From: Bacteroidaceae bacterium
GTDB taxonomy: Bacteria; Bacteroidota; Bacteroidia; Bacteroidales; Bacteroidaceae
Length of the DNA: 64,000 nt
Assembly: GCA_017483765.1 (NCBI GenBank)
Contig: JAFUVE010000087.1
Coordinates: 39,209-103,208, forward strand
Reading direction: 5' to 3'
In this document: in pieces, positions 1 to 64,000 of the stretch
Layout of the letters: each line of letters begins with the position of its first letter
Numbering within the stretch: the first letter of the stretch is position 1
Translations under genes and position numbers: made by a program
Notes under the pieces: model-generated
What the model was told of the DNA's origin: nothing
Seen by the model: only the letters and a program-made list of their open reading frames with translations
The model's database searches: none

Positions 1-2305
1 TGTAGTAGAAACCATGGGTGGACAACAGCAGGATGGACGGTGCACGGCCTTCCATGCATAGAAAGGCCTCTTCAGTGCCTTCCTTTCCGGACTTCACCTC
101 TACGTCGAAGCCGGCTTTCCTCATGAGTGTGGCCACAGCCGTCGTCTCCGCTTTCGCCCCCTTCATTTCTTTCCACGGAGTGTTGCCTCTGACTTCGCCT
201 CCTCGTATTCGGAAGTGTTGTGGCACATCATGTTTCTGCGCCTTTTCTCTCATCTCGTCAGAAGTCATGTCGTAGGTGAGACCTCCGAAAATCGTCAAGC
301 GCCGTTTTTTCTCGTTTCTGACGGTGATGGCATCATGCAGCCGTGCTATTTCTCTAGCCGACGACAGTCGTACAAAATGGTAGTGGTCGGCCAGCAGGCT
401 TCCGTCGGGTAGCATGAGGTTCTCGATAGCCACAATGTGCAGTATTCCGCTAGGCACGTAATACACGGTGGATCCTTCCTTGACGTAATGGCTTATCGGT
501 TTCCAGATCCGCTGCGCGAGTTTCGTGCTGATCTCTTTTTTGTAAGCGGAGTGGGGTGGACTGTCCGTTCCGAATAGCTCCAGCAGAATGCTGTCGGTGA
601 GGCATAGGTGTAGTTCTGGGTCTTCCTTTCCGCTTTTCACCACATACATGTAATAATCCCGTTTGCCTGGTCTGGGTATGATGTCTATGAAGTCGAGCAG
701 GATGTCTCCTGTGTTTAATGCCTCCTGAATCTGTTCATATCCAATTTGTTGAAAGCTGTCGTACCCCGACAGGCTGATGTCGGGTGTGAGCTGCTGGTCT
801 AATTGATGAATCCGCCGGTTGACGTTGCTGATTTCCTCTTTGTTGGCCTCGAAGTCTCGGTTGAGGTTCTTCAGCTGTTGTTGCAGAGCTTCCATCTCAG
901 AAAGTCTGGCCTTGAGCTTGCTGTCTTGTTTGCTGTGTAGGAATTCGGAAAGCGACCGTTCCATTTGCATCATCAGGTTCTTCTCCAGCAGGTGAGCCTC
1001 ATAGCTCCTCCGAGTGAAGGCGTCGTTTGTCATGCCGGCGTACCATGCGTATTCAGTCATACCGATGATGGGCATATAGCAGGCTTGCCAGAAATAGTTC
1101 CGTTCTTCCACCGACAGGTATTTCAGGTTGGTTTCGAACATGTCGCTGATGATGTCGTATGCCTTTGTGTAATAGCCGGCCCCCTCCTGATGTTTTCCGC
1201 AGTGCAGCGATATGTTGGCGAGGAAATACAGCTGCATGGCGTATTCGCTGGAATGTTCGCCGTATTGCAGCTTGCAGTATTCTGCACATCTGTGGTATGC
1301 CTCCTTTGCTTCCTCCGGGTGGTCAGCTCTGAAGAGAACGTGCGCCAAGTTGTGTACGGCATTGTAGTAATGCTGTTCGGAAAGCACCTGTGTCGAGTCG
1401 GCTATGGCCAAGACCTGCTTGAGGTCGTTGCACGCTTCCTCTCTTCTGCCGAATGCGTCATCGGCTTTGGACTTCATGTCGTAGTATAGAATCCAGTCGG
1501 CAGGACTTGTGTTGGCTGATGTTGAGAATCCGTCATAAATTTTTCTGAGGTATTTGTATGCGTAGTCTTCATCCTGCATCAGGCTGCCGAGCCACGCATG
1601 GTCGAGACAGGCTCTGCATACCACGATGGTGTCCTTTGAGTATGTCCTGAAGCAGTCCACCATCACGTCGATGCATCGTTTGGCTTTCTCCCATTGGCGT
1701 GTGCGGAAGTAGAAGGCTTTGAGGTTACCGTACACTTTGGGAATGTTGGGCAGCCGTTCCTGCCAACTCATTTGCTGCAGGCCTTTCTCTGCCTCCAGGA
1801 GGTATTGCTCGGTGAGTTCGAAGTTTTGCTTGCGCTCCGCCTCTTCAGCCAGTTTTGGCAGGATGATCATTCGGAAGCGGACATCGTTGTGCTCACGTCC
1901 GATGGAGTCGGCTTTTGCGGACATGTCCATGGCTGCCGCCATGTCCATTCTCAGTTGGTGTAGCTGTTGTAGCTTCACGTAGACGAGCAGCTCTTGGTCG
2001 GCGGCACCCGTCTGCTTGGTCAGAGGGATCAGTGCCTGCAGGTATTTGATGGCATCTTCTTTATTTCCTAAGTTCATAGCCAGCTCGCTCATTCTCGTGA
2101 GGGCTCCCATCTCCAAGGATACATTCCCCTCGGCCTTTCCCCTGCTGCGAACGTCCTCAAATGCCTGGATGGCTTTTTTGTAGTCGCCCTTGACCGCGTA
2201 TTCGTCTCCTCGCTGAAATGCAGTCTCCTGGGCGCGTACCGTTAGCTGGTATAGCCAGAATGCCAGGACAAATAATAGTTGATATGTCAAATAATTTCTG
2301 GACAT
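1..2305 (-). CDS. TPR-CHAT protein, exported, 3' end beyond the window
   Basis: Reading the minus strand from ATG at 2305 gives about 768 codons without a stop up to the window edge, so the C-terminus is missing. An N-terminal signal peptide (MSRNYLTYQLLFVLAFWLYQ, then LTVRAQ) is followed by helical repeats of tetratricopeptide type (for example KGDYKKAIQAFEDV, GNKEDAIKYLQAL), a coiled coil near residues 500-550, and a CHAT caspase-like domain. CHAT hallmarks seen are VYYVPSGILHIVAIENL, then FVRLSSAREI, and the catalytic-histidine motif LLLSTHGFYY at the very edge. The catalytic cysteine would lie outside. CHAT is a caspase-fold protease family (separase and Craspase relatives). It lies 100 bases downstream of a second caspase-fold gene on the same strand, so co-transcription is likely. 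The signal peptide suggests a periplasmic or outer-membrane place, unlike cytosolic CHAT defence proteases. Confidence 0.85.
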   Translation of the reverse strand, partial: MSRNYLTYQLLFVLAFWLYQLTVRAQETAFQRGDEYAVKGDYKKAIQAFEDVRSRGKAEGNVSLEMGALTRMSELAMNLGNKEDAIKYLQALIPLTKQTGAADQELLVYVKLQQLHQLRMDMAAAMDMSAKADSIGREHNDVRFRMIILPKLAEEAERKQNFELTEQYLLEAEKGLQQMSWQERLPNIPKVYGNLKAFYFRTRQWEKAKRCIDVMVDCFRTYSKDTIVVCRACLDHAWLGSLMQDEDYAYKYLRKIYDGFSTSANTSPADWILYYDMKSKADDAFGRREEACNDLKQVLAIADSTQVLSEQHYYNAVHNLAHVLFRADHPEEAKEAYHRCAEYCKLQYGEHSSEYAMQLYFLANISLHCGKHQEGAGYYTKAYDIISDMFETNLKYLSVEERNYFWQACYMPIIGMTEYAWYAGMTNDAFTRRSYEAHLLEKNLMMQMERSLSEFLHSKQDSKLKARLSEMEALQQQLKNLNRDFEANKEEISNVNRRIHQLDQQLTPDISLSGYDSFQQIGYEQIQEALNTGDILLDFIDIIPRPGKRDYYMYVVKSGKEDPELHLCLTDSILLELFGTDSPPHSAYKKEISTKLAQRIWKPISHYVKEGSTVYYVPSGILHIVAIENLMLPDGSLLADHYHFVRLSSAREIARLHDAITVRNEKKRRLTIFGGLTYDMTSDEMREKAQKHDVPQHFRIRGGEVRGNTPWKEMKGAKAETTAVATLMRKAGFDVEVKSGKEGTEEAFLCMEGRAPSILLLSTHGFYY

Positions 2306-2405
2306 AGATTTTTCGAAGGAGGTTAAAAATGATTTTTTCGTATTGTTTTGTCTATATGTTGCGGAGTAGGGAAGTGGTTTTCTCTGTGTAAAGGGTGAGG
2401 CCTGC

Positions 2406-3257
2406 TTACTTCAGGAGCACGTCTGCCATCGTGTATGTGGCACCTGAATGGTCCAGGTCGGGTGTCTGGGGCAGTTTCGACTGGTGTTGCGACATGAATT
2501 GCTGGATGGCATTTCTGTTCAGACGGCCCTCCCTTGAGAGGACGTAAAGGGCGTACGTGAGTTTTCCTACCTTTGGAGAGCGCATCTCCTCGTTCCGCTC
2601 CATGTCCTTGCACGCACTGAGCATCAGCCATTGCAACGGCTTCTTCTTGATCGGGCGTGGCGTCTGCACGCCTGGAATCACGAACTCGTCGTAAGCACCG
2701 CGAATCGTCACCTCGTCCTCTTCTCCGGATGTGGAGTCGCCGCTGTGGCAGGCATCTGCCACCACGAGCATCCTGCCTCTGCTTCCGATGCGGATGGCTA
2801 TGTCGTTAAGCAGCAGGTTCAGCTCGTCGTCGCTCAGGTGCTTGTCTCCGTGGTCCTGAGGACAGTAGGTGGTATATGCATCGTAGGGAATCCAGCTTTC
2901 GTCCCATCCGTCAGGTTCGTCTCCGTCCACGTCGGTCATTTGCTGCCCGTGTCCGGAGAAATGCACGTACACCACGTCGCCCCTTCTGCACCGCCTGGCC
3001 AGTTTCCGGAGCGCACTGACAATCCCAGCTTTCGTGGCTTCTCGGTTTTTCAGCGTCCTGATGTCCTTGAACCGGCAGCGACGCAGCATCTTCACCACGT
3101 ATTCCACGTCGTTGTCGCCGTGTATCTTCTCCCAGTTGGGATCCATCTGCTCTCCCAGCCCGATGACCAGTGCACGCCGGTTCTGTGCCACAGCCGTGAA
3201 AACTGTGAGCACAAACCCTAAGGTGATCAGCATCATCTTGTGTCGTATTGAATTCAT
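2406..3257 (-). CDS. Exported caspase family (C14, metacaspase-like) peptidase
   Basis: 283 aa. A signal peptide (residues 1-25, cleavage after AVAQ) precedes a caspase p20-like domain. The domain starts with RRALVIGLGEQ, and the catalytic dyad is visible: His103 in VHFSGHGQQ and Cys170 in VVADACHSGDS. An acidic stretch DVDGDEPDGWDE after the His resembles the metacaspase surface loop. The C-terminal ~80 residues (LMLSACKDMERNEEM) still fit the fold. Family members cleave after Arg or Lys, or Asp, in regulated proteolysis; the substrate here is unknown. It precedes the TPR-CHAT gene on the same strand (100 bp gap), and both have signal peptides, so they may form an exported proteolytic pair. 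ATG at 3257 was chosen because it places the signal peptide at the N-terminus; Met8 is an alternative. Confidence 0.85.
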   Translation of the reverse strand: MNSIRHKMMLITLGFVLTVFTAVAQNRRALVIGLGEQMDPNWEKIHGDNDVEYVVKMLRRCRFKDIRTLKNREATKAGIVSALRKLARRCRRGDVVYVHFSGHGQQMTDVDGDEPDGWDESWIPYDAYTTYCPQDHGDKHLSDDELNLLLNDIAIRIGSRGRMLVVADACHSGDSTSGEEDEVTIRGAYDEFVIPGVQTPRPIKKKPLQWLMLSACKDMERNEEMRSPKVGKLTYALYVLSREGRLNRNAIQQFMSQHQSKLPQTPDLDHSGATYTMADVLLK

Positions 3258-3675
3258 TCCCTGAGTCTTTATCTGTTTTTCTTAGGCAAAGTTACGGAAA
3301 ATGATTGAGAAAACGAACAAAATTGCTGCAGAATTGATGGGATTTGCGAAATCTGTCGTGTCTAAAGTAGACGGATTTAGATGGGGCAAATGGGTCGGAT
3401 GGGCGGGATGCCAGACAATCTTAACAAATCAAACAAATCCCTATGGCAAAAAAATATAAAGATTTGACAGATTTGAATAGATTTGTTGTATTTCTGCCCG
3501 ACAGGGCACCCCTTAATATTTTTTGCTGAATAGTTTCATAATCTTTCATTATTCGCCCGTGGAATCTATAATTATTTTAGTTTGATATTTGCTTTTTGAA
3601 ATTATTTTTGTAAATTTGCACCATAGAGTGAAAGAATCTTGTATAATCAAACTTAGATGTAAAAAAATAAAAGTT
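3258..3675. other. Intergenic region with divergent starts
   Basis: 418 bases between two divergent genes. The right half holds the promoter described for the next gene. The left half has short G/A-rich near-repeats (gatttgc, ggatttagatgggg) but no coding signal, tRNA or clear terminator that I can see. Confidence 0.5.
3588..3618 (+). promoter_or_regulatory. Bacteroidota-type promoter
   Basis: A -33 box TTTG at 3588-3591 and a -7 box TAAATTTG at 3611-3618 are separated by exactly 19 bases, matching the Bacteroidota housekeeping consensus. A transcript would start near 3625, about 50 bases before the ATG at 3676. This rules out the upstream ATG at 3589, which sits inside the -33 box. Confidence 0.75.
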
Positions 3676-6600
3676 ATGAACAAAGAAATACAGAAACACA
3701 TCTCGTTACTCTCCTTCATTGTGATTTTATGGATGACGGCAGGGAATGCATTCGCTGTTGATATTGTCAAAGTACAGGACGAGGTGAAAGTGAGCACACT
3801 GCCGAAGAATGCATATGTGATCATGACAGGCAATACAACCTTGGTGGTGGATGAGAATCACACATTGAAAAGATTGGTAGGGGGGCATTCGCTTACAATC
3901 AAAGGCGACAAGGACAAAACGCTCAAGGTGACAAGTGAGGGAACACACGTATTTATGGATTACGCTAGGTCAGAAGGACAGTGCATTATGTGTGATAATC
4001 TTACGATTGATGCCAATGTGATAGCAAAATGCACAAGTCGGAATGAGAATGGGTGGTCGACTTATCGTGACATCGAGGTTAAAAAAGAGTGTGTGTTGCT
4101 GGGAGGAAAGCTGGAATCGGTTGGAGTCGGACAAGATGGAAACCTGACAGCCCATACGCTGAGGATAAAAGGTGGAGAGCTGGTTGGGAAGACTGGTGAG
4201 TGGGGGCATAACAGCGTCTCTTGCCCGTATTTTTATATGGAAGGCGGAAGTCTGGTTGCCCAGAACGCAAAAGATGCTGATGTGGCAGCGATGTCTGTCA
4301 TGGAGGCTTATATCAGTGGAGGAGATATAAAGCTGAAAGGCGGAGGTTTTTATTCTGCGAGGAAGCTACAAGTGGATGGCGGAACATTCACAGTTGAAGG
4401 TATACTGGGAATAAGGGTGAAGAATATGATAATGAACGGAGGAAAAGTGGATGTCAACTCATCGCGACCGATTTTCTGTGATGACATTCTTATCACGAGA
4501 GGGGGTATCATCCATGCTGTATCCAGTTCAAATAGCAGGTGCAATCAGGCCATCTATGCCAAAAGCTTGTTTATTGATGGTGGGACAATTTACGCCAAGG
4601 GTAAGGAATATGGTGTCGAGTTTGTAGAAGATTTGAGGGTTTCGGCTGGAACTTCAACTTTTGAGGGACCGCAGCAGGCTATCTACACAATAAAGGGCTT
4701 GATGGATGTCATCGACAACTTTATCATAGCTCCAAAGAACGGCCGCGTAAGTGACGACAACACCGTCGTGGACGAAAATGGTTATCCGGCGACTTACGTC
4801 CTGATGAGTGTTCCGCCTCTCTCCGGATCTGTCAACAAAAGTTCTTTGCCAGCATATCCCGGTACTCAGTTGTCGTATTCGCTGTCAGGAATGGTTTCGC
4901 AAATAGCGGAGGGACGTCTGTTTTTCTTCTGGCAGGAGAGTGCTGACGGTGAGACGGGATGGACAGACATTGAAGGGGCGGAAAGCAAGTTCTATACGGT
5001 GAAGACTTCCGATGTGGGTAAATACTTACGTGTGAGGATTTTGGCAAGTGGAACGATGGGGGTTGTTTACAGCTCGCCATGGAAAGCAGAGAAATGGAAA
5101 TGCACTGCCAGTGTGGTGCAACCTGAACTCCGGGTGTATGCAGGCCAGGTTAGAGTCACGAATCCACAAGCCGGTCAGGAATATTTGATTTACAGTTCAA
5201 AAAAGACTGTCTCCCAGCTGACAGAGCAAGAATGGGCGAAAAGTGTGACACTCAATTCTTCCATTCAGACGGAATTGAATCTTGGCGGAACTGCCAACAC
5301 AGTGAATTATGTGTACACACGGGTGAAGGCTACTGAGGGAACTCTTGCCGGCACCGATGTCGCCTCGGCAAGTATTTATCTGGGAACTGCCACTGCGGTG
5401 CAGGCCATAAGTCTGAACATACGTAAAGTCTTTGAGAATGCCAGCCGGCCATATTATCTTGAGGTGGAACGCGATGATATTGGTGCTTATTATCTCTTGT
5501 CAGGTTCTGTTTACAGGGTGGATGTCACGCCGACTCCCGCCAACGTCACATTTCAGGGTGTACGTGGCAGCAGCTGGCTGATTGGAGGGACTGCTCGTGT
5601 CACACAGTACGGTGGGTTCTATGCCGACCGCGCTTGCACGACGCTTATCTCTTCAGACGAATACTACAATACGGTGTTTTTCAAACCTCAGGACGGAACC
5701 GCCATCAACTACAAGGAGTTGCGTGTGGAATTCACGAGAGGCTACAATGACGTGGTGTCCGACGCATGCCTGGTGAATATCGGCACTTCCAAGGAGTATT
5801 ACAAGCTGGAGAACGTGCGTATGGAGAATGTGCTTGTTGTAGTGGGTGAGAAGGTGGAAGGTGTGAAGGCGATATTGCGGCCGGATAAGGCCAGCATGAC
5901 CTCCTTCACTGCCTCCCTGAAGGAAGGTGAAGGCACTGCGCCGGTTATCTCGTTCGATAAGGAGAACCAGTCCTTCAGCGTCGATGCTTCCAATGCATCA
6001 ATAGGTACATACATTTACAATGTGTTGGTGAATGGTTCTGTGTCTGCCACGCTGACTGTTAAGGTGACGGCACCGATGGTGCAGGAGGTGTATATGCTTC
6101 CTGAGGCCGTGACGCTCGAACGTGGCGAGAGTGTAAAGCCGGAACTGGTGATATTACCAGCCAACGCCGTGCCGGAGTCGACGATATGGATTTGGATGGG
6201 CACAGCCAATGTGGACAGGGCTGATGACGGAACGATTACCGTCAGGCCGGATTCTCCACGTGGCACGTACTCTGCGGTTGCGGTCGTCGACCACAATTTG
6301 AGCGCAAGCTGTCTGATTACGGTTCCGGGTAAGGATTCGGAGCTGTCGTTCAGTGAACATGTCGTCCATGCACAGAAAGACAAGACCTTCACTCAGCCGG
6401 CTTTGCTCAACCCGCACAGCCTGCCTGTGACTTATTCCAGCGAGGATGAGACTGTTGCAACAGTGGACGGCAAGACGGGGACTGTGAAAATCCTGGCGGA
6501 TGGTGCCACCCGCATCAAGGCCTCTTTCGCGGGCGATGATGAGTACGAGCCGGATGAAGACAGCTATGTGCTGATTGTTGGTGACGGACTTCGAGGCGAC

Positions 6601-6756
6601 GTGAACGAGGACGGTAAAGTTGATATCAGCGATATCGTGGCGGTCATCAATCACATTGCGGGCGTCAGCTCCTGGGTCAGGGCAGATGTGAATGTGGACA
6701 AGGCCGTGGATATCAGCGATATCGTCGCAATCATCAACATCATCGCTGGAAGCTGA
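3676..6756 (+). CDS. Large exported surface protein with paired dockerin-like tail
   Basis: 1026 aa from ATG 3676. An N-terminal signal peptide ends near GNAFA. The first ~350 residues are short Gly-rich beta-strand repeats of the kind GGSLVAQNAK / GGDIKLKGGG / GGTFTVEG, suggesting a beta-helix. Ig-like segments follow, including a Big2-like part (VTLERGESVKPELVILPAN, later TYSSEDETVATVDGKTG). The C-terminus holds two dockerin-type repeats, GDVNEDGKVDISDIVAVINH and a second copy ending DISDIVAIINIIAGS. A paralogue of similar architecture is at 46677-50387 (shared blocks NPQAGQEYLIYSSKK / NPQAAQEYIIFNTKK and NYVYTRVK). No enzymatic motif is visible; adhesion or glycan binding is a guess. Confidence 0.8.
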   Translation: MNKEIQKHISLLSFIVILWMTAGNAFAVDIVKVQDEVKVSTLPKNAYVIMTGNTTLVVDENHTLKRLVGGHSLTIKGDKDKTLKVTSEGTHVFMDYARSEGQCIMCDNLTIDANVIAKCTSRNENGWSTYRDIEVKKECVLLGGKLESVGVGQDGNLTAHTLRIKGGELVGKTGEWGHNSVSCPYFYMEGGSLVAQNAKDADVAAMSVMEAYISGGDIKLKGGGFYSARKLQVDGGTFTVEGILGIRVKNMIMNGGKVDVNSSRPIFCDDILITRGGIIHAVSSSNSRCNQAIYAKSLFIDGGTIYAKGKEYGVEFVEDLRVSAGTSTFEGPQQAIYTIKGLMDVIDNFIIAPKNGRVSDDNTVVDENGYPATYVLMSVPPLSGSVNKSSLPAYPGTQLSYSLSGMVSQIAEGRLFFFWQESADGETGWTDIEGAESKFYTVKTSDVGKYLRVRILASGTMGVVYSSPWKAEKWKCTASVVQPELRVYAGQVRVTNPQAGQEYLIYSSKKTVSQLTEQEWAKSVTLNSSIQTELNLGGTANTVNYVYTRVKATEGTLAGTDVASASIYLGTATAVQAISLNIRKVFENASRPYYLEVERDDIGAYYLLSGSVYRVDVTPTPANVTFQGVRGSSWLIGGTARVTQYGGFYADRACTTLISSDEYYNTVFFKPQDGTAINYKELRVEFTRGYNDVVSDACLVNIGTSKEYYKLENVRMENVLVVVGEKVEGVKAILRPDKASMTSFTASLKEGEGTAPVISFDKENQSFSVDASNASIGTYIYNVLVNGSVSATLTVKVTAPMVQEVYMLPEAVTLERGESVKPELVILPANAVPESTIWIWMGTANVDRADDGTITVRPDSPRGTYSAVAVVDHNLSASCLITVPGKDSELSFSEHVVHAQKDKTFTQPALLNPHSLPVTYSSEDETVATVDGKTGTVKILADGATRIKASFAGDDEYEPDEDSYVLIVGDGLRGDVNEDGKVDISDIVAVINHIAGVSSWVRADVNVDKAVDISDIVAIINIIAGS

Positions 6757-7160
6757 TACTAAGTCTCATCTGTATTGCGGGTGTTTTTCTTTTAACATGA
6801 ATTTCCGAATTTGTCAGATGATCAGAGTCATACTTGTTTGAACTCTGACATGACAAAGAGGAAATCATGAAATAATATCCACGAATTACCACGAATGATT
6901 CATGGATTATTTTTTAAGAAAGAAAATTGTTAGAAAATTAAAAGAAAATTTTAATCAGGAAAGTTTGTTTTGAAGTTAAATGATGAATCAAGAATTTGAC
7001 GATTATTAGTGTTGATTATAAACAATTTGAGAATTAGAGAATTGTTTTAGTATTGATTATCAAGAATTTGAGAATTAGAGAATTATTTGGTTCAACCGAC
7101 ATCTCGAGTGATACGGTAGTCGTGTAGTGCATAGAGACTATGCCTAAATATCTGGGCGTG
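6757..7160. repeat. AT-rich intergenic region with short GAGAATT-type repeats
   Basis: Holds two adjacent copies of a motif close to AATTTGAGAATTAGAGAATT (7024-7045 and 7063-7085) plus a short inverted segment around 6828-6850 (agtcatacttgtttgaactc). The same GAATT motif recurs at 9856-9873 and twice at 24591-24646. No coding signal seen. Confidence 0.5.
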
Positions 7161-7964
7161 TCACTCATACGTATCAAGATAGAGTCCGTCGAAGCTGTTG
7201 TAGTCAAATTTAGTTTTGTACATCGTGCTGTCGAGCGGTATGCGCAGGTTTTGTTTGCCTCCAGAGTTGACGCCTTCCGCATGGTCGCTCCACACGTACC
7301 ACTGGCTTCTGGGCTCTTTACTGATCAACTCTCCGTTCAGGTTCATCAGCCAGGCACGTTGGTCATTTGTGATTTCGTCGTAGATTTCTTTAAATCCGAT
7401 GATATAACGGTATAAATCACCACGTACTTCCGTGTTTTCTGTAATCAAGTCGGAATATTCGTCAAATCCATGCTCGTTGTATTCAAGGTTAAGATACTTG
7501 TATCCGGCAGCGAACGGCACGACAATGTTTCCTCTTGCGTCGCAAAGCTCGACTGCATCGGTTTCTTTTTTTTCTGCTATCCAATAGACGAAGTGTTCCT
7601 CCGAATAGCTGTAGTCGTGCGTGGCTTCCACGCTGCAGTATTGCCTGTCTGTCGGGATGATTATGTTGCCCGTGTTGCTGTAGGTTCCCTGACAACCATT
7701 CTTCTCCACGATGAAATAATGGAATATAAAATCGCGGCTCAGTTTCTCGATGTCGGTGTTGTAATACTCTACCTTGTCGAATTCAATCGGGATGATTTCT
7801 TTTCCCGTTGAGTCAGCAGCTCCGTAAAGGCTGTCTCGCTGCAGGAGAGTCCATCGGAAGCCGTCGTCGCCGCGTTGGTTTGTGGTGGCCGGCTGTTTTT
7901 TACAGGCTGTGCATGCCAGCATTGCCATGGCTGCCGTAAATAATAGTTGTCTTGATGTTTTCAT
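7161..7964 (-). CDS. Putative lipoprotein with WG-like repeats
   Basis: 267 aa. The N-terminus MKTSRQLLFTAAMAMLACTACKK is a lipoprotein-type signal with two candidate cysteines followed by Lys-Lys. The mature part has degenerate WG-type repeats: YGAADSTGKEIIPIEFDKVE, then GTYSNTGNIIIPTDRQY, then ELCDARGNIVVPFAAGYKY, and finally LMNLNGELIS, each pairing a G/A-x-x-N/D-x-x-G with I-I/V-P. WG-repeat lipoproteins are common in Bacteroidota and their function is largely unknown. It may be co-transcribed with a small ORF ending 13 bases upstream. Confidence 0.65.
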   Translation of the reverse strand: MKTSRQLLFTAAMAMLACTACKKQPATTNQRGDDGFRWTLLQRDSLYGAADSTGKEIIPIEFDKVEYYNTDIEKLSRDFIFHYFIVEKNGCQGTYSNTGNIIIPTDRQYCSVEATHDYSYSEEHFVYWIAEKKETDAVELCDARGNIVVPFAAGYKYLNLEYNEHGFDEYSDLITENTEVRGDLYRYIIGFKEIYDEITNDQRAWLMNLNGELISKEPRSQWYVWSDHAEGVNSGGKQNLRIPLDSTMYKTKFDYNSFDGLYLDTYE

Positions 7965-7977
7965 ACTTCAAATATTT

Positions 7978-8217
7978 TTACTTTCTTATTAATTTGTAAT
8001 TCTTCTGGGCTTCTTTCTTCGTAATATGCCATTTGCAATAATCCCAGTCCCATGCACACAGTTTCTTTGCTCTTGGAAGACAGTTCTCCCCGCTGTGAAG
8101 AGTTCTTTTTGCGACTCTGCGATTGTATCGATTGGCAAGTGTTCTCCCATGTTTCCAAGACCAACGTGTGTCGCAAGCATATTTGATAATTGTATGCTTT
8201 CTTATAGATCTACTCAC
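7978..8217 (-). CDS. Possible small basic protein, GTG start
   Basis: 79 aa in one open frame with a GTG start (an in-frame stop lies two codons upstream and no ATG is available). It is rich in Arg, Lys and Trp: TRWSWKHGRTLANRYNRR and AWDWDYCKWHITKKEA. The non-random Trp/Arg pattern suggests a real conserved hypothetical protein or its remnant. It ends 13 bases before the lipoprotein start. Two other frames over the same bases are also open, which lowers confidence. Confidence 0.35.
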   Translation of the reverse strand: MSRSIRKHTIIKYACDTRWSWKHGRTLANRYNRRVAKRTLHSGENCLPRAKKLCAWDWDYCKWHITKKEAQKNYKLIRK

Positions 8218-8390
8218 GATATATTACTGAATTTTAGAATGTTGTCATTTTTCTCGATTTCAGCGACTATCCAGTAATTATAGAGAGGTAAAGGGACATG
8301 AATCTATCGTGAATTTGGTCAAGAATCTCTAGTTCTATAATTCCTGATGATAATATCCGTTGACCGTGAATTGGGGAATTGTTATTTGGG

Positions 8391-8558
8391 TATTTCAGGA
8401 ATATGTGTGGAAGAAGATCCTATATCATTGTTTGACCGTGCTTCGCCGGTCAGATGTGCGGGCGAGACGCCCACTATCCCAGCCGATGTCCTGTCGGAAT
8501 GAAAAAGGGGACAGCAGATGACAATAAAATTAATCACCACACGAAATCCTGAATAACC
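8391..8558 (+). mobile_element. TIR-bounded ~170 bp palindromic element, copy 1
   Basis: The left end TATTTCAGGAATATGTGTGG is inverted at the right end as CCACACGAAATCCTGAATA. The core contains hairpins GACCG(8434-8438)/CGGTC(8447-8451) and GGGCG(8460-8464)/CGCCC(8468-8472). Near-identical copies lie at 9672-9843 and 32153-32325, all in the same orientation. It has no coding capacity, so it resembles a MITE or large REP-type element. The 90 bases up to the PIN gene and the region 8218-8390 hold nothing else I recognise. Confidence 0.7.
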
Positions 8559-8647
8559 ATTTTTTTTATAGAGGAAAAAAGTGGACAAGAATTATGGATT
8601 TTGAAAAGTCTTGTCCAGTAAAATGGTGGAATTTAAGTGGTAGTGGG

Positions 8648-9094
8648 TTATAGGTGTTTAGCTACGAACTCAGTTGGAGACAGAATTTCTATGGTTGATG
8701 TGTCAGCACCTCTGTAGTCGCGAAGATTGATGGTGACGAGTGTGTCGCACTTAGCCTGTATGGCGCATTGATATTGGAAACTGTCCTCAATGTCATCAAA
8801 CGCTGTGTCGTTGATGCCTGTGACAAGATGTTTATGGCTGATGCCAAGAGCTGTAACAATTGAGAGAATGGTGTTGAGTGTGTCTCGCAGGCGCTTGGTC
8901 TGTTCAGGACGGTGGATTCCTTGTCTTTTTAGCTCCATGCGGATGATATATGACAATGTGTAGACGCATCCCACAGATACGAATGCGCGTAAGTTTCCGT
9001 CTTCAATGGCACTGAGTATTTGACTAACAGCTTGGTACTCTCGCCGTTGCTCTATGTATTCAATAAAGATGTTGGTGTCCAGAAAGACCTTCAT
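8648..9094 (-). CDS. PIN-domain toxin (VapC-like ribonuclease)
   Basis: 148 aa. The PIN N-terminus MKVFLDTNIFIEYIE carries the first metal-binding Asp (Asp6), followed by acidic residues in the middle and the C-terminal block FDDIEDSFQYQCAIQAKCDT then LVTINLRDY, which supplies further acidic metal ligands. PIN toxins cleave RNA, often tRNA or rRNA. The partner antitoxin is encoded 12 bases upstream on the same strand and shares a promoter with it. Length and motif order fit an intact type II toxin. Confidence 0.85.
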   Translation of the reverse strand: MKVFLDTNIFIEYIEQRREYQAVSQILSAIEDGNLRAFVSVGCVYTLSYIIRMELKRQGIHRPEQTKRLRDTLNTILSIVTALGISHKHLVTGINDTAFDDIEDSFQYQCAIQAKCDTLVTINLRDYRGADTSTIEILSPTEFVAKHL

Positions 9095-9106
9095 GTGCGT
9101 GTCGGA

Positions 9107-9343
9107 TTAGATATCGTACTTCTCAGAGATGTATTGCTCTATAAGTTCCGTCTGAGTTGCGTCGCTCTTGAACATGCCACAGAGAGCTTCGTGGCGATAC
9201 TTTGGTTTCGCTTTTTTTTCTTTTTGCTGTTTTTCCTGCAGCTTCATGTCCTTTTCCAATTGCTGTAGCCTGTTCCACCTGCTGGTGCTCATGCGTACAG
9301 TGACGGTATGTGGTGTTCGTTCAATAATTGCGGCCATAATCAT
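9107..9343 (-). CDS. Antitoxin partner of the PIN toxin
   Basis: 78 aa, or 76 aa from the internal ATG at 9337. An N-terminal basic beta/helix segment (TVTVRMSTSRWNRLQQLEKD) could bind DNA as a ribbon-helix-helix-like element. A Lys/Glu-rich coiled region (QEKQQKEKKAKPKYRHEA) and an acidic C-terminus that could wrap the toxin follow. It is first in a two-gene unit with the toxin 12 bases downstream, the usual antitoxin-first order. The assignment rests mainly on context and size. Confidence 0.75.
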   Translation of the reverse strand: MIMAAIIERTPHTVTVRMSTSRWNRLQQLEKDMKLQEKQQKEKKAKPKYRHEALCGMFKSDATQTELIEQYISEKYDI

Positions 9344-9362
9344 TAAAGTTTCGTTACGGGTG

Positions 9363-9394
9363 CAAAGATAGTTTTTTTTGCGAAATATTCCAAA
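9363..9394 (-). promoter_or_regulatory. Promoter of the toxin-antitoxin pair
   Basis: On the minus strand TTTG (9391-9394) is followed after exactly 20 bases by TATCTTTG (9363-9370). The transcript would begin near 9356, leaving a leader of about 13-20 bases before the antitoxin start. Autoregulation by the antitoxin would be expected here. Confidence 0.75.
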
Positions 9395-9467
9395 CTTTGG
9401 TTTGAAAAATTTCCGTTATGCAACCATGAAATATTTTGTCAAATGCGAATTGTCATGAATTTTTTTT

Positions 9468-9618
9468 AGTTTAAAGTTGAATGTTTAAAGTTGAAAGAGC
9501 CATGCGGACACTTTTTTTTAGTTTAAAGTTTAATGTTTAAAGTTGAAAGAGCCATGCGGACGGGGTGATTAAATGAAGAATGAAGAATGAAGAATGAAGA
9601 ATTGGCCATGCGGACGTT
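9468..9618. repeat. 52 bp direct duplication plus short tandem repeats
   Basis: A block beginning agtttaaagttgaatg and ending gccatgcggac occurs at 9468 and again at 9520 (period 52). It is followed by four units of tgaagaa(a/t) at ~9574-9602 and a third gccatgcggac at 9604. The decamer ccatgcggac occurs once more near 11393. Apparently non-coding. Confidence 0.6.
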
Positions 9619-9671
9619 TATTTTCGGACGTGAATCTAACATGAATCTGAACGTTAATCTTCTTAGAAAAT

Positions 9672-9843
9672 TTGGTACTTCAGGAATATGTGTGGAAGAA
9701 GATCCTATATCATAGTTTGACCGTGCTTCGCCGGTCAGATGTGCGGGCGAGACGCCCACTATCCCAGCCGATGTCCTGTCGGAATGAAAAAAGGAACAGC
9801 AGATGACAATAAAATTAATCACCACACGAAATCCTGAATAACC
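9672..9843 (+). mobile_element. TIR-bounded ~170 bp palindromic element, copy 2
   Basis: Left end GGTACTTCAGGAATATGTG, right end CACACGAAATCCTGAATAACC, forming an imperfect ~20 bp terminal inverted repeat. The interior is almost identical to copy 1, with the same two hairpins. It sits between the toxin-antitoxin promoter and the ATPase gene. Confidence 0.72.
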
Positions 9844-10035
9844 TTATTTTGTTTATCAAGAATTGGAGAATTTTGACCAACTCACTTATTATAATCCAAA
9901 AGTCAACTATGAACGTAGGCATGTTGAAATCCTTCCATTATATGCGCTAATCGATTAAAATCAGGTGTTTTTTGTATTTGGAAATGTAATAATCGTCATT
10001 TTTTTATATTTGGAAATATAAAAATGTGTTGATTT

Positions 10036-10067
10036 TTTGCAGTTGTGAATATAAATTGCTAACTTCG
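10036..10067 (+). promoter_or_regulatory. Promoter of the ATPase gene
   Basis: TTTG at 10036-10039, a 20-base spacer, then TAACTTCG at 10060-10067, one mismatch from TAnnTTTG. The start codon is 17 bases downstream of the -7 box. Confidence 0.65.
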
Positions 10068-10084
10068 CATAAAAATCATATGTT

Positions 10085-11290
10085 ATGGAGTCGATAGAAC
10101 TACAGCCCCTTTTCAATAACTATCATCGTAAGATTGCTAAAGTAAACTTGAGATTCAAACGCTATCTGTACGGGCAAATCAATTGGAATGCCAGAATTAT
10201 CAGCATCAGGGGTGCCCGTGGAGTGGGGAAGACCACTATGCTTTTACAGTATATACTCGAAAATTATGAGAATCTCGACCAGACACTTTATGCATCATTG
10301 GATGACTTATGGTTTACCACTCATTCCTTGATAGACTTGGTTGACTGGGCCGACCAGCATGGTTTGCGACGTTTATTTCTTGACGAAGTGCACAGATATG
10401 AAAGATGGTCAGAAACACTGAAGAATATTTACGACAGCTATCCCGACATGAGTATCGTTTATACAAGCAGTTCTATGCTCATCATGGACAATGCCCGTGT
10501 GGACCTCTCCCGCCGCCAGACTTCTTATACATTATATGGCATGTCTTTCCGTGAGTTTCTGGCATATGAGGATGTCATCCATTTTCCAGTCATACCTCTT
10601 GACGACTTATTGAAGAACCATGTCCGTCATTCGATGCAAATAGTGCAGACAGTCAAGGTGACTCCCTTTTTTGAGGCTTATCTAGAGCATGGATACTACC
10701 CTTTCTACCGCGAGGCAGGAGAAGATTTTTCTGCACGCCTGAGAGAAATCGTGTCTCTTGTCATCGACAACGACTTGCCAGCTGTCGAGAGAATGACTTT
10801 TGATACTATCCAAAAAGTGAAGAAGTTGTTGATGATTATCAGTGAACGAGTTCCTTTCGAGCCCAAGATGTCAGAGTTGTGGAGCCAATTGTCAACCAAT
10901 AATGAATTGGGACTACGCATGCTTTATGCTTTGGACAAAGCGCAGATTATCACTTTACTCAGCTCAAAGGCAAAGAGCTACAGGTTTTTGTACAAGCCCG
11001 ACAAGATATTCCTTGGTAATCCCAACTTGATGCATGCACTGTGTCCTACAGTGAATAAGGGTAATGAACGTGAGACGCTGTTCTGTTGCCAGTTGATGGT
11101 GAATAATGATGTTAAGCATCCACTTAAAGGCGACTTTCTTGTTAATGACAAGTATCTATTTGAAGTTGGCGGCAGGAAAAAGTCTTTTGATCAGATTGCA
11201 GATGTCCCAGACAGCTTCCTTGCCGTGGATGATACAGAGGTGGGATATGGTAATCGTATACCTCTATGGCTGTTTGGTTTTACTTATTAA
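10085..11290 (+). CDS. AAA (AAA_14/DUF4143-type) ATPase
   Basis: 401 aa. Walker A is ISIRGARGVGKTT (residues 40-51) and Walker B is RRLFLDEVHRY (Asp100-Glu101). A sensor-like VYTSSSML follows, then FREFLAYE, typical of the single-gene ATPase family with a C-terminal DUF4143 domain. The C-terminal half (KGDFLVNDKYLFEVGGRKKS) resembles the nuclease-like fold at the end of that family. These proteins are widespread, highly variable accessory ATPases of unknown role. The gene is monocistronic with its own promoter, between the repeats and the RyR cassette, which converges on it. Confidence 0.8.
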   Translation: MESIELQPLFNNYHRKIAKVNLRFKRYLYGQINWNARIISIRGARGVGKTTMLLQYILENYENLDQTLYASLDDLWFTTHSLIDLVDWADQHGLRRLFLDEVHRYERWSETLKNIYDSYPDMSIVYTSSSMLIMDNARVDLSRRQTSYTLYGMSFREFLAYEDVIHFPVIPLDDLLKNHVRHSMQIVQTVKVTPFFEAYLEHGYYPFYREAGEDFSARLREIVSLVIDNDLPAVERMTFDTIQKVKKLLMIISERVPFEPKMSELWSQLSTNNELGLRMLYALDKAQIITLLSSKAKSYRFLYKPDKIFLGNPNLMHALCPTVNKGNERETLFCCQLMVNNDVKHPLKGDFLVNDKYLFEVGGRKKSFDQIADVPDSFLAVDDTEVGYGNRIPLWLFGFTY

Positions 11291-11493
11291 GTAATTGCTA
11301 AAAAGCAAGTTGCCTCGTTTTTGCCATTGTTCATGAATTGGATAACGATTGTAATAGAAAAAACATTCTGCTTCGCTCCATTCAATAAAAACCATGCGGA
11401 CAGTGTGGCGAATAAAGAGAATCGTGAGACGATTTTTGGAACACACACGAATTTATTAAAAGCCATAATTTGTATTTTAGTACTCAACTTGAA

Positions 11494-12414
11494 CTAACGG
11501 TCTGCGTTCCTGGTGATTTTGAATCCTTGGCTAATGATAAACTGTAATGTCTTTATACTGGTGATGCGGTCGAATTGTTTTTCCTCTTCTGGAAGTTCCT
11601 CGTATGGAACAAGGCATGGATGCTGCTTCAGGGTGTCGTTGCGCTCCTTTCCGTATGTCCAGCCTTGACGAATCCTTTCCTGTGCCCATTCCTCGTGTAC
11701 ATTCTCAGCCATTTTTTCAACTAATTCAGTCAATTCATCAGGCAAAGTGAAATCATCAGTGCTAGTACATTGGGGAACATATTCTATTGTGTCTGTAGCT
11801 TGAATTCCGTTTGCTTCTGATGCCGCCAGCACGTCGGCCAAAGACATCAGGAAACTAGCAATTCTTTTTTCAACAAAAACGCTGCATTCCCACCAAGTGC
11901 GCTCCATCAATGCATGGTAGAATTCTATTACATCACGCTTGTTGTTTCGGAGTATTTTTTCTTTTAAAGAAATAAGTTTTGCCTTCTCATACTTTTCTGC
12001 CAATTCACTTTCTGTGATTTTTTCTATATCTACAGTTTGCAGTAACTGATTAGCATAGTTTCTTAATTCATTGACAACATCAGCAAGTATGTTTGTGTAT
12101 TCCTCAGGTGATATTTGTTGTTTCTGCTTTGACAAATGTTCTTTTATTTCATCTGTCACTTGTTCCTTCAGCCCACTTTCTTCTAACAACTCGTCAGCGC
12201 TTCTTTGGAAATCACCACGGATTCTGTCTTTCAGTTCTAAGTTCAGCTTAGGGTCGATTATTTCCGTGTCGCGGCTGATGTCCTCGAAGTAGTCAATGTC
12301 GATGTCTTTCAGTTTTCTTCTCATCAGTTGACAAGGAGAGTCAATGTCCTCCATGACTTTTGCTATAATCATGTCGGACAGCTTTTTAGATATTTCCTTC
12401 ATTCGCGTTCCCAT
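11494..12414 (-). CDS. RyR-domain protein, last gene of the SIR2-TIR/STAND/RyR cassette
   Basis: 306 aa. The first ~220 residues are helical and charged with probable coiled coils (RDFQ-type repeats, KEHLSKQKQQISPEEY). The C-terminal ~65 residues match the ryanodine-receptor repeat (RyR) pattern: VHEEWAQERIRQGWTYGKER, then HPCLVPYEELPEEEKQFDR and a final helix. In animals RyR repeats form part of a calcium-release channel; prokaryotic RyR domains are seen next to NAD- or nucleotide-processing conflict proteins and are thought to sense ligands. The start overlaps the end of the preceding gene by 29 bases (17 if Met5 is used), indicating translational coupling. No enzymatic motif is visible, so a sensor or adaptor role is inferred. 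Confidence 0.8.
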   Translation of the reverse strand: MGTRMKEISKKLSDMIIAKVMEDIDSPCQLMRRKLKDIDIDYFEDISRDTEIIDPKLNLELKDRIRGDFQRSADELLEESGLKEQVTDEIKEHLSKQKQQISPEEYTNILADVVNELRNYANQLLQTVDIEKITESELAEKYEKAKLISLKEKILRNNKRDVIEFYHALMERTWWECSVFVEKRIASFLMSLADVLAASEANGIQATDTIEYVPQCTSTDDFTLPDELTELVEKMAENVHEEWAQERIRQGWTYGKERNDTLKQHPCLVPYEELPEEEKQFDRITSIKTLQFIISQGFKITRNADR

Positions 12415-14764
12415 CTTTTTCTTCTATTATTTGTTTGTAAATTTCAGGCAGATATTCCACAAGCTTCAGGTCGTAGGTGAAAGCGTCGCAGTCGATGATT
12501 TTCAGCACGTCATATGTGCAGATGTCCAAATGTGACATTTCGCTTTTCTTTTCTTCTTTCGTAGCGTCGAATTTTTCCCATTCGGCAAGCCAGTCTGTGA
12601 TCAATCGTTTGTCTGCATCAGTGGCTTGGTCTTCCTTAAGTCTGCCGATGGCTTCCTCTAATCCGGGAACACAGTTTCTTTCCCGTCCCATGAGGCTCTT
12701 TATTTCGCTTTGTTCAGAAGGTCTGAGAGGAGCAAATCCCATAAGCAACTGTTCCATGTTCCACCTTGAGTGTTCCACTTTAGCAAGCAGTTCTTTTGTG
12801 GCATCATCGAATGGTGTTCCGTTATATATTACGCTGCGTAGCTTTGTCCAAAGATGCATGAAGCTGTATTTGTCTGACCATTTTTTTGCCGTAAAACTCT
12901 TTCCTGTCTTTCTCTGAGGCATAGGCTTCTTTATATTCATTTTTTTTCTCAGTCCGCTCCTCATATCTTCAGCTATATCTATGTATTTTTTCGCTAATTC
13001 TCCACTGTATGTTCCGAGTTCATGAAGCAAGTTCACACAACACAGTTTGTTCAGCATCCCAAAAGGCTTGAGTTTGTCAAGCAGATGGAATCCCTTGGTG
13101 TCTATCGGTTCCTTGTTCAGGCTTTGGAACATGGCTTCACCGAATGGCTGAAACACCAGAATCTGCTGCACTGTTTTCTTTTCTTTCTCATACACTTCAT
13201 CGGGCAGGTAGAGAGCAGCGGCCAGCGAGGCATTGTCCTTCGGAAAACAAATGGCTATTGTCAGTCGTGATTGTTGTTTTTGAGCCTCATCCCTGATGAA
13301 CTGCTGGATTGCCGGCGTCTCCAGGTTTCCCTCGATGAACTGCCATTCTATATCCGCTACATCATCGCCTATGGAATATCCTTCTGTTTGTTTATATGGG
13401 GACTGGCTGTATGCGTCGGAGATTGGATGATGCCATCCCTCGTCGACGAACAATTCATTCTCCTCGTAGCATGCATTCATTTCCTTTGCTTTCAAGAAAC
13501 GCCAGGAAGCCACGGCAAACAACTCCTTGTAGTGACCTTGGAAGAAATTCATTTCTTGCTTTGCGTGTGAATCAATGAACGTGATGCGTGATTTTTTTCC
13601 TTTGGAGATGAAATTGGGGTAGTGTGCCAGATGTGCTGCCTGGACTGCCAGTGCAATGCCCATACGGCTCATCCCCACCACAATCAGATGCACGGTGTCC
13701 TCTTCGTTCATGGTTATTGGCTTGGTACCCTCAAGTGGCAAATAATGAATGTCCTGTTGGTCAGCCTGATTCCTACTTTGCCAGTTCTGCTTTTCAGTCA
13801 GATTCAGACACTCACAAACGAATACTCTTTGTGCCCACGTCTCGTAATAGTTGAATGGGGAGAAGTCCAGAGGAACAAAATTGTTGTCTTTATAACGTTT
13901 GCCAATTTTCTCGCTTATATCCGTAAACTGGAAAACAGAATACGTGCTCTGATAGTCGAAGAGTACATGACACGGAATCGAATTGCTCGTTCCTTCCAAC
14001 AAATCCGCCATCATCCGAACACATTCCATGTTCTTCACATCGTGGTGACTACCTTTCTGCTCGAAGTCCATTTCTTCTCCAATGACATAAATCTCCTTGC
14101 ACTGACCTTTGTCTATTTGAAGGCGTTTCAAGTCTGTTTGCGATGTGTGATCGCCGTAATAAATGACCACTTTTTCTTCCTCCTTTTCCAATAGTGACAC
14201 AAATTTCTTTCTCAGAGTCGGCACATCGCAAGTTGTCATAACCAAAACATGATTATATTTGTGTACTGCTTTGTTTTCTACTTTATCCTTGAGCAGGTCT
14301 CCAACCAATTTCGGAACCATGTCACTACCTCCCAATACAACACAATAGTTGCCAAGTGCTATAGACTTATAATGCAAATCACCTCTTTCCCATCTGCTTT
14401 TACGGTTTTGGATCCATGTGACAAATAAGGATACAAGAAGACCGTTGAGGAGGAAAGCACCAAGATAGGCAATCACAATTTTAGGAAATCTTTTTCCGAA
14501 AGAACCAAATCCTTCAAAATTTGAGTTAAGGTAAGTCTCATATGAGTCCGCAACGTCAGAAGATTCAAAAATAAATGGCTTTAAATAACTATCATTACAT
14601 TTCAAACATAATGTCAGTATAAATGGCAGAAAAAGAATACCCAATATAGTACTAAACACAAGCCGTTTAGGCGTTTTGTATAGTAATCGGTCAAACCTTA
14701 TAGGGAGACTTCGTAGCCAGAGGAGAATAGTCGTTGAAAAGTTTGAGTTTCTATTTTTTTTCAT
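12386..14764 (-). CDS. Two-TM, twin-RCK-like membrane protein ending in a RyR domain
   Basis: 792 aa. Two hydrophobic helices (about 34-54 and 94-118) flank a ~40-residue loop containing GFGSFG (85-90), the layout of a two-TM channel pore. A first Rossmann/RCK-type domain follows (YCVVLGGSDMVPKLVGDLL at ~140; HVLVMTT; VVIYYGDHTSQTDLKRLQI; KEIYVIGEE). A second begins at HLIVVGMSRMGIALAVQAA (~362). The last ~130 residues hold a RyR-like repeat (LLAKVEHSRWNMEQLLMGFA, then a long insert and FTYDLKLVEYLPEIY). RCK domains gate potassium channels in response to ligands. A ligand-gated membrane effector of the cassette is inferred; pore selectivity cannot be judged. It lies 73 bases after the nSTAND1 stop and overlaps the next gene. 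Confidence 0.78.
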   Translation of the reverse strand: MKKNRNSNFSTTILLWLRSLPIRFDRLLYKTPKRLVFSTILGILFLPFILTLCLKCNDSYLKPFIFESSDVADSYETYLNSNFEGFGSFGKRFPKIVIAYLGAFLLNGLLVSLFVTWIQNRKSRWERGDLHYKSIALGNYCVVLGGSDMVPKLVGDLLKDKVENKAVHKYNHVLVMTTCDVPTLRKKFVSLLEKEEEKVVIYYGDHTSQTDLKRLQIDKGQCKEIYVIGEEMDFEQKGSHHDVKNMECVRMMADLLEGTSNSIPCHVLFDYQSTYSVFQFTDISEKIGKRYKDNNFVPLDFSPFNYYETWAQRVFVCECLNLTEKQNWQSRNQADQQDIHYLPLEGTKPITMNEEDTVHLIVVGMSRMGIALAVQAAHLAHYPNFISKGKKSRITFIDSHAKQEMNFFQGHYKELFAVASWRFLKAKEMNACYEENELFVDEGWHHPISDAYSQSPYKQTEGYSIGDDVADIEWQFIEGNLETPAIQQFIRDEAQKQQSRLTIAICFPKDNASLAAALYLPDEVYEKEKKTVQQILVFQPFGEAMFQSLNKEPIDTKGFHLLDKLKPFGMLNKLCCVNLLHELGTYSGELAKKYIDIAEDMRSGLRKKMNIKKPMPQRKTGKSFTAKKWSDKYSFMHLWTKLRSVIYNGTPFDDATKELLAKVEHSRWNMEQLLMGFAPLRPSEQSEIKSLMGRERNCVPGLEEAIGRLKEDQATDADKRLITDWLAEWEKFDATKEEKKSEMSHLDICTYDVLKIIDCDAFTYDLKLVEYLPEIYKQIIEEKDGNANEGNI

Positions 14765-14837
14765 ATTGTTGACATTATGTGTTTGTCTTTTGAGATGATA
14801 TGGATTCTTGTGATTGAGAATAGCTGATACAATCTTG

Positions 14838-17800
14838 TTAGTCGCCAGCCAGTCTCATCTTGCTGACAGACTTCCATATCTTACCTTTACCCGCAAAGAT
14901 GAAGAGATAGGAGCAAATAAATGCAGAAATGACACCACCGACAGCTCCCAAAATCATGCCATAAGTGTTATATTTTGGCGAGTCTACATTATTCATGATG
15001 TACTCAAATATCATCCAATAGGGAGGCATGAAGCAAATAACAGCTATCGGCACTCCGATAATGGCAGCCCAAACAGACTTTCTTGTTGATCTCTCACCAT
15101 TATTAGCCAGCTGTCTTTTTTTGATGCGATAGAATATCCAGCCCAGTACAAACAGCCCTAATGCCACTAAAGGATAAAACCACCAATAGCGGTTGAATGA
15201 AAAAGCAATACCTGCCCACATATAGACACATGTATCCTTTACTCGTTTCCAAAGTGAATCTTCCTTGATGTCCAGGAATCCCTTGAAACTTTCATTTTTG
15301 ATATATTTTAATCTACTTCCATAAGGAACATAAAGCGTAATTTGCTCCTTTATATTGTCAGCATTTGCTGGGAAAGTCAAGCTGTCTATTTCTGCATTCG
15401 ACAAATGTATTTCTTTTAGATTTCTATTTGCTTCAACAATATATACACCTGCTGCTTCCTTTATTACTAATATGGAGTCCGTCTCTTGAGGTCTGACATA
15501 CTCATAGTAATAATCAAAAATCCTATTCCTAGTTGAATCTTTATAAATAATTGGGTTTTTAGAATGCGCTCTTAAATATTCATATCCAACCCCTTTTTCC
15601 CATTTCGAATTCTTAGAAATTGTTAATATGTAATTTTTGAAAACGTAGGCATTTGCAAGATAGTTCTTATTCGATATAACACCTGGCCCAAGATAAAAAT
15701 AGTCAGATGAGTCAGGAAAACTTTCCTTGTTATATCTATTGAGAATTAATGGTAAATCCTTTGTGTTTTTTTTGAAATATAAAATGGAGTCCTTGTCGTA
15801 TTTGAAATTTGAATGATTATCAGAGCGGAATTTTATGTTTTTTAAATTATAACAAAGAGTGAAAATCCGATAGCACATGCTATCGTTGTTGTCATATATT
15901 ATCGTGTCAGGCAATGTGATTTCTTCCAAATTCACACATCCGTTGAACAACTGATGGGAGGAGGTTAGGTTAAGTTGACGGGGAAATCTGACTTTCTTCA
16001 AGTTCCTACATTTTTCGAAAGCATTTTCTCCTAATACGACACTATCTGCTGTAAAACAGATTTCTTTCAGGTTTTCACAACCACTGAATGCATAATCACC
16101 AATTTCAACTACGCTGTCAAGATTAATCTCTGTGAGATTAATACAATTTTCAAAAGCATACGAAGGAATTTCCTTGATATTATTTAATGCTACAGATTTA
16201 ATATGTCTGTCATTTCTACAAATTGTGAATGTGTTTAATAATGAGTCATTTCTCTGATTAAATTCAATAGATTCGATTCCATAGGGATAATTAACATTAG
16301 TTTTTATTGCTTCTCCATAACTTCTTTTTAAACTATCCACGCCATATGGTAATCTTGTAACATTACTACTATTTATGAAAGTAGACGAATAAATAATAGA
16401 GTCAGTAGGCAAATATAAATGATTATTCTTCTTGTAATGCAGATATTGGACTGTATTTCCGTTTACCCACATTGTGTCCAATTGAAGTGTGGGATGATTT
16501 TGTCGTAAAAGTATAGAAAGTCTCTGTTTCCAATTACCCCTAACTGTATCGACATTGTTACTGATTGACACACGTTTAATCTCATCGTCATACAATCCAC
16601 CTATATCAGGGTTCTCCTTAGTGATTTTTTTTATATCTGAAGTCGGATTTGTTTTTGGCTCATATAATGCAAAACGTTCATTCTTTACAGTAGATGACCA
16701 TGCAAACTTGAATGTCAGGTATGTTAAAAAAGAAAGAATTCCGATAAGAAGCACAGACGTCAGGATTCTTGCCTTGTTGTCGTCCTTTCTTCTTTTCTGA
16801 CGGTAAGCCACTTTTGCGATTCTGTCGTGGGTAAGCTCAAAACGTTTCTCTTTTTCTGCTCCCGCTTCTCGAATGATTCTGCAATCAGAAGCTGTTAGTT
16901 TATTGACATTTGGAATTTCTACATTTGATGACTTGCGGTGTCCGTCTTCCGTAAGGTAATGTTGCTCTATGACTGCCCGTTGCTTTTTTGTAGTACGAGA
17001 CAGATAGAAATCAGTCAGAATCTTGTCTGTGCTTTCTTTGTCACTCGGCACATCCTCCTTTGTGATGACTGGATTTTCTTTGTTTTTCTGTTCTGCCCGT
17101 TCCCAAATCAAGTTGCATAACAGGGAAAGAATCAAGGTACTTATGCTTCCGTCCTTTTCCGTGGCGTTCAGTATGATTTTTTCTGCAATCTCTGTTTCTT
17201 CCCCTTTTTTCAGACATGAAATACCGGGTGTCAGGATGGCCTCTTTCGCATTATCGTTGCTCATAGCGCGCAGACGATAGCGGTTTTCTTTATATACAGG
17301 AAGAGAGAGCTCATCAATCACATCCTCTAACAGATACAAGTTGTCTTCGCGGATAGAAGCCACAAACCTGTAATTTGTCTCCGTTGACCAACCTTCAGGT
17401 ACTATCAAATTGTCGCTTAGTAAACAATTAATCTGTCTTAGCAACTGCTTAGCTTTCTCTTTATCTTCTAAGAAAATCTCTTCAAATTGGTCAAGGACGA
17501 TTACAGGATAAATTTTCTTCCATTCTGACCTTTCGTTTTTTATTTTGAATAGATGAGTGCTGAAATACTTCCATAAAACAGTCCGTCGCTCATAATCTGT
17601 GCCTTTATAATCATGTTCCTCATCGTTTTTTTCTTCTGAATGGTCCTCTAATGCTTCAATCCATAGCCCACTGTTCTCTAAGGCATCGATTATGGCCTCT
17701 GCATAATCTTTATTCTTGACATGATGAAAGAGCCTTATATATATAGGCTAATAGTAGTATTGCCGTATGATAGGAAACACCCCGGCATTCAGCAGAGAAG

Positions 17801-17978
17801 TTTTGCCGATTCCGGTTCTTCCATAGACAGTAACAAACAAGTTGTTGTCTATCAGTTTTGCCACTTCAAGAGACTCCTGATCACGTCCGCAAAACAAATA
17901 TTCTTCCTTGGCATTTAATGGATCTTCATAAGATGCCAATCCCCGCCAAGGACTTACTTCCTCATTCCTTTTTCTCAT
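14838..17978 (-). pseudogene. nSTAND1 NTPase with leucine-rich repeats and TM segments, interrupted by one in-frame TAG
   Basis: Read straight through, this is 1046 codons with a single internal stop, TAG, on the minus strand at 17750-17748. Before it (residues 1-76): the nSTAND1 entry SPWRGLASYEDPL, FCGRDQES and P-loop VYGRTGIGKTSLLNAG. Directly after it in the same frame: PIYIRLFHH, then Walker B VIVLDQFEEIF (~159-169), and a winged-helix end FELTHDRIAKVAYRQKRR. A TM helix (~405-427), BspA-type leucine-rich repeats (IPSYAFENCINLTEINL, IGDYAFSGCENLKEICF) and three C-terminal TM helices follow. The family usually has Leu before P-x-x-I-R-L, so TTG to TAG is the likely change. STAND proteins are signal-triggered switches; LRRs would sense and TMs would localise. 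It overlaps the SIR2-TIR gene by 17 bases. It is a recent nonsense allele, suppressed amber, or sequence error. Confidence 0.85.
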
Positions 17979-19344
17979 CTTTTTTTATTAATTGTATAAG
18001 TTTATCAATAGATTCTTTGGACGCATCATAAACAGTATGATTTTTTATGCAGTCAGGTGTCTTCTGATGATAGTCGCTTCTTATATTGTATCCACTGGTT
18101 ATTATTGGAATTACTTTCATGGGGTGTTCGGCTTGGAGATTGTCTTGGCTACTAACTTTTTGTTGTGCTGCATTCCATTCTGTTTTGATGTAGAATCTCC
18201 CTGTATTATTATTCTTCAAATCATAAGCCACTTGCGAAGTCAGCAGTGGTAAATAACAAGTGCATTGGTCTATAGCATTATAAATCCTCTGCTCGTAGGT
18301 TGCTCCTCCGTCAAGTTTTCTTTCGTCGAGCCAAACATCAAACTCCTTTTCTTTCAATTTGCTGCATATTGCAAGAGCTAAATGTATATCCTCATGGGCA
18401 TATGAGATGAAGATACCACCAACCGATCGTGATTGTATGATTTCATTATACTGCTCATCAAGCTTTTCAGTAGTTTTGCACATGAAATCTCTTGCGTCTT
18501 TATATCTTTCAATCCTATAGCGTGATAGAAAATTCGTAGCACTACTGTCGTATTCAACAGCAACTTGAAAAGAAGAACCACCTTGTTCTGGTATTTCTAG
18601 ATTTCCTCTTAGAATAAACCAAAAGAAACGGTATAACCAGTTGTCGAATTTGCAGCCTATGGTGACAATACGTTTTTGCCTGATGTGTTTTAGAAGTTCT
18701 ATAGATTGGTCTCTAAGAAAATAATTTCTGATGATTTTCATCTTATCCTCTTCTGTAAGGACAAATCCATTACCGCTATTGGCTTTGCCAAATAGATAAT
18801 ATAGCGTGGGGGCGCTTTCATCATATTCATTTAGTTTTTGCACTTTGGAATCTATATCTTTTTTCTTTTTGTCTTCGTCATAGAAATCAAGTACATGCAA
18901 TTTATCACCCCACACTTTTCTCATTGCTATTTCTATATATGGGTCTATGGTAGTAGTAAGAACTAAAGGAAAGCATCTTGTCTTGAGTAATTTAAATAAT
19001 GATGGTTCAAACTCGTCATTAAAGTTTTCCTCAAAATTCCATTCCTCCTTAACAACTTTACTAACTTCAGAATGCAAGTCGCTATTTGTTATTTGTGTGA
19101 AATCCTCGATATTTTGAAGATGATTCCCTTTTTCTTTATAATGATCTATAGTTGCATGCAGCAAAAGATTACTGCAATTTCCGTTAGCCTCTCTTATACT
19201 CTGATCGGAGCTTTCAAGGTTTAATATTATTTCTGGTCCTACTACGAGTACGTATTTATTAAAAACGCACGATTTAACGAATTTGTCAAAAATGAAGTCT
19301 TCGGCTATATTGTCGCTATTAGGTTTTGTTGTTTTTCTTCCCAT
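17962..19344 (-). CDS. SIR2-like/TIR fusion protein, first gene of the cassette
   Basis: 460 aa. Residues ~25-245 resemble a divergent SIR2-like domain: YVLVVGPEIIL (31-41), CFPLVLTTTIDPYIE (124-138), TLYYLFGKAN (180-189) and IVTIGCKFDNWLYRFFW (226-242). The usual TxNYD and HG motifs are replaced by TTIDP and LFG, so sirtuin-type NADase activity is doubtful. Residues ~308-420 are a TIR domain: GGIFISYAHED (309-319), FDVWLDERKLDGGATYEQR and FYIKTEWNAAQQ, where Glu389 sits at the usual catalytic-glutamate position. TIR and SIR2 domains in antiphage proteins bind or cleave NAD to make signals or deplete the pool. The nSTAND1 start lies 17 bases inside its 3' end, so the genes are translationally coupled. 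No clear promoter of the TTTG type is seen upstream. Confidence 0.82.
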   Translation of the reverse strand: MGRKTTKPNSDNIAEDFIFDKFVKSCVFNKYVLVVGPEIILNLESSDQSIREANGNCSNLLLHATIDHYKEKGNHLQNIEDFTQITNSDLHSEVSKVVKEEWNFEENFNDEFEPSLFKLLKTRCFPLVLTTTIDPYIEIAMRKVWGDKLHVLDFYDEDKKKKDIDSKVQKLNEYDESAPTLYYLFGKANSGNGFVLTEEDKMKIIRNYFLRDQSIELLKHIRQKRIVTIGCKFDNWLYRFFWFILRGNLEIPEQGGSSFQVAVEYDSSATNFLSRYRIERYKDARDFMCKTTEKLDEQYNEIIQSRSVGGIFISYAHEDIHLALAICSKLKEKEFDVWLDERKLDGGATYEQRIYNAIDQCTCYLPLLTSQVAYDLKNNNTGRFYIKTEWNAAQQKVSSQDNLQAEHPMKVIPIITSGYNIRSDYHQKTPDCIKNHTVYDASKESIDKLIQLIKKDEKKE

Positions 19345-19490
19345 ATATAATGCAATTTAAATTATATTATATTTTATGTTCTCAGAGCCGGTACCGTTCG
19401 CTGGGATATATTTTTTAGGTAGTTTCACATAGTCCACTGTTCTCTTGACATAATGTTCAAAAGCGTCTTCTTTTCTGCTGATTTTTTTTC

Positions 19491-21428
19491 CTATTCTGTT
19501 CCGGCTATGATGTTGATGATGGCCACGATGTCGCTGATGTCGGTGCTGCCGTCCTCGTTCACGTCACAAAAATAGAAACTGTCGGTTCCGGCAATGAAAT
19601 TGATGACAGCTACGATGTCGCTGATATCCACTTTGCCGTCAAGGTTTACGTCGCCCTTTTTGAAATCACCATCATCCACGATTGTGATTTTCTTCAAAAA
19701 AGATTCTGAGTAAAAGTAACTATTATATTTCCAATGATCATAGTACATAACTGTTGCGACATAATTTCCCTTAGGCAATCCTTTCAGCGAGAGTTCATAA
19801 TCTATAGTAACAGATTTGTTCTTTTCAAATGTACGCAAATCAAATTCGCTGATTCTAATGATTTTGTTAAGGTTCTCATCGCAAATCACTATGGCACTAT
19901 AAACATCATCAGTGGCTCCAGTGTTGGAGAATTTTGCATGGAACGTAAGCTTGTCATTATATGTTAGATGTTCCAAGTCGGTGTTGTCGCAAACCACTTC
20001 ATTCGTCGTGATATATGGGGTAGGGGAAGGAGTTGCCGTGATTTCGCACTGAGCATAGACGTTGCTTCCATCTGTAGCCATGCAAGTGATAACTGCCGTT
20101 CCTTCTTGGTCAATATACAAATACCCATTTTGAGTAATCCATGCAACGTTGCTATTCGTAGATGTCCATTTGACATCTTGATTAGTTGCGTTTACAGGTA
20201 AAATGGCCAGTTTAAATTCATGTTCGGTTCCTACTGGTGCAGTTATGGTGTATGTGTCGAGAAAAATGTCGGTTACCAGTATGGCAGTCTCTTCCTCAAT
20301 GGTGAGGTTACAGGTGGCAAAGATACCGCTTCCGTCCGATGCTCTGCAAGTGATGGTAGCAGTCCCGGCTGCATTAGCGGTGACAAGTCCGTTGCTGACC
20401 GTTGCCACAGACGAGTTCGATGTGCTCCAGTTGACATTCCTGTTTGTGGCATTGGATGGATACACAGATGCGGTTAGTTGTTTGGTGTCACCCACTTTCA
20501 TCTTCCAGCTGCTCTCATTCAGCGAGATGCTGGTCACCTTTACTTCTGTGCCTTTCACCTGCACGTTGCAAGTGGCGTATTCTCCGCTTCCGTCGGTGGC
20601 ACGGCAGGTGATGGTGGCCGTTCCCTCAGAAATAGCGGACACATAGCCATTGCTCACCGTGGCCACCGAGCTTTTTGACGAAGACCAGCTGACGCTACGG
20701 TTGGTGGCGTTGATTGGATAGACAGTTGCAGTCAGCTGACGGCCGCTGCCTACATCAAGTGTCAGGCTGGTGTAGTCGAGTGAGATGCTTGAGACATACA
20801 CGACCGGGTTGGTCACTCTGACATAGCACGTGGCAGAGCATCCGCTTCCGTCGGTCGCCTTGCAGGTTATGGTGGCTGTGCCTGATGACTTGGCATAGAC
20901 ATATCCGTTGCTCACACTTGCTATGTTGCTGTTGGATGATGTCCAACTGACCGTGCGGTTTGTCGCGTTGCTGGGATATACGGAAGCAGTGAGTTGTTGC
21001 CCTTCTCCCACGTCAAGGCTGATGTCGCTGTCGCTGAGATAAACTCCTGTCACATAAACCGTTTTCGACTTGACGGTGATGGTATAGTAAAAATCCATTG
21101 TGCGGTAGAATCCGTCGATGTAGTAGCTGCAATAGTAATACACCCTGCCAGATGTCGTGGCGCGGTTTCCCCTTATTGTGCAGGATGTCTTGGACGAGCT
21201 GGTTACGGAAACGTCCGAGTCGGCGCTGTACCAACGGTAGTTGATACCGGTAGCCCTTGCCAGTGTGCTCCAATAGCCTGAACTTATGGAGATGGTGGTA
21301 GACTCTCCCTCATATACAGTAGCTTCACCGTCCTTAGCGGATGCAAAAGAAAGCTGACAGACTGACGACAAGACAGTCACTAATATCATAATTATTAGGT
21401 ATGTATGTTTGCATTGTGATATATTCAT
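19491..21428 (-). CDS. Exported Big2-repeat protein with paired dockerin-like tail
   Basis: 645 aa. A signal peptide (to about SFASA) is followed by an Ig-like domain with paired cysteines, then four bacterial Ig-like (Big2) repeats of ~80 aa. Each has the pattern LDVGxxxQLTASVYPSNATN, SVSWSSSxSSVATVSNGYV and GTATITCxATDGSG. A CARDB-like domain (LEHLTYNDKLTFHAKFSNTG) precedes the dockerin pair, GDVNLDGKVDISDIVAVINF and DVNEDGSTDISDIVAIINII. The first three Big2 repeats are close to each other, indicating recent internal duplication; the fourth has diverged. Surface adhesion or a scaffold is likely; no catalytic site is seen. It lies 146 bases upstream of the SIR2-TIR gene in coordinates but is unlikely to belong to that cassette. 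Confidence 0.85.
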   Translation of the reverse strand: MNISQCKHTYLIIMILVTVLSSVCQLSFASAKDGEATVYEGESTTISISSGYWSTLARATGINYRWYSADSDVSVTSSSKTSCTIRGNRATTSGRVYYYCSYYIDGFYRTMDFYYTITVKSKTVYVTGVYLSDSDISLDVGEGQQLTASVYPSNATNRTVSWTSSNSNIASVSNGYVYAKSSGTATITCKATDGSGCSATCYVRVTNPVVYVSSISLDYTSLTLDVGSGRQLTATVYPINATNRSVSWSSSKSSVATVSNGYVSAISEGTATITCRATDGSGEYATCNVQVKGTEVKVTSISLNESSWKMKVGDTKQLTASVYPSNATNRNVNWSTSNSSVATVSNGLVTANAAGTATITCRASDGSGIFATCNLTIEEETAILVTDIFLDTYTITAPVGTEHEFKLAILPVNATNQDVKWTSTNSNVAWITQNGYLYIDQEGTAVITCMATDGSNVYAQCEITATPSPTPYITTNEVVCDNTDLEHLTYNDKLTFHAKFSNTGATDDVYSAIVICDENLNKIIRISEFDLRTFEKNKSVTIDYELSLKGLPKGNYVATVMYYDHWKYNSYFYSESFLKKITIVDDGDFKKGDVNLDGKVDISDIVAVINFIAGTDSFYFCDVNEDGSTDISDIVAIINIIAGTE

Positions 21429-21650
21429 GTTGTTTAATTGTTAAATCTTTGATAAATATAAAGGTATATAAATTGGGAAAACTATTTTTAAAATACAATA
21501 TGTCGTAAACGATTAAATTAATTGATGTTCAGTATATGAAAAGACTTGGATAAAATTAAATGTCTTCATTCCGCACATGATGATCAAATTTTTAAGCTTA
21601 TTCAACTTGTGAATACCATTATACTTTTTAAGACTAATGTGCCAATAATA

Positions 21651-22529
21651 TTAATCATGTGCCCACAATCTTATAGCCTCTAGCCGTCCTGATTCTACTT
21701 CTGATCTCCATTCAGGAAAGACTTTGTCAACAATGTTAAACTCTCTATTTGCAGTAAGGGGAAAAGTGGAAAATGAACTACCAACAAGTTTCTTTACATA
21801 ATACTTGGTTTCTATGCCTTTGCAATCTGTCATATTTTCAGAAAATGCGTAAGATAGATAACACCCGATGTCAAATAAGCTTGACTCTTCTGTAAACTCA
21901 CGCATTTCTCCACTTTTCACATCATCAAATTTTGGCGAAATACACCATAGCCTTTTAGGATGTCCAACTTCCTTGAAATAAAACAGATTTCCAAAAAATC
22001 TTTCATTGCCTGGTATAAATATTGCTATGTCTTCTAACATAATAGAACTTTTCGGTGGAATTGAGACAATTCTTTGTGCATACGTTGTCGTAGTAGAGGA
22101 AGAACTACTTGCTCCTCCAATATTTAGGCCTCCCAAAGCATCTCCAACCATACCTCCAATTCCTATACTTCGAGCTACAGTTCCTGCATTTATACCCACA
22201 CCTACAGATTTTCCAATGGAGGTTGATATGATAGTTGGGGAGTATATGGCCTGGGCAAAATCATTTTTCTTTAGGTATGATGTACCCAAATCTATGTATA
22301 TGATTTGGTCTGTTTTATTTGTTGCCTTTATGCGCATCGTTGGATAGGGTCCCAAAGCATATTCTTCTTGTGCATATTTTGTATATATTCCATATTGGAT
22401 ATGTATGTTTTCATCTTCATGAACAGATGTCGAAGTTTGAGCAAGAAAGTACCAAATTGCACTAGCCTTCTTAGCTTGAGTAGGGATAGCTAGTATGAAA
22501 AGTAAAGCAAATAATCTAATTGTTTTCAT
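21651..22529 (-). CDS. Exported protein of unknown function
   Basis: 292 aa. Signal peptide MKTIRLFALLFILAIPTQA. The middle has a Gly/Ala-rich amphipathic stretch (GKSVGVGINAGTVARSIGIG) and a Ser/Thr run. It is flanked by beta-rich segments, one with a PPKSSIMLEDIAIFIPGNE motif that looks like an Ig-type strand pair. I do not recognise the family. It ends a run of three same-strand exported genes (23838 to 21651) with gaps of 42 bases or overlaps, so all three probably form one transcript. Confidence 0.7.
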   Translation of the reverse strand: MKTIRLFALLFILAIPTQAKKASAIWYFLAQTSTSVHEDENIHIQYGIYTKYAQEEYALGPYPTMRIKATNKTDQIIYIDLGTSYLKKNDFAQAIYSPTIISTSIGKSVGVGINAGTVARSIGIGGMVGDALGGLNIGGASSSSSTTTTYAQRIVSIPPKSSIMLEDIAIFIPGNERFFGNLFYFKEVGHPKRLWCISPKFDDVKSGEMREFTEESSLFDIGCYLSYAFSENMTDCKGIETKYYVKKLVGSSFSTFPLTANREFNIVDKVFPEWRSEVESGRLEAIRLWAHD

Positions 22530-22571
22530 GATTTAAATGAATTAAGTTGATTTAATATTGAGTAATAATGT

Positions 22572-23300
22572 TTATCTATATTCATCCTCGTAATATCCAC
22601 GTTTACCATGGCATACCTTGCAAGTAATGTGGCTGTGTCCAAACGACGCCGGCCAATACCTTCCACATTCTGAGCAGTAAACATCTGGTCGGTTGATACC
22701 GTAAGTGGATGGATGAGTGTCGTATACCATTCTTCCAGAACCATGGCACATGGAACAATCGATCCATTTGCGTGTGGGTTGTTTGCCTGTAGTAGAATGT
22801 ATTCCAGTTGCCGAAGTAGACGATGGCGTATGTGACGGTTGTGTTACTTGCGCCTGCACAGGAGATGCTGTGATGGTTGGAAACACCGTGTTGACAGATG
22901 GCTCAGGTCTCTTGATTAAGGAACATGTTGTTGCGCCAGATGGTGGGGTTCGGCGACGATATACATACACCCTGCCAGCATTTGTAATGATATTAAGTAG
23001 TGATTGGTCATCATTAAAGCGGAATAACGCATTGTTTCCATAATAACATCCTCCAGAATATGTCTTATATTCTTTGCTTTCATACCGGTCGAGCTTCATA
23101 AGCCCATTACCGACGGAACGTCCTTGCCTGTCAGACTCAAAGCAGGTCTCACCTTGAAATGTGATGAATTGTCCACCATTTACATTAGTGTTTTCTCTTC
23201 CTCCACGTATTTCTTTGGTTAGCTGATAATAGTATGTTTGTGAGAAACAATTACTAATATGCAAACATAAAAGTAGTATTAACAAAAATATCCTATTCAT
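22572..23300 (-). CDS. Exported protein with C-terminal zinc-ribbon-like CxxCxG motifs
   Basis: 242 aa from ATG 23300; the upstream ATG at 23318 would bury the signal peptide MNRIFLLILLLCLHISNCFS. The mature N-terminal half is beta-rich. A Pro/Thr/Ser-rich linker follows, then a cysteine-rich end with CSMCHGSG, CSECGR and CKVCHGKRG, which resembles the DnaJ-type zinc-binding region and could bind zinc or disulphide-bond outside the cytoplasm. The start overlaps the upstream gene by 8 bases, so the pair is coupled. The N-terminal half shares a similar beta pattern with that neighbour (ALFRFNDDQSLLNI versus DVFEISPDRDYLYC), suggesting distant paralogy. Confidence 0.7.
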   Translation of the reverse strand: MNRIFLLILLLCLHISNCFSQTYYYQLTKEIRGGRENTNVNGGQFITFQGETCFESDRQGRSVGNGLMKLDRYESKEYKTYSGGCYYGNNALFRFNDDQSLLNIITNAGRVYVYRRRTPPSGATTCSLIKRPEPSVNTVFPTITASPVQAQVTQPSHTPSSTSATGIHSTTGKQPTRKWIDCSMCHGSGRMVYDTHPSTYGINRPDVYCSECGRYWPASFGHSHITCKVCHGKRGYYEDEYR

Positions 23301-23838
23301 ACATACCTCCTTCCACATTTCTACTTCTTCCGCTACGGAAGAAACTTTTATCTACACGAATATATTTTCTTGAGCCATTTCTTCCACCACCATAGTTGCA
23401 ATAAAGGTAATCTCGGTCTGGGGAAATTTCAAAAACATCTGTTGTCGTAGTTTGATTCCAATTTCTTTTAAATTTATAAACCGTGTAAGAAGATGAAGCA
23501 GAACTGTCATAATACATTTTGTAATCAAGATTTTCAACTCTGTCTTCGTAATAATTAGGATTTTGCTTTATTTTAGCCCTAACTGTGTTAAAATGATCAT
23601 AGTCAGTATAACTACCAATGTTTTGTCCATACATACCAATAAAAGTTGACGTTCCCGAGTGTTGATTTAACGCACAGGCTCTAGTCCCGTCGAAATTAAA
23701 GATAAAACAGCGATCTGGATTAGATGTGTCATCGACATAGAAATACAGTTCATCTGCACTATCATAAAATTGTGCAAATGACATGGCATAAGTACATGTG
23801 ATAAAACATACAAGCAACATGATTTTTTTTCTCTCCAT
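23293..23838 (-). CDS. Small exported protein of unknown function
   Basis: 181 aa. Signal peptide MERKKIMLLVCFITCTYAMSFAQ. The rest is rich in Tyr, Asp and Arg, with strand-like segments ADELYFYVDD, CFIFNFDGTRACALN, YTVYKFKRNWNQTTTTDVFE and RKYIRVDKSFFRSGR. I do not recognise a family. First gene of a three-gene run of exported proteins. The 76 bases upstream separate it from the terminator of the candidate RNA, so its promoter must lie in that short gap or expression comes from read-through. Confidence 0.65.
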   Translation of the reverse strand: MERKKIMLLVCFITCTYAMSFAQFYDSADELYFYVDDTSNPDRCFIFNFDGTRACALNQHSGTSTFIGMYGQNIGSYTDYDHFNTVRAKIKQNPNYYEDRVENLDYKMYYDSSASSSYTVYKFKRNWNQTTTTDVFEISPDRDYLYCNYGGGRNGSRKYIRVDKSFFRSGRSRNVEGGMYE

Positions 23839-23914
23839 GGTTATAGTTCCTTTTTTTTGCTTGCGATCTCCTGCAAGCGGTTGTTAGACAATAGATTTAA
23901 GTTGTTGGAACTAA

Positions 23915-23957
23915 ATAAAAAAGAAAAAGCGTGAGATCGGTGCTTGCCTGTCTCACG
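23915..23957 (-). terminator. Intrinsic terminator of the candidate ncRNA
   Basis: CGTGAGA (complement of 23951-23957) pairs with TCTCACG (complement of 23930-23936), followed on the minus strand by CTTTTTCTTTTTT at 23929-23917. Confidence 0.8.
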
Positions 23958-24442
23958 ATTCTGGTCTTCGAACTTACCATCTCAAAAAGACAAGCAACAC
24001 CGAAGCCCACGCATGTGTTTGCACGTTTTCCCCTTATTGTGCATGGATATGAGTCGTGTGGGAAATATTCCCTGTGGCATGTGGCAGTGCCATACAGGTG
24101 TGGCTTTACCCCAAAGGGTAGGCTTTACCCGACGGGCATGTCCTCTCTCGCGGCAGTCGTGCTGAGACAAAGAGAGTCTGCCTTTTTCTCCATACACCTA
24201 CAAAGGGGATGCGCTTTCGACACATCCCGCAGACATCTACTGTTGCGTCATCACCTTTGAGATTGCAAGTGTTCGAAGTTTGAATCGTAGTGACGATGCG
24301 TTCAAGTAAACGCCTTTCTTTATTATGTAGTGGCTCTCATCAGCCGGATTGACGTGAGAGGATTCAAAGTTCCTGCCGTTGTCTTCTTGGCTGTGCAACG
24401 TCTCTTGGAATGGATTGTTCCTTAAGACGATGTGTTGAGAAT
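23915..24442 (-). ncRNA. Candidate structured non-coding RNA (~530 nt)
   Basis: A consensus promoter (next entry) and a hairpin plus U-rich terminator bracket ~530 bases on the minus strand with no convincing ORF. Local inverted repeats are dense: GGGATG/CATCCC at 24206-24228, the perfect palindrome GGGAAATATTCCC at 24060-24072, TGGCAGTGCCA near 24084, two copies of GGTAAAGCC around 24101-24129, and a segment at 23938-23952 complementary to 23990-24004. It lacks RNase P, tmRNA (no CCA end), SRP and group II intron signatures. Longest same-strand ORFs are 71 aa or less with no recognisable protein. Could also be a leader or a small-peptide transcript. Confidence 0.5.
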
Positions 24443-24448
24443 CGAAAC

Positions 24449-24480
24449 CAAAGTTATGTTTTTTATTTTATATTCACAAA
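24449..24480 (-). promoter_or_regulatory. Promoter of the candidate ncRNA
   Basis: Minus-strand TTTG (24477-24480), spacer of exactly 20 bases, then TAACTTTG (24449-24456), a perfect match to the Bacteroidota consensus. The expected start is near 24442. Confidence 0.75.
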
Positions 24481-24590
24481 TTTTAACGGAAAAAAATCAG
24501 AAATTTTCTGTTTTTCTTGTCCTTTCCTATGTGTTTATGACGAAAAATGCCAAAAGTAAATGATTTTTTTGAGATTTTTTGATTGATTGC

Positions 24591-25480
24591 CAAGAATTGG
24601 AGAATTGTTATTTTTATTGTCAAGAATTGGAGAATTAGAGAATTATTTTTCACACGAATGTGATTAAGTGAAAAGTGAAATCTTGGAGCAGCGAGGGCAA
24701 AGTCAAACTTGTTTGAACTCTGCCGAGTCGTGACAAGATTCTACGACGTGAATAGTGTAGTTACCTCGGGGATGGATTTGTTGGTGGGCAGGGCAACGGA
24801 GGCGTAGTAGGGGATGAGATTCTGGAGCAGCGAGCGTAAAGCCAAGCTTGCTTGAGCTATGCCGAGTCGCGACGGAATCCTGCTAAGCGATTCCGTCTTC
24901 CCAAGTAGGAGGGTTGTCGGTACGTTGGACATCGATTAGCATGGGTAGCTGGGTTCGGTACGTATCAGGAGCAGGGGGATTCAGAATCTGTATGTTACTA
25001 ACAAGGCCGTGCTTCGCCGGCCGATTGTGCGGACGAGGACGTCCACAACCCCAGTGTGGACGGGTTCGGTACGTATCAGGAGCGGGGGTGCTCCAGAAGA
25101 CGGATTCATCCGCTACTAAACGTAGAGGTATCGGGGACGGGTTCGGTACGTATCGGAGGCGTAGTAGTTGGGTTTGGTACGTATCGGAGGCGTAGTAGGG
25201 GATGATTCCGTCTTCCCAAGCAGGAAGGTTGTAGGTACGTTGGACATCGATTAGCAATGTGTAGTTGGGCTTAGTACGTATCAGGAGCGTGAGTGCTCCA
25301 GAAGACGGATTCATCCGCTACTAAACATAGAGGTATCGGAGATGGGTTTGGGAGGCGTAGTAGGGGATGAATCCGTCTTCCCAAGCAGGAAGGTTGTAGG
25401 TACGTTGGACATCGATTAGCAGTGGGTAGCTGGGTTCGGTACGTATCGGGAGCGTGGGTGGTTCAGATGACGGATGTAAA
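24591..25480. repeat. Mosaic of ~165 bp repeats with an embedded hairpin core
   Basis: A block starting tccgtcttcccaagcaggaa recurs at 24892, 25207 and 25372 (last two 165 bp apart) with shared parts such as ggtacgttggacatcgatta and gttcggtacgtatcaggagc. Between the first two lies a divergent copy of the TIR-element core (25005-25065). Two copies of a palindromic motif around (g)aaagtcaaacttgtttgaac and aaagccaagcttgcttgagc are at ~24690 and ~24850. Short fragments recur at 27651 and, inverted, at 50640-50720. The apparent ORFs are translations of the repeat, so I treat the region as non-coding. Confidence 0.65.
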
Positions 25481-25509
25481 AAAATGTGCGCCAACGGGAG
25501 CTGGCGCAC
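25478..25509 (-). terminator. Terminator of the GH51 gene
   Basis: GTGCGCCA/TGGCGCAC stem (25486-25493 with 25502-25509), followed on the minus strand by a run of seven T (25484-25478). Confidence 0.8.
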
Positions 25510-25582
25510 ATAATATAATGATTTTGTTTCTGATATGATAATCTTATTCTTGATATAATAATCTTATTGTTGGAGAATCGGA

Positions 25583-27595
25583 TTATTTCTTGATTTTGAG
25601 CATGGCAAAGGTCTTTGCTGGGATGGTGTATGCGAAGCTGGTGCTCTTCTTTCCGACGCTGTTGATGGTAACGTTCTCGGTCTTCGGAGTGATTTTCTCC
25701 GGCTCGTCGAGTGTGTTCTCGGCAGTGAGCTCAGGCGAGTTGAACGTGGTCACCTGTGCGCTGCTCACGCTGTTGAGGCCGTCGAAGTTGAGGTTGACAC
25801 TTTGAGCCTGGTCGCCTGTGTTGACGATCTTGACGATGATGCTGTTGTCAGACTTCTCATAAACGGCGCTGGCGAAGAGGCCGTCCTGGTCGCTGTTGCC
25901 AGCCACCGGCTTTCCGTTCATCGTGAGCGCGAGCACGTTGCTGCCCTTGTTGCGGCTGAACAACTGCTGCACATAGTAAGAGCAGCTGCGGAATGAACGG
26001 AGGTTGTCGTACCAGATCATGTCAGGCCGCCACTGCCATCCGTCGACGTGTGCGAAGAGGGGCGCGTAGGTTGCCATGTCCACGATGTCGGCGTTGCGCT
26101 CCATACCCGTCATGAAGGCGGCCTCGAGCAGTGCTGCGTTGAAGTGGTTCCATTTCTTTCCGCGTCCGTGGCATGCGTACTCACCAGCAAACACGTGCGG
26201 GCCTTTGCGGTCGTAGTTGTCGTAGCGGTTGCCCTGTGAGAGGAACCAAGTCTCCGGACGGTAGAAATGCTCGTCGACGAGGTCTGCTCCCAGCTTCTTC
26301 ATCTCCGGCCAGAGGTAGTCGAACTGCTTGCCCTCTGAGTCAGGACCGGACGTACCGATGATTTTGATTTCGGGATATTTGGCACGTACCTGCTCCACGA
26401 ACGGCTTGAGGTTCTCAGGATAGATGGCATCCCACTGTTCGTTTCCGATGGCCACGAACTTGAGGTTGAATGGAGCGGGGTGACCCATGTCGGCACGCAG
26501 CTTTGCCCAGCGGTTCTTTGCCGGGTCACCGTTGGCGAACTCGATGAGGTCGAGGACGTCGTCGATATAAGGCTGGAGCTGGTCAACCGGCACGTGAGCG
26601 TCGCTGCGCTGTGATCCGTTCTGGAACTCGCAGCTCAGACCAACGCTGAGCACGGGCAGCGGTTCTGCACCGATTTCCTCGCTGAGACGGAAATACTCAT
26701 AGAATCCGAGTCCGTAGCTCTGGAAGTAGTCGGCATAGTAGCGGTAGGTGAATGTGTTTTCCCAGCGGTTCTTGTTCGTCGGACGGTTCTCAACCGGCCC
26801 CACGCTGTTCTTCCACTGGTAGCGTGTCTCGAGCGTGGTACCTTCCACGATACATCCTCCCGGGAAGCGGAACACGCCCGGATGGAGGTCAGCCAGTGCC
26901 TGTGCCAGGTCTTTGCGCATACCGTTCTCGTCGCCGTTGAACACGTCAGCCGGGAACATGGAGATATGCTCGAGGTCAACGCATCCTGTGCCTGAGCGGT
27001 GTTTCTCGTCGTCCACCATGAGTATTCTCACATTGGCTTTGTCGATGGTCTTGCTGCTCTTGATGGTGCAGGTGTACTTCTTCCATTCTTTGGAGTCCAC
27101 CCGTATGTCGGCCGTGGAGAACTCCTGGTGCTCACCCATGGTGTGCTGGTCGACAAACTGAATCCAGAGGTTCTGCGGCTTGCCGTCGGGCACACGTGCC
27201 CATACGCTGAACTTGTATTCTGCGTCTTTCTCCAGTCCGATGCCGAAATAGCCTTCGTTCTGCAGTCCGGTCCACATGTCGCGGTGTCCGGCGCTGGTGA
27301 GGTGGGCGTAATGCGGGTTTTTGTCGAACGGTCCGTCGTTCTTGATTTCCACCTTTCCGAATGCGTCCCATCCCATGAGGTGGTCGGGCGTGAATTCGAA
27401 CGACCGGTTCTTGATGAGTTCTCCATACAGCCCACCGTCGGCGGCGAAGTTGATGTCCTCAAAGAAGATTCCGTACATCGTCGGCTGTACGGCCGCCCCT
27501 AATTTCTTGGTGTTGATGTCCATCTGGTGGACAACTTGTGCATTGGCGGATGCTGCTATCGCGAGAGCAGCCATGCATGTTGCTAGTTTCTTCAT
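25583..27595 (-). CDS. GH51 alpha-L-arabinofuranosidase
   Basis: 670 aa with signal peptide (cleavage after SANAQ, residue 20). An N-terminal carbohydrate-binding beta domain (residues ~50-215) precedes a TIM barrel starting HPGVFRFPGGCIVEG. The acid/base Glu386 is in VAIGNEQW and the nucleophile Glu472 in HVFAGEYACHG, as in GH51. A C-terminal beta-sandwich closes the protein. It removes terminal arabinose from arabinan or arabinoxylan in the periplasm or at the surface. Monocistronic, with a clear terminator, and followed in the same region by GH128-like, GH43 and pectin-lyase genes. No dockerin tail, unlike several neighbours. Confidence 0.92.
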   Translation of the reverse strand: MKKLATCMAALAIAASANAQVVHQMDINTKKLGAAVQPTMYGIFFEDINFAADGGLYGELIKNRSFEFTPDHLMGWDAFGKVEIKNDGPFDKNPHYAHLTSAGHRDMWTGLQNEGYFGIGLEKDAEYKFSVWARVPDGKPQNLWIQFVDQHTMGEHQEFSTADIRVDSKEWKKYTCTIKSSKTIDKANVRILMVDDEKHRSGTGCVDLEHISMFPADVFNGDENGMRKDLAQALADLHPGVFRFPGGCIVEGTTLETRYQWKNSVGPVENRPTNKNRWENTFTYRYYADYFQSYGLGFYEYFRLSEEIGAEPLPVLSVGLSCEFQNGSQRSDAHVPVDQLQPYIDDVLDLIEFANGDPAKNRWAKLRADMGHPAPFNLKFVAIGNEQWDAIYPENLKPFVEQVRAKYPEIKIIGTSGPDSEGKQFDYLWPEMKKLGADLVDEHFYRPETWFLSQGNRYDNYDRKGPHVFAGEYACHGRGKKWNHFNAALLEAAFMTGMERNADIVDMATYAPLFAHVDGWQWRPDMIWYDNLRSFRSCSYYVQQLFSRNKGSNVLALTMNGKPVAGNSDQDGLFASAVYEKSDNSIIVKIVNTGDQAQSVNLNFDGLNSVSSAQVTTFNSPELTAENTLDEPEKITPKTENVTINSVGKKSTSFAYTIPAKTFAMLKIKK

Positions 27596-27720
27596 TTTTG
27601 TTTTAGTTTTAGTTTTTATTTTAGTTTAGAGTTTTGAGTTTAGAGTGGGAGGGTACGTATTAGGAGCGTGGGTGCTTGAGAAGATTACTATACCAAGACT
27701 TTCATCCATGGCAATCATGA

Positions 27721-30700
27721 TTACTGCCCTGCGATGATGTTGATGACAGCGACGATGTCGGAAATATCCACTTTTTGGTCCTGGTTGACGTCGGCATGCT
27801 CATAGGTGGCAGTGCCTGCAATCTGGTTGATGATGGCCACGATGTCGGAGATGTCGATGGCTCCGTCCTGGTTGACGTCGCCGGTGAGATGTTCGACAGG
27901 TTCTTCGTGCGGGATGCTGCTGAGCGTGAGCTGGAAATGATCGGCACTCCACCATCCGCTGGCTGGCAGTGCCGCAGAGAAACTGATGGAGAGTTTCTCT
28001 CCGCGTCCCACGAATACAGGCTCCGTCCGCATCTCAAACCATCCGCTGGGCAGGTTGCTGCCTTCAACGGCCTCTGTCCCTTTGCCCACTGCGGTTGCTG
28101 TCTGGGTTTGCAGTGTGTCGGTTAGTGTCTCTCCTGCGTCGTTTCCAATGTTGATGGACGTGGAGGCGGTGAGGGAGAGGTTTGCGTTGGTGGATGCCCT
28201 TGTCAGCATGCTGAGTTCGTAGTAGCCCTGAGGCAGTCCCGAGATGTCCTGGCTCATGGATGAGCTGAACGCCGAGCCTTTCCATATATTCCAGTATGGC
28301 GCGGACGCATCTCCGTTGAACGGGTTGGTCTTGTCGTAGTCGATGTTGCTGACAGTCCATCCGTAGCTGGTGGTGCGGTTGCAATCGGGGTTGACGATGA
28401 ACCGAGACGCGTCGCGAGGCGTGAATCCGTCGTCGTTAGGCTCAGCTCCTGAGATTTCCGGCATGAGCGCGTAGAGCGCCTGCTCGTTGTCAGAAAGGAG
28501 AGAGTCGATCTCTGTCTCTTCCACATCTCCGATTCTGGAGAGTTGGAAGTTGTCGGCTCCCGCCCATCTTGCGTTCATCTCACCGAGGTTGCGTACGCCG
28601 ACCCGCAGCTTTCCGTCGGTGACGACGATGCTGTCGATGGTGAGGAAAGAAGTGGTGTCGAGCTCAGAGTCCTTGGTGACAGGCTGGAAATAGAACTGGT
28701 TGGAAGTCTGTGCATAGAGTCCGGCCGTGGCGTTGACGCTGGCGCCCTCCTCGCTGTTGCTGCTGTTGAATACATTGGCTTTCAGACTGTAAACACCGTC
28801 GGGCAGTTCTTCTTCGATGTCCTGGAAGTAATTGAAACTGATGACCTTTCCCGTTGTGCTCCACACCTCGAAATAAGTGTCGCCCGTTGCCTTGGTGTAG
28901 CCGTTCTGCGCATCCATTGAGCAAGTCCAGTGGCTGATGTCGGTTTTTGAGTCCGTCTCGATGGTGGGGTTTTTGATGTATCCGCTTGCCGCGCCGCTGC
29001 TGTTGACCGTGATGTTGTTGAGCGTGAGTATGGTGACGCGGAAGCGGTCGTTCTCCAAGTCCATGTCAGTGGCGTCGATACCCGTGATTTTCACTGTAGT
29101 GCTCTCAAATAGGGAGCGGTCGGTCTCCTCGTAGACGGAAACCCAGCTACCGTCCTCCATCTCACGTTCGATGATGAGCCGGTCGGTCATGTCGGTGTTT
29201 GGGTTGGTGACGGTGAAATTGACGGTGCTGTTTGTGATGTTCGGGCTGACGTCGAGTGAAGGTGTCTTTGCCGACGGTGCCCAGAAAGTCGGCACTTTCG
29301 TGTATTTTGCGTTGTATGCGAATGTGGAGCGGTGGTCACGGTAGACTTGTCCGGCAGGTGTGATCCCTCCGTCCTTGTAGAACATCCAGCTCCAGTAGTT
29401 GTCGAATCCGTAGATGCAGTAGCGCTCAATCCATCCACATTCCTCCATTTTCTGCAGCAGCACCTGAAGGTATTTGCGGTATGTGCCGTACTTGTCGGAA
29501 TATCCGCTCCAGCTCTCTCCCCATGACGACCCGATTTCCAGCTCAGTGATCCAGAGTGGCCGTCCCGTGTTGTTCCACACCTCCTTGCAGTGGTCGACGA
29601 AATAGCTGGCGTAGCCGCTCTCGCTTCGTCCTCCGATGTCCCAATAGGCGTGTGTGACGGCGAAGTCGCAGCGGTTCTGCATGTTGTCCACGTATTTGAA
29701 GTAGTTGGTGAGATAGGAGAAGTCGGTAGGCTGTGGCGATCCGATACGTCCACCACTGGCTTTGAAGTCGCTTGTGATGCCGTAGGCTGTCCATTCATTG
29801 ATGGTTCCGCCGCATGAGCACTTGCTGCTGGTGTGCTGCTCGGAGTGCTCCGGCTCGTTGAGTGAGAAGGCAGCGGTGCTCGTCTTGTTGTTCACCTCGC
29901 TTGCGCTTGGCCAGAACCGGTGCTGGCGGCATGGCACGTATTCCATGTTTGAGGTGGAGCTGTAACCAGCGCTCCACGACCAGAACCAGGACGCCCTAAG
30001 TGAGTTGCCCTGGCTCGCTCCGCTGGTGTTTCCCCATCCTTTCTTGCTGAGATACTGCCAAGGCTTGACGTACACCGACGTGACACGCTTGTAGAGCGGG
30101 GTGGGGAGGGTGATTTCGAGGTCGGCATGGTCTGCCACATAGACACGGCTGTATCCTCCGTCGTTCTTTCCAGACGCCAGCGTGGCCATATATCCGCGCC
30201 GGAGCGTGAAGCTGGTCATCGCGTTGCTTTGTTTCTTCAGGTCGAGGTGGCTGCCAACGCCCAGCGTGAACTCGCCATTCGTCCCCTGGCAGGTCATGAT
30301 GACTGAGGGAATCGGTATGACGGCAGCTCCGTTGAGGAAGATGACGACTCTGCAGTTCGAGCCGTTTTTTGCGGCCGTGCCGTTGATGCGTACGTATCGC
30401 AGGTAGGTGCTGGCTACATCGCCGGCAGGGATGTTGTCGAAGATGAGCCAGGTGCGGTCGCTTCCGAGGTTGACTGTGGAACTTCCGAGTATGGGTGTTG
30501 CGTTTGCGGTGATGTGGATGTCGACGTCATCGCTGCGGTCGACGGTCCTGTTGTAGATTTGGCAGTAGTCGATTTCGTTGACTCCCTGCGCGTTGGTGTA
30601 GACTTCGCCCTCATAGGCTCTTCGTGCCCCCTGCCAGTCCGTGTCCTGGGTTGGGATGGCGGTGAACTGTGAGTGGCTTCCCTTGGGCTTGTCGTAGTAG

Positions 30701-31155
30701 ACGCTGACGTAGTCCTTCCCTTTGTTCGCCCCGTCGATGCCGAGGTATTTTCCGTTCTTCTTATTGACGAGATAGGTGTATGTGCCTTCGCTGAGGGCCC
30801 ACAGATAGCGTGCGTCGGTGGACTTTGCCGACTCGAACACCACGTTGTAGCTGCTCGAACTGCTGGCCGCAAGGTATTTCCCGGAACTGACCTGCCGGAG
30901 CAGTACATAGCCGTTCGTGCCAGAGTCTTCTGCCTTGAACTGGTAACTTTCGGTTTCGGCATTGGTGCCGAAGGCCGACAGCGCAGGCGATGTGCCATCC
31001 TCGTTGCTGCCGAGCAGCTTCTCGTAGATGTTGAGCCAGATGTAGTAGTTGGTGCCAGGCTGGAGCGCTGCGGATAAAGCAGATTGTAGTGGCAGCAGTG
31101 CCATGATGGCAATGGCCAGCATTCTGGCGTATGCATGGATATATCTTCTCCTCAT
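27721..31155 (-). CDS. GH128-like glycoside hydrolase with paired dockerin-like tail
   Basis: 1144 aa from ATG 31155; the frame is open further upstream, but this start puts the signal peptide (MRRRYIHAYARMLAIAIMAL, to about SALSA) first. A ricin-like/lectin-type N-terminal domain (LLGSNEDGTSPALSAF; NKKNGKYLGIDGANKGKDYV) is followed by a barrel resembling the Asl1/GH128 family: SWFWSWSAGYSSTSNMEYVP, then FSLNEPEHSEQH (candidate acid/base Glu) and PLWITELEIGSSW (candidate nucleophile). Two carbohydrate-binding-like beta modules lead to the dockerin pair ending DISDIVAVINIIAGQ. GH128 enzymes cut beta-1,3-glucans, but activity in this branch is uncertain. GC-rich relative to the intergenic DNA, like the other glycosidase genes here. 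Confidence 0.75.
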   Translation of the reverse strand: MRRRYIHAYARMLAIAIMALLPLQSALSAALQPGTNYYIWLNIYEKLLGSNEDGTSPALSAFGTNAETESYQFKAEDSGTNGYVLLRQVSSGKYLAASSSSSYNVVFESAKSTDARYLWALSEGTYTYLVNKKNGKYLGIDGANKGKDYVSVYYDKPKGSHSQFTAIPTQDTDWQGARRAYEGEVYTNAQGVNEIDYCQIYNRTVDRSDDVDIHITANATPILGSSTVNLGSDRTWLIFDNIPAGDVASTYLRYVRINGTAAKNGSNCRVVIFLNGAAVIPIPSVIMTCQGTNGEFTLGVGSHLDLKKQSNAMTSFTLRRGYMATLASGKNDGGYSRVYVADHADLEITLPTPLYKRVTSVYVKPWQYLSKKGWGNTSGASQGNSLRASWFWSWSAGYSSTSNMEYVPCRQHRFWPSASEVNNKTSTAAFSLNEPEHSEQHTSSKCSCGGTINEWTAYGITSDFKASGGRIGSPQPTDFSYLTNYFKYVDNMQNRCDFAVTHAYWDIGGRSESGYASYFVDHCKEVWNNTGRPLWITELEIGSSWGESWSGYSDKYGTYRKYLQVLLQKMEECGWIERYCIYGFDNYWSWMFYKDGGITPAGQVYRDHRSTFAYNAKYTKVPTFWAPSAKTPSLDVSPNITNSTVNFTVTNPNTDMTDRLIIEREMEDGSWVSVYEETDRSLFESTTVKITGIDATDMDLENDRFRVTILTLNNITVNSSGAASGYIKNPTIETDSKTDISHWTCSMDAQNGYTKATGDTYFEVWSTTGKVISFNYFQDIEEELPDGVYSLKANVFNSSNSEEGASVNATAGLYAQTSNQFYFQPVTKDSELDTTSFLTIDSIVVTDGKLRVGVRNLGEMNARWAGADNFQLSRIGDVEETEIDSLLSDNEQALYALMPEISGAEPNDDGFTPRDASRFIVNPDCNRTTSYGWTVSNIDYDKTNPFNGDASAPYWNIWKGSAFSSSMSQDISGLPQGYYELSMLTRASTNANLSLTASTSINIGNDAGETLTDTLQTQTATAVGKGTEAVEGSNLPSGWFEMRTEPVFVGRGEKLSISFSAALPASGWWSADHFQLTLSSIPHEEPVEHLTGDVNQDGAIDISDIVAIINQIAGTATYEHADVNQDQKVDISDIVAVINIIAGQ

Positions 31156-31274
31156 AAGGTGGTCAGTTAGCAGTAGTTGAACAAAGAAGTAAAAAAAGTT
31201 GCGAATCCTTCGTAGATAAAATTCGCGTTTGTTTTGCAAAATTACGCAAAAAAAATGATATATCCATATTTTTT

Positions 31275-31320
31275 AAAGAAAAGTGGCAAATGTTGTCGTT
31301 CTGACACTCATTTGCCACTT
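31275..31320 (-). terminator. Terminator downstream of the flavin-reductase-like gene
   Basis: Stem AAGTGGCAAATG (31281-31292) with CATTTGCCACTT (31309-31320), followed on the minus strand by TTCTTTAAAAAA. Confidence 0.7.
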
Positions 31321-31369
31321 CTCCTGCCATAAGTTTGCAGGCGTTATTCTGTCTCAGCTTTCTGCAAGA

Positions 31370-31957
31370 TTACTTCTTCCAGGCGTTGACCACTTCGCCG
31401 ATGTACATGGAGTGGATGCCTGCAGGGAAGTTTGCGTACATGTTCTTCGGTGCGTCGCTCTTGAAATACTGGGGGTCGAAGGGTGCTGCATACATGATTT
31501 TACATTCAATCACCATTGTTGCCTCGGTGTAGTAGGGCGTTCCGTTGGCGGTGTAAGCCGTGTGTAGTCCGAGCGCCTTGGCCTTGTCGCCGTCGCGTCC
31601 GCTCTTACTTCCCATGTAGTTGAGCACCTTGCTTTGCTCCACGTCGAAGGCCATCACCGTGAAATACTGGGCGCGGTCCATGAATTCCTTGGTATAGCGC
31701 TTTTCTGCCACGTACACGGTGAGGGCTGTGCGTCCCCAGAGGGTGCCGATGCCTCCCCATCCGATGGTCATGGCATTGCTCTTCTGCTTGTCGCCTGCGC
31801 AGAGCAGCTCTGCCTCGTGAAACCACTCAAATCCGTTCTCCTGGAAATCCTCCCTTACGTTGAATTTCTTGAATCCGTTCTCTTCCTGCGCGTTGGCAGT
31901 CGTCACTGCAGCCATCAGCATGGTCAGCAGTGCTGCGATAAAAGTCATTTTCTTCAT
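31370..31957 (-). CDS. Flavin reductase-like (FMN-binding split barrel) protein, exported
   Basis: 195 aa from ATG 31957, chosen because it begins a clean signal peptide (MKKMTFIAALLTMLMAAVTT, to ANAQ). The body matches the DIM6/NTAB flavin reductase-like domain: NAMTIGWGGIGTLWGRTALT, then VYVAEKRYTKEFMD and FTVMAFD, and the C-terminal helix-strand GIHSMYIGEVVNAW. Family members bind FMN and reduce flavins; cytosolic forms are common, so a signal peptide is notable. Placed between two glycosidase genes on opposite strands; any link to polysaccharide use is unclear. Confidence 0.78.
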   Translation of the reverse strand: MKKMTFIAALLTMLMAAVTTANAQEENGFKKFNVREDFQENGFEWFHEAELLCAGDKQKSNAMTIGWGGIGTLWGRTALTVYVAEKRYTKEFMDRAQYFTVMAFDVEQSKVLNYMGSKSGRDGDKAKALGLHTAYTANGTPYYTEATMVIECKIMYAAPFDPQYFKSDAPKNMYANFPAGIHSMYIGEVVNAWKK

Positions 31958-32351
31958 GAGATAATTGTTTGTTGAAAAATTAAAATGGTCATGCAAATAT
32001 ACATAAAAGTTTTGTATTTATTTGTTAGTTGAGATAAAGAATTAATTTTCTTTAGAAGAAAAATCATGGAAATAAGGCGGTGTCAGAAAAAAACGAATGA
32101 AGAAAATGACAGAATTATATACTTTTGTCATTTGTTTTACGTTTTAATAAAAGGTACTTCAGGAATTTGTGAGTAAGAAGATTTTATATTGTTGTTTGAC
32201 CGCGCTTCGCCGGTCAGATGTGCGGGCGAGACGCCCACTATCCCAGCCGATGTCCTGTCGGTAATTGAAAAAGGGGACAGTAGATGACAATAAAAGTAAT
32301 TACCACACGAAATCTTGAATAACTTATAAAAAGAAATAACACAAAAAGACT
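31958..32351. other. Divergent intergenic region containing element copy 3
   Basis: 394 bases between two divergent start codons. The right half is the third copy of the TIR-bounded element; the left half is AT-rich with no full promoter match I could confirm (TACTTTTG near 32119 is a possible -7 box for the + strand). Confidence 0.4.
32153..32325 (+). mobile_element. TIR-bounded ~170 bp palindromic element, copy 3
   Basis: Left end GGTACTTCAGGAATTTGTGA, right end CACACGAAATCTTGAATAAC. The interior matches copies 1 and 2 with a few changes, including GACCG to GACCGC in the first loop. It ends 26 bases before the GH43 start codon, so it would form part of that gene's leader if transcribed. 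Confidence 0.7.
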
Positions 32352-33962
32352 ATGGATAAGAAAAACCTTTTAAGATGGTGCTGTATGGCCTTGCTGATGC
32401 TGCTCAGTACCTCAAGGGCAAGCGCCCAGAACCCTTATCTCCCGCTTTGGGAGTTTATTCCCGACGGTGAACCCTATCTGTTTGAGGACCCGGACAAGCC
32501 CGGCGAGTACCGCGTGTATATCTACGGCTCGCACGACATGCTGAAGACGGAGTACTGCGGCCGGGACCAGGTGGTATGGTCCGCCTCGGTCAACGACTTG
32601 ACCAACTGGCGTTATGACGGCATCATCTTCAAGAGCGAGCGTGACGCCAACGGCAACCTGCTGAATGAGGGCGGGCTGGCCGATGTGCTGTACGCACCCG
32701 ACGTGGCCTTGAAAACGAATCCCGACGGCACGAAGACCTATTATCTCTACCCGAACAACCAGGCCGGCGGCCGTCAGACGATGGTAGCGAAGTCAGACCG
32801 TCCCGACGGCCCGTTCGTGGTGTGCAACTGGAGCAAGGACAATCCCCGCGAGACCACCGGTATCTTGCATTTCGACCCCGCCGCTTTTGTGGATGACGAC
32901 GGCCGTGCATACGCCTACTGGGGATTCGGAGAGTCAGAGGCGGCAGAGCTGGACCCTTCCACCATGTGCACGTTGAAGCCCGGCACAGATATCATAAAGA
33001 ACATGGTTGCGGGCTACAAGCAGGATGAGCAGTTCCGGTTCTATGAGGCATCCTCCCTTCGCAAGATCAAAGATAAATATGTGTTTGTCTATAGCCGCTG
33101 GACACGTGAGGGCGAATTCGGACTTCCAACGAGCAATTATACCTTGGCATACGCCTACAGCGACCACCCGCTCGGCCCCTGGACCTACGGTGGCACTATC
33201 ATCGACGGGCGAGCCAGAGGTAAGGACATGAACGGCAAGACAATACCGACTGCTTCTTCTACCGGCAACACCCATGGCAGCATCTTGGAGATCAACGGCA
33301 AGTGGTGGGTGTTCTACCATCGCCAGACGGGTTCCAACGAGTTTTCCCGTCAGGCCATGGTGGCTCCGATAGAGGTGAAAGTGGAAGAAGGCAAAGGGGG
33401 CAAGGTGATTATCAGCGAAGGGGAATATACTTCAGAGGGTTTCGCCACAGACGGCTTGAATCCATTCCACCGCACACCAGCCGGCCTGGCCTGCTACCTG
33501 ATTGGCCCGAAACCCGACGAGGTGGAGTTCCCGAACAAGCGGCATTTCGGTTCGTATCTGCAGCCCGTCTATCTCGATTATGGCTCCTATCAAGGACCTT
33601 CATCACAGAAAGTGCCGTTCATGCCAGTGGTGAACAATACCGACGGGTCAACAGTAGGGTATAAGTATTTTAATTTCAACCGACTTGGACAATCACAGTC
33701 TGTGTCAATGCTAATACGGCTGAAACCGCTCGGCATCAACGGAAAGATAGAAATTCTTGTTGGAAGTCCTTACAAGGAGAAAAGCGGAAAATGTGTCGGA
33801 AGGGTTGATATCAAGAGCGACATGGCGCAGAAAATGACAGAGCTGTCCGTGCCGCTGAGAGGCATCTATGGCATGACAGGCAAACAGCCAGTCTATTTCC
33901 TCTTCACCTCTGACACGAAGGAACGGTCGATATGTGATTTCTATGATTTTATGTTTAAATAA
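32352..33962 (+). CDS. GH43 family glycosidase (arabinanase/arabinofuranosidase-type)
   Basis: 536 aa with signal peptide (to about RASA). A five-bladed beta-propeller is indicated by PYLFEDPDKPGEYRVYIYGS (probable catalytic base Asp), VLYAPDVALK (pKa-modulating Asp) and FRFYEASSLRKIKDKYVFVY (probable acid Glu). NTHGSILEINGKWWVFYHR is typical of the last blade. The C-terminal ~130 residues form a CBM6-like beta sandwich. The enzyme would release arabinose or xylose from plant polysaccharides outside the cytoplasm. 12 bases separate it from the next gene, so the two form an operon. Confidence 0.85.
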   Translation: MDKKNLLRWCCMALLMLLSTSRASAQNPYLPLWEFIPDGEPYLFEDPDKPGEYRVYIYGSHDMLKTEYCGRDQVVWSASVNDLTNWRYDGIIFKSERDANGNLLNEGGLADVLYAPDVALKTNPDGTKTYYLYPNNQAGGRQTMVAKSDRPDGPFVVCNWSKDNPRETTGILHFDPAAFVDDDGRAYAYWGFGESEAAELDPSTMCTLKPGTDIIKNMVAGYKQDEQFRFYEASSLRKIKDKYVFVYSRWTREGEFGLPTSNYTLAYAYSDHPLGPWTYGGTIIDGRARGKDMNGKTIPTASSTGNTHGSILEINGKWWVFYHRQTGSNEFSRQAMVAPIEVKVEEGKGGKVIISEGEYTSEGFATDGLNPFHRTPAGLACYLIGPKPDEVEFPNKRHFGSYLQPVYLDYGSYQGPSSQKVPFMPVVNNTDGSTVGYKYFNFNRLGQSQSVSMLIRLKPLGINGKIEILVGSPYKEKSGKCVGRVDIKSDMAQKMTELSVPLRGIYGMTGKQPVYFLFTSDTKERSICDFYDFMFK

Positions 33963-33974
33963 ACGCCAACAACC

Positions 33975-35393
33975 ATGAGACGATATCCTTCATACATATT
34001 GCTGACGCTGGTGCTTATGTTGTTTTCCTCGTTGCAGGCCAGAAAAAGACAGGAACTGAAACCCAGGCTGGTCGTGATGACGGATATTTGTCCGGCTGAT
34101 GTGGAACCCGATGACATAGAGTCTGCCATCCGTCTGCTTGCCTATGCTGACCGTTTTGAGATCGAGGCTGTCATTCCTTCAATAGGATGGAACTGCGACC
34201 CTTATCCTCCAGAATGGGTGAAATGCCTTGAGAATGTGATAGATGCATACGGGAAGGATGTGCATAACTTGATGAATCGGTCACACCAGACATCGTTTCT
34301 CCCCTTAAATCAAGAACAGACAATGGCTCAGCCTATTGGTTATTGGCCGAGTGCCGACTATTTGAGGAGCCGTGTGGCTTTAGGTAGCCCGAAAGCAGGC
34401 ATTGGGGTGATAGGCGAAGGTAACGACACGCCAGGCAGCAGAAAAATCATTGAGCTGTTGGATGAGGCAGATGAACGCCCGATTTATTTCTGTGCGTGGG
34501 GTGGAGCGAATACACTATCCCAGGCAGTATGGCGGCTTCAACATGACAGGAGCCCAAAAGACTTGATCAGGGCTTTGCATAAAATGCGTCTTTACACTAT
34601 CACCGACCAGGATATGAAGTGGACGATGCGAAGGCAACTAGACTACAGCTCTCACATGTGGCTGCGAAAAGAGTTTTCCAACGAGTTGCTGCTGATATGG
34701 GATGAGTCGGCATGGCTGAACCATAATGACCTTGGCAACAAGAATTGGGACCGTCATGCACGACTGATTCAGGGACATGGAGAAATGGGCAGGATTTATC
34801 CGAAGAACAAATACGGTGTGGAAGGCGACACCCCCAGTTTCTTTCATTGTATGCCCAACGGTCTGAACGACCCTGATGACCCTACACAAGTTGGGTGGGG
34901 AGGCTATCATCAGTTCGGTCTGTCGCCAGATGGCCTGACTTATGCTTGGACAAACTGGCAACAGCCGGTGAAGGATTATTCCAACCATTTTGAAGTTCGA
35001 TTCTATCCTGATGAGTTCAACGACTTTGCGGCAAGGATGCAGTGGGCTGCTGAAGGCAAGGGAACAACGAATCCGGTAGTTATCGTCAATGGAAAGCGGG
35101 GCCTTTCACCGATACTGCTAAAAGCGAAAGTTGGCCAGACCATCAAGCTGAATGCCGGTAAAAGTTACGACCCTGAAGGTGGCACACTTCGATTTCTATG
35201 GTGGGAGCAGCTGCCAATGACCAAGTCAACAGGAGTTTTAACAAATGTGTCGGCCACTCAATCCCCTGTTTTGACAGTGATTGTCCCACCATCCTACAAA
35301 GGGAGGAAGATACATCTTGTTTGTGAGGTCCACGATGACAGTCCCTTTCAATTGGTTTCCTACCGACGTGTCATTATCGATGTGGCTGAATGA
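33975..35393 (+). CDS. DUF1593 (nucleoside-hydrolase-like fold) exported protein
   Basis: 472 aa. A signal peptide (to about SLQA) is followed by RLVVMTDICPADVEPDDIES, RLLAYADRFEIEAVIPS and YFCAWGGANTLSQAVWRL, the pattern of DUF1593. This family has an inosine-uridine nucleoside hydrolase-like fold and is often found beside plant-polysaccharide genes. The acidic cluster PDD near residue 38-40 is the usual metal-binding loop. A C-terminal Ig-like domain (KAKVGQTIKLNAGKSYDPEG) completes it. Function is unproven; a hydrolase acting on a glycan linkage is inferred from context. Second gene after GH43. Confidence 0.8.
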   Translation: MRRYPSYILLTLVLMLFSSLQARKRQELKPRLVVMTDICPADVEPDDIESAIRLLAYADRFEIEAVIPSIGWNCDPYPPEWVKCLENVIDAYGKDVHNLMNRSHQTSFLPLNQEQTMAQPIGYWPSADYLRSRVALGSPKAGIGVIGEGNDTPGSRKIIELLDEADERPIYFCAWGGANTLSQAVWRLQHDRSPKDLIRALHKMRLYTITDQDMKWTMRRQLDYSSHMWLRKEFSNELLLIWDESAWLNHNDLGNKNWDRHARLIQGHGEMGRIYPKNKYGVEGDTPSFFHCMPNGLNDPDDPTQVGWGGYHQFGLSPDGLTYAWTNWQQPVKDYSNHFEVRFYPDEFNDFAARMQWAAEGKGTTNPVVIVNGKRGLSPILLKAKVGQTIKLNAGKSYDPEGGTLRFLWWEQLPMTKSTGVLTNVSATQSPVLTVIVPPSYKGRKIHLVCEVHDDSPFQLVSYRRVIIDVAE

Positions 35394-35402
35394 TATATCT
35401 GA

Positions 35403-35442
35403 GTGTCAAAATCAATGGTCTGTTGGTTTTGACACTTTTTTT
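35403..35442 (+). terminator. Terminator of the GH43-DUF1593 operon
   Basis: Stem GTGTCAAAA (35403-35411) with TTTTGACAC (35427-35435), followed by seven T. Confidence 0.85.
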
Positions 35443-35568
35443 GTTAGAAATGCAACATAGGGGGCGTATGGTGCATTCTGTGTTTTAGCTTGAAAATAAT
35501 TGAAACGTGGAAGAAAGCGAATCATGCTTTTTATACGTATATTTGCAAAAATATCAAAAAATACAGCA

Positions 35569-37665
35569 ATGATTATGAAACGACTTCCGATTATGATGCT
35601 GATGATGTGTGTGGCCACGCTGAGCCAAGCACTGGAGAACATCAAGGTGGGTAACACCACCCGTACAATGATTTCTTATGCCCCCAAGGGCCTCCCAGCC
35701 AGTCCTGCGTTGATGATAGCCTGCCACGGAGCCAACCAGGACGCTCCCTATCTGCAGAGCCTGGCGAAGTGGGAGAGCGTGGCCGACACAGCCAAGTTCG
35801 TGGTGGTCTATGCCAACGGCGTGAACAAATACTGGGACATCTCCGGCACGAGCGACCTTCAGTTCATGGAGGTCATCATCGATTCCATGTACTCGCGCTA
35901 CCACATCAACAAGAACCGCGTGTACCTGACCGGCTTCTCGATGGGTGGTATGTTCACCTATCACGCCGCCAACCGCATGGCCGACAAAATCGCAGCCTTC
36001 GCTCCTGTGAGCGGCTATCCGATGGGCGGTCCGAACGCCAGTGCGAGTCGCCCGGTGCCTATTCTGCACACCCACGGCACAGCCGACGACGTCTGCTCGT
36101 ATGGCCCCGTGCAGTCGCATATCGACGCATGGGTGAAGTTCAACGGCTGCAACCCGACACCCGAAATCATCAAGCCCTATCCCAAGTCGAAACCCAATTC
36201 GCCCGCCGAGCTGAAACGCTACCGTGGAGGCAAGAATGGGGTAGAGGTGGCTCTGCTCACGCTGGCAGACAAAGGGCACTGGTGGTCTATGGACACGGCT
36301 CAGGCTTTGACATCGGAAGAGATATGGAATTTCTGCAAACGTTACAGCCTGGGACCCGACGGACCGGAACTGACAGGCATCACTCCAGAAAACCGGTCGT
36401 TCGACATGCTTGCCGACCGCGACAACACGTTCTCTGCCACCTTCTCCGAGCCTGTGAGCCAAAAAGCAATATCCGCCACGCTGACATCGGAAAAAGGCAC
36501 GGCTATAGCCCTTGAGACCCAGCAGTCGGAAGATTACAGCCCGACTGTCACATTCAAAATCCCGTCAGGAAGCACGGTGGCCGACGGCATCTACACCCTG
36601 AGCATCATGAACGCTACAAATAAAGAAGGCGGCGTGGCAGAACCCTACACGTTCACCTACGTCTACGGCGTGGAGGAAGTGGGTGCCACCCTGAATGTGG
36701 ACACCATCTTCTGCCCCGACCTGGGGGCAGAGCGCGACGCCATCGGTGAAGGCATCCCGGCCGGATGGAGGCGGGTGATGACGCCTTCGTCGGGCTCGGC
36801 AGAGACTCTGAACGGAGCCGTTGCCAACTGCGCCGGCGTGCGCATGAAATATTTCCAGCCCGGCGGAGACTTCGACGCAGGATTCTACCTGAGCGCCAGG
36901 GAGTATGCTTCGTGCAATCTCTATTACAGCTACGCCGCATCCAAGCGCCTGCCATTCAAGAAAGGAAAATACCGCGTCTCCTTCAACTCCACCTACTGGA
37001 GCGAAGGTGCGAAAAACGCCAACGCCACCTTCAATTTCTATCTGAAAGACTACAAAGAAGGAAAGACCGCCGTCTCCGCCACATCTCTCCTCTCGTCGAA
37101 CACGATGAAAGAGAGCACCGACCAGCAAATCACGGGATCGAAATACCATGAGATAGACTTCAACATCACCACCACCACCTTCTACGTGCTCGACTTCGAG
37201 ATGTCGGAAGGCTGGAACTCCGTCATATTGGGCAATATCCTGGTGATCACCCAGCCATCGATTGCCGACATCTATAAAGGCGGATTTTTCCGTACGATGC
37301 TGGCAGCCAAAGAATCCGTGAAAGGGTATGAGCAGACGGATGAGGGCATGGCCCTCCTGGGCGTGATAGCCAGCTATGACGACTTCGCCAGCATAGAGCC
37401 CTCCAAGAACGAGGCAGCCACAAAGGCCGTGGCCGACGCACTCGCCAAATTCAATGCCGTGAAGGGAGAGCTGACGCCACCGCTCAGCGTGCCGGGCGAC
37501 GTGAACGGCGACGGCACAGTCGACATCAGCGACATCGTGGCCATCATCAACCAGATAGCCGGCACGGCCAGCTATGAGAATGCCGACGTGAACAGCGACA
37601 AGACCGTTGACATCAGCGACATCGTGGCCGTGATCAATATCATCGCAGAGGGTTCCACGGATTGA
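35569..37665 (+). CDS. Feruloyl-esterase/PHB-depolymerase-like esterase with paired dockerin-like tail
   Basis: 698 aa from ATG 35569; a -7 box TATATTTG at 35538-35545 excludes the longer frame beginning at 35500. Signal peptide to about LSQA. The alpha/beta hydrolase domain shows ALMIACHGANQDA (oxyanion region), the nucleophile motif LTGFSMGGMFTY, LHTHGTADDV (Asp) and TLADKGHWWS (His), as in the LpqC/feruloyl esterase family. An SbsA-like Ig domain (SFDMLADRDNTFSATFSEPV), a carbohydrate-binding-like module and the dockerin pair (GDVNGDGTVDISDIVAIINQ; VNSDKTVDISDIVAVINI) follow. It likely removes phenolic or acetyl esters that cross-link arabinoxylan or pectin. Confidence 0.82.
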   Translation: MIMKRLPIMMLMMCVATLSQALENIKVGNTTRTMISYAPKGLPASPALMIACHGANQDAPYLQSLAKWESVADTAKFVVVYANGVNKYWDISGTSDLQFMEVIIDSMYSRYHINKNRVYLTGFSMGGMFTYHAANRMADKIAAFAPVSGYPMGGPNASASRPVPILHTHGTADDVCSYGPVQSHIDAWVKFNGCNPTPEIIKPYPKSKPNSPAELKRYRGGKNGVEVALLTLADKGHWWSMDTAQALTSEEIWNFCKRYSLGPDGPELTGITPENRSFDMLADRDNTFSATFSEPVSQKAISATLTSEKGTAIALETQQSEDYSPTVTFKIPSGSTVADGIYTLSIMNATNKEGGVAEPYTFTYVYGVEEVGATLNVDTIFCPDLGAERDAIGEGIPAGWRRVMTPSSGSAETLNGAVANCAGVRMKYFQPGGDFDAGFYLSAREYASCNLYYSYAASKRLPFKKGKYRVSFNSTYWSEGAKNANATFNFYLKDYKEGKTAVSATSLLSSNTMKESTDQQITGSKYHEIDFNITTTTFYVLDFEMSEGWNSVILGNILVITQPSIADIYKGGFFRTMLAAKESVKGYEQTDEGMALLGVIASYDDFASIEPSKNEAATKAVADALAKFNAVKGELTPPLSVPGDVNGDGTVDISDIVAIINQIAGTASYENADVNSDKTVDISDIVAVINIIAEGSTD

Positions 37666-37771
37666 GCAGTTGGGGCGTTCTGTAAATTCTGATTTTGTGT
37701 ATGGATTAACCCATGAAACGGATTCCCTTGGAGCCACCCGTAAATTTTCAATTACGACAAATACAAAGCGT

Positions 37772-37809
37772 GCAGCCGGCAAATACTTGATTGCCGGCTG
37801 CATTTTTTT
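37772..37809 (+). terminator. Terminator of the esterase gene
   Basis: Stem GCAGCCGGCAA (37772-37782) with TTGCCGGCTGC (37791-37801), followed by ATTTTTTT. The rest of the 321-base gap before the next gene holds a -7 box TATTTTTG at 37894-37901 without a clear -33 partner, and a long leader. Confidence 0.88.
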
Positions 37810-37986
37810 GTTGTTTTCCTGACTCAGGTGTCCTTTTGTCATAAATAATGCATATTTATACCAAATAAAGGTGTATATGTCGAAATAAAGTTGTATTTTT
37901 GCAAAAAAATTGATTTTGTGTGTATTTACTACACTAACTAAACAACACGACACAGGAGACTAATTAACAAAAACTAATAGAGAAAA

Positions 37987-40900
37987 ATGAGAAAGACTAC
38001 CTTGTTGCTCGTCATGCTACTGATGACGACATGCGGCTTTGCGCAACGCATAACCGACAAGATTGACCGCGGACTGGTGGCCACTGTGGCACAGAACGGC
38101 GGTGGAAATTTCTTGAGTTGGAGAATTTTTGCAGAGGAGTATTACGACGTGACCTACAACCTCTATTGCAACGGCACAAAAATCGCCTCCGACTTGAAAG
38201 TAAGCAACTATGTACATTCCGGCGGCAATGCCAGCAGCCAGTACCAGGTGGCACCTGTCGTACGGGGGGTGGAAGGCAAGAAATGTGATGCCGTGACGCG
38301 ATGGGGAGGCGACTTCGTCTATTCCCTGACCGGCTTCCATGAAGGCTATACCGACTTCGCCGTCAAGCCCGTGACCGCACGCGACGGATCGGTCGTGACC
38401 GGAAACTATGCCATCAACGACATATCGCTCGCCGACGTGACCGGCGACGGCACCGTTGAGTTCATCGTGAAGCGTCTGAGCAACCTGAACTACGACCTGA
38501 CGAACAAGAAGGCGTTCAACCTCATCGAATGCTACAATCTGAAAGGTGATCGGCTGTGGTGGATCGACTGCGGACCGAACCTGCTCTCAGGATCGAACGT
38601 GGAGCTGAACGCAGTGGCATACGACTGGGACTGCGACGGACGGGCAGAGGTAATCATGCGCGGTGCCGACAACATGATTGTCCATACGAGCGACGGCAAC
38701 TCCATCAATATCGGTGACATGAACGCCGACACGCGCTGGAACGGCATGGAATACACCAACAGCGGACGTGAGTTCCTACTTTATATCGACGGTCTCACTG
38801 GCAAGCCTTACCCCATCGGACCCAACGGACGTCTGTGGATGGACTATCCATTGCCACGTTACGAAGTGGGGGAGACCAGCGACCTGCTTGGCTCCTCGGC
38901 TGAGGGAAACATCTGGGGAAGCGGCATCGCAGGCCACCGCCCCACCAAGCATTATTTCGGAGCGCCATTCCTCGACGGACGTCATGCCAGCATCTTTCTC
39001 GGGCGAGGATGCTACACGCGCCATAAGTTCGTGGCTCTCGACGTGGACCCTGAAACTCATCAGCTGTCACAGCGCTGGCGCTGGAACTGCTACGATGGCT
39101 CAAGTCCATGGTTCGGAAACGGTTACCATAACTTCGGAGTAGCCGACGTGGACTGGGACGGAAGAGACGAGATTGTGTTCGGGTCGATGGTAATCGACGA
39201 CAACGGCCAGGGCCTCTCAACGACAGGACTCGGACACGGCGACGCCCAGCACTGCAGCGACCTTGACCCCTATCGCCATGGCCAGGAAATCTTTGCCTGC
39301 AACGAGACACGACCGGCCATGAACTACCGTGACGCCACCACCTCGAAGATTTACTACAGGCTGGTGTCGCCCGACGACGACGGACGTGCGCTATGCGGCA
39401 ACTTCACCAACCAATATCCGGGCAGTGTGGGTGCCAGCTCACAAAGCGGAAGGATCAGCACCGTGGCCGACAAGCCGTTCGGCGACGTGGGCGGTTTCGA
39501 CCTGAACTTCCGAATCTACTGGGACGGCGACTTGTGTGAGGAAATCGTGAACAGCCCCGGCACAGAGAAGCAGGCCAAGATCGACAAGCTGGGCGTAGGA
39601 CGAATATTCCTGTCCACCGGCGACAACATGTGTAACTGGACCAAGAACACCCCCTCCGCCCAGGGCGACATCTTCGGCGACTGGCGTGAGGAACTCGTCA
39701 TGCGCGCGGAGGGCGACACGAAAATCCGAATATACACCACCAACTATCCCACCAAATACCGCATCCCGACCCTGTGGCACGACCATCAGTACCGTCAGGC
39801 CATGGTATGGCAGATGTGCGGCTACAACCAGCCGCCCCACGCCAGCTTCTTCCTCGGCGAGCTGGAGAACATCACCATCGCTCCGCCACCATTCACGATG
39901 ACCGGACGGACGGAAGTGGCCAACGGCGGCAGCATCAGCACAGCCAATGCCGGACAGCACGTGATTGTCTGCGAGACCAACAACACGCAGGTGAGCGTGG
40001 TTGAGGGCGCCAACCCTCACATCGCCATGTTCAACGTGCCGTCGTGGGTGCAGGGAACGAACAGCAACAAGACCGACGGCACCGGACTCATCAAATACGA
40101 CTACTACACCTGCGACGTGACAGGAGGAGCCTTTGCAGGCGACATGCGCCTCGTGAAGCAGGGAGACGGCATCCTCAACCTGCCGGCAGTGGAGCAGCAG
40201 TACACCGGCAACACCGACATCTGGGCCGGCACTGTGAACTTCGACGGAACACTGCTGAAATCCCCCCTCTGGCTCAACCGTTTCGCCGAGCTCAACTCCA
40301 ACGGCGGACAGTTCCGCAGCATCAGGATGGACTACGCATCCGTGTTGCGCCCCGGAGGGAAAGACAACGTGGGCAACATCACGGTGGACTCCCTGCGTCT
40401 GGGATTCGGATCGCGTATCGTGATTGACATGAAAGACGCCGGAGAGACAGGAGCCGACATTAATCCCGTGCCAGGAACAGACGTGACTCCCGACGACACA
40501 CAGACAGAAGCACAGGCATCGCTGCAGTCCGACAAAATCAATGCAAAATACCTCTCCGTGGAGAAGAAGAGCGGCACGGCATGGGAAGAATACGGACCAC
40601 GCTATCTCAGTCCGGTGATGGAATTCTCCACTGGGACGGCAGACGGAGCCCTGCCTGCTGGAAAATATCCTGTCATCAACGTCGAGAAACTGGACGGCAC
40701 CCTCAAAGACATCAAGATTGAAGGCATCAGCAATCAGCTGCGCACTTCGCTTGTACAAGAAGAAAACACCATCTATCTGATGGTTGAGGAGCTGCGCGAG
40801 GCCTCCGACATCATCTGGAACGGACTGGCCAGCTCAACATGGAATCTGGCCAATGACGAGAACTTCACACTTGCCGCTGACGCCACCAGCACCGACAATA

Positions 40901-42696
40901 TGTTCGTCACCGGCGACAAGGTTCACTTCACCGATGCCACCCAGCGCTTCGACGTGTCGCTGGGCAGCGAGATGGAGGCAGACACCGTCATCGTGAACAA
41001 CACGAAAGCCTACACCTTCGGCGGCACCGGCAAACTGACCGGCACCACCGCATTCGTGAAGGAAGGCGACGGCACCGTGACGATGAACAACGACAACAGC
41101 TACACCGGCGGTAACTACATCCGCGGCGGCGTGGTGAAAGTGAAATCGCTGAGCAACGAGAACCTGGCCTACGGCAGCCTGGGCGGTGTGACGGCGGGCG
41201 CCAACAAGTTCACGATGGAGAACGGGGGCACCTTGCAGAACACTGCGGACGTGACCATGGGCTCTCCCATCCGAATGGCCGGCGCCGAAGGCGGCAGCGT
41301 CCAGACCGACGCAACGTTCACGATGAACAAGCCCTTCTCCGGCACATTGCTGACGAAGAAAGGCGGCGGAACCATGGTGCTCTATGGCAATAACTCGCTG
41401 ACCAAGATGGTGATTGCAGGCGGAAAGGTGATTACCCGCGCAGGACAGGCAGCCAGCACCGTGGAACTGCAGAGCGGCACACTTCAAGACGAGGCATCCT
41501 GCACCAACCATGCCATCATCGTCCCGAAAGGCAAGACCGCCACATGGCAACTCTCGGACACTTACTACCTGGCCTATGCCAACAAGCTCACAGGAGAAGG
41601 CACCCTCACCATCAACCCCACGAACACCGTGAGCCGAGTGAGAATCACAGGCAACTGGAGCGGTTTCTACGGCACCATCAAGCACACGAACAAAGACATC
41701 TGGCTGCCACTTGACAACAGCAACGGCTTGCCAAACGGCACGCTGAACATCGCGTCGGGATGCACTGTGACCAACGTATGCCAGACATTCACCATCGGAA
41801 AGCTGACGGGAGACGGCAACCTGGCACATCCTGTGGCCAACTTCAGGAATAAGGATGCCGTCAGCGGATCGAACACCTGGAGAGTCGGCAACGACACGCT
41901 GGGCGACTTCTCCTTCAACGGAAAAATCACAGACGGCGGCGGCAGCAACAAAGCCAATTTCCAGAAGATAGGAGAGTGCAAGATGACGGTAGGCGGTGTC
42001 TGGGACAACACGGGCACCGTGGTAGTAAACGGCGGCACGTTGTTCGTCAAGCAGAGCGCCTGCCTTGGAAAGGGCGCGCTGACCGTTGGTAAGGACGGAA
42101 CGCTCTCAGGTTTGGGCTCACTCACCAACTCGGCTTATACCGTGAACGGAACATTGCAGCCAGGCCTCACTGCCACATCGACCATAGGCCTGATGGACTT
42201 CGGCGGAAAGAACTTGACGGTGAGTGCCAGCGGAAATCTCGTTGTGAATGCAAGCAAATGCGCCACCGACAAAGTGTCGAGCTCATCCAATGGATGCTCG
42301 TCGTTAGCCAATATCGGTGTGATGAAGATGAACGGAACGGTGACGGTCAACGTCAGTGCCTCCCATACACTCGTCGTGGGCGACTCCATCCGTCTCTGGA
42401 GTGCCAAGTCGTTCAGCGGAAGCCCTAAGCTGGCCACCGACGTGATCGACGCGGCTGCCGGTCTCTGCTGGGACGACTCACGCATCAAGGAAGGCTTGCT
42501 TTTCGTTGTTGAGCGTAAGGCCATGAAGGGCGATGTCAACCTCGACGGCCAGGTGGACATCAGCGACATCGTCGCCATCATCAACCACATAGCCGGAACC
42601 GCCAACTATGCGAATGCAGACGTTAATGAAGACAAAACAGTGGATATCAGCGATATCGTGGCCGTGATCAACATCATCGCCAACAAGGAGGAATGA
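37987..42696 (+). CDS. PL11 rhamnogalacturonan lyase with autotransporter-like repeats and paired dockerin-like tail
   Basis: 1569 aa, much longer than the ~620 aa core of the family. Signal peptide to about CGFAQ. Residues ~20-630 form the PL11 eight-bladed propeller: DISLADVTGDGTVEFIVKR, VAYDWDCDGRAEVIMRG, DGRHASIFLGRGCYTRHKF, FGVADVDWDGRDEIVFGS, GLGHGDAQH and HGQEIFACNE, with the Asp-rich calcium-binding loops. The enzyme cleaves the rhamnose-galacturonate backbone of pectin. Residues ~700-1500 are Gly/Asn-rich beta-helix repeats of autotransporter (PATR) style, for example LTGTTAFVKEGDGTVTMNND. The end is the dockerin pair. The gene is codon- and GC-rich like the adjacent esterase. Confidence 0.9.
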   Translation: MRKTTLLLVMLLMTTCGFAQRITDKIDRGLVATVAQNGGGNFLSWRIFAEEYYDVTYNLYCNGTKIASDLKVSNYVHSGGNASSQYQVAPVVRGVEGKKCDAVTRWGGDFVYSLTGFHEGYTDFAVKPVTARDGSVVTGNYAINDISLADVTGDGTVEFIVKRLSNLNYDLTNKKAFNLIECYNLKGDRLWWIDCGPNLLSGSNVELNAVAYDWDCDGRAEVIMRGADNMIVHTSDGNSINIGDMNADTRWNGMEYTNSGREFLLYIDGLTGKPYPIGPNGRLWMDYPLPRYEVGETSDLLGSSAEGNIWGSGIAGHRPTKHYFGAPFLDGRHASIFLGRGCYTRHKFVALDVDPETHQLSQRWRWNCYDGSSPWFGNGYHNFGVADVDWDGRDEIVFGSMVIDDNGQGLSTTGLGHGDAQHCSDLDPYRHGQEIFACNETRPAMNYRDATTSKIYYRLVSPDDDGRALCGNFTNQYPGSVGASSQSGRISTVADKPFGDVGGFDLNFRIYWDGDLCEEIVNSPGTEKQAKIDKLGVGRIFLSTGDNMCNWTKNTPSAQGDIFGDWREELVMRAEGDTKIRIYTTNYPTKYRIPTLWHDHQYRQAMVWQMCGYNQPPHASFFLGELENITIAPPPFTMTGRTEVANGGSISTANAGQHVIVCETNNTQVSVVEGANPHIAMFNVPSWVQGTNSNKTDGTGLIKYDYYTCDVTGGAFAGDMRLVKQGDGILNLPAVEQQYTGNTDIWAGTVNFDGTLLKSPLWLNRFAELNSNGGQFRSIRMDYASVLRPGGKDNVGNITVDSLRLGFGSRIVIDMKDAGETGADINPVPGTDVTPDDTQTEAQASLQSDKINAKYLSVEKKSGTAWEEYGPRYLSPVMEFSTGTADGALPAGKYPVINVEKLDGTLKDIKIEGISNQLRTSLVQEENTIYLMVEELREASDIIWNGLASSTWNLANDENFTLAADATSTDNMFVTGDKVHFTDATQRFDVSLGSEMEADTVIVNNTKAYTFGGTGKLTGTTAFVKEGDGTVTMNNDNSYTGGNYIRGGVVKVKSLSNENLAYGSLGGVTAGANKFTMENGGTLQNTADVTMGSPIRMAGAEGGSVQTDATFTMNKPFSGTLLTKKGGGTMVLYGNNSLTKMVIAGGKVITRAGQAASTVELQSGTLQDEASCTNHAIIVPKGKTATWQLSDTYYLAYANKLTGEGTLTINPTNTVSRVRITGNWSGFYGTIKHTNKDIWLPLDNSNGLPNGTLNIASGCTVTNVCQTFTIGKLTGDGNLAHPVANFRNKDAVSGSNTWRVGNDTLGDFSFNGKITDGGGSNKANFQKIGECKMTVGGVWDNTGTVVVNGGTLFVKQSACLGKGALTVGKDGTLSGLGSLTNSAYTVNGTLQPGLTATSTIGLMDFGGKNLTVSASGNLVVNASKCATDKVSSSSNGCSSLANIGVMKMNGTVTVNVSASHTLVVGDSIRLWSAKSFSGSPKLATDVIDAAAGLCWDDSRIKEGLLFVVERKAMKGDVNLDGQVDISDIVAIINHIAGTANYANADVNEDKTVDISDIVAVINIIANKEE

Positions 42697-42731
42697 CGCA
42701 TTCAGGCTGACAGCCACTGCTGAGAATTACG

Positions 42732-42780
42732 GCCATGCCCGCTTTGCCATGCCAGGCAATGCGGGCATGGCTCTTTTTTT
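42732..42780 (+). terminator. Terminator of the PL11 gene
   Basis: Stem GCCATGCCCGC (42732-42742) with GCGGGCATGGC (42761-42771), then TCTTTTTTT. Confidence 0.88.
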
Positions 42781-42925
42781 CTGATGGACCCCACCAGTTC
42801 GTGAAACCGTTGACGGGTGGAATTGATGTGACAGTTGACACGGCAAAAGCCTCAGGCTTCATCCGAAAGTCCAGGTGTCAGGTCCGCTCATAGCGTAAAA
42901 ACTAAAAAAAATACTTGTCTGATTG

Positions 42926-42956
42926 TTCGCTTTTAAATTATTTTTTCGTATATTTG
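42926..42956 (+). promoter_or_regulatory. Probable luxS promoter
   Basis: TTCG (42926-42929, one mismatch to TTTG), 19-base spacer, TATATTTG (42949-42956). This leaves a leader of about 70 bases. The remainder of the 42781-42925 gap shows nothing else. Confidence 0.6.
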
Positions 42957-43033
42957 CGAAACAATAACCGACACAATACCGAAACAGTAACCTTTCTAAC
43001 AAATAACTAACCACTTATATCGTACTGACTACA

Positions 43034-43510
43034 ATGGAAAAGATACCATCATTCACCATCAACCATGAGCTGCTGCGACGCGGCATCTACGTGAGCCGTA
43101 AGGACCAGGTGGGCGACCAGGTGATCACCACGTTCGACATCCGTATGAAAGAGCCTAACCGTGAGCCTCCGCTTTCTCCCTCGGCACTTCACACCATCGA
43201 GCACCTGGCGGCAACCTATCTGCGGAATCATCCCCTGTGGAAGGACCAGGTGGTCTACTGGGGTCCGATGGGCTGCCTGACCGGCAACTACCTGCTTCTG
43301 AAGGGCGACTTGAGCTCATCCGACATATTGCCCCTCATCACCGAGACCTTCGACTTCATCGCCAATTTTGAGGGCGACATCCCAGGAGCTTCTCCCCGCG
43401 ACTGCGGCAACTACCGCCTGATGAATCCGGAGGAGGCACGCTGGGAAGCCAGGAAATATCTGGATGAGACCCTCCTTTGTGCCACGGACGAAAATCTTAA
43501 CTATCCCTAA
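43034..43510 (+). CDS. luxS: S-ribosylhomocysteine lyase
   Basis: 158 aa, full family length. The iron/zinc site is HTIEH (His53, Glu56, His57) with third ligand Cys124 in GASPRDCGNY, and the catalytic Cys81 sits in GPMGCLTG. LuxS splits S-ribosylhomocysteine into homocysteine and DPD, the autoinducer-2 precursor, in the activated methyl cycle. No mtn/pfs gene is adjacent. It is followed after 85 bases by the guanylyltransferase gene; no terminator is evident between them, so read-through is possible. Confidence 0.96.
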   Translation: MEKIPSFTINHELLRRGIYVSRKDQVGDQVITTFDIRMKEPNREPPLSPSALHTIEHLAATYLRNHPLWKDQVVYWGPMGCLTGNYLLLKGDLSSSDILPLITETFDFIANFEGDIPGASPRDCGNYRLMNPEEARWEARKYLDETLLCATDENLNYP

Positions 43511-43595
43511 AATATGTAACTTTCCGTGAATTTTTTTGGAACATTCAAAAAAATGTGGTAAATTAGCAGATAGAAACATAAAACGGGTCTAATAT

Positions 43596-44675
43596 ATGAA
43601 CGACAAAAACTATTGTGTGATTTTGGCCGGGGGCATAGGCATGAAACTCTGGCCGAGCAGCATGCATCAGAAACCCAAACAGTTCATCGACTTTCTGGGG
43701 ACGGGTGAGACATTGCTGCAGTCCACCTACAACAGGATTTCACGCTTTGTGGATGCGCATAACATCATCGTCTCCACCAACGAACAGTACGAGGGCCTGG
43801 TCCGCCAGCAGCTGCCACAACTCCGCAGCGAAAACCTGCTTTTGGAGCCGATGCGCCGCAACACGCTTCCCAGTGCCACCTGGGCCACCGTGAGCATCGC
43901 ACACCGCTGCAGTGACGCCCGCATACTTGTGGTCCCTTCCGACCAGGTGATATACGACGAGGAACATTTCGAAGATGACATACGGAAGGCGTTCGACTAT
44001 GTGTCGCGCTCAGGACGCATACTCTCGCTTGGCGTCATGCCGACAAGGGCAGCCACCAACTACGGCTATATCCAGATGGACGAGATGCAGGACGAGGACA
44101 TCTATCAGGTGAAATCGTTCACGGAAAAGCCGGAGCGCGACTTCGCCCAGCTGTTTGTGGACGACAGGGGATTCCTCTGGAACACGGGACTGTTCGTGTG
44201 GTCGGCAAAGGACTTTCTTCGCTATGCGCTCGAGCAGGAGTCGGAATTTCCGGTTATCGACCTCTCTTCCAGCCTCATCAGCCAAGGCATGGATGCGGAA
44301 GATGTGGTGAAAAACGCCTTTGCCATCTGTCCCAACATCTCCATAGAAGAGGTGTGCCTTGAGCGGAGGGAGAACACCGACGTGATGCTGTGTCATTTTG
44401 GCTGGTCGGACCTGGGGACCTGGCAGGCGCTCTACGACTCGATGCACAAGGATAAGGACCACAATGCAGTGATGAATGCCGAGGCTTTGTTCTACGGCAG
44501 CCACGACTGCCTTGTTAAGGCTCCTAAGGACAAGCTCGTCGTTGTGGAGGACCTTGATGACTATATCATCGTTGACGAGCAGAACGTGCTGCTCATCTGC
44601 AAGAAAGAAAACCAGAACGGCATCCGCCGTTTCGTGAACGACATACAAATCAACATGGGCGAAAAGTTCGTGTAA
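43596..44675 (+). CDS. manC: Mannose-1-phosphate guanylyltransferase
   Basis: 359 aa. The nucleotidyltransferase signature is CVILAGGIGMKLWPSSMHQK followed by PKQF; the usual G-x-G-x-R-L-W-P-x-S has Lys in place of Arg. Further motifs are LLEPMRRNTLPSATWA, LVVPSDQVIYDE, SFTEKPERDFAQ and LWNTGLFVWSAKDFL, and a C-terminal block HFGWSDLGTWQALYD. It makes GDP-mannose for glycans such as capsule or GDP-fucose. The bifunctional isomerase domain of some homologues is absent, as expected for this length. A 9 bp tandem repeat begins 17 bases after its stop. Confidence 0.9.
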   Translation: MNDKNYCVILAGGIGMKLWPSSMHQKPKQFIDFLGTGETLLQSTYNRISRFVDAHNIIVSTNEQYEGLVRQQLPQLRSENLLLEPMRRNTLPSATWATVSIAHRCSDARILVVPSDQVIYDEEHFEDDIRKAFDYVSRSGRILSLGVMPTRAATNYGYIQMDEMQDEDIYQVKSFTEKPERDFAQLFVDDRGFLWNTGLFVWSAKDFLRYALEQESEFPVIDLSSSLISQGMDAEDVVKNAFAICPNISIEEVCLERRENTDVMLCHFGWSDLGTWQALYDSMHKDKDHNAVMNAEALFYGSHDCLVKAPKDKLVVVEDLDDYIIVDEQNVLLICKKENQNGIRRFVNDIQINMGEKFV

Positions 44676-44692
44676 GGATTAGGATTTTCTTG

Positions 44693-44818
44693 TCGGACCA
44701 GTCGGACCAGTCGGACCAGTCGGACCAGTCAGACCAGTCGGACAGGTCGGACCAGTCAGACCAGTCGGACAGGTCGGACAAGTCAGACCAGTCGGACCAG
44801 TCAGACCAGTCAGACAAC
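44693..44818. repeat. 14-unit 9 bp tandem repeat (TCGGACCAG type)
   Basis: Fourteen consecutive 9-base units with consensus TC(G/A)GACCAG, the last few slightly diverged (TCGGACAGG, TCAGACAAC). It fills the space between manC and deoD and ends 39 bases before the deoD start. The period is a multiple of three, so it reads as Ser-Asp-Gln repeats in frame with deoD from a TTG; I regard this as coincidental. A copy-number-variable locus is likely. Confidence 0.9.
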
Positions 44819-44857
44819 TCTCAACTCTCAACACTCAACTTTAAAAACAATACAATT

Positions 44858-45571
44858 ATGGCAACACCTCACAACTCAGCACCCGATGGTGCATTTGCAA
44901 AGACGGTATTGATGCCGGGTGACCCTTTGAGGGCAAAATTCATAGCAGAGACATTCTTGAAGGACGTGGAACTGGTGACTTCTGTTCGCAACTGCCTGGG
45001 ATATACTGGTAAATATCAGGGGATTCCAGTTTCGGTAATGGCGAGTGGAATGGGCATGCCGAGCATCGGCATCTATTCCTACGAGCTCTATTCCTTTTAT
45101 AATGTGGAGAATATCATCCGCATCGGCTCCTCGGGCAGTTACAGGGATTGGCTGGACGTGATGGACGTGGCGATAGCCGACTGCGCTGTCAGCGAGTCAT
45201 CCTACGCGAAGGTGATGAGCGGCTGCGAGGACCATGTCCTTAAACCAAGTCAGGAACTCAACGACGCCATCATCGCCAAAGCCACGGAAATGGGAATTGA
45301 CTGCAAGAAATGCGTAGTCCATTCTTCCGATGTGTTCTATACCGCCACCGACGAGACATGGCAAGAGCTGTCGGAGCGTACAGGCACCGACTGCGTGGAG
45401 ATGGAGAGCTTCGCCCTCTTCCACAATGCCAACGTTCTTGGCAAGAAGGCAGCGTGCCTGCTTACCATCAGCGACTCGTTCGTGAGCAAGAAGGCACTCT
45501 CTGCTGAAGACCGCCAGATGGCATTCAAGGAGATGGTGACCCTCGCACTGGAGACGGCCATCACGCTCTGA
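44858..45571 (+). CDS. deoD: Purine nucleoside phosphorylase (DeoD type)
   Basis: 237 aa from ATG 44858. The start MATPHNSAPDGAFAKTVLMP aligns with the N-terminus of hexameric DeoD, so the in-frame repeat upstream is not part of the protein. Other family features are GDPLRAKFIAETFL (phosphate binding), VMASGMGMPSIGIYSYEL, IIRIGSSGSY, CVEMESFALF (nucleoside-binding Met/Glu) and LLTISDSF with the catalytic Asp. It converts purine nucleosides and phosphate to base plus ribose-1-phosphate in salvage. Confidence 0.94.
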   Translation: MATPHNSAPDGAFAKTVLMPGDPLRAKFIAETFLKDVELVTSVRNCLGYTGKYQGIPVSVMASGMGMPSIGIYSYELYSFYNVENIIRIGSSGSYRDWLDVMDVAIADCAVSESSYAKVMSGCEDHVLKPSQELNDAIIAKATEMGIDCKKCVVHSSDVFYTATDETWQELSERTGTDCVEMESFALFHNANVLGKKAACLLTISDSFVSKKALSAEDRQMAFKEMVTLALETAITL

Positions 45572-45588
45572 TTCACATCGCTTTTTGA

Positions 45589-45630
45589 AAAACAAGACGG
45601 CTGACGGATTTCGTTTCCGCCAGCCGTCTG
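45589..45630. terminator. Bidirectional terminator between deoD and mazG
   Basis: Stem AGACGGCTG (45595-45603) with CAGCCGTCT (45621-45629), extended by an inner CGGA/TCCG pairing. The better T-run (TGTTTTTC) is on the minus side, serving mazG. Confidence 0.75.
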
Positions 45631-45641
45631 CTTTGTCGTTG

Positions 45642-45686
45642 CTATAGACTCTATAGTCTCTATAGATTCTATAGACGCTATAGGCT
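45642..45686. repeat. Five-unit 9 bp repeat (CTATAGAxx) at the mazG stop
   Basis: Units CTATAGACT, CTATAGTCT, CTATAGATT, CTATAGACG, CTATAGGCT run exactly end to end and abut the mazG stop codon. Confidence 0.85.
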
Positions 45687-46480
45687 TATTCTGTTGTCGT
45701 CTGATTCTTTTTTGCTTCGTTCCAGAGTGCGTCCATCTCCTCGAGAGTCATCTCGTTGAGTGCCTTTCCCGCTTCTTTGGCTTTGGCCTCCACATAGTTG
45801 AAGCGGCTGATGAACTTCTGGTTGGTGTGCTCGAGTGCGTTGTCGGGGTTGATGTGGTAGAGGCGTGCGGCGTTGACCAGAGAGAACAGCACGTCGCCGA
45901 ACTCGGCCATGGCCTGCTCCTTGTCCTTATGAGCCACTTCCTGCTCAAACTCGGCAATCTCCTCTTTTACTTTTGCCCATACGTCCTCCGGCTTTTCCCA
46001 GTCGAAACCCACGTTGGCGGCTTTCTCCTGCACGCGGTAGGCCTTGATGAGCGAGGGCAGGCTGTTGGGAACTCCTCCAAGCACGGTCTTGTTGCCGTCT
46101 TTCTCTTTCAGCTTGATCTGCTCCCATTTCTGAAGCACTTCGCCGGCGTCCTTGGCGGTGGCGTCACCGTAGACGTGGGGATGACGGAAGATGAGCTTGT
46201 CGCACTCCTGGTTGCAGACGTCGGCGATGTCGAACACTCCTTTCTCACTGCCTATCCGTGAGTAGAACACCACGTGCATCAGCACGTCGCCCAGCTCCTT
46301 GCTGATGTTCTTGTCGTCGTCCTTCATCAGGGCGTCGCACAGTTCAAACACCTCCTCAATCGTGTTGGGGCGCAGGCTCTCGTTGGTCTGCTTGCGGTCC
46401 CACGGACATTTCTCACGCAACGTGTCGAGCACGTCGAGCAGACGGCCGAAGGCCGCCAGTTTTTCTTCTCTTGTATGCAT
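45686..46480 (-). CDS. mazG: Nucleoside triphosphate pyrophosphohydrolase
   Basis: 264 aa, standard length for two-domain MazG. The N-terminal motif is LREKCPWDRKQTNESLRPNT, then the metal-binding helices EEVFELCDAL and KELGDVLMHVVFYS. The second domain repeats the pattern as VKEEIAEFEQE and AEFGDVLFSLVNAARL. MazG hydrolyses NTPs and dNTPs to NMP and pyrophosphate, a house-cleaning role, and can lower (p)ppGpp. ATG at 46480 is the natural start; a 9 bp repeat lies in its immediate leader. Confidence 0.94.
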   Translation of the reverse strand: MHTREEKLAAFGRLLDVLDTLREKCPWDRKQTNESLRPNTIEEVFELCDALMKDDDKNISKELGDVLMHVVFYSRIGSEKGVFDIADVCNQECDKLIFRHPHVYGDATAKDAGEVLQKWEQIKLKEKDGNKTVLGGVPNSLPSLIKAYRVQEKAANVGFDWEKPEDVWAKVKEEIAEFEQEVAHKDKEQAMAEFGDVLFSLVNAARLYHINPDNALEHTNQKFISRFNYVEAKAKEAGKALNEMTLEEMDALWNEAKKNQTTTE

Positions 46481-46494
46481 GGTTATTGTGGTTT

Positions 46495-46566
46495 CTGATT
46501 ATTCTGATTACTCTGATTACTCTGATTACTCTGAATACTCTGATTACTCTGAAAACTCAGATATTG
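46495..46566. repeat. Eight-unit 9 bp repeat (TCTGATTAC) in the mazG leader
   Basis: Eight consecutive 9-base units, consensus TCTGATTAC with variants TCTGATTAT, TCTGAATAC, TCTGAAAAC and TCAGATATT. It begins 15 bases upstream of the mazG start codon, in the region that would control translation initiation. Confidence 0.9.
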
Positions 46567-46609
46567 AATTCATTTGCAAAGTTACAATTAACTTTGTAAA
46601 TAATCAAGC

Positions 46610-46656
46610 AAAATATAAAAGAAAAACAGGAGGGTGTCTGTGAACACCCTCCTGTT
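46610..46656 (-). terminator. Terminator of the 1236 aa surface protein gene
   Basis: Stem AACAGGAGGGTGT (46625-46637) with ACACCCTCCTGTT (46644-46656), with TTTTTCTTTTAT following on the minus strand. It lies upstream of mazG rather than after it, so it ends nothing on the plus strand. Confidence 0.5.
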
Positions 46657-46676
46657 TCTGACTGTCTCAGCGGTTG

Positions 46677-49600
46677 TTATAGTGCCGCAATGATATTGAT
46701 AACTGCCACGATGTCGGAGATGTCGACTTTGTCGTCCTCGTTCACGTCGGCATAACGGTAGGTGGCGGTACCTGCAATCTGGTTGATGATGGCCACGATG
46801 TCGGAGATGTCGACTTTGCCGTCCTCGTTCACGTCGCCTTTCAGATGGGATGTGGCGGTAGATATAATCACCGTTTTCGCTTCCGACTCGCCGTTCATCA
46901 CGGTGCCGGTATCGTAGGTGGCCTTTGCAGGCTCGATAATCTCGCAGTCGGTCAGGACAATGTCGCCGGAGAAGAACCAGATGCCACTGTGGTTCTGACT
47001 CTTGGCACTTACATTGGAGTTGTTGAACTCCAATGAGTTAGTGCCCACTTCCTTGGCTCCATAGAATCCGGAATAAACACCTTCCACATTCATTGTGGTG
47101 TTGTCGATGGTAAGGTAATACGGACCGGGTGCTTCGTCGCATCCGACCTGGATTCCATAGCTGCCGCCCTTCACGTCCAGGCTGCCTTCACCCGTGATTA
47201 AGGTGTTGCCACCAATGAGCAATCCGCTGTAGGTCTTGCTCTCCACTTTGTTCTCGCCGTTCAGGCTTATAATCAAATAGTCGAGATAATGCTCGATGCC
47301 ATTGGTGAAGTACTCTTCCGTGATGATGTCGGCGTTGTCGAGGGTGAGTGTGACACCGTCGAAACGGACAGTGCCGTCGCCCAGCACGTCATCCTGGTTG
47401 CGTGATGTCACCTGTGTGCCGGCAATCCACAATTCGTATGCCTCACCGCTGACGGTGACCTCGCAAGTGCCGGAAATTTCACCCGACGAGGCGGTGATGG
47501 TGGCTTTGCCGCCAATCGGTGCGTCATCGGCGATGCGGACCACACCGTCGGCCGTCACGGTGGCGATGCTCTCGTCGCTGCTGGTCCAGCTGACCGTTGC
47601 AGCCGAATTGGACGGACTCAGCTCTACGAGCAACTCAGTCTCTGTCCCCGGATCAGCAGTGATGGTGTTGGGCGAGACAATAATCTGAGTCAGTTCGGGG
47701 GTGGTCACAGTTACAGCTATAGAACCAACTACGGTTAGCACTTCCTTCTTTCCGTTTATGACCAATTTGACGATGTCGTACCGGTAGGTGCCGGCTGTTG
47801 CGCTGGTGGCATCCACGGTCATCGTGGTGTCGTTGGCATTGAAGGTGATGGCCGGTGCGGTGCCTTCTCCTTCGGTCAGTTTGGCACTGAGTCCGCCTAA
47901 CCATGCCTTTCCCGGCCGGGTGGCAATCTCGATTCCCTCCATGAGGGTTCCGCTTGTGGTGTTTATGCTGATGTAGTCTACGTGGTCCACTAGATGATGT
48001 CCGCTGGCGTCAGCCACATGCAGGTAGAATTTGTCTTGGGCAATGTCGTTGTAGCCTTTGGTGTAATAGGCTCCGATGTCAATATAGTTACGCGCTTCTG
48101 TGGGTACGAAATAAACCGTCTTGTACTGTTTGCTGGCGTCCAATGATATAGTGCATTTCGCATCAGCAAAGAATCTTCCGCTGCTGGTGTTGTTGTACCA
48201 GTTGCTGGCAGATATGCCGTTGAAATTTGTCGCGTTGTCAGGGATGGGGCTGGCTTTCACCTGTATCACATCTCCAATCTTGCAGTAATAGGCCCCGCTT
48301 TCCTCCGGCAGGTCGCTGACGATTATCTTTTCCCGTGCGTTCAGTGTCAGGATAGTGATTTTCTGGCACGTCAGTTTGATTCCCTGCAGGTAGGCAATTT
48401 CTCCGTTGTAAATCTCGGATGAGGCTATGTCAGTGCCTGCAAGGGTGGATGGAGTCTCTTTCACGCGGGTGTAGACATAGTTCACCATGTTGGGTGTGCC
48501 GTTGAGATAGAGCGGGTTGCTCCCGTCGTAAGTCACTGCGTTTGCCCAGTCGTCCTCGGTCAGGCTGCTGATTTCTTTCTTCGTGTTGAAGATGATATAC
48601 TCCTGTGCGGCCTGTGGGTTGTTTACGAGGATTTTTCCATTGGTGTAGCTCAGGCTTGGCTTGACGACGGCTGTCGTGCATGTGCGTTTGGTCACGGTTG
48701 CCTTACTGCTCCTAATACTATACCATCCCAACATTTCGTCCCTATCGCTTGGATAACATGTAACATATATTTCTTTACCCACATCGCCTTCTCCAACCAC
48801 TAATTCTTTGTTCTCTTTTGCAAATATAGCAATATAAGGGGAGCCGGGACGACCGACCCATTCTGTTATCCACCAACTAATATAACCGCCTTCGTCTTCG
48901 TATCCGTTTTCAAAAAGGTCCTTTATACTGCCTGAAAGTTCGAATCGCACCGTGTCGCCAGGATGCGGGTTGTAGTTGTTCAAATTTACTTCACCTGTGA
49001 AGGTGTTAGGCAGTATAACCACGTAGTCGGCCGGATTATTATTCTCATCGTAAATTGTGATGGTTTTGGAGTCTAATTTGTATTTTTTCGGGGTCATAAC
49101 CCTGCAGACATCCATCTTCCATCTTCTGCTTCCATACTCTGGCTCAGGACTTTTGATGGCGAAATTGCCTGCCTGCAGCGCTTTGGCGAAGACACTGGAA
49201 TTATAAACAGTCATTTCATACACAGTCCTGATAGCTGTTCCACCAGTCGCTTTCACATGCGAGTCCGAGATGCCAATTGTGTTTCCGGAATAAAGTGCCG
49301 TGCTTCCGCTTTCTTTTGAAGTGGCAGTCAGGTTGACACCGTTCAAATAGATGGAGTTCCAGTGTCTGGTTCCTGCCACGTGGATGGCGTCTGATGTGGA
49401 ATTAATGGTTATGGTGCCTTGTCCGAAATTTATTTGTCTGGCTAATATGCAATAATAGTCAGCTTTTGTATTGCTTGCAGTAAGATTGCCATAAACGGTC
49501 AAATATCCGTATTCAATCCCGTTGTCATTGTCGTAATCACATTCGATGGCTCGTTTTCCTCCGTTCACGATAGCATCTCCATGAATCACGATGCTTCCCT

Positions 49601-50387
49601 TGTCGGACAAAATGGCCGGATAATCCAAGCTGATGCCGGTGGCTTTCAGCGTCCCCTTCATACTTATGGTCTTTTCTGCCCTGATGGCCATTCCTCCCGT
49701 TGCTGTGACGTTACAACTGTCGGCTTCGACCTTTCCGTTGTAGCTGTGAAGACCTGCTCCGTTGTTCGCGGCAGCGATGAATGTCATCTCGCCTTCGCCC
49801 GACAGCAGCAGGTCGTCGTAGGCCCTTACGGCGTCTTTCTTTCCGGTGATGTACACGTATGGGGCGCTGATGGACACGCCGCCCTCTGAATAGACGGAAC
49901 TGTAGTCGTTCTTGTAGTTTCTGACGGTCAGACTCTTGCATTGCTCAGTGACGGTGAAGTATTTGTAAGCATATACCACGTTCTTGTCGCCAGTCAGATT
50001 GACGGTACCACCCCAGAACCGGATGTAGTCCGCTTCGATGCCTTTCTCTGCCTTGAGCGACTTGACGGTGAGGTTGGCGTTGCAATAGAACGCGTTGACG
50101 TCGATGGCGGTTCCGTCTGTGTTGGTCACAGTCAGTGTGTAGTCGCCTTTTTGCTCGACGCTCAGATCATAATCACCTGTGATTTTGGTCAGGGAGAGGT
50201 CGGTGTCCATGTACAGAATGGAGAGTGTGGTGATTTTTAATTCCTTTACACCCTTGCTCCGCAGGTTGCTTGCATAGAGCGTCTCTGCGGCAGCCCATGC
50301 CGTGCTGGCGGATGTGGCAAACATCACGATGAGCATGACGAGTCCTAAGAGTCGTGTGGTTTTGTTGGAAAAAGCTGTGTGGTTCAT
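46677..50387 (-). CDS. Large exported surface protein with paired dockerin-like tail
   Basis: 1236 aa. Signal peptide (to about STAWAA). Residues ~50-430 are right-handed-beta-helix-like repeats (YVYITGKKDAVRAYDDLLLSG; GEGEMTFIAAANNGAG). Ig-like modules follow, with a Big2-like part ITADPGTETELLVELSPSNS, and SWTSSDESIATVTADGVV. A carbohydrate-binding-like repeat (NGENKVESKTYSGLLIGGNT) precedes the dockerin pair, GDVNEDGKVDISDIVAIINQ and VNEDDKVDISDIVAVINI. It is a paralogue of the protein at 3676-6756, and its carbohydrate-binding-like part also resembles one in the 906 aa protein at 60745. A -7 box TATATTTG lies at 50430-50437 (minus). Probably surface-displayed; binding target unknown. Confidence 0.82.
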   Translation of the reverse strand: MNHTAFSNKTTRLLGLVMLIVMFATSASTAWAAAETLYASNLRSKGVKELKITTLSILYMDTDLSLTKITGDYDLSVEQKGDYTLTVTNTDGTAIDVNAFYCNANLTVKSLKAEKGIEADYIRFWGGTVNLTGDKNVVYAYKYFTVTEQCKSLTVRNYKNDYSSVYSEGGVSISAPYVYITGKKDAVRAYDDLLLSGEGEMTFIAAANNGAGLHSYNGKVEADSCNVTATGGMAIRAEKTISMKGTLKATGISLDYPAILSDKGSIVIHGDAIVNGGKRAIECDYDNDNGIEYGYLTVYGNLTASNTKADYYCILARQINFGQGTITINSTSDAIHVAGTRHWNSIYLNGVNLTATSKESGSTALYSGNTIGISDSHVKATGGTAIRTVYEMTVYNSSVFAKALQAGNFAIKSPEPEYGSRRWKMDVCRVMTPKKYKLDSKTITIYDENNNPADYVVILPNTFTGEVNLNNYNPHPGDTVRFELSGSIKDLFENGYEDEGGYISWWITEWVGRPGSPYIAIFAKENKELVVGEGDVGKEIYVTCYPSDRDEMLGWYSIRSSKATVTKRTCTTAVVKPSLSYTNGKILVNNPQAAQEYIIFNTKKEISSLTEDDWANAVTYDGSNPLYLNGTPNMVNYVYTRVKETPSTLAGTDIASSEIYNGEIAYLQGIKLTCQKITILTLNAREKIIVSDLPEESGAYYCKIGDVIQVKASPIPDNATNFNGISASNWYNNTSSGRFFADAKCTISLDASKQYKTVYFVPTEARNYIDIGAYYTKGYNDIAQDKFYLHVADASGHHLVDHVDYISINTTSGTLMEGIEIATRPGKAWLGGLSAKLTEGEGTAPAITFNANDTTMTVDATSATAGTYRYDIVKLVINGKKEVLTVVGSIAVTVTTPELTQIIVSPNTITADPGTETELLVELSPSNSAATVSWTSSDESIATVTADGVVRIADDAPIGGKATITASSGEISGTCEVTVSGEAYELWIAGTQVTSRNQDDVLGDGTVRFDGVTLTLDNADIITEEYFTNGIEHYLDYLIISLNGENKVESKTYSGLLIGGNTLITGEGSLDVKGGSYGIQVGCDEAPGPYYLTIDNTTMNVEGVYSGFYGAKEVGTNSLEFNNSNVSAKSQNHSGIWFFSGDIVLTDCEIIEPAKATYDTGTVMNGESEAKTVIISTATSHLKGDVNEDGKVDISDIVAIINQIAGTATYRYADVNEDDKVDISDIVAVINIIAAL

Positions 50388-50822
50388 AACAATTATAATT
50401 TTATGATTGATTCAAGAATATATTTTTTGCAAATATAGCGAAAAATTTACTTCATGCATTGCTTTTTTCTATCAAAATTATGGGTTGTAAGAAAAAATCA
50501 AGGTGTTTGTAACTAAAACAAGGTTGTTTTTTTGATGAAGACGAGAATACAGGGACTTTGAAATTTGAAGTTTGAAATTTGAATTTTCGCTTCGCAGGAT
50601 TCTGTCACGATTGCCTACGGCGAACTTCCTACGCCTCAGTAATGTTCAAGCAAGCTTGACATTACGTTCGGCTTAATCGGAAGTTTCGGAAATGTTCAAG
50701 CGAACTTGACATTTCGCTCGCTGCTTCAGAATCTTCGCCATCTGGACGGAAACGAGAAGATAAGACAATGGTCTGGCATTCAATGGCAAAGCATCAATAG
50801 ATTAAATTTCAAATCTCAAACC
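50388..50822. repeat. Intergenic region with palindromic Prevotella-type repeats
   Basis: Contains two inverted motifs, AATGTTCAAGCAAGCTTGACATT (reading 50641-50664 in parts) and AATGTTCAAGCGAACTTGACATT (50690-50713 in parts), which are the reverse complement of the motif seen near 24690 and 24850. The loop sequence differs while the arms stay paired. The promoter -7 box of the upstream gene is at 50430-50437. Nothing coding. Confidence 0.5.
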
Positions 50823-52154
50823 TCAAAGTTCAGCGTATCTCTCTCCCCAGCATTTCAGCATGCGGTCGAGCAGTCTTGCCTCGCTGGTGGTGTGAGGTTG
50901 TGGATGCCAGAATCGTTGGTCTTTTGCTTCGTCGGGGAGAAACTGCATCTGTACGAAGTGGTCAGGATAGTCGTGTGCATAGAGGTAGCCGTCGTGGTAG
51001 CCCAGTTCTTTCATGAGGGATGTAGGCGCGTTTCGTATGGGTAGTGGAACGGGCAGGTTTCCTGTCTGACGGACGTAAGCCAGTGCGCTGTCGATGGCAA
51101 GGTATGACGAGTTGCTCTTGGGAGAGCTGGCCAGATAGACCGTTGTTTCGGCGAGTGGAATTCGTCCTTCCGGCATGCCGATTTTCGACACGGCGTCGAA
51201 GCATGCGTTGGCCAGCAGGAGTGCGTTGGGGTTGGCCAGTCCGATGTCCTCGGATGCGCTGATGACCAGTCGCCTGGCGATGAACAGGGGGTCTTCTCCT
51301 GCTTCAATCATGCGTGCGAGGTAGTAGACGGCTGCGTCGGGGTCGCTTCCGCGGATGGACTTGATGAAGGCTGAGATGACGTCGTAGTGCATCTCGCCGT
51401 CTTTGTCGTAGGCAAGCGGATTCTGCAGGACGGACTCGTTCACGAGGTCATCGGTGATGACGATGTCGCCGGCTGCGGTATTGCCCTCCGCTGAATCCTG
51501 GTTGTCTGTTGCCTGTGTTTTGGCGCTGGCAGCCTCCACCACCAGCTCCAGTATGTTGAGCAACTTTCGGGCATCGCCGCCGCTCAGACGGAGCAAAGCG
51601 CCAGTCTCTTTCAATTCGATATGTTTCTCTTTCAGGATTTTGTCTTGCGTGAGAGCACGGTCGAGCAGTTCCATCAAGTCCTCTTTTCCGAGCGATTTCA
51701 GTACATAGACCTGGCAACGGCTCAGCAGCGGACGAATCACTTCGAACGATGGATTCTCGGTGGTTGCTCCTATCAGCGTGATGATGCCTTTCTCCACGGC
51801 GCCGAGCAGGGAGTCCTGCTGCGACTTGGAGAATCGGTGGATTTCGTCGATGAACAGGATGGGTGTTCCCTTGGAGAACAGTCCTGTGTTGGCTCTGGCC
51901 CGCTCAATCACCTCGCGTACGTCCTTCACGCCGGAGGTGACCGCGCTGAGTGTGTAGAAGGGGACTTCGAGTGTCTTGGCGATGATGTTGGCCAGGGTGG
52001 TCTTTCCCACGCCCGGCGGCCCCCACAGGATGAACGACGAGATACGCTTCTGGCTGATCATGCGCTGGATGACAGCGCCTTCACCAACCAGGTGCTTCTG
52101 TCCGATGTATTCTGACAGCGTCTGCGGACGCAAGCGTTCTGCTAATGGGGGCAT
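50823..52154 (-). CDS. rarA: Replication-associated recombination ATPase
   Basis: 443 aa. N-terminus PLAERLRPQTLSEYIGQKHL, Walker A LWGPPGVGKTTLANIIA, Walker B ILFIDEIHRFSKSQQD, sensor 1 LIGATTENPSFEV and arginine-finger region RPLLSRCQV are all typical of RarA/MgsA (WRNIP1 homologue). The C-terminal tetramerisation part begins YDVISAFIKSIRGSDPDAAV. It acts at stalled replication forks. A low-complexity insert (AKTQATDNQDSAEGNTAAGD) sits between the AAA and C-terminal parts. Stands alone, 68 bases after glnN in the minus direction. Confidence 0.94.
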   Translation of the reverse strand: MPPLAERLRPQTLSEYIGQKHLVGEGAVIQRMISQKRISSFILWGPPGVGKTTLANIIAKTLEVPFYTLSAVTSGVKDVREVIERARANTGLFSKGTPILFIDEIHRFSKSQQDSLLGAVEKGIITLIGATTENPSFEVIRPLLSRCQVYVLKSLGKEDLMELLDRALTQDKILKEKHIELKETGALLRLSGGDARKLLNILELVVEAASAKTQATDNQDSAEGNTAAGDIVITDDLVNESVLQNPLAYDKDGEMHYDVISAFIKSIRGSDPDAAVYYLARMIEAGEDPLFIARRLVISASEDIGLANPNALLLANACFDAVSKIGMPEGRIPLAETTVYLASSPKSNSSYLAIDSALAYVRQTGNLPVPLPIRNAPTSLMKELGYHDGYLYAHDYPDHFVQMQFLPDEAKDQRFWHPQPHTTSEARLLDRMLKCWGERYAEL

Positions 52155-52162
52155 TGTTTTAG

Positions 52163-52224
52163 TTGAGAGTTTAGAGTTGAGAGTTTAGAGAGGGGATAGA
52201 TACTCTAGATGCTCTAGATATTCT
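52163..52224. repeat. 14 bp doublet and three-unit 9 bp repeat at the glnN end
   Basis: TTGAGAGTTTAGAG occurs twice in a row (~52163-52190). Then AGATACTCT, AGATGCTCT and AGATATTCT run at 52198-52224, abutting the glnN stop codon. Confidence 0.75.
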
Positions 52225-54415
52225 AAATGATAAATAACAGTTCGCGGTATTTGGGGAGCGGCCAAAGCTCGTCGTCCACGATTTGCTCGAGTTTGTCGAC
52301 GTGGTAGCGGATGGACTCGAGGAATGGCGCCACTCGGTCGTGATAGGCGATGGCTTTCTCCCGTTCGGACTCGATGCGGTTGACTTGCCGGCGGGTGTCG
52401 ATGAGCTTGTTGACGTTCTCCACGATGAAGGACTCGTGCTCACTGATTTGCTCTATGATGCTGAGATTGTTGGCTGAGATTTTCGCTGCTTTGTCGGCAG
52501 GGAATATCTCGTTGAGCTTGTGTACGTTGTCAATCAGCACCGACTGGTATTTCGTGACGACGGGTATGATGTGGTTCATGCACAGGTCGCCGAAAATGCG
52601 GGCCTCAATCTGGATTTTCTTGGTGTAGGTCTCCCATTTGATTTCGTTGCGGGCAGCGAGCTCGTTGCGGGTCATGACGTTGACTTTCTCGAACATACGG
52701 ACTGTGGCCTCGTCGAGATAGTTGTCGATGATGAGGGGGCAGGATGTCTCGCAGTCGAGTCCTCTCCTCTGAGCTTCGGCTTTCCATTCGTCGCTGTATC
52801 CGTTGCCGTCGAAGCGTATGGGCTTGGTGTATTTGATGTCTTCTTTCAGGATCTTGATGATGGCCGACTCCTTGTTAACCCCTTCTGCGATGAGGCGGTC
52901 TACACGCTCCTTGAAGTTGATGAGTGCCTCTGCCACGGCTGAGTTGAGCGCCAGCATGGCGCTTGCGCTGTTGGCCTGCGAACCGACAGCCCGGAACTCG
53001 AACCGGTTGCCTGTGAAAGCGAACGGGCTGGTGCGGTTGCGGTCGGTGTTGTCGATGAGCAGATGTGGGATGGAGGGAATGTCGAGGTTGAGCGTGCTCT
53101 TTCCTTCTACGGTGAGGCTTTCGCTCTCGTCCATCTGCTCCACGTGGTCGAGCAGGTCGCTGACTGTCCGTCCGAGGAAGGAGGATATGATGGCTGGCGG
53201 CGCTTCGTTGGCCCCGAGCCGGTGGGCGTTGGTGGCTGAGATGATGGCAGCCGTGAGCAGTCCGTTGTGGTCGTAAACCGCCTTGAGGGTCTCCACGATG
53301 AAGGTAACGAAACGGAGGTTGTCGAGCGGCGTCTTACCCGGTGCGTGCAGGAGGATTCCTGTGTCGGTGGATAGCGACCAGTTGTTGTGCTTTCCGCTTC
53401 CGTTGACCCCTTTGAAGGGCTTCTCGTGGAGCAGGCATCGGAATCCGTGCTTGCGTGCCACGCGCTTCATGATGGACATCATGAGCATGTTGTGGTCGAT
53501 GGCGAGGTTCATCTCCTCGAAGATGGGCGCCAGCTCGAATTGGTTGGGCGCCACCTCGTTATGGCGTGTCTTGCAGGGAATACCCAGCTCGAGCGCCTGA
53601 ATCTCGATGTCGCGCATGAAATTCTCCACGCGCTCGGGAATCGAGCCGAAATAATGGTCGTCCATCTGCTGGTTTTTTGCCGAGTCGTGGCCCATCAGGG
53701 TCCGTCCGGTCATCACCAGGTCGGGACGTGCGCTGTAGAGCGACTCGTCGACGAGGAAATATTCTTGCTCCCATCCCAGGTTGCTCACCACTTTCTTCAC
53801 GTCGGGGTAGAAATACTGGCACACGGCTGTGGCTGCTTTGTCCACGGCGTTGAGCGACTTCTTCAGCGGCACTTTGTAGTCGAGGGCCTCGCCAGTGTAG
53901 GATATGAAGACGGTGGGAATCATCAGCGTGTCTCCGATGACGAAAACGGGCGAGGTGGGATCCCAGGCCGTATATCCCCGTGCCTCGAACGTGGAGCGGA
54001 TTCCGCCGTTGGGGAATGATGATGCGTCGGGCTCCTGCTGCACGAGCAGCTTCCCTTCGAATTGCTCGACCATGCCGCCCTTCTGGTCGTGCTCCACGAA
54101 TCCGTCGTGCTTTTCTGCCGTCCCTTCGGTGAGGGGCTGGAACCAGTGGGTGTAGTGTGTCACTCCCAGCTCCATGGCCCACCGCTTCATGCCGTCGGCC
54201 ACTGCGTCGGCGATGGTGAGGTCGAAATGGGCTCCGTTGTCAATCACGTCGCACATCTTCTTGTACACATCTGCCGGGAGATACTTGAACATTTTCTTGC
54301 GGTCGAACACGTATTTCGCGAAATAGTCCGAAGGACGCTCCTTCGGCACTGTCACTTCAACCGGACGCTTCTTGAATGCGTCGTCCACAACCTTAAACCT
54401 TAGTCTTGATGCCAT
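52223..54415 (-). CDS. glnN: Type III glutamine synthetase
   Basis: 730 aa, the size of GSIII, about 1.6 times GSI. Characteristic blocks are GWEQEYFLVD (metal-binding Glu), KTRHNEVAPNQFELAPIFEE, FKGVNGSGKHNNWSLSTDTG and SPFAFTGNRFEFRAVGS, with the GSIII N-terminal region HYTHWFQPLTEGTAEKHDGF. It makes glutamine from glutamate, ammonia and ATP and is the usual ammonium-assimilating enzyme of Bacteroidota. Upstream leader of ~150 bases with -7 box TAACTTTG (minus, 54572-54579) contains a 25 bp tandem duplication. Confidence 0.96.
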   Translation of the reverse strand: MASRLRFKVVDDAFKKRPVEVTVPKERPSDYFAKYVFDRKKMFKYLPADVYKKMCDVIDNGAHFDLTIADAVADGMKRWAMELGVTHYTHWFQPLTEGTAEKHDGFVEHDQKGGMVEQFEGKLLVQQEPDASSFPNGGIRSTFEARGYTAWDPTSPVFVIGDTLMIPTVFISYTGEALDYKVPLKKSLNAVDKAATAVCQYFYPDVKKVVSNLGWEQEYFLVDESLYSARPDLVMTGRTLMGHDSAKNQQMDDHYFGSIPERVENFMRDIEIQALELGIPCKTRHNEVAPNQFELAPIFEEMNLAIDHNMLMMSIMKRVARKHGFRCLLHEKPFKGVNGSGKHNNWSLSTDTGILLHAPGKTPLDNLRFVTFIVETLKAVYDHNGLLTAAIISATNAHRLGANEAPPAIISSFLGRTVSDLLDHVEQMDESESLTVEGKSTLNLDIPSIPHLLIDNTDRNRTSPFAFTGNRFEFRAVGSQANSASAMLALNSAVAEALINFKERVDRLIAEGVNKESAIIKILKEDIKYTKPIRFDGNGYSDEWKAEAQRRGLDCETSCPLIIDNYLDEATVRMFEKVNVMTRNELAARNEIKWETYTKKIQIEARIFGDLCMNHIIPVVTKYQSVLIDNVHKLNEIFPADKAAKISANNLSIIEQISEHESFIVENVNKLIDTRRQVNRIESEREKAIAYHDRVAPFLESIRYHVDKLEQIVDDELWPLPKYRELLFII

Positions 54416-54503
54416 GTATGTCGTTTTCTGTTTTAATATTCGTTTTTGGGAGGCTCTCTGTTTTTGACTTTCAGCGATTTTCTTGTGTCTTAGTCCCTCA
54501 AGT

Positions 54504-54554
54504 CTTTGTCTGAAGGGGGAAAACAGCCTTTGTCTGAAGGGGGAGAAACAGCCT
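54504..54554. repeat. 25 bp tandem duplication in the glnN leader
   Basis: Two consecutive copies of (c)tttgtctgaagggggaaaacagcc; the second has one base inserted. It lies 90-140 bases upstream of the glnN start, between the -7 box and the gene. Confidence 0.6.
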
Positions 54555-54681
54555 TCTGCTCAATTAATTTGCAAAGTTACAACTAATTAAGGACTTTTTG
54601 CCCGTTTTTGCCGTTTTTTTTGCTGTTTTGCGGGATTTTGGTGAGCTTGGTTGTCTGTCGATGGTGGTAAAACTGGCTGGC

Positions 54682-55305
54682 TTATGACAGTTCTGCGGTC
54701 CCGTTCTGTCTAAGATGCGCAGGTTCCTGCCCTCTGAACCGTATGGTCTGGGTGTCGGCGTCCATCTCCTCGATGATGGCGATGGACTCCAGCCAATAGC
54801 CTTCTTTCCTCAGTGTGTCGCCGCCTTTCTGCTGGCCTTTCTCCACGGCGATTCCGATGCCCACGACTTCCGCACCTGCCTGCTTGACGATGTCGATGAG
54901 GGCGTGGGCTGCCTGTCCGTCGGCCAGGAAGTCGTCAACAATCAGCACTTTGTCGGTGGGGTGGAGGTAGGGTTTTGACACAAACACGTCGTTCATCCGC
55001 TTGTGGGTGAATGAGTAGGCATGAGAGACGTATTTGTCGTCTGTGCTGTTGGCGGTCTGCCCTTTCTTTGCGAACACCACGGGCACTTCGCACGCCAGTC
55101 CCAGCATGGTGGCGATGGCAATTCCGCTGGCCTCGATGGTGAGGATCTTGTTCAGCTTGCTGCCTTCGAACCTCAGTCTGAGCTCGTATGCGATATGTCG
55201 TATGATTTCAATGTCGAGCTGATGGTTAAGGAAGTTGTCGATTTTCAGGATGTTGCCTGGCTTGACTATGCCGTCGCTCAGTATTTTCTCTTCTAAGAAA
55301 TTCAT
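54682..55305 (-). CDS. xpt: Xanthine phosphoribosyltransferase
   Basis: 207 aa from ATG 55305, which aligns with the usual N-terminus MNFLEEKILSDGIVKPGNIL. The PRPP-binding loop is VLIVDDFLADGQAAHALIDI; other family blocks are LTIEASGIAIATMLG and YVSHAYSFTHKRMNDVFVSK. The enzyme salvages xanthine to XMP. Unlike Firmicutes xpt, no purine riboswitch is visible in the short leader. It follows the pnp terminator, so it probably has its own promoter within ~55 bases, which I could not identify. Confidence 0.92.
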   Translation of the reverse strand: MNFLEEKILSDGIVKPGNILKIDNFLNHQLDIEIIRHIAYELRLRFEGSKLNKILTIEASGIAIATMLGLACEVPVVFAKKGQTANSTDDKYVSHAYSFTHKRMNDVFVSKPYLHPTDKVLIVDDFLADGQAAHALIDIVKQAGAEVVGIGIAVEKGQQKGGDTLRKEGYWLESIAIIEEMDADTQTIRFRGQEPAHLRQNGTAELS

Positions 55306-55361
55306 GGTGGAGGTAAATGTTTGAAAGTCAACGAATATGTTCTTGGAAGTATGTTGTAATG

Positions 55362-55391
55362 AAAAGCACCGTGCCTTTGTTGGCACGGTGC
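55362..55391 (-). terminator. Terminator of pnp
   Basis: Perfect 10 bp stem GCACCGTGCC (55366-55375) with GGCACGGTGC (55382-55391), then TTTTC on the minus strand. Confidence 0.85.
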
Positions 55392-55412
55392 TTAGCTATA
55401 ATTTGTATGTCA

Positions 55413-57734
55413 TTAAATCAGGTCGTCGAGAGCGGATTTCACGTTTCCGCTTTCACCGTTTCCTCCCTCGTCGGTGTGGCTCGGGCGGTTGTGACGGTCG
55501 CCATGACGGTCGTTTCTGCGCTCATTGCGTCCTCCGCGCTCGCCTCTTTCTCCGCGCTCGCCTCTCGGACGACGCTCGCGCTGAGGGCGCTCGGCATAGT
55601 CGGCCGGCTTCTCGATGAGCACGCGGTGGGAGAGCTTGAACTTACCGGTCTTCTGGTCGATGTCGATGAGTTTCACGTCGATGCTGTCGCCTTCCTTGAT
55701 TCCGGCTTCCTCTACGGTCTCCAGACGTTTCCAGTCAATCTCGCTGATATGGAGCAAGCCGTCCTTGCCAGGCATGAATTCCACGAAGCATCCGTAAGGC
55801 ATGATGGAGCGAACGGTGCCTTTGTAGACTTCTCCCACCTCCGGAATGGCCACGATGGCTTTGATTTTGCCGATGGCAGCCTCGATGGCGCTCTTGTCGG
55901 GGGCGCTCACCTGTACCTTGCCTACGCCGTCCTCCTCATCGATGGTGATGGTGGCGCCGGTGTCCTCCTGCATCTGCTGGATGATTTTTCCGCCCGGTCC
56001 AATCACGGCTCCGATGAACTCTTTCGGGATGATGAGCTGCTCGATACGTGGTACGTGAGGCTTGAGCTCAGGACGTGGCTCGCTGATGGTCTTCATCATC
56101 TCGCCCATGATGTGCTCGCGCCCGGCTTTTGCCTGCATGAGTGCCTTCTCCAGGATCTCATACGACAGTCCGTCGCACTTGATGTCCATCTGGGTGGCGG
56201 TCAGACCGTTCTTGGTTCCAGTGGTCTTGAAGTCCATGTCGCCGAGGTGGTCCTCGTCGCCGAGGATGTCGGAGAGGATGGCATATTTGTCCTCACCAGG
56301 GTTCTTGATCAGTCCCATGGCGATACCGGCCACAGGGTTCTTGATAGGCACTCCGGCGTCCATCAGTGCCAGTGTTCCGGCACAAGTGGTGGCCATAGAT
56401 GAAGAGCCGTTTGACTCAAGGATGTCGCTGACCACGCGTATGGTGTAAGGATAGTCGTCGGGCAGCTGGCCTTTGATTCCACGCCATGCGAGGTGTCCGT
56501 GTCCGATTTCGCGGCGTCCTACGCCACGCTGTGCTTTTGCCTCTCCTGTGGAGAATGGCGGGAAGTTGTAGTGAAGGAGGAAACGCTGGTATTCGCGTAC
56601 GAGTGCGCCGTCAATCAGCTTTTCGTCGAGCTTCGTGCCCAGTGTGCAAGTAGCAAGCGACTGAGTCTCGCCGCGTGTGAAGATGGCTGATCCGTGTGGT
56701 CCTGGCAGCGGGTCTACCTCGCACCAGATAGGACGGATGTCGGTGGTGTGGCGTCCGTCGAGACGGATGCCCTCGTCGAGGATGCAGCGGCGCATGGCCT
56801 CTTTCTCCACGTCGTGGTAGTATTTGTCGATCAGGGTGTTCTTCTCTTCGAGCTCTTCCTCGCTCATGTCGGCATGCTCAGCAGCATAAGCCTCTTTGAA
56901 TTCGTCGCGAACGGCAGAGAATGCCTCTGCGCGTGCGTGCTTCTCGAGTCCCTGCTTGGTCACGTCGTATGCCTTCTGATAGCATGCAGCCTTTACGGCC
57001 TCTTTCAGCTCGTCGTCGTTGACCTCGTGGCAGTACTCGCGCTTCACGTCGGTGCCCAGCTCCTTCATCAGTTCTTTCTGCAGGCGGCACTGAGGCTTGA
57101 TTGCCTCGTGTGCGGCTTTGAGCGCCTCGAGCAGGTCCTGCTCTGACACTTCTTTCATCTCGCCTTCCACCATCATGATATTCTCCTCGGTGGCGCCTAC
57201 CATGAGGTCCATGTCAGCTTCCTCGAGCTGCTGGAAGGTAGGGTTGATTACGAATTCGCCGTTGATTCTGGCTACGCGGACCTCAGAGATGGGACCCTCG
57301 AATGGAATGTCGGAAACGGCGAGTGCTGAGGAAGCGGCGAACCCGGCCAGTGCGTCCGGCATGTCCACTCCGTCTGCTGAGAAGAGGATAACGTTCACGT
57401 ATACCTCTGCATGGAAATCGCTTGGGAACAATGGTCGCAGTGCGCGGTCCACCAGTCTGCATGTCAATACTTCTTCATCGGAGGCTTTTCCCTCACGCTT
57501 GGTGAATCCACCAGGGAACCGTCCGTTAGCCGCATACTTCTCGCGGTACTCCACCTGCAGCGGCATGAAATCAGTTCCTGGCACTGCGTCTTCAGCTGCA
57601 CAAACAGTGGCCAGGAGCACGGTCTTTCCCATACGGAGGACAACGGAACCATCGGCTTGTTTGGCAAGCTTGCCTGTCTCAATGCTGATCTCACGTCCGT
57701 CAGGCAAAGAGACTGTCTTTGTAATTACGTTCAT
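55413..57734 (-). CDS. pnp: Polyribonucleotide nucleotidyltransferase
   Basis: 773 aa. Two RNase PH domains (first with [18 protein letters not shown]; second with [20 protein letters not shown] and [19 protein letters not shown], holding the catalytic Asp residues), a KH domain ([20 protein letters not shown]), an S1 domain ([20 protein letters not shown]) and a Bacteroidota-style Arg/Gly/Glu-rich tail ([20 protein letters not shown]). It degrades RNA 3' to 5' with phosphate. The leader is ~119 bases and holds a terminator-like hairpin and a second small stem. Product length and all motifs are intact. Confidence 0.96.
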
Positions 57735-57783
57735 CTTAAAATAAAAAACATCAATTTTGGCAGGACCTTCCTGCCGAGTAAGT

Positions 57784-57834
57784 AAAAAAAATCTGGTTCT
57801 TGGTTGTTATAGTAGTGTTCTGACACCAAGAACC
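57784..57834 (-). promoter_or_regulatory. Terminator-like hairpin in the pnp leader (possible attenuator)
   Basis: On the minus strand GGTTCTTGG (complement of 57826-57834) pairs with CCAAGAACC (complement of 57795-57803) and is followed by GATTTTTTTT. It lies between the pnp promoter and start codon, with a second stem GGCAGG/CCTGCC at 57759-57775 nearer the ATG. No other gene lies upstream that it could end. Confidence 0.6.
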
Positions 57835-57859
57835 GGTCTCATGTATACATATTACCTTG

Positions 57860-57891
57860 CAAAGTTACGCTTTTAAGCGCACTTTTCCAAA
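57860..57891 (-). promoter_or_regulatory. pnp promoter
   Basis: TTTG (57888-57891), exactly 20 bases, TAACTTTG (57860-57867) on the minus strand. Transcription would start near 57853. Confidence 0.8.
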
Positions 57892-58211
57892 TTTATCGTC
57901 GTTTATTTTGCCTCGTCGTTGAAAAGTAACGTGATTGTCATAATTAATTGACGCAATGACGTGTCGGATGACACCTTTTTGACAGAGCTCTTGGTGGAGT
58001 AGGGTAGGGGGCTGTCAGGTTGTCTTTTTTAAATCTCACTATATCCCGAACAATTTTTTTGAGTCTTTTCCGTCATTTTTGCTTTGCGGTAAGAAAACGC
58101 ATGAATTGTCATTTATCTCCTTTGAGTTCATTATATAATAATGTGTTCAGATGGTGCAAATCTGCAAAATCAAATTTTTTTTAAAAAAAATGCATTTTTT
58201 TTGCGAAAAAA
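57892..58211. other. AT-rich region between divergent pnp and tRNA promoters
   Basis: 320 bases with no coding signal, tRNA or obvious terminator. It is rich in A and T runs. Confidence 0.4.
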
Positions 58212-58242
58212 TTTGTCAGTTCAGAAAAAAGCAGTACCTTTG
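58212..58242 (+). promoter_or_regulatory. tRNA-Asp promoter
   Basis: TTTG (58212-58215), 19-base spacer, TACCTTTG (58235-58242), about 41 bases before the tRNA. Confidence 0.75.
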
Positions 58243-58283
58243 CACTCGCAAACGAAAAACAAACGGTTGCAACATAAAAAAAC

Positions 58284-58357
58284 GGTGCGTTAGTTCAGTC
58301 GGTTAGAATATCTGCCTGTCACGCAGGGGGTCACGAGTTCGAGTCTCGTACGCACCG
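58284..58357 (+). tRNA. tRNA-Asp (GTC)
   Basis: Acceptor stem GGTGCGT (58284-58290) with ACGCACC (58350-58356), discriminator G357 as expected for Asp, T-loop GTTCGAGTC, D-arm TTAGTTCAGTCGGTTAGAA, anticodon GTC at 58318-58320 in loop CTGTCAC. No CCA encoded. Confidence 0.97.
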
Positions 58358-58363
58358 CAAAAA

Positions 58364-58387
58364 GGAAGCTTTTGAGCTTCCTTTTTT
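58364..58387 (+). terminator. Terminator of the tRNA transcript
   Basis: Stem GGAAGCT (58364-58370) with AGCTTCC (58375-58381), followed by six T. Confidence 0.85.
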
Positions 58388-58412
58388 GTGTGTTTATATT
58401 ATTGCTATCAAG

Positions 58413-58945
58413 ATGGAGGACAAGAAAGCATATTTGTTGGAGAAACTGAAGGAGGAACACTGTCTTTGGTCGTATGACGTGTCTTCAATCAGCAGTATTC
58501 CAGATGACATGCTGATAGAACTTACACTCATTCATCTTGACTTGGACGAAATCAATCTTCTTTTTGAAATCTATCCATATAAAAAAGGTGAAGAATGTGT
58601 GGATTGAGCATGTGGTGGCTCAAGGTGAACGCTATTACACACTCAACAAGTTCCTTGCATGGTATTATTTCAAGATGAAACGTCCTGGTGCATACGTTCG
58701 CAGTATGGAAACACGGGTACTTAATAAACGTTTGGCATTATGAAGGGACTGGCACTACATACATCAATGAACTTATTTCCATGGCTCTCGAGCATTCTGG
58801 CCATAGGCTGAAACGCAAGAATCTGTTGTCGATGTTGACCAATGGAGAACTTTTCTCGAAAGACCAAAATATAAGTCACCTTTCACCCGTGTACGATGTT
58901 TCTGCAAACGAAATACAGGAATACTTAAAATCGTTGATAGGATAA
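58413..58945 (+). pseudogene. Frameshifted gene beside tRNA-Asp
   Basis: A coherent protein of ~177 aa is spread over all three plus frames. Frame one runs from ATG 58413 (MEDKKAYLLEKLKEEHCLWS, then IPDDMLIELTLIHLDLDEIN) to TATCCATATAAAAAAGG. There a change of one base within the A6 run continues as VKNVWIEHVVAQGERYYTLN and FLAWYYFKMKRPGAY. A second shift near 58695-58725 continues as YLINVWHYEGTGTTYINELI, to the stop at 58945. The N-terminal part resembles small Bacteroidota proteins paired with AbiEii-type nucleotidyltransferases (CLWSYD then a LLFEIY helix), which I recall only loosely. Two shifts argue for decay, unless the sequence is in error. The position next to a tRNA fits an old integration. 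Confidence 0.6.
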
Positions 58946-58962
58946 TAAAAACAAAGGAAAAA

Positions 58963-58985
58963 GGAAGCTTTTAGGCTTCCTTTTT
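58963..58985. terminator. Bidirectional terminator
   Basis: Stem GGAAGC (58963-58968) with GCTTCC (58975-58980), flanked by A-runs and TTTTT, so it can serve both the frameshifted gene and the convergent regulator gene. It nearly repeats the tRNA terminator sequence (aaaaggaagctttt). Confidence 0.8.
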
Positions 58986-58993
58986 CTTTGCCA

Positions 58994-59281
58994 TTACTTT
59001 ACGTTGAGATAGGTTTTCAGGGCATCCACATATTCCTCAAAGGCTTTCAGTCCTGTGGGGGTGACACGGCAGAATGTACAAGGCTTTTTGCCCTTGAATG
59101 TTTTTTCTACTTTAATGTATCCAGCAGACGATAGTTTGTCGATCTGCACACTCAGGTTACCGGCAGTGGCACCTGTCTGCTCTTTTATATATGGGAAATC
59201 TGCACCGTCGGAACTGACGAGCAGCGACATGACCGCTAGTCGCAATTCTGAATGAAGGAGTGGATCTAATGGTTTGAACAT
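58994..59281 (-). CDS. Winged-helix DNA-binding regulator
   Basis: 95 aa. Helix-turn-helix with LRLAVMSLLVSSDGADFPYI, TGATAGNLSVQIDKLSSAGY (recognition helix) and a wing IKVEKTFKGKKPCTFCRVTP then TGLKAFEEYVDAL. This is the small MarR/ArsR-like winged-helix (HTH_27) type found in Bacteroidota beside membrane proteins. It is 12 bases after the membrane protein gene and probably regulates that operon. Confidence 0.85.
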   Translation of the reverse strand: MFKPLDPLLHSELRLAVMSLLVSSDGADFPYIKEQTGATAGNLSVQIDKLSSAGYIKVEKTFKGKKPCTFCRVTPTGLKAFEEYVDALKTYLNVK

Positions 59282-59293
59282 AACAACACATTT

Positions 59294-59932
59294 TTATTTC
59301 TTATTCTGCACATATATCACAATTCCCGGGATGACCAGTCCGATTAAGGCCACAACCGCCATTACATAGAGCTGTTCTGCCCATGGAAATTTCAGGGCGC
59401 AGAAAAAGCCTCCCAGACCGGCTATGAACCCGCAGACTTGCACGATACGGTTTTTGGTGATAAATCCCGTGATAGTGGAAGCGATGCCGAAGCAAAGGGA
59501 AATGATGCTGGTTAGGTTGATATAGAGGTTGCCAGAGAGATTACCATCCGATGCATAACATGTTAGTGTCAGCAATCCGCAACTAATCACTCCGAATATC
59601 ATACCGATGGCTCCGATGAATATGCCGAAGGTGGCCCAAACTTGTCCTATTGTTTTACTGACGAAATTCTCTGGTACTGGTTCCTTGCGTTTATCTATCA
59701 CTTTTTCGCCCAAATAGCCAATCACCCACATCGCTGCCCACATGACATTCCACACTGGCCCACCATGGTTATTCCACAAGTACGATATGAGCAGTGCGAA
59801 GGCGATGACACAAATGCCCCACCAAACGAGTGAGTATGCTGAGTTCTTGGTGATTGTTCGCTGACTGCTCTCTATTGATTCCCTGATGATTTCCAGACTG
59901 CGCTCAGCAGTCAAATTCTCTTTTTCTTTCAT
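59294..59932 (-). CDS. Multi-pass membrane protein of the regulator operon
   Basis: 212 aa with an N-terminal cytoplasmic stretch (AERSLEIIRESIESSQRTIT) and about six hydrophobic segments (SLVWWGICVIAFALLISYLW; VWNVMWAAMWVIGYLG; IGQVWATFGIFIGAIGMIFG; ISLCFGIASTITGFI; VCGFIAGLGGFFCALKF; MAVVALIGLVIPGIVIYV). No transport motif is recognised. This gene plus a winged-helix gene recurs in Bacteroidota; the physiological signal is unknown. It has its own promoter at 60031-60062 and a ~92-base leader. Confidence 0.8.
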   Translation of the reverse strand: MKEKENLTAERSLEIIRESIESSQRTITKNSAYSLVWWGICVIAFALLISYLWNNHGGPVWNVMWAAMWVIGYLGEKVIDKRKEPVPENFVSKTIGQVWATFGIFIGAIGMIFGVISCGLLTLTCYASDGNLSGNLYINLTSIISLCFGIASTITGFITKNRIVQVCGFIAGLGGFFCALKFPWAEQLYVMAVVALIGLVIPGIVIYVQNKK

Positions 59933-60030
59933 GATTTTCTTTGGTTTAAATTCTACAACATGTTTTTGTATGGGTTGTCCGCACTCCTGCAGAAAGTGCA
60001 GACAAAACCCAATGTGTTCGAATCACGATG

Positions 60031-60062
60031 CAAAGATAAACAAGTTTATAATATAAACCAAA
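60031..60062 (-). promoter_or_regulatory. Promoter of the membrane protein/regulator operon
   Basis: TTTG (60059-60062), 20-base spacer, TATCTTTG (60031-60038) on the minus strand. Confidence 0.75.
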
Positions 60063-60290
60063 TTATTTTGCAAACATTTTATGGTTTAGTGGAAAATTTA
60101 ACATTTAAGTACAGTTACGGAGCCCACAAAATGCATGTGTAAGTAAAAATGAATGCAGAAAGCCACCATAAGGTGAGCATAGTTGAAAACAAACTAATTG
60201 CTATTTGCGAATTTATTATGAGAAAGAGCACTTATGCAATTCAATATTGCAAAAGCACTCATTTATAAGTTTTGAAGAGAAATACTGTGT

Positions 60291-60455
60291 TTATTTGAGA
60301 ATGACCCAACGACCGCCATAATTTCCACCTTCCCTTATAATTATATTATTGTCACGTAATTCCTTTAAATCTCTTCTGATGGTTTTCTCGTTCACTCCTA
60401 ATTTTTCAGCGATTTCATCTATCGTTATAGAAGGGTTTGACCAAAAAAATCGATA
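60291..60455 (-). pseudogene. C-terminal helix-turn-helix remnant
   Basis: 54 codons with no start codon, bounded upstream by an in-frame TAA: SITIDEIAEKLGVNEKTIRR, DLKELRDNNIIIREGGNYGG, then RWVILK and stop. It is a DeoR-type winged helix as found at the C-terminus of RecG-like/AlbA_2 ATP-binding regulators. The rest of the gene is absent, so this is a relic. Confidence 0.6.
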
Positions 60456-60470
60456 TTAAAACGAGTTTAA

Positions 60471-60665
60471 TCAGATTTCATAAAAAAAACGATTCCTAGA
60501 GTCTGCGATGTCTTTACCCTCCCAATACATATAAGCATCTCTCCTAATAATACTAAGAGTGCCGTCATCGACATAATCGAAATACATATTTTTATCAGAT
60601 TCATACATGATATATGCCACAGGGGGTGGCATCCACTGTGGTTGACGACAATTCAAACAGAACAA
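60471..60665 (-). CDS. Possible small hypothetical protein
   Basis: 64 aa open frame (MFCLNCRQPQWMPPPVAYIM, later YFDYVDDGTLSIIRRDAYMY). Balanced composition, but with neither a recognised motif nor a promoter, and next to a relic, so it may be a gene fragment. Confidence 0.25.
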   Translation of the reverse strand: MFCLNCRQPQWMPPPVAYIMYESDKNMYFDYVDDGTLSIIRRDAYMYWEGKDIADSRNRFFYEI

Positions 60666-60744
60666 ATATCATCACCCAAAAAAGACAAACAAAAGATTAA
60701 GTTGATTATTGTTTTTATGCTGTCTGAAAAGTCGAGGCAGCAGG

Positions 60745-63465
60745 TTACTCACCTCCGGCAATGTAGTTGATGATTGCCACAATGTCGGAGATGTCAATGT
60801 TTTTATCGCTGTTCACATCAGCAGTAGACTTGTAGGTGGTGCCTCCTGCGATGGTGTTAATAACCGCCACAATATCAGATATGTCCACATTACCGTCAAG
60901 ATTCACGTCACAGGGGAAATAATAGCCGATGGCAACATACTCGCCTTTTACTGGGGTATTGTCAAGACAGACATAATGATTCCTGAACACAGCTCCTTCA
61001 GGCTGGCCTATCAGTATATGTTCACCAAGGTTCAAAGATTTCAAAAGGCCAATGCTGTACAAAGGTCCTTGGGATTGGATTAAAGACATCCCCTTGATGT
61101 TGATAATGCCATTGTAGTCGACACCTCCAGCCTGTGACGCACACATTTCTCCAGAGATGCCACATCCTTTATTGGAATAAGCAATTATTGTTGCGTCTTC
61201 AACCGTGAATTCGGCGTCAGGCCCCAAGAGAGAAATGGCAGTGTCATCCCCGCTCACAATCATAACACCTTCGTATGTGCCTTTATAGTATCCACCATTT
61301 CCCTTAATCGTAGTGGGCGCCTCTATCGTAAGCCCGTCACCTTTATCATTCGACACAAATGTCCCCAAAAGATAGGGTTTTCCAACTTTGATTGTCAGTC
61401 CTTTGCAGGTGTTTCGCAGGCCTCCGTTGATAATCGCCCCCTCCATCTCCAATGTGTTCCTGTCCCAATCATAGCGCAGATAACTGCTTTCGTCAGCAAG
61501 GCTAACACCGCTGATGACGCCAAGGTCACTGCTATTGACGTTTGTCACCTCCTGGCCTGCAATAAAGATTCCGGTGCGAATTATCGGAGGTCCGATGATT
61601 ACCTCTTCCTTAACAATCTGTCCGTTAAAGCGAACCGCATTATCCGTCCACTTGGCTCCCTCAGGAGCACGTATCGCAAGAGAATTATAAAACTTACTGA
61701 AATTGCAGATACTCCCCCCTTCTGTTCCCTCTGCTGTCACGAAACTATCATCACCAAATATTGCCAGACTTTCGTCTGAAACACTGGTGGTTGAGCCACA
61801 AATACCATATGTACCGACAGCAGACACCTCCGCATCATAAAATGTCGCCCCCCGATGCGCTATAATCGCAGGCACTGCATAGTCAGCCGTGCCCACAGTC
61901 CCGCTAAATCCGGCTCTGGATGGAATACCACAAACAAAAAGTTTTCCCGAGCCAGAAATGTTGGCATCATCGTACAGGTCGATAACCGGTGGCAGCGCGG
62001 TTTGGCTTGAACTGCTTCCAATGACAGAAACGGAATATCCCTGTGAGTCTTCCTCCACTTTCATGTTGAAGGTAATGCCTGCATATCCAGACTCAAACCA
62101 AATGGCAGACTTGTCGATAGAACAGATTGCCACACCGCAGAGATGCAAGCTGTATTTCTCCGGATTATAATAGGCATACCCATCCTCACTTCTTATAATC
62201 ACCCCATCAATCACTCTGAGGTCGTCACAGTTAAAATTATCAATCCTCACACCGCATATCTTCAAAGGATAATTCTTGTATTTAGTAAAATAGCCGTTGT
62301 CGGGGTTGGCGTATGTCGCATCGACCTTATTCTCGTCGTATGCGATTGCTCCCACAAGAGAATAACATTGATAGAACATATTGGTTGAGCTCTCCGTGTT
62401 CCAAGAGCCTCCACAGATAATAGTCTTTAATTTTGGGCAAAATAAAAACATGTTATCCATTGAAACCACGTTTTTTGTGTCGAACGACCTCAGGTTAAGT
62501 TTTATCAATTTTAGACAGGCGTTAAACATTCCTGACATATACTTCACATTTGACGTGTTGAACGATGAGAGATCGATTGATTGTAATGTACGGCATTCTT
62601 TAAACATGCCTGTCATTTCCGTAACATTCTGTGTGTTGAAGTTCGACAAATCGAGACTTTCCAAACTCTGGCAAAAAGAAAACATGCTGTACATGGATTT
62701 CACATTCGATGTGTTGAAACTCGTAACATTCAGGTTCTTCAGTGATTTACACCCATAGAACATAAAACCCATATCCTTCACCCTCTGTGTAACGAATTTT
62801 GACACATTGAGATTCGTTAATTGTTCACAGCCATCAAACATCCTATTCATGTTTGTAACGTTGTAGGTGAGGAAGTTTTTTAAATCAAGTGACATGAGTG
62901 AGCTGCATCCGTCAAACATCTCCTTCATCGATGTCACATTGTACGTGTTGAACTTGCTTAAATCAAGTGATTTAAGAGATCTACAATTGTAAAACATACC
63001 TTCCATCGATATGGTTTTAGATGTGTCAAAATTACTTAAATCAATATCCCTCAGAGAAACACATCCAGAAAACACGGCATCCATATTGGTCACCTCACTG
63101 GTGTTAAGATATCTCAGGCCTGATATGCTTACGATTTCTCTACATTCCTTAAACCATGAAGCAATGGTAACCGGACGGGCATCTGCAAAACTCTCATGAA
63201 TCACGACGTGATCAATCAACCAACTATAACTACGCCATTGGGGTTTATCTGCATTGAGCACATCATCGCCTTTCCAGCAGACCATAAAAGATTGATTCAA
63301 AGCCTGATTATATTCAGCGTCGCTCACAATGGCGAAGGTTAATGTCTTAGAGTTTTTGTTATAGGTGGCAGCCGTAACTTTGGCATTCAATAACGTTGGC
63401 ATGCTTAAAAAGATGCCGAACATAAATAAAAAAGTCATAAACCACCAGGAAACTGTTTTTCTCAT
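60745..63465 (-). CDS. BspA/DUF285 leucine-rich surface protein with paired dockerin-like tail
   Basis: 906 aa. Signal peptide (to about LNAKV). An N-terminal domain is followed by about nine 26-residue DUF285 repeats of pattern MFxxCxSLxSLDLSxFNTxN-VTSM, for example MFYNCRSLKSLDLSKFNTYN. The middle and C-terminal parts contain Gly-rich carbohydrate-binding-like modules (GKPYLLGTFVSNDKGDGLTI; GGYYKGTYEGVMIVSGDD), resembling part of the protein at 46677-50387. The dockerin pair has DVNLDGNVDISDIVAVINTI and DVNSDKNIDISDIVAIINYI. BspA-type repeats bind host matrix or other bacteria. A -7 box TACTTTTG lies at 63583-63590 (minus); the leader includes an inverted repeat. Confidence 0.85.
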   Translation of the reverse strand: MRKTVSWWFMTFLFMFGIFLSMPTLLNAKVTAATYNKNSKTLTFAIVSDAEYNQALNQSFMVCWKGDDVLNADKPQWRSYSWLIDHVVIHESFADARPVTIASWFKECREIVSISGLRYLNTSEVTNMDAVFSGCVSLRDIDLSNFDTSKTISMEGMFYNCRSLKSLDLSKFNTYNVTSMKEMFDGCSSLMSLDLKNFLTYNVTNMNRMFDGCEQLTNLNVSKFVTQRVKDMGFMFYGCKSLKNLNVTSFNTSNVKSMYSMFSFCQSLESLDLSNFNTQNVTEMTGMFKECRTLQSIDLSSFNTSNVKYMSGMFNACLKLIKLNLRSFDTKNVVSMDNMFLFCPKLKTIICGGSWNTESSTNMFYQCYSLVGAIAYDENKVDATYANPDNGYFTKYKNYPLKICGVRIDNFNCDDLRVIDGVIIRSEDGYAYYNPEKYSLHLCGVAICSIDKSAIWFESGYAGITFNMKVEEDSQGYSVSVIGSSSSQTALPPVIDLYDDANISGSGKLFVCGIPSRAGFSGTVGTADYAVPAIIAHRGATFYDAEVSAVGTYGICGSTTSVSDESLAIFGDDSFVTAEGTEGGSICNFSKFYNSLAIRAPEGAKWTDNAVRFNGQIVKEEVIIGPPIIRTGIFIAGQEVTNVNSSDLGVISGVSLADESSYLRYDWDRNTLEMEGAIINGGLRNTCKGLTIKVGKPYLLGTFVSNDKGDGLTIEAPTTIKGNGGYYKGTYEGVMIVSGDDTAISLLGPDAEFTVEDATIIAYSNKGCGISGEMCASQAGGVDYNGIINIKGMSLIQSQGPLYSIGLLKSLNLGEHILIGQPEGAVFRNHYVCLDNTPVKGEYVAIGYYFPCDVNLDGNVDISDIVAVINTIAGGTTYKSTADVNSDKNIDISDIVAIINYIAGGE

Positions 63466-63498
63466 TATAATTTGGATTGTAATAGTTCGTTATTTAGG

Positions 63499-63579
63499 TA
63501 CTTCAGGATTTGTGTGAAGAACATATTGAGCTGCATACCGAACAGGCATGGCATGAACCATCTTCACACGAATTTTCAA
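63499..63579. repeat. Inverted-repeat element in the leader of the BspA-like gene
   Basis: TACTTCAGGATTTGTGTGAAG at the left and TCTTCACACGAAT at 63561 at the right are near-perfect inverses. The left part matches the ends of the ~170 bp elements at 8391, 9672 and 32153, but the core is different and shorter (~80 bp in all), so this looks like a deleted or related element. Confidence 0.55.
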
Positions 63580-63893
63580 ATGCAAAAGTACAAAAAAAAT
63601 GGAATCTTTATTAATTTCAGGAATATTATTACACTATTCAACTTTCGCAAGTGTTTTCAGATATTTATCATGAAGCACTTACCAAAACAATGAACTAAAA
63701 AATAATAAAAAAGGGTGAAAAAGATAATCTTACAATTTAAAAAAAGAATAAAAATATTTATTGATGAATGAAGAAACCTGCGATTAAGCATGACGAAATT
63801 CGTCGTCTTTCAATTCGATGATTATGTTGCAGTGCAGTACACGATTGTAGAATACTAAGTCTTCTATATAACTAAATTATAACGCATTGCCAA
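63580..63893. other. AT-rich intergenic region
   Basis: Contains the -7 box of the BspA-like gene. The rest shows long A/T runs and no recognised gene. Confidence 0.35.
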
Positions 63894-64000
63894 TCAGAGA
63901 TTAGCGCATATAGCACTTTCGTTCTGTAGCCGCAGGATTTTAGCCTGTAACCGCTCGATGGAGCGATCCAGTACTTGCTTCCTGTGTTTGCTGTATATCG
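63894..64000 (-). CDS. Possible 3' end of a gene entering from the right
   Basis: One minus frame stays open to the window edge: KHRKQVLDRSIERLQAKILR then LQNESAICANL and stop. The heptad-like Leu spacing suggests a coiled coil at the C-terminus. Too short to identify; the other two frames stop earlier or give unlikely composition. Confidence 0.3.
   Translation of the reverse strand, partial: IYSKHRKQVLDRSIERLQAKILRLQNESAICANL

Follow-up and report, generated by a model that had tools for sequence, protein, structure and literature searches.

Do four adjacent genes of a Bacteroidaceae bacterium, coding for a SIR2-TIR protein, a STAND-LRR protein, a predicted RCK-RyR channel and a separate RyR protein, belong to one pathway, and what would such a pathway do? 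In the window, as we call the whole 64,000-nucleotide stretch of DNA that was analysed, the domains, the pocket residues and the gene linkage point, with slightly better than even confidence on our part, to a defence cassette that signals through a TIR-made nucleotide and whose membrane effector is gated by RyR: when a virus attacks, an alarm molecule from the TIR enzyme may control the channel. Gut and rumen bacteria were found to have gene sets that place a NAD enzyme of the signal-making type in the neighbourhood of a predicted ion channel with a C-terminal RyR domain, a domain known from animal ryanodine receptors.

Results

The four genes lie on the minus strand in the order SIR2-TIR, STAND-LRR, RCK-RyR and RyR protein. 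The first-pass annotation had described them as same-strand genes with overlaps of 17 and 29 bases and one 73-base gap, and these spacings are correct provided that the STAND gene starts at 17978. Its domain calls (SIR2-like and TIR, STAND-LRR, RCK-RyR, RyR) are borne out by Pfam and family profiles, the RCK and RyR parts of the channel being weak by Pfam. The four genes are real, but the annotation overlooked that the STAND-LRR gene is broken by an in-frame TAG. The G+C content of the cassette is 38.5% versus 48.0% for the window, which suggests that it was gained horizontally. No exact match to the Bacteroides-type promoter pattern was found directly upstream of 19344; sigma-70 sites were below the number in shuffled sequences (18 vs 23.9) and terminators slightly above it (8 vs 5.3).

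The SIR2-TIR protein (460 aa, 17962..19344, minus strand like all features given below, family profile A9) is present at full length in 15 of the 393 genomes of the order. Its TIR domain (18094..18414) matches PF13676 (TIR_2) at 4.5e-14, and profile A9 matches the NAD(+) hydrolase AbTIR (PDB 8g83) at 2.3e-12. In the family alignment Glu389 (codon 18178..18180), singled out in the annotation, is indeed the invariant, catalytic TIR glutamate, present in 21 of 21 family proteins. The SIR2-like domain (18610..18966) matches PF13289 (SIR2_2) at 3.1e-5, a match that sits at its cut-off (24.5 bits). At the site aligned to KomC H146 the window protein has Phe185 and none of the 21 family proteins has the catalytic histidine; a catalytic SIR2 was therefore rejected, and a second NAD activity in the SIR2 part is improbable. 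PDB matches for SIR2-TIR, as for RCK-RyR, came from family profiles only: the single-sequence PDB search with SIR2-TIR gave no match, and the SIR2 part alone gave chance matches only.

The window STAND gene contains an nSTAND1 NTPase with a Walker A motif in an interrupted reading frame. An N-terminal piece of 76 aa with the Walker A motif (17751..17978; nSTAND1, 4.5e-12) is cut off by the TAG (17748..17750) just past that motif, and the remainder of 969 codons (14838..17747; nSTAND1, 3.1e-7) holds the rest of the NTPase, hydrophobic segments and BspA-type LRRs, the best LRR_5 stretch being at 15894..16202 (PF13306, 4.8e-21). No stop occurs at this position in seven aligned STAND relatives. 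Recoding of TAG was considered and rejected, because TAG terminates other ORFs of the window (3 of the 29 mechanically called ORFs of at least 200 aa, one of the 29 being open-ended) and is thus used as a stop. Barring an error in the MAG base, STAND-LRR appears to be non-functional here, and with its sensor gene interrupted the window cassette has probably lost its activity or retains only part of it. Among the relatives, the STAND gene of L155 likewise carries an in-frame TAG, and in L089 the channel gene is broken into two frames.

We give an even chance to the reading that the cassette of the window is in decay, a relic with its sensor dead and the rest drifting. The in-frame TAG and the broken genes of L155 and L089 speak for decay, while the remaining three genes of the window are open and retain their key residues, and a single MAG base may be erroneous. 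Decay would concern this copy only and is compatible with the gene set being a signalling cassette.

The predicted RCK-RyR channel (P0004, 792 aa, 12386..14764, family profile A5) begins with two hydrophobic segments and an intervening loop (14423..14662; residues 35-53 and 96-114 by hydropathy), a predicted pore region. The first RCK domain (14000..14311) matches PF22614 at 0.0013, below the cut-off, which is marginally exceeded in the relative L091; a second Rossmann-like motif was seen by eye in A1. Against the PDB, profile A5 matches the gating-ring proteins DMI1 (1.8e-5) and CASTOR (1.6e-4), mainly through the first RCK domain and with a best single-domain E-value of 0.004, and the single-sequence PDB search with the window protein gave no match. 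In the C-terminal domain (12455..12793), family and profile-profile alignment place His665, Trp668, His745 and Asp765 in RyR-like positions. Pfam did not find RyR in the window tail; PF02026 is detected in 2 of 20 family tails (best 1.2e-6). Profile-profile comparison of the tail with the RyR family gave an E-value of 8.7e-5 at 60% probability, and the tail profile against the PDB gave chance matches only, kinases first, so we regard the RyR homology of the window tail as weakly indicated. The window protein has no DPG motif in the loop between its hydrophobic segments, in contrast to 31 of 46 family members. The earlier description as a membrane protein with two TM segments, two RCK domains and RyR agrees with the hydropathy and is modified by the gating-ring match; in the window protein RCK stays below the Pfam cut-off and RyR is not found by Pfam.

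The separate RyR protein (P0005, 306 aa, 11494..12414) consists of about 205 N-terminal residues of no known family and a RyR domain (11509..11781) that matches PF02026 at 1.8e-31 (108.7 bits; gathering score 27.4). By phmmer it matches the putative ryanodine receptor of PDB 3nrt, likewise a bacterial separate RyR domain, from B. thetaiotaomicron, at 2.8e-29, and animal RyRs as well; 3nrt is a 103-residue construct, unlike P0005 with its extra N-terminal part. Relatives of that part at L061, L090 and L105 have no Pfam RyR match.

What the RyR domains might bind is suggested by phage proteins. According to a preprint, phage RyR proteins sponge or cleave TIR-made cADPR isomers, and one of them, RyDEP, binds and cleaves 2'/3'cADPR through a His/Trp/His/Asp set, H75, W78, H100 and D117 (PMC13232231). 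His240, Trp243, His265 and Asp282 of P0005 have the same spacing (+3, +25, +42), the equivalence being drawn from spacing and the RyR family alignment, not from an aligned RyDEP sequence. Among the separate RyRs these residues are kept in 23/23, 23/23, 22/23 and 23/23 proteins, and among the RCK-RyR tails in 46/46, 45/46, 46/46 and 45/46, counts that include L164, whose tail was aligned by force. RyR genes were also found on 20 viral contigs and in 118 phage records. The RCK-RyR search gave 46 candidate stretches on viral contigs, none of them confirmed, and no match in 72,556 plasmid records. At viral locus L219 a weak RCK-profile match (9e-5) lies close to RyR, and at viral locus L223 a TIR-like ORF, seen by eye and missed by TIR-seed calling, adjoins RyR.

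The same residues could instead belong to an off-switch, in which the separate RyR, and perhaps the RyR tail too, sponges or cleaves the TIR signal against self-harm, killing being due to NAD loss through TIR. Ring nucleases in type III CRISPR are a comparable off-switch. The activities described for the phage proteins would fit such a role, as would the catalytic dyad of RyDEP (PMC13232231), whose two residues the separate RyRs retain, and the presence of RyR genes on viral contigs without RCK-RyR. We nevertheless consider an off-switch unlikely, as it leaves unexplained why dozens of genomes have RyR joined to a channel-like protein and, in the same preprint, none of eight further phage homologs cleaved the signals (PMC13232231). 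The second RyR protein, proposed in the annotation as a co-sensor, does keep the cADPR-isomer pocket residues, though it may restrain the signal instead.

The linkage of the cassette genes exceeds chance. SIR2-TIR and STAND lie on the same strand and at most 450 bases apart in 19 of 21 family members, some of them near-identical. Within 10 kb, RyR or RCK-RyR genes accompany 6 of the 16 full-length SIR2-TIR places, collected without reference to RyR; at the other 10 RyR is absent within that distance, and at least four of these are on contigs shorter than 14 kb. A separate RyR gene is found within 2.5 kb of RCK-RyR in 49 of 76 relatives and within flanks of up to 10 kb per side in 53. The same flanks contain a TIR gene in 29, where resemblance to nine seed TIRs, and not Pfam, decided the call, and a TIR or DUF4062-like gene in 32; a separate RyR, TIR or DUF4062 gene is present in 66 and none of the three in 10. 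DUF4062, which PMC13174449 describes as a family of TIR-like NADases, occurs near RCK-RyR in L070 and L148. By Pfam, 35 of 138 TIR_2 matches lie near RCK-RyR versus 1.28 expected by area, a roughly 27-fold enrichment over 42 loci, those of 77 that have full or nearly full flanks. A second count over 22 genomes, some of them shared with the first, gave 13 of 46 versus 0.46 expected, with RCK positions entered as rounded centres and with G201 and G260 of the 24 genomes left out as weak or lacking RyR. A further 21 TIR_2 matches with in-range coordinates are left out of the 42-locus count, their placement inside the locus being unconfirmed; for at least one of them (G407:C21) the contig is probably the right one.

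Among the loci examined, the exact four-gene order was found nowhere besides the window. The nearest is L088 (SIR2-TIR, STAND, RCK-RyR, TIR, RyR), with an extra TIR and a short RyR gene. Genes of the two pairs, SIR2-TIR/STAND and RCK-RyR/RyR, are again found in one another's vicinity in further Bacteroidales genomes, so that the neighbourhoods do not show what the annotation had named as counting against it, namely genes that are not conserved together. Judged from such neighbourhoods, the two pairs are reshuffled modules, RCK-RyR lying also near other TIR or DUF4062 genes, and the partnerless places (10 of 76 RCK-RyR and 10 of 16 SIR2-TIR) indicate that neither module needs the other.

It may be asked whether these are two systems altogether: SIR2-TIR and STAND a self-contained, NAD-depleting abortive-infection pair, and RCK-RyR with RyR a separate system that is its frequent neighbour in defence islands. 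This would account for the SIR2-TIR places without RyR and for RCK-RyR genes with other TIRs or without any. We find it quite unlikely in view of the single strand with short gaps and overlaps in both the window and L088, the TIR_2 enrichment, part of which could reflect defence islands, and RyR residues that suit a TIR product. A role of the RyR/RCK genes outside phage defence, in stress signalling or in the homeostasis of ions or NAD, is very improbable: a gene of about 190 aa (F2) near the channel in 12 of the 76 loci and a long RyR protein in 12, the two sets not being identical, resemble a regulatory pair, by eye only, but TIR genes lie in many of these arrays, RyR genes are on phages, and presence of RyR/RCK genes is patchy (24 of 393 genomes).

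Discussion

The explanation that we favour is a signalling cassette in which a TIR product controls a membrane protein. In such a cassette the nSTAND1-LRR protein would sense infection, assemble, and activate SIR2-TIR, its partner in the gene pair. The SIR2-like part would be non-catalytic, and the TIR part, whose catalytic residue is in place, would convert NAD to a signal of the ADP-ribose type. Binding of this signal by the RyR tail of the RCK protein would move the RCK gating ring, which would open or close the pore and halt the infected cell. The separate RyR protein would bind the same signal and tune it, as a co-sensor, a buffer or a slow hydrolase. Several observations weigh against this explanation: the interrupted STAND gene of the window, the loci in which one module occurs without the other, the missing DPG motif, the weak RyR homology of the tail, a DMI1/CASTOR match that is mostly confined to one RCK domain and, in the RyDEP preprint, eight further phage homologs of which none showed cleavage and two gave no binding in a shift assay (PMC13232231).

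Among known systems, the cassette would resemble Thoeris in having a TIR enzyme with a catalytic glutamate beside a putative effector that reads a NAD-derived signal. It differs in that this effector is an RCK protein with RyR and not SIR2-SLOG, macro-TM or caspase, and in that its TIR, which is paired with STAND, shares one protein with a SIR2-like domain lacking the catalytic histidine. Pfam and PADLOC detected no Thoeris effector (ThsA SIR2-SLOG, macro-TM or caspase) in the four window genes, the only matches being weak ones to ThsB (TIR). A STAND NTPase as infection sensor would be shared with Avs/AVAST (PMC12931631); in the cassette, by contrast, a gene of its own, SIR2-TIR, codes for the enzyme, and the NTPase is of the nSTAND1 type. 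Like CASTOR/POLLUX/DMI1 (PMC6697748), RCK-RyR is predicted to have a pore built from two membrane segments and, behind it, RCK domains, and its profile matches the DMI1 and CASTOR gating rings; unlike them, it is bacterial, has two hydrophobic segments versus four, and ends in a RyR-like domain. GsuK of Geobacter is a K+ channel with dual RCK domains that ADP and NAD+ activate (PMC3510474). RCK-RyR would be similar in its putative dual-RCK build and in its predicted adenine-nucleotide ligands. We know of no RyR domain or TIR partner for GsuK. With RyDEP and the phage sponges (PMC13232231) the separate RyR protein shares the PF02026 family and an equally spaced His/Trp/His/Asp set. The RyR domains of the cassette differ from them in being bacterial, in being joined either to a channel-like protein or to an N-terminal part of no known family, and in lying near TIR genes, not in counter-defence.

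Among the literature matches listed, no title or abstract brings TIR together with RyR-RCK. The link between cADPR and the ryanodine receptor in animals has long been debated. More tentatively, we propose that Bacteroidales possess an immune pathway that relies on a cADPR-type signal, made by TIR, to gate an ion channel with a RyR domain. It would be the prokaryotic equivalent of that animal link, perhaps even the origin of its parts, and the phage RyR sponges and hydrolases would be its stolen antagonists. Binding of TIR-made cADPR isomers by RyR domains was recently reported for phage proteins, in the preprint (PMC13232231); here the same residue set is found in bacterial genes in the neighbourhood of TIR enzymes and in the tail of a predicted channel. 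If our proposal is true, the phage RyR proteins would have a likely source, TIR signalling would gain a membrane effector, and the question whether cADPR acts directly on RyR domains could be asked in a small system.

Results

The cassette comprises genes for a SIR2-TIR protein, a STAND-LRR protein, an RCK-RyR protein and a separate RyR protein (19344-11494, minus strand). The spacing reported in the first-pass annotation, with overlaps of 17 and 29 bases and one gap of 73 bases, holds provided that the STAND gene starts at 17978. What that annotation overlooked is an in-frame TAG in the STAND gene (17748-17750, minus strand), which cuts the gene 3' of the Walker A motif. TAG is the stop of 3 of the 29 window ORFs of at least 200 aa, and none of seven aligned relatives has a stop at this position. 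As the sequence comes from a MAG (105 contigs, 69.9% complete), the TAG may be a base error; the chances that the window copy is a relic are about even, and a relic would be compatible with the mechanism proposed for the family. The G+C content of the cassette is 38.5%, versus 48.0% for the window. At the related locus L155 (1353-4982), another STAND gene of this family likewise contains an in-frame TAG. Just upstream of the cassette, on the same strand, lies a gene for a Big_2-domain protein with a dockerin domain (19491-21428), and on the downstream side are a PIN-domain gene, possibly a toxin (8648-9094), and an AAA_14 ATPase gene (10085-11290). A promoter-like motif, TTTG-N18-22-TANNTTTG, occurs at seven places in the window versus 1.23 expected, and the motif scan of the window found none immediately upstream of the cassette.

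A profile built from seven SIR2-TIR proteins (A9) was searched over 393 genomes of the same order, taken to be Bacteroidales. Fifteen of them contain full-length hits, at 16 places, where by our own reading a hit counts as full length if it spans roughly 350 or more of the 453 positions. SIR2-TIR and STAND form a gene pair: among 21 SIR2-TIR proteins compared, which include copies near RCK-RyR genes and some near-identical members, 19 have a co-directional STAND gene at a distance of at most 450 bases. The STAND proteins differ at the C-terminus, with LRR in the window, WD40 plus LRR in L092 and WG repeats in L115; such variation would be expected if they are sensors. All 21 SIR2-TIR proteins keep the TIR glutamate (Glu389), and in the PDB A9 matches the NAD(+) hydrolase AbTIR (2.3e-12). 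Next to the SIR2 catalytic His site is an Asn site, which we take to be catalytic and which holds Asn in 4 of 21 proteins. The His site itself, located through alignment to KomC (PDB entry 9xvc, named for its H146N change), is Phe in 18, Leu in three and His in none. Given these residue counts, the SIR2-like part probably serves as a scaffold or to bind a ligand, with TIR as the enzyme.

Relatives of RCK-RyR are present in 24 of the 393 Bacteroidales genomes, and a pattern-based scan of genome contigs yielded 77 loci, 75 of which we take by name to be Bacteroidales, the other two being from a Bacteroidia bacterium and an uncultured bacterium. The family profile (A5, 46 sequences) matched in the PDB the RCK-ring channels DMI1 (1.8e-5) and CASTOR (1.6e-4), through one RCK domain with a best single-domain E of 0.004, and weakly a Slo-type channel (0.04); RCK-RyR is predicted to be a channel-like family. 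The window protein has two hydrophobic segments. Between such segments, 31 of 46 family members carry DPG, often DPGNQ, which presumably resembles the filter of CASTOR-type channels; the motif is absent from the window protein, so ion conduction by this copy is doubtful. In the relative with the highest identity (46%, best segment), the coding sequence is broken across two frames (L089, 10321-12210).

An RCK gene was called in 76 of the 77 loci, 35 of which have incomplete flanks. A separate RyR gene lies in the available flanks of 53/76 (within 2.5 kb in 49), a TIR gene in 29/76, a TIR or DUF4062-like gene in 32/76, and at least one of the three in 66/76, leaving 10/76 with no such partner in the available flanks. 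DUF4062 genes near RCK-RyR were assigned by Pfam in L070 (1479-5549, also with an AAA protein) and L148 (5266-9927), and by similarity only in L098 (6380-8782) and L121 (5353-7839). Where flanks were full or nearly full, a confirmed Pfam TIR_2 domain was found within about 10 kb in 20 of 42 loci. Near RCK-RyR lay 35 of the 138 TIR_2 hits in the genomes of these loci, versus 1.28 expected by area; in 22 genomes of the first survey, which overlap this set, 13 of 46 hits were within 12 kb versus 0.46 expected, and these came from 10 of the 22. A less likely view is that SIR2-TIR/STAND and RCK-RyR/RyR are two independent neighbours, and part of the enrichment could stem from defence islands. Six of the 16 SIR2-TIR places lie at most 10 kb from a gene for RyR or RCK-RyR; the other 10, several on short contigs, do not. 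A sheep rumen Bacteroidaceae locus (L088), ordered SIR2-TIR, STAND, RCK-RyR, TIR, RyR, is the nearest to the window order, from which it differs in having an additional TIR gene and in its short RyR. Seven loci (L092, L105, L115, L155, L081, L196 and L201) have different orders or lack a part.

Arrays that include a gene of about 190 aa (F2) occur in L061, L062, L080-L082, L090, L096, L099, L103, L106, L108, L112, L113, L127, L130 and L131, mostly with a long RyR protein and in some cases M48 peptidase, zinc-ribbon protein and TIR genes; in L061 the F2 gene has no Pfam match and the long protein is RyR plus a zinc ribbon. These arrays are perhaps an RyR-controlled regulatory unit. A second family (F24, with MutS domain V in L144) lies beside RyR genes in L137, L144, L145, L195 and L196, which may simply reflect synteny between related genomes.

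Discussion

The 306-aa RyR protein of the window has a clear PF02026 domain (1.8e-31) similar to the bacterial structure 3nrt (2.8e-29) and to animal RyRs. Its first ~205 residues have no family match, and relatives of this part occur in L061, L090 and L105 without a Pfam RyR match. PF02026 matches 2 of 20 RCK-RyR tails, and no RyR was among the PDB hits of the tail profile; in profile-profile comparison with the RyR family, pocket residues are in register (E 8.7e-5, probability 60%), and the tail appears to be a divergent RyR domain. Proteins of 720-760 aa with a divergent C-terminal RyR domain were also seen (L063, 8367-10547; L093, 14840-17011; L096, 15315-17591).

According to a preprint, the phage protein RyDEP binds and cleaves 2'/3'cADPR using H75, W78, H100 and D117 (PMC13232231). 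The residues named there correspond, with identical spacing, to His240, Trp243, His265 and Asp282 of the window RyR protein. They are kept in 23, 23, 22 and 23 of 23 separate RyRs, and their equivalents in 46, 45, 46 and 45 of 46 RCK-RyR tails, L164 being aligned by force. Cleavage by RyDEP would fit RyR acting as an off-switch; of eight further phage homologs described there, six bound the signals and none of the eight cleaved them (PMC13232231). A housekeeping role for the RyR and RCK genes is unlikely, given the TIR genes in many of the F2 arrays, the RyR genes on phages and the patchy presence of RCK-RyR relatives. PF02026 occurs in 37 of the 393 Bacteroidales genomes and in 0 of 14 control genomes.

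RyR genes are also found on 20 viral contigs, where they reach 65% identity with the RyR domain of the window; another 118 phage records contain RyR genes with less than 60% identity. No RCK-RyR was confirmed on viral contigs. Near the 20 RyR genes a script found one weak RCK-profile match (L219) and no TIR; a TIR-like ORF was noted by eye in L223. In L211 (5004-5854) RyR adjoins an isochorismatase-fold gene (Pfam, 7.6e-15) that looks like a nicotinamidase, and by eye a similar ORF accompanies RyR in L215 (4875-6292); these neighbours are reminiscent of the NAD-salvage context of RyDEP.

In PADLOC the SIR2-TIR proteins had matches of TIR type, and the STAND, RCK-RyR and RyR proteins had none with an E of 1e-5 or lower; weaker matches of cassette proteins look like chance. 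Among the literature matches listed, there was no account of a TIR-RyR-RCK system. We propose that infection would be sensed by the STAND protein, upon which TIR would produce an ADP-ribose-type signal; the RyR tail of RCK-RyR may read this signal and shift the RCK ring, and the separate RyR protein may tune it.
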